IMG/VR virus record: IMGVR_UViG_3300046007_010240
Location: 1-23,557 of that record
Strand: one strand, 5' to 3'
Length of the DNA stretch: 23,557 nucleotides
Source of the DNA: a virus
Shown piece after piece: positions 1 through 23,557 of the stretch. A program made the translations under genes and the position numbers. Numbering within the stretch: the stretch's first letter is position 1; each line of letters starts with the position of its first letter. Below the pieces are notes generated by a model. The model ran no database searches, was not told the origin of the DNA, and saw only the letters and a program-made list of their open reading frames with translations.

Positions 1-1
1 C

Positions 2-520
2 TACGACAGCACACTCCCGTTCACCGGGGACGTGCCAACCGATTGGTACGCCTACTTTTTCTACGACGAAACCAGCAACCGCACCATCGGCATCTTTGAG
101 AACATCCCTCCCTACCAGACCGCGCACATCACGGTCACACTTACCAGCGGGGTCGATGTCGGCCTTGGCGGCTTGCTGTTCGGCCTGAGTTCGCACATCG
201 GTGACGCCGAGTACGGAGCCAGCGCGGGCATTCTGGACTACAGCAAAAAGAACACCAACGCCACCACAGGCGTCACCACCTTTGTGCAGGGCGCGTTCCG
301 CAAACGGCTCAGTGTCAACCTTGTGCTGAACGTGGCCCAGGTAAACCGCGTGCAGCGGCTCATGTACCAACTACGCGCCACCCCTTGCGTGTGGATCGCA
401 TCCAGCGACACCCGACTTGAAGAAGCCGCCATTGTGTACGGCTTCTACCGAGACTTCTCCGCAACCATCGCCTATCCGACCAGAACGCTCTACGCGCTCG
501 AAATCGAAGGTCTTGTCTAA
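2..520 (+). CDS. Phage tail-associated protein, C-terminal part (partial)
   Basis: The reading frame is open to the left edge, so this is only the C-terminal 172 residues or so of a longer protein; the GTG at 32 is simply an internal valine codon. The visible part is Gly/Thr-rich in its first half and predicted beta-rich, with no signal peptide or membrane segment, and ends in ALEIEGLV. Position directly upstream of the tail fibre gene suggests a distal tail or baseplate component of a siphophage. That role is inferred from position; I do not recognise a named domain. Confidence 0.6.
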   Translation, partial: YDSTLPFTGDVPTDWYAYFFYDETSNRTIGIFENIPPYQTAHITVTLTSGVDVGLGGLLFGLSSHIGDAEYGASAGILDYSKKNTNATTGVTTFVQGAFRKRLSVNLVLNVAQVNRVQRLMYQLRATPCVWIASSDTRLEEAAIVYGFYRDFSATIAYPTRTLYALEIEGLV

Positions 521-536
521 CCCGAAAGGCACCCCC

Positions 537-2687
537 ATGACGATCACCGCACTCCCGACGCCGCCCACCCGAAGCGACCCGGTTAACTTTGCCAGCCGCG
601 CCGACACCTTTCTGGCCGCGCTGCCGACCTTCACCGACGAAGCCAACGCCCTGGCTGCGGCCATGAACTTCAACTCAACCACCGACACCAGCGCCAGCAG
701 CGTGGCCGTTGGCGTGGGAAGCAAAACCTTCACCGTCACCGCTGGCAAGAGCTTTCAGTTAGGCATGTACTTGGTCATTGCCGACAGCGCAGCGCCCAGC
801 ACGAACTGGATGGTGGGGCAAGTCACCAGCTACAGCACCACCACGCTGGTGGTCGATGTCAGAGAAGCGCGAGGCAGCGGAACAATTGCCGCATGGACGA
901 TCACGCAATCCGCGCCCAACGTGGACTTGGCCTACGGCACCCACGCCGCGACCGACAAAGCCACCCCCGTCGATGCGGATGAGCTGCCGCTGTCGGACTC
1001 TGCTGCCACCTTTGGCCTGAAAAAACTCACATGGGCCAACATCAAGGCCACCCTTGCGGCTTGGATCAATGGGGGGACGATACCGGGGAGCTTTACTACT
1101 TTGGCGACTGCGCAAAGAACATCTCTTGGTGGTGATGCTGTATTTAGTGAACCGGGATTGAGTTCAATTCCAGACTTCACCACGTTCAACAAAGGTCTTG
1201 GTCTTGGAACGGGCCACCCAAGCTACCCGGATGCCCTTATCACCCAAGAGGCAAATGGGACATGGGGCGCAGACATTATCTTTGCATCACGCCCCCCTGC
1301 CGGCGGGACTGGCGCAGAGCGCGCCCGTATCACCTCCACAGGTATCAATTCCACAGTCATCGGAGCCACTACCCCAGCAGCGGGGAGTTTTACTACGGTG
1401 AGTGCGACACGGGCCTTTGCTGGGGATGCTGCTGTATTCTCGAACAACGGGGCAACGCCACGCGCTGCATATATCTACACAGACTCCGCAAACTGCGGGT
1501 TTTTAGATACTGCCAATGGTGGAGCGAACTTTAGTGGCCTTCTGCTTAACCCTGTAGAGCACACGGCACTTCTCATAGCGTCTGGTGCTGTTCGCGCCAC
1601 AGTCTCCTCCACCGGCCTAGCCGTCACCGGAGCGCTGAGTGCGACGGGTGGTGCAGACATTAGCTCTACTGGCGGCGTTGCTCCGCTTCGCGCACTCAAA
1701 ACCGGCGTGGTGCAATTCCTCTTGGGCAACGGTGGCACATCAAATAGTTACCTCGACAGTGACAATATTTATCTACGCTCTGGCGACTCTACAACGACTA
1801 GAGCCACCCTAGACGCCTCCGGCAACCTCGGGCTGGGGGTTACGCCGAGTGCTTGGGGTGCATCGGATAAAGTTTGTCAAATTGGGTACGCTAGTTACAG
1901 CGGAAGCACATCAGCACTTAATATTTCACACAATGCTTACTACGGCTCCGGAGCGTGGAGATACATAGTTTCCAGCATTGCATCAAGTAACTATGACCAA
2001 TTCCAAGGTGCTCATCGTTGGTTCACCGCCCCCTCCGGCACCGCAGGCAACGCGATTACGTTTACGCAGGCGCTCACACTTGAAGCTGCTGGACACCTGT
2101 TACCCGGCACCACGGACAACGTGGAGAACCTTGGCTCTGCAACCTACCGCTGGGCTACGGTCTATGCTGGAACAGGCACGATCAACACCTCGGATGCGCG
2201 TGAGAAAACAGCAGTCTCCGCACTGACCCCGGCTGAAATCAACGCAGCCAAGCAACTGTCTAAAGAGATCGGCACCTACAAGTTCCTTGCATCCATTCAA
2301 GCCAAGGGCGATGCCGCCCGTTCCCATGTTGGTATGACGGTGCAGCGTGCCATTGAGATCATGGAAGCCAACGGACTGTCACCGTTTGCCTACGGCTTTA
2401 TCTGCCACGATGTCTGGCAAGACGAGTTCACCGAACACCCTGCCATTGAAGCAGTGGCAGCGGTTGAAGCAGTTCCAGCAGTGGAAGCCACCTTTGACGA
2501 GGATGGCAATGAACTGACGCCAGCGGTTGCGGCTATCCCTGCTGTTGCAGCAATCGAAGCCAAGGCGGCATGGTCTGAGCAAACCAAGCGGGCGGGTGAT
2601 CGGTACGCCTTCCGCTATGACCAGTTGAACCTGTTCATTGCAGCAGGGATTGAGGCGCGTTTGTCGGCTTTGGAGAATGCAGTATGA
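537..2687 (+). CDS. Tail fibre protein with S74-type intramolecular chaperone domain
   Basis: A 716-residue host-recognition fibre. I chose ATG 537 (GAAAGG 8-13 bases upstream) over a longer frame that overlaps the previous gene. The N-terminus (TPPTRSDPVNFASRADTF) is of the type found in fibres that join a tail. The middle contains repeated GS-FTT-type segments (for example AAGSFTTVSATRAFAGDA), typical of trimeric beta-structured shafts. The C-terminus has the peptidase S74 signature: Ser552-Asp-Ala-Arg-Glu-Lys557, then SHVGMTVQRAIEIMEANGL. In this family the C-terminal domain folds the trimer and then cuts itself off at the Ser of the Ser/Lys dyad, so the mature fibre probably ends near residue 551. 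An Ala/Val/Pro/Glu-rich low-complexity stretch lies inside the chaperone domain, around residues 640-685. The stop overlaps the next start (ATGA). Confidence 0.85.
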   Translation: MTITALPTPPTRSDPVNFASRADTFLAALPTFTDEANALAAAMNFNSTTDTSASSVAVGVGSKTFTVTAGKSFQLGMYLVIADSAAPSTNWMVGQVTSYSTTTLVVDVREARGSGTIAAWTITQSAPNVDLAYGTHAATDKATPVDADELPLSDSAATFGLKKLTWANIKATLAAWINGGTIPGSFTTLATAQRTSLGGDAVFSEPGLSSIPDFTTFNKGLGLGTGHPSYPDALITQEANGTWGADIIFASRPPAGGTGAERARITSTGINSTVIGATTPAAGSFTTVSATRAFAGDAAVFSNNGATPRAAYIYTDSANCGFLDTANGGANFSGLLLNPVEHTALLIASGAVRATVSSTGLAVTGALSATGGADISSTGGVAPLRALKTGVVQFLLGNGGTSNSYLDSDNIYLRSGDSTTTRATLDASGNLGLGVTPSAWGASDKVCQIGYASYSGSTSALNISHNAYYGSGAWRYIVSSIASSNYDQFQGAHRWFTAPSGTAGNAITFTQALTLEAAGHLLPGTTDNVENLGSATYRWATVYAGTGTINTSDAREKTAVSALTPAEINAAKQLSKEIGTYKFLASIQAKGDAARSHVGMTVQRAIEIMEANGLSPFAYGFICHDVWQDEFTEHPAIEAVAAVEAVPAVEATFDEDGNELTPAVAAIPAVAAIEAKAAWSEQTKRAGDRYAFRYDQLNLFIAAGIEARLSALENAV

Positions 2688-3229
2688 AGCCCTGCACACG
2701 CTGTAAGGCTGAAAAGCCACTCACAGATTTCTACACCAGCAACACGCACCGGGATGGGTATATGCCCCACTGCAAAGCGTGTGAGAGCGCTCGGTGTAAA
2801 GCTCGGAATGAGTTGAACAAAGAAACCAGACTGGCAACAGCGCAGATATGGCGCGACAACAACAAGGACAAATACAACGCCGCCCTCGCATCATGGCGTG
2901 AGCGTAATCCCGGACGGCATGAGCAGATCATCAAGGATTGGGCTGAACGCAACCGTGGAAAGGTAAACGCCAAATGGATGAAGCGTGATGCCGGGAAAAA
3001 GTGCAGGACCCCGCCGTGGACTACGCCTCAAATGTCTGCCGCCATTGAAACGGAATACGCGTTGGCAGCATGGTGTACAGCGGTCATGCAGATGCCATAC
3101 CACGTTGACCACATTGTCCCGCTGCAAGGAAAGACGGTTAGCGGCCTTCATGTGCCGTGGAACCTGCAAGTTATCCCGGCAGATGTGAATCAGAGAAAGT
3201 CAAACAAGTTTGCATTGGAGGCCGCATGA
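2684..3229 (+). CDS. HNH endonuclease with N-terminal zinc ribbon
   Basis: 181 residues. The N-terminus has two CxxC pairs (Cys4/Cys7 and Cys30/Cys33), a zinc-binding recognition module. The middle is a basic, Trp/Arg/Lys/Asn-rich helical stretch. The HNH core lies at the C-terminus: Asp142-His143, Asn160, and NQRKSN at 169-174. The start overlaps the fibre stop and the stop overlaps the next start (both ATGA), so the gene is translationally coupled inside the tail-lysis operon. It could be a free-standing homing nuclease or a packaging-related HNH protein; its position after the fibre gene, far from terminase, favours a mobile homing-type gene. Confidence 0.75.
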   Translation: MKPCTRCKAEKPLTDFYTSNTHRDGYMPHCKACESARCKARNELNKETRLATAQIWRDNNKDKYNAALASWRERNPGRHEQIIKDWAERNRGKVNAKWMKRDAGKKCRTPPWTTPQMSAAIETEYALAAWCTAVMQMPYHVDHIVPLQGKTVSGLHVPWNLQVIPADVNQRKSNKFALEAA

Positions 3230-3501
3230 ACCCCCTCTACCTCCTGATCGCCCTGCAAGTCCTCGACCTGCTGACCACGGTGATTGCCTTGCGCAACCCG
3301 AAGCTGACCGAGGGCAATGGCATCTTGAAGCCCCTGTTCGACAAGTTGGGCGTGTTGCCCACGCTGCTGATTATGAAGGGCGGATTCATTGGCTGGCTGC
3401 TGTATGTCCGGGCCGAAGTTCCTGATTGGACGCTGTTGCTGCTGTGCGCGGTGTACCTGTGGATCATTCTCAACAACATCAAACTGATTCGGAGCCACTG
3501 A
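3226..3501 (+). CDS. Small membrane protein, DUF5658-like
   Basis: 91 residues with three predicted membrane segments: about 4-22, 43-62 and 68-87. A conserved-looking EGNGILKP stretch sits between the first two. The layout (DLLTT in the first helix, then an E-x-N loop) resembles DUF5658 proteins, a family without established function; the match is by eye only. ATG 3226 overlaps the HNH stop, and the stop overlaps the next start (TGATG). Its place in the lysis cassette allows a role as holin accessory or antiholin, but nothing in the sequence proves it. Confidence 0.6.
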   Translation: MNPLYLLIALQVLDLLTTVIALRNPKLTEGNGILKPLFDKLGVLPTLLIMKGGFIGWLLYVRAEVPDWTLLLLCAVYLWIILNNIKLIRSH

Positions 3502-3809
3502 TGCACCAAAACACCCCCATGCCACAGCACCGGCGCCGCAAGTCAGACGGTGAGGCGTTTGAGTGCCACCTTGGCTGCACCGATGTGCAGGACATCGAAG
3601 ACCGGCTGGCCTTGGGTAGCACACGCATGAGCACGATTGAGGCCAGTGTGCAAGACATACGCGCCGACCTGACCGAGGTGTTGGACATTGTGCGGCTGGG
3701 CAAAAGTTTCTTTCGGCTGGCCGGGCACTTTGGCGCGTTCCTGAAATGGACAACCGCCATCGTGGGGCCGCTGGTGGCTTTGTGGTTCGCATGGAAAGGG
3801 AAATCATGA
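3501..3809 (+). CDS. Hypothetical protein: coiled coil plus C-terminal membrane anchor
   Basis: 102 residues. A basic N-terminus (QHRRRKSDGE) is followed by a heptad-like helix at about 27-68 with regularly spaced Ile/Val/Leu (SVQDIRADLTEVLDIV), then one C-terminal membrane segment at about 80-98 ending WKGKS. This tail-anchored topology, next to the holin, is common in phage lysis cassettes. Start and stop both overlap their neighbours (TGATG and ATGA). I do not recognise a named family. It may be a holin partner or antiholin. Confidence 0.6.
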   Translation: MHQNTPMPQHRRRKSDGEAFECHLGCTDVQDIEDRLALGSTRMSTIEASVQDIRADLTEVLDIVRLGKSFFRLAGHFGAFLKWTTAIVGPLVALWFAWKGKS

Positions 3810-3871
3810 ACGACCTGAGTGTTACCTTGTGGCTGATCTGGATGGACATGTGGGGGTGGACATGGAACTGA
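3806..3871 (+). CDS. Possible 21-residue Trp-rich ORF coupling to the holin
   Basis: ATG 3806 overlaps the previous stop (ATGA), and the frame runs 21 codons to a TGA at 3869-3871, just past the holin start at 3862. Five of 21 residues are Trp (for example WMDMWGWTWN). The frame closes what would otherwise be the only untranslated gap in the lysis operon, so it may mainly carry ribosomes onto the holin start. The peptide could instead be membrane-active. Existence is inferred from the overlap pattern alone. Confidence 0.35.
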   Translation: MNDLSVTLWLIWMDMWGWTWN

Positions 3872-4071
3872 TTGAAGACGCAAAGAAGGTGTTTCTCAAG
3901 GCGTGGTCGATCCGACTGGCCCTGCTGTCTGCGCTGTTTTCAGCCGCCGAGGTGGCCCTGCCATTTTTCGGTGAGTTCGTGCCGCCGCACACGATGGCAA
4001 TGCTGGCCGTGTTCACCAGCGCTGGCGCTGCTGTGGCAAGGCTGGTGGCGCAACCTAAGAGCTTGCCATGA
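3862..4071 (+). CDS. Holin (DUF7940-like)
   Basis: 69 residues. An amphipathic N-terminus (MELIEDAKKVFLKAWSIR) precedes two hydrophobic segments at about 19-38 and 45-62, separated by a short loop with FGEFVPPHT. This AEVALPFF-type sequence matches what I know of DUF7940 phage proteins, usually found immediately before endolysins. Start 3862 was chosen because it begins the conserved part; the frame is open further upstream with only a weak alternative start. It overlaps the endolysin start (ATGA). With a SAR-type endolysin next door it may work as a pinholin that collapses membrane potential, but that is inference. Confidence 0.7.
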   Translation: MELIEDAKKVFLKAWSIRLALLSALFSAAEVALPFFGEFVPPHTMAMLAVFTSAGAAVARLVAQPKSLP

Positions 4072-4571
4072 TTCAGCGCAAAACCATTGCTGGGTTAACA
4101 CTGAGCGCTGCCGCACTGGTGACGCTGGTGATGCACGAAGGCTATACCGACAAAGCCGTGATTCCGATCCCCGGCGACCGGGCGACCGTGGGCTTTGGCT
4201 CCACCTTCAACCCGGACGGCTCCCCGGTCAAGATGGGTGACACCGTGACCCCCCAGAAGGCGCTGCGCATGAGCTTGGTGCACATCGGAAAAGACGAGTT
4301 GAATTTGAAGCGCTGCGTGACCGGCGAACTCACGCAAGTGGAATACGACACGCTGGTGAACTTTGCCTACTGGCGCGGCTCCGGTGGCGCTTGCCGCTCG
4401 GATGTCGTGAAGTACATCAATGCCGGGAACTACTTGGCCTCGTGTGATGCCTATCTGAACCTCGACTCGCGCCGCGCTGCTGGCAAGGACTGCAAAGACC
4501 CGGCGAACCGCTGCCGGGGTGTGTGGCTTCGCGCACAAGAGAGGCATGCCGCATGCATGGCGCTGCAATGA
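4068..4571 (+). CDS. SAR-type endolysin, lysozyme family (GH24)
   Basis: 167 residues. It cleaves the beta-1,4 bond between MurNAc and GlcNAc in peptidoglycan. The N-terminus has a weakly hydrophobic, Ala/Gly/Thr-rich helix (about 7-22), as in signal-anchor-release lysozymes that are exported by Sec and held inactive in the inner membrane. The catalytic region follows at once: Glu24 (HEGY), Asp37 (PGD), and Thr40 before VGFGST, which align plausibly with the Glu/Asp/Thr triad of T4 lysozyme. Several cysteines (for example CKDPANRCRG) could form disulfides after release. It overlaps the holin upstream and a small gene downstream (ATGA both). Confidence 0.9.
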   Translation: MIQRKTIAGLTLSAAALVTLVMHEGYTDKAVIPIPGDRATVGFGSTFNPDGSPVKMGDTVTPQKALRMSLVHIGKDELNLKRCVTGELTQVEYDTLVNFAYWRGSGGACRSDVVKYINAGNYLASCDAYLNLDSRRAAGKDCKDPANRCRGVWLRAQERHAACMALQ

Positions 4572-4762
4572 CACTCGCCCAGCGCATCCATGATGCCAAT
4601 CGCGTCAAGGCCAATCGCAAGAAGTACAACGGGCAAGGCAAGAGCATGGCCGAGACACCTGCAATTTGTAGCTGTTGGATGTGCGGTAACCCCCGCAAGT
4701 ATTTTGGCGAGCGCACTGTGCAAGAGCGCCGCGCCATTCAAACGGAAGGATGGGACGGCTGA
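4568..4762 (+). CDS. Small Cys-containing phage protein
   Basis: 64 residues starting at the ATGA overlap with the endolysin; an in-frame ATG at 4553 is less likely. A basic N-terminal helix (RVKANRKKY) is followed by CSCWMCGNPRK and FGERTVQERR. The clustered cysteines (C-x-C-x2-C) are too few for a full zinc site in one chain, so metal binding would need a dimer. The CWMCGNPRK-FGERT pattern recurs in short phage proteins of unknown function. It is coupled to the next gene by TGATG. Confidence 0.6.
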   Translation: MTLAQRIHDANRVKANRKKYNGQGKSMAETPAICSCWMCGNPRKYFGERTVQERRAIQTEGWDG

Positions 4763-4974
4763 TGAACAGAATCATTCTTGGTATTGGCATGCTCCTTGCC
4801 GCAACGGCGCTTGTCGCCCAGGACACCGGACTCACGCCAGAGCAGCAGGCCAAAAAGTGTGCGGACGAGGGCGGCTGTGCGCTGTTCACGTTCATCGAGT
4901 TCTCCGCCATTGTGCAGGCCGAGAAGGCGATTAGCTACAAACAAGGGTTGCGTGCCTGCAACAACACGATATGA
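4762..4974 (+). CDS. Small exported protein of the lysis cassette
   Basis: 70 residues. A typical signal peptide (MNRIILGIGMLLAATALVAQ, probable cleavage near Ala19/Gln20) leads to a short periplasmic part with three cysteines (KKCADEGGCALF and RACNNTI) that could form a disulfide. No known enzymatic motif is visible. It lies between the endolysin and Rz, overlapping both neighbours (TGATG upstream, ATGA downstream), so a role in periplasmic steps of lysis is possible but unproven. Confidence 0.6.
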   Translation: MNRIILGIGMLLAATALVAQDTGLTPEQQAKKCADEGGCALFTFIEFSAIVQAEKAISYKQGLRACNNTI

Positions 4975-5414
4975 ACTTCACCTTATTGACAACCGCCATT
5001 GCCGCTGCTGCGGGTAGCGTGGCTGGCTTCGGGCTGGCCTGGCAGTTGCAGGGTCACCAGATCACCAAACAGGAGTTATCCCATGCACAAGAGCGAATTG
5101 CCATCGCAAGAGCCAATCGGGCCGCTGCTGAGAGAGTTACATCGGCAATCATTGTGGCTCAGAACAATGCGGCGGGTCGCGCTGTTGTTCTTCGTCGTGA
5201 GCTTGATTCTGCTAAGTCTGCTGCTGTCGGGCTGCGCGACGAAATCACTACCTCCATGCGAGCCGCCAACACCAGTCATGATGCCTGCGCTATCGCAGCC
5301 CGTACCAGCGGTGAGCTACTCGCTATCTGCGCAGACAGATATACAGAGCTGGCAGGCAAGGCTGAAGGCCATGTTTCGGACATCCGAACTCTGATGGAGG
5401 CCTGGCCCAAGTGA
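4971..5414 (+). CDS. Rz: Rz-like i-spanin
   Basis: 147 residues. An N-terminal membrane anchor (about 5-27) is followed by a long Ala-rich coiled coil (about 33-90) and a periplasmic C-terminal part with two cysteines. This is the topology of inner-membrane spanins, which pair with the outer-membrane lipoprotein Rz1 across the periplasm and fuse the membranes at the end of lysis. The identification rests on topology, on position at the end of the lysis cassette and on the embedded Rz1 frame. The start overlaps the upstream gene by ATGA. Confidence 0.8.
   Translation: MNFTLLTTAIAAAAGSVAGFGLAWQLQGHQITKQELSHAQERIAIARANRAAAERVTSAIIVAQNNAAGRAVVLRRELDSAKSAAVGLRDEITTSMRAANTSHDACAIAARTSGELLAICADRYTELAGKAEGHVSDIRTLMEAWPK
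5083..5394 (+). CDS. Rz1: Rz1-like o-spanin lipoprotein, embedded in Rz
   Basis: The frame lies in +1 relative to Rz and entirely within it, as in lambda. A hydrophobic stretch ends in the lipobox LLSGC, followed by a Pro-rich segment (SLPPCEPPTPVMMP), the hallmark of Rz1. ATG 5083 has a clear AGGAG seven bases upstream and gives 103 residues, with 50 residues before the lipobox Cys. The ATG at 5167 gives a textbook 22-residue lipoprotein signal (MRRVALLFF...) but has no obvious ribosome site. The protein may therefore be made in two forms, or carry an unusually long cytoplasmic leader. Confidence 0.8.
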   Translation: MHKSELPSQEPIGPLLRELHRQSLWLRTMRRVALLFFVVSLILLSLLLSGCATKSLPPCEPPTPVMMPALSQPVPAVSYSLSAQTDIQSWQARLKAMFRTSEL

Positions 5415-5493
5415 GCCACCCTATAATCTCGCCTCTGTTCGCGCTGGCATGAGGGAACTTCCACAGCACCCCGCTGAAATCCCGCATATCTTT

Positions 5494-5557
5494 CGCAAGT
5501 CTTTGATTTATAAAGATTTGCGAGTCCCGCCCCGCGCACCAACGGCTTAAAACCGTT
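5494..5557. other. Candidate attP core region
   Basis: In the 315-nt gap before the integrase, two 11-base arms (CGCAAGTCTTT at 5494-5504, AAAGATTTGCG at 5512-5522; one mismatch, which pairs as G-U in RNA) flank a 7-base centre (5505-5511). That is the layout of tyrosine-recombinase core sites around a 7-bp overlap. Directly after it, 5521-5541 reads like the 3' end of a tRNA (GAGTCCCGC arm, then CCCGCGC and ACCA), a common attachment target. Then AACGG-CTTAAAA-CCGTT (5541-5557) forms a second 5+7+5 hairpin. Upstream (5422-5427) is an isolated TATAAT. Either palindrome, or the tRNA-like block, could hold the crossover. Confidence 0.5.
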
Positions 5558-5590
5558 AAAACCATGTGACTACTACCGAGTCGCGCATTT

Positions 5591-5624
5591 AAGCCCTTTC
5601 TCCTATGAGAACAGGGCTTTTTTG
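5591..5624 (+). terminator. Rho-independent terminator after the lysis/attP region
   Basis: AAGCCCT and AGGGCTT form a 7-bp stem separated by a 15-base loop, and the 3' arm runs into six T's. It would stop rightward transcription from the late (tail/lysis) genes before the integrase. It ends directly against TTGACA (5625-5630). Confidence 0.75.
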
Positions 5625-5654
5625 TTGACAATTCGCACTGTTGAGTCGCGCACA

Positions 5655-5684
5655 GTTACACCCAGAAACACCAAGTCGTATGAT
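5655..5684 (+). promoter_or_regulatory. Weak candidate integrase promoter
   Basis: GTTACA at 5655-5660 and TATGAT at 5679-5684 (5/6 match to TATAAT) are separated by 18 bases, 45 bases before the integrase ATG. The -35 is poor, so activation may be needed. A palindrome, TCCCGCA-AAG-TGCGGGA (5700-5716), lies between this promoter and the start codon and could act as an operator. Confidence 0.3.
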
Positions 5685-5729
5685 GGAGCCTCGCAAATAT
5701 CCCGCAAAGTGCGGGAAGCGGGGGAAATC

Positions 5730-6728
5730 ATGGCGTACTTTAGAAAACTTAAATCTGGCTGGCGTGCTGAAATCGAACTGATGGGTGTGCGCAAATCCAA
5801 GGTCAAGCCAACCAAGGCACAGGCTCAATCGTGGGCCGCTGTCGAGGAAGCTGCCATCATCAAGGGTGCGTCCACGGCATACCCGGACAAGACTTTGGCC
5901 GAGGCGCTGGACAAGTACGCTGACACCATCAGCGTCGGCAAGCGCAGTTGTCGGTCTGAGCGCCTGCGTTTTGAGGCTATGAAGCGGGAATTTCCCGCAC
6001 TGTGCGGGAAAGTGCTGCACACGATCACCCCGGCTGACATCGGTGAGTGGCGTGATGCACGGCGCAAGACGGTTGCTGACTCCAGCATAGTGCGCGAAGC
6101 CTGTTCGCTGAAAAACCTGTGGAATGTGGCGCGGGATGAGTGGGCGTGGTGCGGTGACTCGCCGTGGAAGAAAGCCAAGATGCCAAAGAAGGCACTCGCC
6201 AGGACGCGCCAAACAAGCGCCAACGAGATTTACAGGCTGGTCAGGTCAATGGGCTACGTCACCGGCAAAAAGCCCGCCACGATGCAGCAAGAGGTCGCCT
6301 ATGCCTATCTGGTGGCGCACCACACCGCCATGCGTGCGGGTGAGGTACTGAGTTTGAGTAAATCGACGGTTGACTTGAACAAGCGGGTGATCACCCTGGT
6401 TCATCACAAGACAGTTGATGAGGTCGGCATCCGGTTTGTGCCGTTCACCAAGCGGGCGCTGCGCCTGCTGAAACTGTTGGACGGCTGGGCCACCGACAAG
6501 TATTTCACCGTGGACTCTGGCAGTCTGGACGCGCTCTACCGCAAGGTGCGCGACAGGCTGATGATAGAGAACTTGCGCTTCCACGACTCCCGTGCGGCAG
6601 CGCTGACCAGACTATCCAAGCGCATGGATGTCATGGTTTTGGCAAAAATAAGCGGGCATAAGGACATCCAGCAGCTTTACTCTGCCTATTACAGACAGAC
6701 CGCCGCTGAAATCGCCCTGATTATTTGA
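5730..6728 (+). CDS. int: Tyrosine site-specific integrase
   Basis: 332 residues from ATG 5730, which has GGGGGAA upstream; a TTG frame opening at 5622 would extend it by 36 residues but begins inside the terminator. It has an N-terminal arm-binding region (about 1-50), a SAM-like core-binding domain (about 55-150) and the catalytic domain. The active-site set is visible: Arg202 (AMRAGE), Lys227 (HHKT), His285-x2-Arg288 (FHDSR), His310 (SGHKD) and Tyr320 or Tyr321 (AYYRQT). It would integrate and, with an excisionase, excise the phage at the attP candidate just upstream. A 21-base palindromic segment lies inside the coding region at 5991-6011. Its 3' end overlaps the excisionase-like gene by 8 bp, tail to tail. 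Confidence 0.95.
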   Translation: MAYFRKLKSGWRAEIELMGVRKSKVKPTKAQAQSWAAVEEAAIIKGASTAYPDKTLAEALDKYADTISVGKRSCRSERLRFEAMKREFPALCGKVLHTITPADIGEWRDARRKTVADSSIVREACSLKNLWNVARDEWAWCGDSPWKKAKMPKKALARTRQTSANEIYRLVRSMGYVTGKKPATMQQEVAYAYLVAHHTAMRAGEVLSLSKSTVDLNKRVITLVHHKTVDEVGIRFVPFTKRALRLLKLLDGWATDKYFTVDSGSLDALYRKVRDRLMIENLRFHDSRAAALTRLSKRMDVMVLAKISGHKDIQQLYSAYYRQTAAEIALII

Positions 6729-6894
6729 GTCCCGCCCATTTCAGCACATCGGTCTTGCGCCACTTGCGCAGCCGCTGGCTGACGTTCAGCGCTGGCTGCG
6801 GAAAGTCCTCCCGCTTGATGATGCGCCCAACACAATGTGCGCGGGTGATGCCCAGGAACTGGGCGATCTCTTTGGTTCCGACTAGATCGTTCAT
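6721..6894 (-). CDS. Small HTH protein, probable excisionase (AlpA/MerR-like)
   Basis: 57 residues on the minus strand. VGTKEIAQFLGITRAHCVGR is a winged-helix DNA-binding motif of the AlpA/excisionase type, followed by FPQPALNVSQRLRKWRKTDV and the usual W-x-G end (LKWAGLK). In this family such proteins bend DNA at attachment sites to turn the integrase toward excision. It is the last gene of the leftward early operon (ATGA overlap with the gene before it) and converges on int, so it would be expressed only when the early operon is on. This fits a control scheme in which excision follows induction. Confidence 0.75.
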   Translation of the reverse strand: MNDLVGTKEIAQFLGITRAHCVGRIIKREDFPQPALNVSQRLRKWRKTDVLKWAGLK

Positions 6895-7334
6895 AGCGCC
6901 TCCCGTAGTGCGGTGATGGCAACATCAAGGCTAGGATCAATGAATGCCAATTGTTGTTTTGTCAGTAGTCCATTGCCGATAATTGGCTGAAGATTTATCA
7001 GCGCATCCAGCGCCAGCCGTGCAGCAGCTTGGAGCTTGTCTACTTCGTGCTGAAGCTCTGCATTGAAGGCCAGCCGCTTGTACTTCATCGGCACATCTTT
7101 AAGCCTCGCAATTTGAACTGCATCAGCCTCCAGCATGTCAGCGGCTTCCCGTAAATCTTCATTCACTCCGGGGATGTAGCTGTCACGTAGCCATTCAATC
7201 AACTCAGTGCGGTTGCTTGGCTTTGGGTCATGCCAATCATGGGCGCACTCCACTATGCCAAACCTAATGTTCTTGACTGCTTTCAATTGGCTATCACACC
7301 AAGGGCATTGCTTCAACTCAGTGCGGGTGGTCAT
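6891..7334 (-). CDS. Early hypothetical protein with N-terminal zinc-ribbon-like motif
   Basis: 147 residues. The N-terminus has CPWCDSQL (Cys10, Cys13) and a later CAHDWHD stretch, resembling the Cys/His pattern of Lar-type restriction-alleviation and related small phage proteins. A helical region follows with EWLRDSYIPG, LREAADMLEADA and a coiled C-terminal half. The LREAADMLE motif is common in phage proteins built from exchangeable modules. No enzymatic function can be assigned. ATGA overlaps on both sides. Confidence 0.6.
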   Translation of the reverse strand: MTTRTELKQCPWCDSQLKAVKNIRFGIVECAHDWHDPKPSNRTELIEWLRDSYIPGVNEDLREAADMLEADAVQIARLKDVPMKYKRLAFNAELQHEVDKLQAAARLALDALINLQPIIGNGLLTKQQLAFIDPSLDVAITALREAL

Positions 7335-7648
7335 AGTTGCTCTCCTAATTCTGCGGCTGCTGTTGTTATTGCACGCCGTGTGTCTACGTATCTGTTGCCA
7401 CCAAGCGCAACAAAAGTCTCATATTCATCCCGTTTGTTCACGAACACATGGCTATCGCTGTACGTCACATCAAGTTCCAGTTTCACAGCCAGTCGCAATG
7501 CTTGACCGTCGTTCGCAAGTGGATTCCATCGCTCAGTCCATTTGTTGATCGAGCCATCCATCGTTGTCCACAACTGACCCGCGCTGATGATGTATTCAAC
7601 GCCAGCGGCTTTCGCCGCAAACTCAAGCAATTCTCTGTCTGTTCTCAT
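7331..7648 (-). CDS. Early phage hypothetical protein (WNPL-DDG type)
   Basis: 105 residues. It begins with LLEFAAKAAGVEY and contains WNPLANDGQALRLAVKLELD, a pattern recurrent in small phage proteins of proteobacteria that I recognise but cannot name functionally. There is no membrane segment. It sits in the overlapping chain of leftward early genes (ATGA with both neighbours). Confidence 0.6.
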   Translation of the reverse strand: MRTDRELLEFAAKAAGVEYIISAGQLWTTMDGSINKWTERWNPLANDGQALRLAVKLELDVTYSDSHVFVNKRDEYETFVALGGNRYVDTRRAITTAAAELGEQL

Positions 7649-8094
7649 AGTGATGCTCCTTTGATGCTGTGATGGGCTTCGATGGCACGAGTCAGTTGGC
7701 GGACATACGGCATCAACTCAGCACCCCACGGTACTAGGTTAGACAGCGTAGGAAACTGCTCTATTCCACGAACCCCTAGCGCATCAATCTGCTTGTCTGT
7801 CAGTGGCTGCGCTGGTGCTGTTGGTGGGCGGGTGTAGAGTGGGGTTCCATCACCGTGGAAATTCAAAATGTTTCTTGTTTCCCACAAACCATCGGCATCA
7901 ACATAATTTTCAATAGCCATCCACGCCACAGGCTCCTGTTTCTCAGCCTGCTCGATAGCTTGGCGCAGGGCTGTAATAGCTGATGTAATTACCTTCGGAG
8001 TAATCTCTTTCGTGTAATTTCCATCGTCATCGGCCCCCATGACGCGACACGTATTGAGCGCCTCAAGCGCCTGTTTCATCACTTCAATGCTCAT
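7645..8094 (-). CDS. Early phage hypothetical protein with modular EPVAW/PLYTRP segment
   Basis: 149 residues. An N-terminal helix (MKQALEALNTC...) is followed by ALRQAIEQAEKQEPVAWM, a segment ending PLYTRPP, then LTDKQIDALGVRG. These blocks appear in varied combinations in phage proteins. The ALRQAIEQAE coding block nearly repeats in the adjacent gene (7942-7968 against 8220-8246, 26 of 27 bases). The start has a strong ribosome site (AAGGAG, seven bases upstream). Function unknown. Confidence 0.65.
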   Translation of the reverse strand: MSIEVMKQALEALNTCRVMGADDDGNYTKEITPKVITSAITALRQAIEQAEKQEPVAWMAIENYVDADGLWETRNILNFHGDGTPLYTRPPTAPAQPLTDKQIDALGVRGIEQFPTLSNLVPWGAELMPYVRQLTRAIEAHHSIKGASL

Positions 8095-8342
8095 GATTTG
8101 CTCCTTGTGTAGAGAGGTTCTTTGTAGCCCGGTGGATAGCGTTCGTCTGATGGCTCACTCAGCAGAAAGCAAGGGTCTTGCCCCGGCACACAACACACCC
8201 ACGCATACGGTTCCTCTGCCTCAGCCTGCTCGATGGCTTGGCGCAGTTCGTTAATCTCGGATTGCATTGCAGACTCTTGTTGCTCCCTGCTGTTTGAGTG
8301 TGGGTACTCTAGGCGCTCTCGCCATGTCTTAACTTGGTTCAT
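8091..8342 (-). CDS. Early hypothetical protein, paralogous module (EPYAW/PLYTR)
   Basis: 83 residues from ATG 8342, chosen because AGGAG stands seven bases upstream; an upstream in-frame start (8384) lies within the neighbouring gene. It shares ELRQAIEQAEAEEPYAWV and PLYTR with the next gene, so the two look like relatives reshuffled by recombination. The C-terminal RSKS is encoded by the ribosome-binding sequence of the following gene. Function unknown. Confidence 0.6.
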   Translation of the reverse strand: MNQVKTWRERLEYPHSNSREQQESAMQSEINELRQAIEQAEAEEPYAWVCCVPGQDPCFLLSEPSDERYPPGYKEPLYTRSKS

Positions 8343-8530
8343 GATTTGCTCCTGATGTATTTCATTCGCCAAAACATGCGCCACATCCTTGATGCAGGTG
8401 TGCGATGCAGGCTCTGTGTCCCTACTTCAAAATTCACCCCATCAAAGCTGCCAAAGGGTTTCGGCTTGGGGTTGTTACGCAAGAGTGCTTGTGCAGTGCG
8501 TTGGTAGGTGCCACGGTCAGTGCCCCTCAT
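8339..8530 (-). CDS. Small basic early hypothetical protein
   Basis: 63 residues, rich in Arg and Lys, starting at an ATGA overlap with the upstream gene and ending in RSKS just as the next gene begins. The C-terminus has MWRMFWRMKYIRSKS. No domain is recognised; the overlap at both ends is the main support that it is real. Confidence 0.5.
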   Translation of the reverse strand: MRGTDRGTYQRTAQALLRNNPKPKPFGSFDGVNFEVGTQSLHRTPASRMWRMFWRMKYIRSKS

Positions 8531-8718
8531 TTGTCCACCTCCACCTTCTCAATCACCGGGAGAACGGCATCTACTTTTCCGAACAGAAACTCGTCTGGAA
8601 CATTGACTGTGATCATCAATCGTCTGGCCGTATCCGACTTGGCGCACGGGTTTGATGTGGCGTACAAGTTTGCTGTGTAGCACCCTTGGAACACATCCAT
8701 GTATAAATCAACTTTCAT
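8527..8718 (-). CDS. Small early hypothetical protein
   Basis: 63 residues from ATG 8718, which carries AAGGAG seven bases upstream; the longer frame to 8739 lacks a ribosome site. It is beta-rich, with KVDLYMDVFQGCYTANLYAT, MITVNVPDEFLFG and an acidic/Val-rich tail. It may be a small OB- or ubiquitin-like fold, but that is a guess. It overlaps the upstream gene by 11 bp and the downstream gene by ATGA. Confidence 0.6.
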   Translation of the reverse strand: MKVDLYMDVFQGCYTANLYATSNPCAKSDTARRLMITVNVPDEFLFGKVDAVLPVIEKVEVDK

Positions 8719-9019
8719 GATTTGCTCCTTGTAGTGCATCCTGTGCTACGTCAAGCGCAAGACCCATATCCGCGCCTGATTTACGGGCGTTGTGTGCAAG
8801 ATGTCGCAGCGCATCACGAAGCACCTTGCACTCCGCTGCGAGTTGGTCGTTGTAAATTACCATGCTGTCATGCCGTGCAATCTCTCGATCACGCCCCTGC
8901 ACTAGTTGCTCAATGGCTGATTCAAGCTCGGCCTTTGTTGTTTCAATCAGCGCAAAGTCTTTGCACTCGACTGCCAGCACGTAATCGAGTGACAGCGCCA
9001 TGATCTGTGCTGTGTTCAT
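8708..9019 (-). CDS. Early helical hypothetical protein
   Basis: 103 residues, largely helical, with a likely coiled coil (TTKAELESAIEQLVQGRDRE and QLAAECKVLRDALRHLAHNA). AAAGGAT lies seven bases before the ATG. No enzymatic motif. It may be a structural adaptor or host-interacting protein; nothing in the sequence decides this. Confidence 0.6.
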   Translation of the reverse strand: MNTAQIMALSLDYVLAVECKDFALIETTKAELESAIEQLVQGRDREIARHDSMVIYNDQLAAECKVLRDALRHLAHNARKSGADMGLALDVAQDALQGANHES

Positions 9020-9192
9020 TTCAATCCTTTCGGTGGCTTCGGGCCACGGTTTTTATAGAGTCTCGGCGCGAAAAACTCATGCGTGTTGTGTGTCTTGTCG
9101 CAGCGCTTGCAGATGTATCGCCGCTGCTGGATTTCACCGAACGGCCTGCTATCAACGCAGAGCAGCTTTCGGAAGCAGTCGGGGCAGATCAC
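9016..9192 (-). CDS. Small two-CxxC zinc-binding protein
   Basis: 58 residues from a GTG start that overlaps the upstream stop (GTGA). CPDC at the N-terminus and CKRC at about 28-31 form a four-Cys zinc ribbon, followed by a basic Pro/Lys tail (RGPKPPKGLK). Such ribbons bind nucleic acid or mediate protein contacts; the role is unknown. The stop overlaps the next start. Confidence 0.6.
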   Translation of the reverse strand: MICPDCFRKLLCVDSRPFGEIQQRRYICKRCDKTHNTHEFFAPRLYKNRGPKPPKGLK

Positions 9193-9371
9193 AGCGTTAA
9201 CCAGACAGCAAAGGACACCCAGATCACCACACCCACAGTCATGCCTGCGTAGATGAACAAGTTTTCACCAGAAGAGAGGGGTTTACCTTCGTCCATTGCA
9301 AGTCTGTGTGGGCAGGTGTCAGACTGGTTGCACCGCTGGTTACAGGGTGGGCAAGTGTTGCAGTCACTCAT
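9189..9371 (-). CDS. Small Cys-rich membrane protein
   Basis: 60 residues. The N-terminal 20 residues contain five cysteines (C-x2-C-x2-C-x3-C-x5-C), ending TCPHRLAMDEG, which could hold a metal. One C-terminal membrane segment covers about 37-59 (FIYAGMTVGVVIWVSFAVWL). Overlaps with both neighbours support it. Function unknown. Confidence 0.6.
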   Translation of the reverse strand: MSDCNTCPPCNQRCNQSDTCPHRLAMDEGKPLSSGENLFIYAGMTVGVVIWVSFAVWLTL

Positions 9372-10120
9372 GCTGCCTCCGCGTATTCAGATTGAGCCAT
9401 TTCGCAAAAGATGCCGCATTGGATTTCCGGTTCGTCTTGGTAGCGCCCAGTGCCCGTCTTGAGTTCATCCAGAAATATCCGGGTTGTCCCTTCGCGCACC
9501 ATGCGAACCCCTAGCGCACGGCTGGCACCCGCCATCATCCAGAACCTCTCTGGAAAATCAGCGCGAATCTTGTTCCAATAGCCGCTGCCAGTGGCCTTGA
9601 CGCAGCCGATACAGTTGTTGTGTTGGTAGCCAAGTTTGTACATAACGGGCAGTTCAATGTCCGCGTTTTGCAGCATCCCAAGACAGTCGGCATGTGACAA
9701 CTGGCGCTCGATCAGCGGCGATACGCAGTCGATGTTGTTGGCATCAAGGAAGCTGTCAAAGCGCTCTTGTTCCTCTGTGCAGTATCCAAACACATGCTTG
9801 TCATCTGGCAACTGGAACGCTTCACGGACGTGCTTTTTCAGAAGCATGGTGCAGGGCGCACCATTGATGCCGCTGATGTACTTACGCTTCGTGATGACGT
9901 TGTAAATGCTGCCGTCGTATTCTTCATTGATCAGGTTTGTGATTGGCATACCGAACCACGTTTCGCAGTCAGCCGCAAACCTGTCGTTGTCGGGGTGTTC
10001 TTCCTTGACAATGCAACGGGCAACGACGATCTCATGCGTCTTGCCGTACTGAGCTATTGCTAACTTGGCTGCAACAGCAGATGCCGCGCCACAGCTAAAC
10101 CAGCATACGAGGCGGTTCAT
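9368..10120 (-). CDS. PP-loop ATPase, PAPS-reductase-like (phage CysH/DndC relative)
   Basis: 250 residues from ATG 10120 (GAGAGG upstream); a frame extending to 10195 runs through the preceding small gene. WFSCGAASAVAAK at residues 7-19 is the ATP-binding PP-loop of the PAPS reductase/adenine-nucleotide alpha-hydrolase fold. The rest has conserved-looking CTEEQERF and NNCIGCVKATGSGYW (Cys170/Cys173), then a second Cys pair at 235 and 239, which could hold a metal or Fe-S cluster as in DndC-type proteins. In bacteria the family includes sulfate-activation reductases and DNA phosphorothioation proteins. In phages such genes are frequent and their substrates mostly unknown. No dnd partners lie nearby, so DNA modification is only a possibility. 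Confidence 0.75.
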   Translation of the reverse strand: MNRLVCWFSCGAASAVAAKLAIAQYGKTHEIVVARCIVKEEHPDNDRFAADCETWFGMPITNLINEEYDGSIYNVITKRKYISGINGAPCTMLLKKHVREAFQLPDDKHVFGYCTEEQERFDSFLDANNIDCVSPLIERQLSHADCLGMLQNADIELPVMYKLGYQHNNCIGCVKATGSGYWNKIRADFPERFWMMAGASRALGVRMVREGTTRIFLDELKTGTGRYQDEPEIQCGIFCEMAQSEYAEAA

Positions 10121-10242
10121 GCGATCCTCTCGATCATCCAAGCAAACACAAGCGACAAGCCAATCATTCCAAGCATTACGCCGACCAAGTTCCATAGCCA
10201 GTGCGGTTTATCTTCGTCGTAGACGTGTTTGTTTCTTAACAT
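10117..10242 (-). CDS. 41-residue single-pass membrane protein
   Basis: ATG 10242 has AAAGGAT seven bases upstream. A charged N-terminus (RNKHVYDEDKPHW) precedes one membrane segment at about 17-36 (WNLVGVMLGMIGLSLVFAWM), and the C-terminus is IERIA. The stop overlaps the PP-loop gene start (ATGA). Below usual gene-caller length, but the ribosome site and overlap support it. Confidence 0.6.
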   Translation of the reverse strand: MLRNKHVYDEDKPHWLWNLVGVMLGMIGLSLVFAWMIERIA

Positions 10243-10496
10243 GAGAATCCTTTCGATGGGAGAAGTAGGAAGTCGCTGGCACCAGCGCGAACGTACTGGT
10301 GCGGGGTGGGTTCAAGCTCACCGCCAAAGGCCATCGTCCGGGGCAGGGCGGCCCCTGGTGGCTTCGGCTCGGCGTAGCTGCCAGGCTTGCTGATGGGCTT
10401 TTTCTTGGCCTTGGGCTTGATGGTTTCGTGCAGGGTGATGCTTGCCCTGCGGTCAAGCGAGGCGTTGCTGAAGGTGTCGTGGGGGCCGCGCTTCAT
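10236..10496 (-). CDS. Early basic/Pro-rich hypothetical protein
   Basis: 86 residues. It has a Lys/Pro-rich middle (IKPKAKKKPISKPGSYAEPK) and a conserved-looking end, GGELEPTPHQYVRAGASDFL, which I have seen as a motif in small early proteins of proteobacterial phages. The start overlaps DUF3310 (ATGA). It is probably disordered and nucleic-acid binding; that is inference. Confidence 0.6.
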   Translation of the reverse strand: MKRGPHDTFSNASLDRRASITLHETIKPKAKKKPISKPGSYAEPKPPGAALPRTMAFGGELEPTPHQYVRAGASDFLLLPSKGFSC

Positions 10497-10711
10497 TTGC
10501 GGGACTCCAACTCAATCAGCAACTCAATGAAGTGCTTGGCTTTTTCCAAGTCGGCCACCCCGTTCTTGCTGCGCCAGCGGCACAGGTACTTGATGGCACA
10601 GCCTTCTGCAAACGGGATGTTGTTCGCATGGATGAACTCGATGGGCTGGATCGCCATGTTCTTGTAATGGTCGCCGCTGACTTGTTTGGCGAGGGGGTTT
10701 TCAGTTGTCAT
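10493..10711 (-). CDS. DUF3310 family protein
   Basis: 72 residues. HYKNMAIQPIEFIHANNIPF, EGCAIKYLCRWRSKNG and DLEKAKHFIELLI are the three blocks typical of DUF3310, a short helical phage family sometimes described as nucleotide-kinase-like but without proven activity. It is the second gene of the left operon's distal segment, with ATGA overlaps at both ends. Confidence 0.85.
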   Translation of the reverse strand: MTTENPLAKQVSGDHYKNMAIQPIEFIHANNIPFAEGCAIKYLCRWRSKNGVADLEKAKHFIELLIELESRK

Positions 10712-10797
10712 TTGTACATCTCCAAAGCACGGCGAAAGGCGTGCCGAACGGTGTAGCCCGCGTTGCGGTAAAAGCGAAAAAAGTAGAAGAACTTCAT
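10708..10797 (-). CDS. 29-residue basic aromatic peptide
   Basis: The first frame after the promoter region: ATG 10797, with AGGAA nine bases upstream. The peptide starts MKFFYFFRFYRNAGYTVRHA and is rich in Phe, Tyr and Arg. The stop overlaps the DUF3310 start (ATGA), so it may serve as a leader that couples translation. Similar Phe/Arg-rich short ORFs occur in related early regions as far as I recall. Confidence 0.5.
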   Translation of the reverse strand: MKFFYFFRFYRNAGYTVRHAFRRALEMYK

Positions 10798-10882
10798 CGG
10801 GGTATTCCTGTTAGGTTAACAACTACAAGGTTGTTAAACGAAGTATGCCACAACCATAACAACAATCATAGGTTGTTGAAAA
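10798..10882 (-). promoter_or_regulatory. Second leftward early promoter with ACAACC/GGTTGT operators
   Basis: This 85-base gap contains the palindrome TAACAAC-N6-GTTGTTA (10817-10836), an isolated ACAACC (10850-10855) and an ACAAC-N8-GTTGT pair (10859-10876). On the minus strand TGGCATACT (-10 at 10842-10847) is an extended -10 match. The 13 bases around it (10840-10852) recur exactly at 17565-17577 in the other leftward promoter. The -35 is weak. The transcript would begin near 10835 and feed the genes down to the excisionase. Confidence 0.6.
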
Positions 10883-12265
10883 TTATTTTTTTCCGTACTT
10901 GCGTTTGAGCGATGCCATGAGGATGTCTTGCACCTCGCGCTTGGTTTCCACGCGCTCAATGACCATCTCGTCCACCGTGCCCCGGGCAATGATGTTGTGG
11001 ATGAACATGGCGCGGTCGTAGCCGGCCTGAAGCTGGCGCGTAGGGCCGATGCGCTCAATGATTTGCAGCCGTTCTTCCAGATTCCACCAATGGCCGAAGA
11101 ACACCAGCGTGCGCCCACCGTCTTGCAGGTTCAAGCCGTGGCCGGCGCTTTGCGGGTGGGCAAACATCAGCGGTATCTCGCCCTTGTTCCACGCCTTGAG
11201 CGTCTTGGGGTCTTTGTCCAGTTCCCGGCCTTGCGGGAAGTGCTTCTTCAAACGGGCCAAGTCTGACTTGAAGTGGTAGGCCACCAAAATAGGTTCACCA
11301 CCAGATTCCTCCACAACCTCTTCCAGCGCCAACAACTTTTGGTCGTGAACGTCTTGCCACTCGCTATTGCCACCATCAACATAGGCTGCGCCGTTGGCGA
11401 TTTGCAGACACTTGATGGTGCGCGCGGCCGCGTTGAACGCCTCAAGTTCATGGCCGCTGTCCAACTCAGTGAACATCTGTTTTTCCAACTCTTCGTAGGT
11501 CTTGCGCGCCCGGGCCGGCAGATCGACATAGATGTTGTTCACGATGGGTTGGCGCAGGTCAAACCAGTCCTTCGCCTCGATGGACAGGCACACATCTGAC
11601 AGCACGCCCTGAATTTCTGCCTGCGCATGGGGCAGGGCGACGATGCCGAAGCCGCTGGGGTGCGGCCGGAACCAGCGCTGCTTGAAGGCGTCATAGGTGC
11701 GCCCCAGGCGCTGCCCCCGGTCGATGAACCACAACTGCCCCCACAAGTCCTGTAGCCCGTTGGGGCTGGGTGTGCCGGTCAGTTCGATGAACCGCTTGAC
11801 TTTGGTGTGGGCTACCCGGGCGAACGCCTGCGCGCGCTTGCCGCCTTGCCGTAGGCGAAAGGACTTGAGCTTGGTGGATTCGTCGGCAATCACCGTCTTG
11901 TACGGCCACTTGTCGCCCCAGTAGTCGATCAGCCAGGGCAAATTTTCGTAATTTACGGCGTACACATCCGCGCGCCCCGTAACGGCCGCAAGCCGGTCCT
12001 TCAGCGGGCCGGTGGCCGAGCGCACGTTGATGTGCTGCGTGTGCGCCCACTTCTGCGATTCCTCGGGCCAAGTGGTCTGACATACCCGGGCCGGTGCCAG
12101 CACCAGTATCGGGTCGTCTTCCATGAAGCGCACGGCGTCAATCGCCGTGAGCGAGGCTGAAGTTTTGCCAAGCCCCATGCCGGCCCAAACTGCGCACCTG
12201 TCGTTTTGCAGAATGTGGTCGATGATCAGCTTCTGATAGCCGTGAGGTTGGAAGACGCGGGTCAC
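10883..12265 (-). CDS. SNF2/DEAD-type helicase-translocase
   Basis: 460 residues. It has Walker A GMGLGKT (29-35), a DEST box (128-131, in place of DEAH), TGTP (163-166) and a second RecA domain with FAHPQSAGHGLNLQ and QIIERIGPTRQ (motif VI with GPTR instead of the more common GRTRQ). This is the compact SNF2-like phage helicase usually found beside VRR-NUC, family A polymerase, DUF2815 and DUF2800 genes. It is expected to translocate on duplex DNA during replication or recombination. Start overlaps the VRR-NUC stop (ATGA). Confidence 0.9.
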   Translation of the reverse strand: MTRVFQPHGYQKLIIDHILQNDRCAVWAGMGLGKTSASLTAIDAVRFMEDDPILVLAPARVCQTTWPEESQKWAHTQHINVRSATGPLKDRLAAVTGRADVYAVNYENLPWLIDYWGDKWPYKTVIADESTKLKSFRLRQGGKRAQAFARVAHTKVKRFIELTGTPSPNGLQDLWGQLWFIDRGQRLGRTYDAFKQRWFRPHPSGFGIVALPHAQAEIQGVLSDVCLSIEAKDWFDLRQPIVNNIYVDLPARARKTYEELEKQMFTELDSGHELEAFNAAARTIKCLQIANGAAYVDGGNSEWQDVHDQKLLALEEVVEESGGEPILVAYHFKSDLARLKKHFPQGRELDKDPKTLKAWNKGEIPLMFAHPQSAGHGLNLQDGGRTLVFFGHWWNLEERLQIIERIGPTRQLQAGYDRAMFIHNIIARGTVDEMVIERVETKREVQDILMASLKRKYGKK

Positions 12266-12537
12266 TTGGATTCCTCTACAAACGCATCCACCGCTTCAAT
12301 GGAGTCAAGCACCACAACCCGGTGGCCGCGCGCGCGCAGGTCGGCGTGGCGGCGCAGTTGCAGCACGTTGGGCAGTTTGCCCGGGGCTTTCAGTTCTACC
12401 CAGCAGAGCCGGCCAAGGGTCAGAATCACCACGCGGTCAGGTACGCCGCGCAGGTTGGGGCTGGAGAATTTCCAGCACAGCCCGCCCGCCTCTTTGACGC
12501 GCATGGCAAGGTGTTTTTCAATCTTCGATTCGCGCAT
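12262..12537 (-). CDS. VRR-NUC domain nuclease
   Basis: 91 residues from ATG 12537 (AGGAAAG upstream); the longer frame to 12630 overlaps the polymerase. RESKIEKHL, GGLCWKF, GVPDRVVIL and WVELKAPG form the PD-(D/E)xK core of VRR-NUC: Glu early, Pro-Asp, then Glu-x-Lys, with LQLRRHADLRARGHRVVVL following. Stand-alone VRR-NUC proteins act on branched DNA structures. The gene begins one base after the polymerase stop. Confidence 0.85.
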   Translation of the reverse strand: MRESKIEKHLAMRVKEAGGLCWKFSSPNLRGVPDRVVILTLGRLCWVELKAPGKLPNVLQLRRHADLRARGHRVVVLDSIEAVDAFVEESK

Positions 12538-12538
12538 A

Positions 12539-14611
12539 TCAATCTTTCCTGTATCGGTAGCATTCAAAGCCCGCAGCCGCCAGCGGCAAGCCCTCGGCCC
12601 AAGGCGGGACGGTGGACATGAGCGCGGCAAGCCGGGTGTGGGTGAACTCGTCGGAGTCCGGTGTTTCGGTTAGCAGTTCGTCATGCACGCTCAAAACAAT
12701 CTTGTAGCCCTCGGCCTCGATGCGCGGCATGTTGTAGGCCAGGATGTCCCGGGCAAACGCTTGGGTGCAGTTCTCGGCAATCTTGCCGGCGTAGGTCTTC
12801 AGGCGTTCCCAGCGCCGGCTGTACTGGCCCATGCCCATATAGGAACAGTTGCCGGCCTCGTCTATTGCTGGCGCTGGGTAGCACAGCGCGCGGCCGGAGG
12901 GCAAGCGCACCCGCAGCCAGCTACCGTCCCGGCGCATCCTGACAGTGCCGCAGTCGAAGGTGTACTTGGGCGAGTCAACGGCATCACGGAACGCCTGCTC
13001 CAGCATCGGCCACCAAGCGGCAATCGCCGGGTGCCCTTTGCGCCATCCGCGCTTGACCACATCGCAGGCCACGAACGTGTCATCGGCCAAGTTGTAGGTT
13101 TCGGGCTTCGGCTTGAGCTTCAGCCATGCCAGGAACTTGCGCGCCTCGCCCAGCAGGTCTTGCGGGGCGTTGGGCAGAATGCCGACCGCGAGTTCGTCAA
13201 GGTCGATGCCGTAGGCCGCAGCGAAGGTGACGAACGCACCGACACCGCCCTGATAGCCCAACGCCAATTCCTGCACCTTGCCGACTTGCCGCTGGTCTTT
13301 TGTCACCTTGGCCGGGTCGATGCCGAACGACTTGGCGTAGGCCAGCTTGTACAGGTCGAAGCCCTGGCCGGCATCGAAGTCCCGAAAGGCTTGGAGCTTC
13401 CATTCCTCGCCGGCCAGCCACGCCAGCCCGCGCCCCTCAATGTTGGACAAGTCGGCAATCACCAACTTCTGCCCCTTGGGTGCCACGATGCAGCCCCGTA
13501 TCGCGCTGCTGGCGACTTCCATGACGTTGGTGTATATCAACCCCGCAGTGCCGGCCTTGAGCGCCGTGATGCCCTCGTTGATGGCCGCGTCCTTGAGCGT
13601 CGGCCGTGGCAGGTTCTGCGGCTGAAACGTGCGCCCACTCCAGCGCGCCGTGCGCCCAGCGCCAGCAAACTGCAACAGTCCACGCAGCCGGCCGTCAAGG
13701 TTGGTGGCGCGCACCAGTGCCTTGTACTTGCTGGTGCTGGTGGTGCTGGCCTGCAAGCGCACACGCAGCAAGTCTTTCATCGCCTCGGGGATGTCGGGGT
13801 CATCCAGCCGGCGTTCGACCGTCGCCATTTGCAAGTCGGGCAGGGCGATGCCGTACTCGGCCAGCATGTGTTCAATCATGGCGTTGCGCTGGGTGGCGGT
13901 CTGCACCTCGCCATTGGTCATGTCCACCGTGCGCTCGGCCAGTACCTCTTTCTCGGAGTCCACCGCAGCCAGCGCAGCGTTCGCCAGATCGAGGTCAACC
14001 GTGATGCCCCGGTCGTTGATGGTCTGGTCAAGGTGCCACAGCGCCAGTTCCGCGCCAGCGTAATTCCACTTGGGCAACTTGCGGTGTACCTCACGCATGG
14101 CTTCCACATCCAGGCGCGCGTAGTCCACAAACTCAGCCCACTCTACCGGGTGCGTATCGCGGGTGGCCCGGGTGAACTTGGAGGTGGCCGGCCGGGGCTT
14201 GCACAGCAACTGCACCAACTGCCCGCCGCGCTTGGACTTGGCTTTGTCCTCGGCAATGCCCAGCACCTCGCAGAGCGTTGCCAGCTTACCCGGCAACGAG
14301 TGGCACATGGCTTGCACCATCGTGTCGCGCCAACGGTGCAGGGGCGGGCACCAGTCGGGCATAGCGTAGCGCATCACTGTGCGGTCGAACATGCTGTTGT
14401 GAAACCAGACTTCGCAGTCGGGGTCCAGCAGCGCCACCTGAAGGTCGTAAGGCATCGGTTCGCCGGCCGTCAAGTCCCACACTTGTGTGGGGTATTCGTC
14501 AATCGCCCAGGCAAACAGCGTAATTTCAGCGTTCGCGGCGTAGCGGTAGGTGCCGTGAGCGATGGGTGTCTCCGAGTACGTTTCCAGATCGCCCCAGAGG
14601 CGATAGGTCAT
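12539..14611 (-). CDS. Family A DNA polymerase with 3'-5' exonuclease
   Basis: 690 residues from ATG 14611, which overlaps the HNH stop (ATGA). The proofreading domain comes first: Asp8-x-Glu10 (WGDLETYS), Asn72/Asp76 (FHNSMFD), Tyr164/Asp168 (YARLD). The polymerase domain has motif A with Asp387 (VIADLSNIEGR), motif B around KVQELALGYQGG and motif C VHDEL (His643-Asp644-Glu645). It lacks a 5'-3' nuclease domain. The length and order fit the phage pol I type seen with SNF2/VRR-NUC/DUF2815. A long opposite-strand frame across the gene is a composition artefact. Confidence 0.95.
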   Translation of the reverse strand: MTYRLWGDLETYSETPIAHGTYRYAANAEITLFAWAIDEYPTQVWDLTAGEPMPYDLQVALLDPDCEVWFHNSMFDRTVMRYAMPDWCPPLHRWRDTMVQAMCHSLPGKLATLCEVLGIAEDKAKSKRGGQLVQLLCKPRPATSKFTRATRDTHPVEWAEFVDYARLDVEAMREVHRKLPKWNYAGAELALWHLDQTINDRGITVDLDLANAALAAVDSEKEVLAERTVDMTNGEVQTATQRNAMIEHMLAEYGIALPDLQMATVERRLDDPDIPEAMKDLLRVRLQASTTSTSKYKALVRATNLDGRLRGLLQFAGAGRTARWSGRTFQPQNLPRPTLKDAAINEGITALKAGTAGLIYTNVMEVASSAIRGCIVAPKGQKLVIADLSNIEGRGLAWLAGEEWKLQAFRDFDAGQGFDLYKLAYAKSFGIDPAKVTKDQRQVGKVQELALGYQGGVGAFVTFAAAYGIDLDELAVGILPNAPQDLLGEARKFLAWLKLKPKPETYNLADDTFVACDVVKRGWRKGHPAIAAWWPMLEQAFRDAVDSPKYTFDCGTVRMRRDGSWLRVRLPSGRALCYPAPAIDEAGNCSYMGMGQYSRRWERLKTYAGKIAENCTQAFARDILAYNMPRIEAEGYKIVLSVHDELLTETPDSDEFTHTRLAALMSTVPPWAEGLPLAAAGFECYRYRKD

Positions 14612-15105
14612 GCTATGCACCACGCATAGCCAAACGCGGTCTTGCTCTTACCCACAAGGCAGTTATGCACGGCCGATGTTGCTTTGCCAGTAAACGCGAT
14701 CTCCGCGTCGCGTTGGCATGGGAACCGCACTTCATGCCCGTCAGCTACGGACACGCCTATGACGGCGTTTCGCGGGGGGTTTGTTAGCCCCATCTTGAAT
14801 GCGTGGGTGTTGTTCAGTGACCGGGTTGTCCACTCAAGGTTAGCGATGGCGTTGTTAGTTTTAACCCCGTCAAGGTGATTTACTTCCCTGCCGTTTGGCG
14901 CGCCTAAGAACGCCTCCGCAACAAGCCGGTGTATGGTTTTTGGTTTGCGGGTGTGCCTCCCGCCTGAGTACAAATGCACTATCACGTACCCGTTGTTTTG
15001 GGCGTTTGGGGACAGTACGTGGCCGGCTGCATTCCGCACGTTCCCCATATTGCTGACCTCATACGCGCCTTCGTGGCCGACAACGGGTTTCCATACTTCG
15101 CTCAT
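14608..15105 (-). CDS. NUMOD4-HNH homing-type endonuclease
   Basis: 165 residues. The NUMOD4 block (VWKPVVGHEGAYEVSNMGNV) is followed by the HNH_3-type nuclease (HRLVAEAFLG..., NHLDGVKTNNAIANLEW) and a C-terminal NUMOD1-like region (AEIAFTGKATSAVHNCLVGK). Free-standing nucleases of this kind spread by cutting alleles that lack them. It sits directly before the polymerase gene, a classical target, and is coupled to it by ATGA. It has its own ribosome site (AGGAAG) and a 25-base palindrome upstream. Confidence 0.85.
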   Translation of the reverse strand: MSEVWKPVVGHEGAYEVSNMGNVRNAAGHVLSPNAQNNGYVIVHLYSGGRHTRKPKTIHRLVAEAFLGAPNGREVNHLDGVKTNNAIANLEWTTRSLNNTHAFKMGLTNPPRNAVIGVSVADGHEVRFPCQRDAEIAFTGKATSAVHNCLVGKSKTAFGYAWCIA

Positions 15106-15127
15106 GCTCTTCCTTCATTGGTTGATT

Positions 15128-15152
15128 CACCAACAACCTAAGGTTGTTGGTG
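15128..15152. promoter_or_regulatory. Perfect 12-bp inverted repeat, operator of the ACAACC/GGTTGT family
   Basis: Two 12-base arms (CACCAACAACCT and AGGTTGTTGGTG) flank a single central base in the 61-base gap between DUF2815 and the HNH gene. The inner 15 bases (ACAACCTAAGGTTGT) are the same site as the one before cro, read on the other strand. There is no T-run after the repeat on either strand, so it is not an intrinsic terminator. Confidence 0.65.
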
Positions 15153-15166
15153 TAGGCGTGAAAAAA

Positions 15167-15718
15167 TCAGACGAAACTTGCGTTGGCGTCGGCACCGCTG
15201 GTCACATCGTCAAAGTCGTCCTGGCTGGCGCTGCCGCCACCGCTGAACGCATCGCCGTCGCGGAAGAACTGGACACCCAGCAAGGTCGCATTGATGCGTT
15301 TGCCGTATGCGTTGTCTTGGCCCCACAGTTCCAGCACCACGTTGACGTAGGCACCCGAGTACAGCCGGCCGTCAGACTCCACCAGCGGGGTCTTGTCGGC
15401 GTCAACGCACGTTGGGCGTACCGGGTTGCGCGCGCTGATGAAGTAGTTGCCCTCAAAGCCCTGGTAGCTGGCCTTGCCGTCGCCGTCATGCAGCGCAGTC
15501 TTGTCGCCGGCCTTGAGCGTCTTGAGCATGGCTGGGCCTTTCGCGCCCCACTTTTCGTCAGCGGTGCCGGCCAGGGCTTTTTCCAGTTCCGCGATTTGCG
15601 GGTGGTCTTTGGGGATGATGAACGCGCCAGAGTAGGCAGGCTTGTCGCCGGCGTTGACAGACTTGGCATCGAACAGGGCAGGGAAAGCGAGGCGAACGTT
15701 GTTGAGTTTGATTTTCAT
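15167..15718 (-). CDS. DUF2815 ssDNA-binding protein
   Basis: 183 residues: KLNNVRLAFPALFDAK at the start, YSGAFIIPKDHPQI, then ASYQGFEGNYFISARN, and a Gly/Ser/Asp-rich acidic tail ending DDVTSGADANASFV. This matches DUF2815, an OB-fold family that substitutes for SSB in many phages; the acidic C-terminus is the usual partner-docking tail. No clear Shine-Dalgarno is present; instead an ACAACC-type palindrome occupies the five to nineteen bases upstream of the start. Confidence 0.85.
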   Translation of the reverse strand: MKIKLNNVRLAFPALFDAKSVNAGDKPAYSGAFIIPKDHPQIAELEKALAGTADEKWGAKGPAMLKTLKAGDKTALHDGDGKASYQGFEGNYFISARNPVRPTCVDADKTPLVESDGRLYSGAYVNVVLELWGQDNAYGKRINATLLGVQFFRDGDAFSGGGSASQDDFDDVTSGADANASFV

Positions 15719-15722
15719 ATAA

Positions 15723-15737
15723 ACAATCTAAGGTTGT
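15723..15737. promoter_or_regulatory. ACAACC/GGTTGT operator overlapping the DUF2815 leader
   Basis: ACAATCTAAGGTTGT differs by one base from the 15-base palindrome at 15133-15147. It ends four bases before the DUF2815 start codon, so a bound repressor, or the hairpin in the mRNA, would cover the translation start. No convincing -35/-10 pair was found around it. Confidence 0.55.
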
Positions 15738-15753
15738 GAAGCAAGGTAAAAAA

Positions 15754-16461
15754 TTAAACGAATTCTTCAGTGGTTTGCACCACATCGAAATCGTCGGTGT
15801 TGCCGCCTACCACAAGGGCAGGGCGTTTGTCGGACTCAGGTGCCACACTTGGCTGACCCTCTGCCCGGGTGATCAAAGGAATGACCTTCTTCCATTGGCG
15901 CGGGCCGATTGCCCCGCTGCCCATCAGCTTCTCGGCCGTGGTGGGCGAAATGAGCGACAAGTCGTACATCTCGTCCACTTTCAGCTTCATGGCTTTCAGC
16001 GTGGCTTCGGCCTCTTGAGCGTCTGACCACTTGCGGTTGCCCATCTTGCCCTGCACCAGCTTGTAGCCGCGCACAGCCTCGCCCGCCAGCAGTCGGCGTT
16101 CAGTCTCGCCGCGCAGCGCCTTGCACCAATCTTCCACCATCTTGACCATTGCCATTTTGTTGGCGATGTCGTCGCTGGCGCAGCCGGCCGGTGGGGTAGG
16201 GGCAGACAGGTCATCGAACAGCGCGCCGGTCGTGGCCTCTACTGCTTTGGTGAGCGCAGGGCAAGTGGCCTTGGCGCGGCAGAACTTGCAAGCCTTTTCA
16301 CTGGCGTGGAGGGGCGCGTCGGCCATGCGGGTGGTGGCCGCTGCCATCTTGACCTCTTTGCCGAACGCCAGCAACTCTTCCACCGAAACCGTCCACTCGC
16401 TGAAGTTGCCGGTGCGCGGCTGGCTGATGACCAAGCGCACGGTTTTGAACGCATAGGTCAT
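15754..16461 (-). CDS. DUF2800 nuclease, C-terminal half (separate ORF)
   Basis: 235 residues corresponding to the C-terminal part of DUF2800, a RecB/Cas4-like exonuclease family. TVRLVISQPRTGNFSEW is the family's middle block. CKFCRAKATC (Cys58, Cys61, Cys67) matches the three C-terminal cysteines of an AddB/Cas4-type Fe-S cluster, and a helical tail follows (QWKKVIPLI). It is normally fused to the N-terminal catalytic half, here a separate gene. It has its own GGAGG seven bases before its ATG and overlaps the upstream ORF by ATGA. Confidence 0.8.
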   Translation of the reverse strand: MTYAFKTVRLVISQPRTGNFSEWTVSVEELLAFGKEVKMAAATTRMADAPLHASEKACKFCRAKATCPALTKAVEATTGALFDDLSAPTPPAGCASDDIANKMAMVKMVEDWCKALRGETERRLLAGEAVRGYKLVQGKMGNRKWSDAQEAEATLKAMKLKVDEMYDLSLISPTTAEKLMGSGAIGPRQWKKVIPLITRAEGQPSVAPESDKRPALVVGGNTDDFDVVQTTEEFV

Positions 16462-16961
16462 ACGAACACCTCCGCGTCAAACTTGTCCAGCGCGGCCAGG
16501 GCGTACAGCATCAGTTGCTTGTTGTCCACGGCCGACACTTCCACACCCATACCAAATTTCAAATCGGCCACGATCAGTTCTTCGCCGGCCACGATCACCG
16601 CGTCAGCGGTGCCGTGCGCTTCGGCTTCGTCAGTCCACGGCCAGATAGGCAGTTTTTGTTCGACGTGCAGGGTGCCGCCCGTGGACTCAACGATCTGGTG
16701 AATCTGGTCGGTGTACCTCAGCACATCGCGCAGCATGTCGTCTGTCCACTCGACACCGTTTTCGGCGCGCAGCCCAACCAAGCCTTTGGCCTCCGCAGCG
16801 CCCAAGTTGCCGCGCAGAATCTTCTCGGCCAGTTCATGCGCGGCCGTGCCTTCGGCCGCATACGAACTGCCGTTGTCGTCCTTGCCTTCGTTCAGCGCAA
16901 CGCTGCCCGGGCAAGACATCCAGCGTTCGGCGCTGGAGGGTGACAACTTTGCGTGAGCCAT
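16458..16961 (-). CDS. DUF2800 nuclease, N-terminal catalytic half (separate ORF)
   Basis: 167 residues from ATG 16961 (GGAGG upstream). LSPSSAERWMSCPGS holds the single N-terminal cluster Cys (17). Nuclease residues follow: His116-Gly-Thr-Ala-Asp120 and Asp133-x-Lys135 (VADLKFG), then QLMLYALAAL. The frame stops after DAEVFV, exactly where the family usually continues into the block now encoded by the next ORF. Catalysis would need Cys17 here and three cysteines on the other chain to meet in one complex. Confidence 0.8.
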   Translation of the reverse strand: MAHAKLSPSSAERWMSCPGSVALNEGKDDNGSSYAAEGTAAHELAEKILRGNLGAAEAKGLVGLRAENGVEWTDDMLRDVLRYTDQIHQIVESTGGTLHVEQKLPIWPWTDEAEAHGTADAVIVAGEELIVADLKFGMGVEVSAVDNKQLMLYALAALDKFDAEVFV

Positions 16962-17377
16962 TACAGCGCCTCCAATTCCAGCACCAACGCAGCCCACTTG
17001 TCCTGCGGCAATTCGCTGGCGCGCTTGACGTCGTGCTTGCCCAAGAGCGCCACCAGCCCATCGCGGTTGCGAGTGGCCGCAGCGGTCACGGCGGCAGACA
17101 GGTCTTTCATCTCGACCACGGCTGGCGCTTCAGAAGGGGATGCCGCAGCAGGCTCTGCCGGCGCACTCACCTCGGGGGTGGGTGTAGCCGTCACGGGCGC
17201 AGCCGGGGTAGGTGCAGGCTTTGGGTCGGGCGCTTTCTCCGAGATAGGTACACCGCCGGCCTTGATCGCCGTGGCGTTGGCGGTCAACAGTTTCCACATA
17301 GCCGCCAAGTTTTCGATGGCGGCGGTCTGCGCCGTCAGCGCTGCGGTGTTGGCCGCGATGGTTTGCTCAATGCTCAT
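16961..17377 (-). CDS. Early protein with Ala/Pro linker
   Basis: 138 residues. An Ala/Thr-rich N-terminal helix (about 1-45) is joined by a Pro/Ala-rich linker (about 50-82) to a C-terminal helical domain (VTAAATRNRDGLVALLGKHD, ASELPQDKWAALVLELEAL). The C-terminal block resembles small domains found in phage recombination neighbourhoods, but I cannot name it. Position before DUF2800 suggests a nuclease partner or recombination mediator (inference). The stop shares one base with the DUF2800 start (TAATG). Confidence 0.6.
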   Translation of the reverse strand: MSIEQTIAANTAALTAQTAAIENLAAMWKLLTANATAIKAGGVPISEKAPDPKPAPTPAAPVTATPTPEVSAPAEPAAASPSEAPAVVEMKDLSAAVTAAATRNRDGLVALLGKHDVKRASELPQDKWAALVLELEAL

Positions 17378-17511
17378 GAATTTCCTTTGGTAGTGAGTTT
17401 TTCAATTTCGTCCAGTGCCTCTTCCAGGCGTTTGGCGAGTTCCTTGGCTAGGTCATCAGTTGACCTTTCAAAGTACGTTTTCCGTAACAGTTCATCGTTC
17501 GTCAAATCCAT
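17374..17511 (-). CDS. 45-residue acidic helical protein, first gene of the left operon
   Basis: ATG 17511 with AAGGGG 12 bases upstream. The sequence is strongly helical and charged (ELLRKTYFERSTDDLAKELA, RLEEALDEIEKLTTKG). It overlaps the next gene by ATGA, and it is the first frame after the leftward promoter. Its role is unknown; small first genes of early operons are often host-take-over or regulatory proteins. Confidence 0.55.
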   Translation of the reverse strand: MDLTNDELLRKTYFERSTDDLAKELAKRLEEALDEIEKLTTKGNS

Positions 17512-17635
17512 CTTATTTATGCCCCTTGCTGTTTCACAACTCACAACTTGCGAGTTGTTGATGTGAAGTATGCCACAGTTTTATGGTTGTGGGTTGTTGG
17601 TTGAAAAATAATTTAAGGTTGTGGGCACTTTCGTG
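17512..17635 (-). promoter_or_regulatory. Main leftward early promoter with repeated GGTTGT half-sites
   Basis: On the minus strand TGGCATACT (extended -10, 17567-17572 plus-strand position) lies in 13 bases identical to the second left promoter. Around it are ACAACT-N4-AGTTGT (17543-17558), GGTTGT at 17585, 17592 and 17617, and GGTTGA at 17599. This is the densest cluster of the half-site in the window, so the promoter is likely under the strongest switch-protein control. The -35 is not obvious. Confidence 0.6.
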
Positions 17636-17660
17636 AAAAAGCCCGCGCAAGGCGGGCTTG
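17636..17660 (-). terminator. Terminator of the repressor transcript
   Basis: AGCCCGC-GCAAG-GCGGGCT (17640-17658) is a GC-rich hairpin; on the minus strand it is followed by a T-run (five A's at 17635-17640 on the plus strand). It ends leftward transcription from the repressor gene just before the left promoter. A run of ten G's (17669-17678) stands between it and the repressor stop. Confidence 0.8.
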
Positions 17661-17682
17661 GGGGTTATGGGGGGGGGGCGAT

Positions 17683-18096
17683 TTAATCATCGGCGTCGGT
17701 AGCTAATGCCGCGCTCACGATCTTGACGCAATCGCGCAGCACACGGGCGCGCAGCGCGGGGTCGTCGGGCAGCATACCTATCAGCCCCACCAGTGTGGCG
17801 ACGCTAGCTGTGTGGCCGTAGGGTGGCGCGCGCTCCATTACCCGGTGCGGGTTCGGCGTCCTCGACATCTTGCTGTCGCCAAACAAATCCTCATGCGTCA
17901 ACTTGGCGAAGTTGCTGTTCTCACCCAGCAGCGCGCGCAGTTCGCCAACCCTTGACAGGGGAGGGAACCCGCGATCCAACCACTTGCCCACGGCTTGTTG
18001 CGAGATGCCTAGCGCTGCGCCAACTTTGGCTTCGGACAACTCTTTGCGCTCCATGTCTAGGCGCATGGCTTCCGCAAAACCCAGTTTGACTTCCAT
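17683..18096 (-). CDS. CI-like repressor, HTH (Xre type)
   Basis: 137 residues from ATG 18096 with AGGAG seven bases upstream; a frame opening at 18162 runs through the operator. The DNA-binding motif is at about 20-41: SEAKVGAALGISQQAVGKWL, with the recognition stretch SQQAVGKW at 32-39. The rest (TPNPHRVMERAPPYGH; ATLVGLIGMLPDDP) is not a recognisable LexA-type protease domain: no Ser/Lys dyad is visible. This suggests a repressor without self-cleavage, or one acting through a partner. It is divergent from the cro-like gene and followed by its own terminator. Confidence 0.8.
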   Translation of the reverse strand: MEVKLGFAEAMRLDMERKELSEAKVGAALGISQQAVGKWLDRGFPPLSRVGELRALLGENSNFAKLTHEDLFGDSKMSRTPNPHRVMERAPPYGHTASVATLVGLIGMLPDDPALRARVLRDCVKIVSAALATDADD

Positions 18097-18219
18097 TTCG
18101 TACTCCTGATAACAACAATTTGGTTGTGATTGTAATTTACTCTTTTTTCGGTTGTTTGACAATTCGCATTTGTGCTAGCATCCCGACTCACAACCTTAGG
18201 TTGTTAACTAGGAGTGATG
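18097..18219. promoter_or_regulatory. Divergent switch region with operators and cro promoter
   Basis: Two operators: ACAAC-N6-GTTGT at 18112-18127 near the repressor start, and the perfect 15-base palindrome ACAACCTTAGGTTGT at 18190-18204 just before the cro ribosome site. A half-site GGTTGT (18150-18155) abuts TTGACA (18156-18161). The cro -10 is probably TAGCAT (18176-18181) with an extended TG, only 14 bases after TTGACA, or 18 after TTGTTT (18152-18157). Leftward, TACAAT (plus 18129-18134) could be the repressor -10. The 13 bases TTGACAATTCGCA recur at 5625-5637 before int. Confidence 0.6.
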
Positions 18220-18441
18220 ATGCAAAGAGGAATTGACACGGCTGTTGAAGCGGCCGGATCGCAGGGCAAGCTGGCGCAGCAATTGGGCGTGTCGCAGCAA
18301 GCCGTGGGCAAATGGGTAGAGCGCGGGTACACCCCGTTGCGCCGCGCGCAGGAAATCGAGGCAGTGTATGGTGTGCCCCGGGCGGCTTTGGCTAACCCAC
18401 GCATGTTGGAGCTACTGTCGGGTTGGGAAACGGCGATGTGA
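18220..18441 (+). CDS. Cro-like HTH protein (YdaS/Cro family)
   Basis: 73 residues from the last of three clustered starts (GTG 18214, ATG 18217, ATG 18220); only 18220 stands five bases after AGGAG. The protein is one compact helix-turn-helix: QGKLAQQLGVSQQAVGKWVE, then YTPLRRAQEIEAVYGVP. Its recognition stretch SQQAVGKW (25-32) is identical to that of the repressor, so the two should compete for the same operators. It is the first gene of the rightward replication operon and overlaps the primase-helicase by TGATG. Confidence 0.8.
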   Translation: MQRGIDTAVEAAGSQGKLAQQLGVSQQAVGKWVERGYTPLRRAQEIEAVYGVPRAALANPRMLELLSGWETAM

Positions 18442-20669
18442 TGGGCGCGCTCATGAACGCTCAAAAACCCAGCATCCAGCAGTTCGACGGTTCCGGTATC
18501 CCCGACGAACTCAAGGCGATGCGCCGATGGGCACCGTGGCAAGCCGTGTTCAACGCCAAGCGCGGCAAGTTTGACAAGCTGCCAAAAAGCGCCGTCCACC
18601 CTGAAATCGGCATCTCCACTGCCGCCCCGGAGAAGTGGTTCTCGCACAACGAAGCCCTGACCGCGTACATCAAAGCCAAGCAAATGCTCTCCGGCATCTG
18701 CTTCGTGATGACCGACATCGAAGGTGTCGTGGGCATCGACATGGACAACTGCATCGACGCAGACGGCACCGTGGCACCGTGGGCGCAAGAAGTGGTCAAC
18801 ACCGCCAACAGCTACACCGAAATCTCGCCCTCCGGGCGCGGCCTGCGCATCTTCGCGCTGGGCATGTCCGATGGCGGTGACTGGACGAACAACGCTGTGG
18901 GCATTGAGGTCTACGTGGGCAGCACGCCCCGGCACCTCACCGTCAGCGGCCGGGTGCTGCCGGGTGCGCCACGCAAGATTGCGCCAGTCACGCCCGGGTT
19001 TCTGGCCGGCTTGCGCGGCACCTACGGCCGTGCATCGTCGGTGGCGCAACTGGCTAAAAAAGACCTGCCACCCATGCCCGATGTGTTGGACGAAGCCCAT
19101 ACGCCGGCACTGGGGGACATTGAGTTGCCCCCGGCCGTGCGCGACTTCCTGTCAGATGGCGACACCACGGGGGACAGGTCGCGCGCGCTGCACAGCGCGG
19201 CCGTGTCGGTCTTGAGCGCGGGCTTGACCGCCCAGCAACTGCTGTCGGTGCTGGCGCACAACCACCACGCCCTTGAAGTGGCGCTGGATCACCGTCGCCA
19301 AGACTATGACAAGGCGCTGGCCTATCTGTGGGAACACCACTGCGTCAAAGCCGCGCCCAAGGCCCGCCCCAAGGCGCTCACCCAGGCTGACTTCGATGAC
19401 TTGAGCGAATCACTGGACGTGCCGGTGGACGCTGATGACGATGGGCTGGTGGCAGAGGGCGCGCCGGCCACCACAGACGGCGTTGCAGATGACTTCGATG
19501 ACGTGTCGGCTGGCGCGCCCAGCGCCCCACGGCCGACCGCGCCAAAACCCCCGCAGCACAAGTTCAAGATTTACTCTGCCAAAGACTACGTTGCCAACGT
19601 GCGCCGGCTGGACTGGTTCGTCAAGGGCGTGGTGCCCAAGGCTGAACTTGTGGCCGTGTTCGGCGCGTCGGGGTCGGGCAAAACCTTCATCACCCTCGAC
19701 ATCGCGTGCCGGGTGGCCTTGGGCCTGACGTGGTTCGGCATCCCGTGCCGCCAAGCCCGGGTGCTGTACATCGCGGCCGAGGGCGCGTCGGGGATGCGAG
19801 AACGCATGCAGGCTTGGTGCCAGCACAACGACGAAAGCATGGACGAACTGAGCGAATACCTGTACGTGCTTGGCGACCAACCCAACCTCACCGAGAAGGA
19901 TGACGTCAAGGCGCTGCTGGCCTCTATCCGAGGGCAATGCGCTGGTGTCGAGTTGGTGGTGGCCGACACGATGGCCCAAGTGACGCCCGGAGCCAACGAG
20001 AACAGCGGCGAGGACATGGGCCGCTTCCTCGGCTTCTGCAAGGCCATCGGCAAGGCGCTCACGGCCACCGTCGCTTTGGTAGGGCACTCTGGCAAGGACG
20101 CCGGCAAAGGGCTGCGGGGCTGGAGTGGCGTGAAGGGTGCCCTCGACGCCGAGTGCGAGGTGATCCGCACCAACGACTTCCGCGCGCTCGTTGTCACCAA
20201 ACTCAAGGACGGCAAGGGCGAAGGCAAGGAATACCGCTTCACGCTGCCCGAGGTGGTCATCGACTTTGATTCAGACGAAGGCATCGTGTCGAGCCTGGTG
20301 GCGCTGCACGGCGAGGTCTTTGAGGCGTCGGGCGCACGGGAAGTGGCGAGGGCAGAGGCTAAGGACACCGCAAAGAACAGCACACCAACCAAAGGCCGAC
20401 CAAAAGCCTTGCTGGAGTGGTTGCGGGAAGAGGCCAGGGCTGGGCGCAAGGAGTTTGCCTTGGGGGCTTTGAAGACCGAAGTAGCGGCGCTTTTCACCAG
20501 CAAGGGCATCTACACCAGCGGCCAATTGGCCGATGGCAAGGCCGCTGCGCTGGCGCTAGACGCGATTCGGGACTTGGAAAAGTACGGAGCGCTCAAAACG
20601 AACGGCGAAAAAGTGACGTTTACCGAAGGACAGGTTTCACCGACCGACGGGGGAACGAGTGATTTTTAG
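18441..20669 (+). CDS. Primase-helicase fusion (AEP primase-like + RepA-type AAA_25)
   Basis: 742 residues from ATG 18441. The N-terminus is archaeo-eukaryotic-primase-like: RRWAPWQAVFN, Asp100-x-Asp102 in GIDMDNC, and Ser131-Gly-Arg-Gly-Leu-Arg-Ile. A low-complexity Asp/Ala/Pro linker (about 310-375) leads to a RecA-fold hexameric helicase: Walker A GASGSGKT (408-415), LYIAAEGASGMRERMQAW, Walker B-like VELVVADTMAQ, and GHSGKDAGKGLRGWSGVKGA. The last 110 residues form a winged-helix-like tail (ALKTEVAALFTSKGI). It likely primes and unwinds at the adjacent iteron cluster. Catalytic completeness of the primase part is uncertain, because motif III is not clear. Confidence 0.85.
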   Translation: MGALMNAQKPSIQQFDGSGIPDELKAMRRWAPWQAVFNAKRGKFDKLPKSAVHPEIGISTAAPEKWFSHNEALTAYIKAKQMLSGICFVMTDIEGVVGIDMDNCIDADGTVAPWAQEVVNTANSYTEISPSGRGLRIFALGMSDGGDWTNNAVGIEVYVGSTPRHLTVSGRVLPGAPRKIAPVTPGFLAGLRGTYGRASSVAQLAKKDLPPMPDVLDEAHTPALGDIELPPAVRDFLSDGDTTGDRSRALHSAAVSVLSAGLTAQQLLSVLAHNHHALEVALDHRRQDYDKALAYLWEHHCVKAAPKARPKALTQADFDDLSESLDVPVDADDDGLVAEGAPATTDGVADDFDDVSAGAPSAPRPTAPKPPQHKFKIYSAKDYVANVRRLDWFVKGVVPKAELVAVFGASGSGKTFITLDIACRVALGLTWFGIPCRQARVLYIAAEGASGMRERMQAWCQHNDESMDELSEYLYVLGDQPNLTEKDDVKALLASIRGQCAGVELVVADTMAQVTPGANENSGEDMGRFLGFCKAIGKALTATVALVGHSGKDAGKGLRGWSGVKGALDAECEVIRTNDFRALVVTKLKDGKGEGKEYRFTLPEVVIDFDSDEGIVSSLVALHGEVFEASGAREVARAEAKDTAKNSTPTKGRPKALLEWLREEARAGRKEFALGALKTEVAALFTSKGIYTSGQLADGKAAALALDAIRDLEKYGALKTNGEKVTFTEGQVSPTDGGTSDF

Positions 20670-20679
20670 CCCGTTCGTC

Positions 20680-20799
20680 AATTCCTCCAACTCCAACATC
20701 CTCCAACGTTGGAGTCCTGTTGGAGAAACACCATCCTCCAACACACCTACATCTCCAGATGGAGGTGTTGGAGGTAGATGTTGGAGGAATTATCTTGGA
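20680..20799. repeat. Nested palindromes and TCCAAC/GTTGGA iterons: candidate replication origin
   Basis: Eight exact half-repeats in 100 bases: TCCAAC at 20686, 20692, 20702 and 20737; GTTGGA at 20708, 20719, 20767 and 20780. They are arranged in nested symmetry: an outer 12-base pair (AATTCCTCCAAC at 20680-20691, GTTGGAGGAATT at 20780-20791), a perfect 14-base palindrome (20701-20714), and a 10-base pair (CCTCCAACAC at 20735-20744, GTGTTGGAGG at 20765-20774) whose 20-base loop contains CTCCAGATGGAG. The cluster follows the primase-helicase stop. It is otherwise non-coding, with no T-run. Confidence 0.7.
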
Positions 20800-20806
20800 G
20801 AAAAAC

Positions 20807-20866
20807 ATGAATGAGCGATTTTTTGCCAATTCAGCAAATTTCAAACAATGGGTGAAAAACGCATGA
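20807..20866 (+). CDS. Possible 19-residue leader ORF
   Basis: ATG 20807 with TTGGAG eight bases upstream, running 19 codons (MNERFFANSANFKQWVKNA) to a TGA that overlaps the next start. It would couple translation from the iteron leader into the following gene. Supported only by the ribosome site and overlap. Confidence 0.4.
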   Translation: MNERFFANSANFKQWVKNA

Positions 20867-21087
20867 AACCAAACCCCTGCCACAACCGCCCCCCGTTCAA
20901 AGAAACCATGTGGGTGCAAGACGGCTGGACGCACAGCGCAGCCGCCACCAGCCGTTTGCCCCGCATGGTGGTGGTGCCGTTCCGCATGGCAATGGACTGC
21001 CGCTATCAAGCCGATGACCAATACGCCGACCCCGGCTGCGTTGGCTGTTTGTGGAAAACCCAAAGTGGCGCGAGGGCACCTCTATGA
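20863..21087 (+). CDS. Small Cys-containing hypothetical protein
   Basis: 74 residues. It includes CHNRPPFKET near the start and CRYQADDQYADPGCVGC near the end, four cysteines that could bind zinc. There is no membrane segment. It overlaps both neighbours (ATGA) in the rightward operon. Function unknown. Confidence 0.6.
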   Translation: MKPNPCHNRPPFKETMWVQDGWTHSAAATSRLPRMVVVPFRMAMDCRYQADDQYADPGCVGCLWKTQSGARAPL

Positions 21088-21281
21088 CGCCTGAAAGCTG
21101 GCAATGGGCTGATCCAGCCAAAGTGCTGGAGCGCAAGCAGACCCAAATGGAAGCCCGCCACCGGCATTGCGGTGACTGCATCCACCACAAGCAACTCAAG
21201 CTGGTGGACACCGAGCATGTCTGCGACATGGGTAGGCACTATGGCTACCAATGCACTTTTTATGTGAAGGATGAGAAATGA
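21084..21281 (+). CDS. Small putative zinc-binding protein
   Basis: 65 residues from ATG 21084. A helical N-terminus (WADPAKVLERKQTQMEARHR) leads to CGDCIHHKQLKLVDTEHVC and a final YQCTFYVKDEK: Cys-x2-Cys, then two more cysteines, a likely zinc site. Such small Cys proteins commonly precede phage antiterminators. ATGA overlap with the Q-like gene. Confidence 0.6.
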   Translation: MTPESWQWADPAKVLERKQTQMEARHRHCGDCIHHKQLKLVDTEHVCDMGRHYGYQCTFYVKDEK

Positions 21282-21643
21282 ACGACTTGGCACGAATCCC
21301 CGAATCCCTGAAAGACATTGACCAGCGGTGTGGCGAGTGGGCACGCTGGGTCCGAGTGGCGCAAAGGCCCCTTGGCATGAACCCCATGTGGCGCAACTAC
21401 CGCACACCACGCCAGTGGGACATCGACCCTCACATCCCCATGGCGATCAACACCCTGGCCGCGCTGGAGGTCGAGCGTGCAGTGGCCTTGCTGCCTGCAC
21501 AGCAACGCACAGTGCTGCGCTGGTGCTATGTGTGGCCGGGGCTGCACATCAACGCCGTGGTGCGTGAGCTACAGACTACCCGTGAGGGGCTGGCCGCGAT
21601 TCGGGACTCGGCTTTGGCACGGCTTGGTGCTACGATCAACTGA
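21278..21643 (+). CDS. Q-like late antiterminator (Phage_antitermQ type)
   Basis: 121 residues. GEWARWVRVAQRPLG matches the WGRW opening of the phage antitermination Q family. The C-terminal half (AINTLAALEVERAVALLPAQ, QRTVLRWCYVWPG, INAVVRELQTTREGLAAIRD) is a sigma-region-4-like helix-turn-helix. Proteins of this type bind near the late promoter and let RNA polymerase read past the terminator. It is the penultimate gene of the rightward operon, and a promoter-RNA-terminator unit stands 1.7 kb downstream, as expected. The family call is by eye. Confidence 0.6.
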   Translation: MNDLARIPESLKDIDQRCGEWARWVRVAQRPLGMNPMWRNYRTPRQWDIDPHIPMAINTLAALEVERAVALLPAQQRTVLRWCYVWPGLHINAVVRELQTTREGLAAIRDSALARLGATIN

Positions 21644-21660
21644 AAATAGGGGGGTACACA

Positions 21661-21885
21661 ATGAAAATCGTTCTTTGGCTTATCGGTGGGTTCATCGCGT
21701 TTGTGGTGATCGGCAATTTGATGTACGACCCAAACGACCCCAAGACCCGTGACCGTGACGCCATTGCGCTGTGCTGGAAAGAACAGGGCCGCAAATCCCT
21801 TGACGCCTCGACGGCGCAGTTCGCGGCATCCACCTGCGAGATGATGGAAGCCCGCTTCAAGAAGACCTGGAACGCTAACCCTTGA
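21661..21885 (+). CDS. Small membrane-anchored protein, last gene of the right operon
   Basis: 74 residues. An N-terminal membrane segment (about 4-21, LWLIGGFIAFVVIGNLMY) is followed by a periplasmic or cytoplasmic helical part with two cysteines (ALCWKEQGRKSLD, ASTCEMMEARFKKTW). GGGG precedes the ATG. It ends by overlapping the oppositely directed HTH gene by 11 bp. Function unknown. Confidence 0.65.
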   Translation: MKIVLWLIGGFIAFVVIGNLMYDPNDPKTRDRDAIALCWKEQGRKSLDASTAQFAASTCEMMEARFKKTWNANP

Positions 21886-22084
21886 CCGTCAGGCGCAGGG
21901 TAGGGTGCTGGTTGGTTTTGAGCAAGAACAGTTCCCATGACGAGGGGTGCATCCTCATCGTACCGGCCTCGTAGGCCCGCCAAGTGCGATTCCCTGCTTG
22001 GTGTATCAACTCAATGGCTTGCTGCTGTGTGAGGCCCGCCAAAGCCCTTGCTGCACGCACTTCGTCGGCTGTGGGGTAGTTCAT
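21875..22084 (-). CDS. HTH regulator, last gene of the inserted leftward cassette
   Basis: 69 residues. TADEVRAARALAGLTQQQAI is an Xre-type helix-turn-helix, followed by NRTWRAYEAGTMRMHP, where the W-x-x-Y-E pattern is typical of helix 4. It overlaps the upstream gene (ATGA) and converges with the right operon. It may regulate the cassette's own promoter, which carries a palindromic operator, but this is inference. Confidence 0.7.
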   Translation of the reverse strand: MNYPTADEVRAARALAGLTQQQAIELIHQAGNRTWRAYEAGTMRMHPSSWELFLLKTNQHPTLRLTVKG

Positions 22085-22311
22085 ACCGCGTACCCCGCTT
22101 TGCGCATGGCTTTCAGCACCTGATTCTGGTTCAGCGGCTCACACAGTCCGTTCTCGACGCTGAAGTAGCGCCCATCGCGTTCAGCCAAGGCGGCGATGTG
22201 CTTGCCCCGTTGGATGGTGCCGATCATCTCGTAGCCGGTGACAGGACGAGTCAGGCCATGCCATTCATCGGTGAGAATGACGGTGTGTTTTTGTGCGTTC
22301 AAGTTTGCCAT
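22081..22311 (-). CDS. Small hypothetical protein of the cassette
   Basis: 76 residues from ATG 22311; the longer frame to 22437 lies in the upstream gene. It contains KHTVILTDEWHGLTRPV, GYEMIGTIQRGKHIAALAER and a C-terminal NQNQVLKAMRKAGYAV. Beta-rich with a helical tail; no named family. Its start lies inside the end of the upstream gene (47-bp overlap), and it overlaps the HTH gene by ATGA. Confidence 0.55.
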   Translation of the reverse strand: MANLNAQKHTVILTDEWHGLTRPVTGYEMIGTIQRGKHIAALAERDGRYFSVENGLCEPLNQNQVLKAMRKAGYAV

Positions 22312-22648
22312 AGGTCGAATTATCCGGTAAAAATTCAGAATCGTGTTCACCCATGGCCGTGGCAATGCGTGCATATAACGTAGCGTTTGCAGTGCCGTAA
22401 ACCTCAGGCCTATCCCAAAACCCAGTCCCATGGCCATTACGGGTTAACCATAGGTCGTGACCCAATTGTTCTGGGTTATCATCTTCGCTTAGGTCTTTAG
22501 TTGCATAAAGAAAATTACGGCAATCGATGTATGCGCGTGCTTTGAAATAGTCGGTCAGTTCGGCGCATGAATCGGGTTGTTCGTTGTCACCCGTATCGGT
22601 GAAGTAAACCGCCTCTATATAGGCTTTGAACATTGTTTCGGTTTTCAT
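22265..22648 (-). CDS. Phage hypothetical protein (GHDLWLTRNGHG type)
   Basis: 127 residues from ATG 22648 (AAGGCG upstream). MFKAYIEAVYFTDTGDNEQP is followed by LGHDLWLTRNGHGTGFWDRP, a block I have seen in many unrelated phage and plasmid proteins of unknown function. It is followed by an ATAMGEHDSEF-type end. The last 15 residues look non-conserved, and they overlap the next gene, which may mark a recombination boundary. Confidence 0.65.
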   Translation of the reverse strand: MKTETMFKAYIEAVYFTDTGDNEQPDSCAELTDYFKARAYIDCRNFLYATKDLSEDDNPEQLGHDLWLTRNGHGTGFWDRPEVYGTANATLYARIATAMGEHDSEFLPDNSTYGKLERTKTHRHSHR

Positions 22649-22658
22649 GGCGTACGCC

Positions 22659-23003
22659 TTAAAACACTTGATAAATGATTGTGTCGTCTGTTTCACCGAC
22701 TAACAAGGTGTTATCGTTCAGATACTCCAAAACGATAGCCCTGCATTGATCTGCATAGTCTTCATCCTCAATGTCTACATCGTTCAGGTCGATTGAATAG
22801 TTTGAGGCGATGTTTTCCGGCGTATCTTCGGTGTAATCGCAACATAGAGCGATTACGTCAAGTTCAATTTTTTCGCCAGTATCATCCTCGTATGATTCCA
22901 GGTAATCAAAGAGAACTTCTAAACCTTCATAGGTAAAGTTTTCCATACGGTTATGAGTACGGAATGCTTCGCGGAAGTCATAAAGAGAAACAGTAGTAAA
23001 CAT
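22659..23003 (-). CDS. Acidic hypothetical protein of plasmid/phage type (ELDVIALCCDYTE)
   Basis: 114 residues, strongly acidic. YDFREAFRTHNRMENFTYEG, ALFDYLE-type helix and EKIELDVIALCCDYTED are blocks of a family found on plasmids and phages without known function. GGGGGAACG precedes its ATG. It is clearly AT-richer than the replication genes around it, which suggests recent transfer with the cassette. Confidence 0.65.
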   Translation of the reverse strand: MFTTVSLYDFREAFRTHNRMENFTYEGLEVLFDYLESYEDDTGEKIELDVIALCCDYTEDTPENIASNYSIDLNDVDIEDEDYADQCRAIVLEYLNDNTLLVGETDDTIIYQVF

Positions 23004-23015
23004 GATCGTTCCCCC

Positions 23016-23189
23016 TTACATGGTTTCGAATTTGTGGAGCGCATAACCAGACAGCGCGACGCATACAAGGGCAGGGACTGCAAACAAGGGAAACAGGTTG
23101 AATGTTGCGGCCAAGTGCAAACCAGCCAAAAGCGCGGGTACAGTCGCGGCCATTGCGATAGCTGCAAAAGAGAAATAGAACGTTTTCAT
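23016..23189 (-). CDS. 57-residue membrane protein, first gene of the cassette
   Basis: ATG 23189 with AGGGG eight bases upstream. Two membrane segments at about 5-25 and 32-51 (SFAAIAMAATVPALLAGLHL; NLFPLFAVPALVCVALSGYA) are joined by a short loop, and the end is HKFETM. It is the first frame after the strong promoter. A small membrane protein expressed from a prophage cassette may act in superinfection exclusion, but nothing specific shows it. Confidence 0.6.
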   Translation of the reverse strand: MKTFYFSFAAIAMAATVPALLAGLHLAATFNLFPLFAVPALVCVALSGYALHKFETM

Positions 23190-23258
23190 GATTGACCCCT
23201 AAAAATTCACCTTTAAGCCGGTGTGAAATCCGGTAAGAACGTTTTGTTCTTGTTGTAG

Positions 23259-23290
23259 ATTATAGGCTAAAACATCCTATTGTCAATAGG
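23259..23290 (-). promoter_or_regulatory. Consensus sigma-70 promoter of the inserted cassette, with palindromic operator
   Basis: On the minus strand TTGACA (23281-23286) and TATAAT (23259-23264) are exact consensus hexamers with a 16-base spacer. The -35 is embedded in the perfect palindrome CCTATTG-T-CAATAGG (23276-23290), so a dimeric repressor would block it. This is the best promoter in the window and points leftward into the five-gene cassette. Confidence 0.85.
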
Positions 23291-23315
23291 TTTTAGGCCC
23301 AAACGCAAAATAAAT

Positions 23316-23344
23316 TTGCGAAACCGTAAAAATATCGCTATCAT
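23316..23344 (+). promoter_or_regulatory. Candidate late promoter (pR'-like)
   Basis: TTGCGA (23316-23321) and TATCAT (23339-23344; 5/6 match to TATAAT) are separated by 17 bases, pointing right. CGCAAA-N5-TTTGCG (23304-23320) forms a palindrome over the -35. It is followed by a short untranslated stretch and a terminator. Confidence 0.55.
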
Positions 23345-23349
23345 GCGGA

Positions 23350-23433
23350 CCATTCGTGCTAACGATGGATTGATCTGGTTTGCGCCGGGTTGACCGACTC
23401 TAGAGATAACCCAGCTTTTACGCTGGGTTTTTT
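23350..23433 (+). ncRNA. Short terminated leader RNA (lambda 6S-like), candidate
   Basis: Starting near 23350 from the promoter upstream, the transcript would be about 84 nt. It opens with a hairpin (CCAT-CGT paired with ACG-ATGG, one bulge, 23350-23368) and ends in the intrinsic terminator at 23408-23433. GGGTT (23387-23391) could pair with AACCC of the terminator arm and so oppose it. No real ORF with a ribosome site is present. In lambda the equivalent RNA marks the point where Q acts. Confidence 0.45.
23408..23433 (+). terminator. Intrinsic terminator (tR'-like)
   Basis: AACCCAGC-TTTTAC-GCTGGGTT is an 8-bp stem followed by a T-run, clearly rightward; the other strand lacks a useful T-tract. 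It stands about 60 bases after the candidate late promoter start and would need to be overridden for late-gene expression. Confidence 0.85.
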
Positions 23434-23459
23434 GCTTTATGGGTTTGCAGGCTGGCACG

Positions 23460-23496
23460 GGTCACGAGGTCGCGCCAGTCGGTCACGAGGTCGCGC
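23460..23496. repeat. Two 16-bp direct repeats near the expected packaging region
   Basis: GGTCACGAGGTCGCGC occurs at 23460-23475 and 23481-23496, a 21-base period (two helical turns). The remaining bases to the window end have no ORF start that I can support. Such repeats next to terminase genes can be small-terminase binding sites at cos or pac, but the terminase itself is outside the window. Confidence 0.5.
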
Positions 23497-23557
23497 GCCC
23501 TGGGGGGCATCCAAAGTCCAGGCCGATCCGGGGGTCGAAACCACCCAGTTCTCTTTT

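Follow-up and report, generated by a model that had tools for sequence, protein, structure and literature searches.

A two-way array of 7-bp words behind a phage primase-helicase gene as a probable replication origin, with word and helicase winged helix co-varying among relatives

What does a cluster of short inverted words do directly behind the primase-helicase gene of a phage, and which part of which protein would read it? The question arises in the window, by which we mean the whole stretch of DNA that was analyzed, a viral record of 23,557 nt (23.6 kb). Its genes include those for a tail fibre, an endolysin, a spanin, an integrase, a DNA polymerase, a helicase and an exonuclease, with a repressor-like and a Cro-like gene just upstream of the primase-helicase; the source of the window is a temperate tailed phage. 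A preliminary description of the sequence had offered two answers, an origin of replication or a structured RNA.

Computationally, the array spans positions 20685-20786 and consists of eight exact copies of a 7-bp unit, CTCCAAC or its complement GTTGGAG, four in each orientation (Table 1). The 6-bp words within them, TCCAAC and GTTGGA, start at 20686, 20692, 20702 and 20737 on the forward strand and at 20708, 20719, 20767 and 20780 on the reverse strand; two further copies of the 7-bp unit, at 20758-20764 and 20794-20800, carry one mismatch each. The eight exact TCCAAC/GTTGGA units of the preliminary description are all present, the true repeated unit being 7 bp, and its three nested inverted repeats are all exact: an outer 12-bp pair (20680-20691 with 20780-20791), an inner 10-bp pair (20735-20744 with 20765-20774) and a perfect 14-bp palindrome at 20701-20714. 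The array begins 16 bp past the helicase stop, so its placement directly behind the primase-helicase stands, but the gene start given at 18441 is an internal ATG of a frame that opens at TTG 18423 and ends at 20669.

An array score, in which one 6-mer is counted in both orientations within 150 bp, reaches 11.0 for the array, whereas 1000 shuffles of the region by a first-order Markov model gave 5.5 at most. A whole-window scan found no second array of the kind that phage P4 has in crr, all other positions scoring 5.0 or less, and TCCAAC matches number 20 in the window versus 13 expected, with 8 of the 20 inside the array, so that the word is not enriched elsewhere. The alpha protein of phage P4, with its ori and crr sites, is a primase-helicase that binds short repeats, as is proposed here for the window module, and differs from that module in its helicase family and layout. 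Cumulative GC skew, uninformative in a fragment of only 23.6 kb, has no clear turning point.

The two groups of iterons are parted by a hairpin of approximately 16 bp with a GC stem, and AT-rich stretches lie outside the array. The hairpin at 20743-20768 occupies the position of a CCCTTTAGGG/CCCTATAGGG-type hairpin in relatives. The flanking direct repeats, GATTTTTAGCC and GATTTTTTGCC, are similar to the GCAAATTTTTAC-type stretches that surround many of the related arrays. These AT-rich repeats could possibly be unwinding elements.

Table 1. Positions of the gene, its proposed reading domain, the words and the flanking repeats in the window
Feature	Positions	Strand	Basis
Primase-helicase gene, 748 aa: NrS-1-type PrimPol N-terminus, RSF1010-RepA-like hexameric helicase core (AAA_25), C-terminal winged helix	18423..20669	+	
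C-terminal winged-helix domain, ~residues 656-733, proposed word-reading domain	20389..20621	+	Predicted topology, divergence
Left AT-rich flanking repeat (GATTTTTAGCC...), 76% identical to its partner at 20809-20837	20653..20681	+	
Module 1: three CTCCAAC, the third forming with the first GTTGGAG the 14-bp palindrome (20701-20714)	20685..20714	+	
Module 1, second inverted word GTTGGAG	20719..20725	-	
Module 2, forward word CTCCAAC	20736..20742	+	
Module 2, central hairpin ACACCTACATCT/AGATGGAGGTGT, 92% complementary	20743..20768	no strand	
Module 2, inverted words 20767-20773 and 20780-20786	20767..20786	-	
Degenerate inverted word CTTGGAG, one mismatch	20794..20800	-	
Right AT-rich flanking repeat (GATTTTTTGCC)	20809..20837	+	

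The only Pfam family found in the primase-helicase is AAA_25 (E=1e-36), and its profile matches are to structures of the NrS-1 primase and RSF1010 RepA; the RepA-related RecA-fold core (PDB 1g8y/1nlf) is recovered both by profile and by fold (AlphaFold model, Foldseek). A Rep_3-type iteron-plasmid initiator was also considered and ruled out, Pfam returning AAA_25 only and the units being 7 bp long in both directions rather than long and in one direction. Alignment of the C-terminal part against PDB sequences gave no significant match. Its predicted topology is that of a winged helix, with helices at residues 661-672, 684-693 and 707-720 followed by strands at 724-727 and 730-733, at a moderate pLDDT of ~48-66; the predicted recognition helix comprises residues ~707-720 (20541-20582).

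A scan of viral contigs and bacterial genomes collected 403 helicase loci, of which 202 are distinct and 196 have at least 300 bp of downstream sequence. A one-word, two-orientation array with a score of at least 7 lies downstream in 153 of these 196 distinct relatives, where the null maximum is 5-5.5; nine others score 5.5-6.5 and 34 score lower, some of the 34 having a displaced array. No array was found right behind the gene in 28 relatives with enough sequence, four of which had an array that was displaced or that overlapped the gene end. Clear arrays are present in named phages (Roseobacter phage CRP-821, Rhizobium phage 16-3 and Salicola phage CGphi29) and in plasmids of Methylobacterium, M. 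currus among them (pMRAD08 and unnamed4), and of Caenibius (p1), and a Klebsiella element has a weaker one. The array rule is not universal among RepA-helicase phages, because Caulobacter phage GB2A and Mycobacterium phage Rich have no array by the same score.

Displaced arrays start 338-445 bp past the stop at eight loci (L039, L051, L061, L065, L034, L044, L075 and L076), at +1001 at L512 and at +1721 at L253; the sequence between the helicase stop and these arrays probably consists of small genes. Further, locus L003 has two successive CTCCAAC arrays, 226-257 and 346-461 bp past the helicase stop, which suggests an origin duplication.

Across 67 clusters of relatives, a common layout emerges. 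The array sets on within -30 to +60 bp of the helicase stop in 53 of the 67, with a median of 25 bp past it; the spacing of same-direction copies is mostly 7-11 bp, with 9 and 10 commonest, or about one turn of DNA; and the distance from the last forward to the first inverted copy is usually 14-17 bp and forms a hairpin that most often has CTTTAG or CTATAG at its centre and is often CCCTTTAGGG-like. The flanks of the arrays are AT-richer than their surroundings, at ~58% versus ~41% AT. The window has the same layout with a degenerate centre. What changes is the word: there are ~49 different six-mers across the relatives, a count that splits some register variants of one word, and they include TGCTTCA, TGCAACA, TGGATCA, TGCACCA, TGCCACA and TCCCACA as well as GCTCCATT, TGTTCCAGA, TTCACG, CTGTCC and TGTCTC. 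The expectation in the preliminary description that half-sites would be conserved while spacers vary is therefore reversed, as layout and hairpin are kept and the word turns over with the C-terminal domain of the helicase.

This pattern bears on two alternatives. Short nested palindromes look like REP elements, and the array might be taken for a mobile palindromic repeat (REP/MITE-like) that is functionless here; however, a position and layout that are kept while the sequence is not are the opposite of a spreading repeat, the window holds a single array, and the co-variation of word and winged helix contradicts this explanation, which we consider hardly credible. A structured RNA, whether leader, attenuator or terminator, in the transcript behind the helicase gene would fit the nested hairpins into which the strand folds, and stems kept through a complete change of word resemble covariation. 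Nevertheless, the transcribed strand folds no better than its complement (mean difference of +0.6 kcal/mol, p=0.22, 67 clusters) and the window has no Rfam match above the gathering score, and on these two results the structured RNA was rejected. It would also leave unexplained the direct repetition of one word and the tie to the winged helix, and the array persists despite 300-1700 bp inserted before it; we regard an RNA element as very improbable. Thus, the origin part of the earlier proposal gains support from the comparison with hundreds of relatives, whereas its RNA part fails for want of a folding strand bias or an Rfam match and because the array survives inserted genes.

Which part of the protein would read the word is indicated by natural domain swaps. 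Over residues 1-650, the window protein and that of locus L002 mostly share 78-92% identity, with two bins at 56-66%, but identity falls to 14-34% across the C-terminal domain. The word of the window is CTCCAAC and that of L002 is CCCGTAAC; the winged helix is the only part of the protein that diverges along with the word in this pair. The window and L003 proteins are about half identical throughout, yet they have C-terminal features and the word CTCCAAC in common. Similarly, L022 and L032 have motors that are 94% identical, C-termini that are 27% identical, and the words TGGATC and GCTTCC. In 154 arrays, the more alike the C-termini are, the more alike are the words, also when motor identity is controlled (partial r of 0.52, 0 of 500 permutations), and the reverse test, of word against motor with the C-terminus controlled, gives a weak partial r of 0.12. 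In these alignments, the word follows the C-terminal winged helix of the helicase and not its motor, and this co-variation is the basis on which the C-terminal domain would set iteron specificity.

Alternatively, the PrimPol domain could be the reader of an initiation site. The N-terminal domain resembles NrS-1; the NrS-1 phage primase-polymerase has a homologous PrimPol domain in a primase-helicase fusion, and it needs an 8-nt template sequence for priming (PMC7102993). NrS-1 differs, though, in its superfamily III helicase domain and in having its 8-nt priming sequence in two copies, with no iteron array described; moreover, PrimPol and motor remain ~80-90% identical between the window and L002 while the word changes, and once the motor is controlled for, it is the winged helix that the word follows. 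Reading by the PrimPol domain in place of the winged helix accordingly appears most unlikely.

In the large D-X-R clade, the co-variation can be followed to single residues. The domain is a predicted winged helix there too, with X at the start of a recognition helix at 67-80. Among words that contain TGC, residue X corresponds to base 4 of TGCN, with Q paired to T in 33/33, T, L or M to A in 18/18 and R to C in 4/4; the code agrees in 14/14 independent lineages, defined by collapsing loci whose motors are >60% identical (1 in 200000 permutations). The pairing of Q with T is seen both in betaproteobacterial phages and in an alphaproteobacterial prophage (L089). In sequences not used to derive the code, T goes with A in 10/10 and R with C in 1/1, and a His three residues past the motif Arg goes with C at base 5 in 6/6, other residues going with A. 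In the D-X-R clade, the word follows the winged helix so closely that two amino acids predict two of its letters. The code is not universal, because one sub-clade (L028/L042) combines RDQR with TGTTCC and because RDNR occurs with both bases, in L512 (TGCAAT) and L006 (TGCTCC). The window sub-clade (the window, L002 and L003) is without the D-X-R motif, and only the contrast among these three bears on that sub-clade.

Modules of this kind are known from satellites. In SaPI Rep and SCCmec Cch2, the C-terminal domain reads iterons downstream of the protein's own gene (PMC7581432), and plasmid maintenance required both rep and ori in the case of EcCICFT073, a PICI of E. coli (PMC6092414). The PICI/SaPI modules (SaPIbov1, EcCICFT073) resemble the window in that an initiator helicase gene is directly followed by a short-iteron origin, and they resemble the window family in that a C-terminal domain reads the iterons and different elements use different words. 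The site reported as the EcCICFT073 origin (PMC6092414) has 11 GGTAGA copies, which lie in both orientations as in the window; iterons of mixed orientation behind an initiator gene are consequently not unusual, contrary to what was first supposed. In contrast, PICIs and SaPIs are satellites, and the window, with its genes for a tail fibre, an endolysin, a spanin, an integrase and a DNA polymerase, belongs to a temperate tailed phage; the annotation of the EcCICFT073 gene is DNA primase family protein and not helicase RepA family, whereas the window has an RSF1010-RepA-type helicase; and two iteron sets flank an AT-rich stretch in PICI/SaPI, whereas the window iterons lie within ~100 bp around a hairpin. 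SCCmec Cch2 (AAGTG iterons), whose C-terminal domain likewise binds short repeats lying behind its own gene, differs in having a D5/Primase_Cterm-type helicase, in requiring only direct repeats and in that no word turnover is described (PMC7581432). The best reading by this analogy is that the window module works like the PICI/SaPI rep-ori modules but is not one of them.

Overall, the analogy with PICI/SaPI and the co-variation of word and winged helix suggest that the array is the phage's replication origin, bound by a self-loading primase-helicase, a reading to which we assign a probability of roughly 0.86. The same code, being one of co-variation only, is silent on what binding achieves, and the array could be a set of operators at which the helicase or a partner acts mainly on the transcription of neighbouring genes rather than on the start of replication. 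That the protein reading the word combines a PrimPol with a hexameric helicase, that SaPI and PICI modules have a tested origin at the equivalent place (PMC6092414, PMC7581432), and that the arrays are symmetric and AT-flanked all make operators unlikely.

For the origin, we infer by analogy direct binding, hexamer loading, melting and bidirectional replication. In particular, the C-terminal winged helix of the primase-helicase would bind the 7-bp words, and copies about one helical turn apart would place several subunits side by side; oppositely oriented groups of words around the small hairpin may then assemble two hexamers facing opposite ways, after which ATP-driven unwinding and PrimPol priming would start replication. 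The word could change freely provided that the winged helix changes along with the array, and each phage would have a private address for its origin.

A precedent for such exchange comes from ICP1, whose nuclease Odn copies the DNA-binding domain of an initiator, cuts the cognate origins and has been proposed to drive replicon exchange (PMC8263062). In the Vibrio PLE RepA/ICP1 Odn system, as in the window family, the DNA-binding domain of the initiator and the origin iterons exchange together (PMC8263062); its iterons, however, are semi-palindromic and ~30 bp long, its replicon alleles are few rather than tens of words in one layout, and its initiator is different. By this precedent, an origin-cutting nuclease may be the cause of the word changes, or alternatively they may avoid cross-talk with related phages in the same cell. 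More tentatively, and with the odds somewhat against it, this large family of phage initiators may carry a natural, largely predictable code from winged helix to DNA, in which an origin turns over when all copies of its word change in step with two or three residues of the recognition helix. Superinfecting relatives, satellites or origin-cutting nucleases would supply the pressure, and the addresses would make up an open-ended specificity system.

For a group of phages and phage-plasmids that is widespread and largely uncharacterised, the reading supplies a candidate origin with its initiator. The rep-ori layout has been reported as unique to PICIs (PMC6092414); it is shared by phages with another helicase family. 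The ~49 words, the natural domain swaps and a two-position code that holds outside its derivation set make a concerted change of initiator and iteron specificity directly testable, and the data set could yield many orthogonal origin/initiator pairs.

Two observations concern neighbouring genes. E. coli phage-satellite-like islands (L412, L424 and E. coli genomes) have a DUF4222 gene followed by a gene annotated either 'helicase RepA family' or 'DNA primase family', an exchange of whole replication modules. The early region of the window contains a phosphoadenosine phosphosulfate reductase-like gene (9368-10195, reverse strand), and Roseobacter phage CRP-821 (L416) has a gene of similar annotation close to its helicase.
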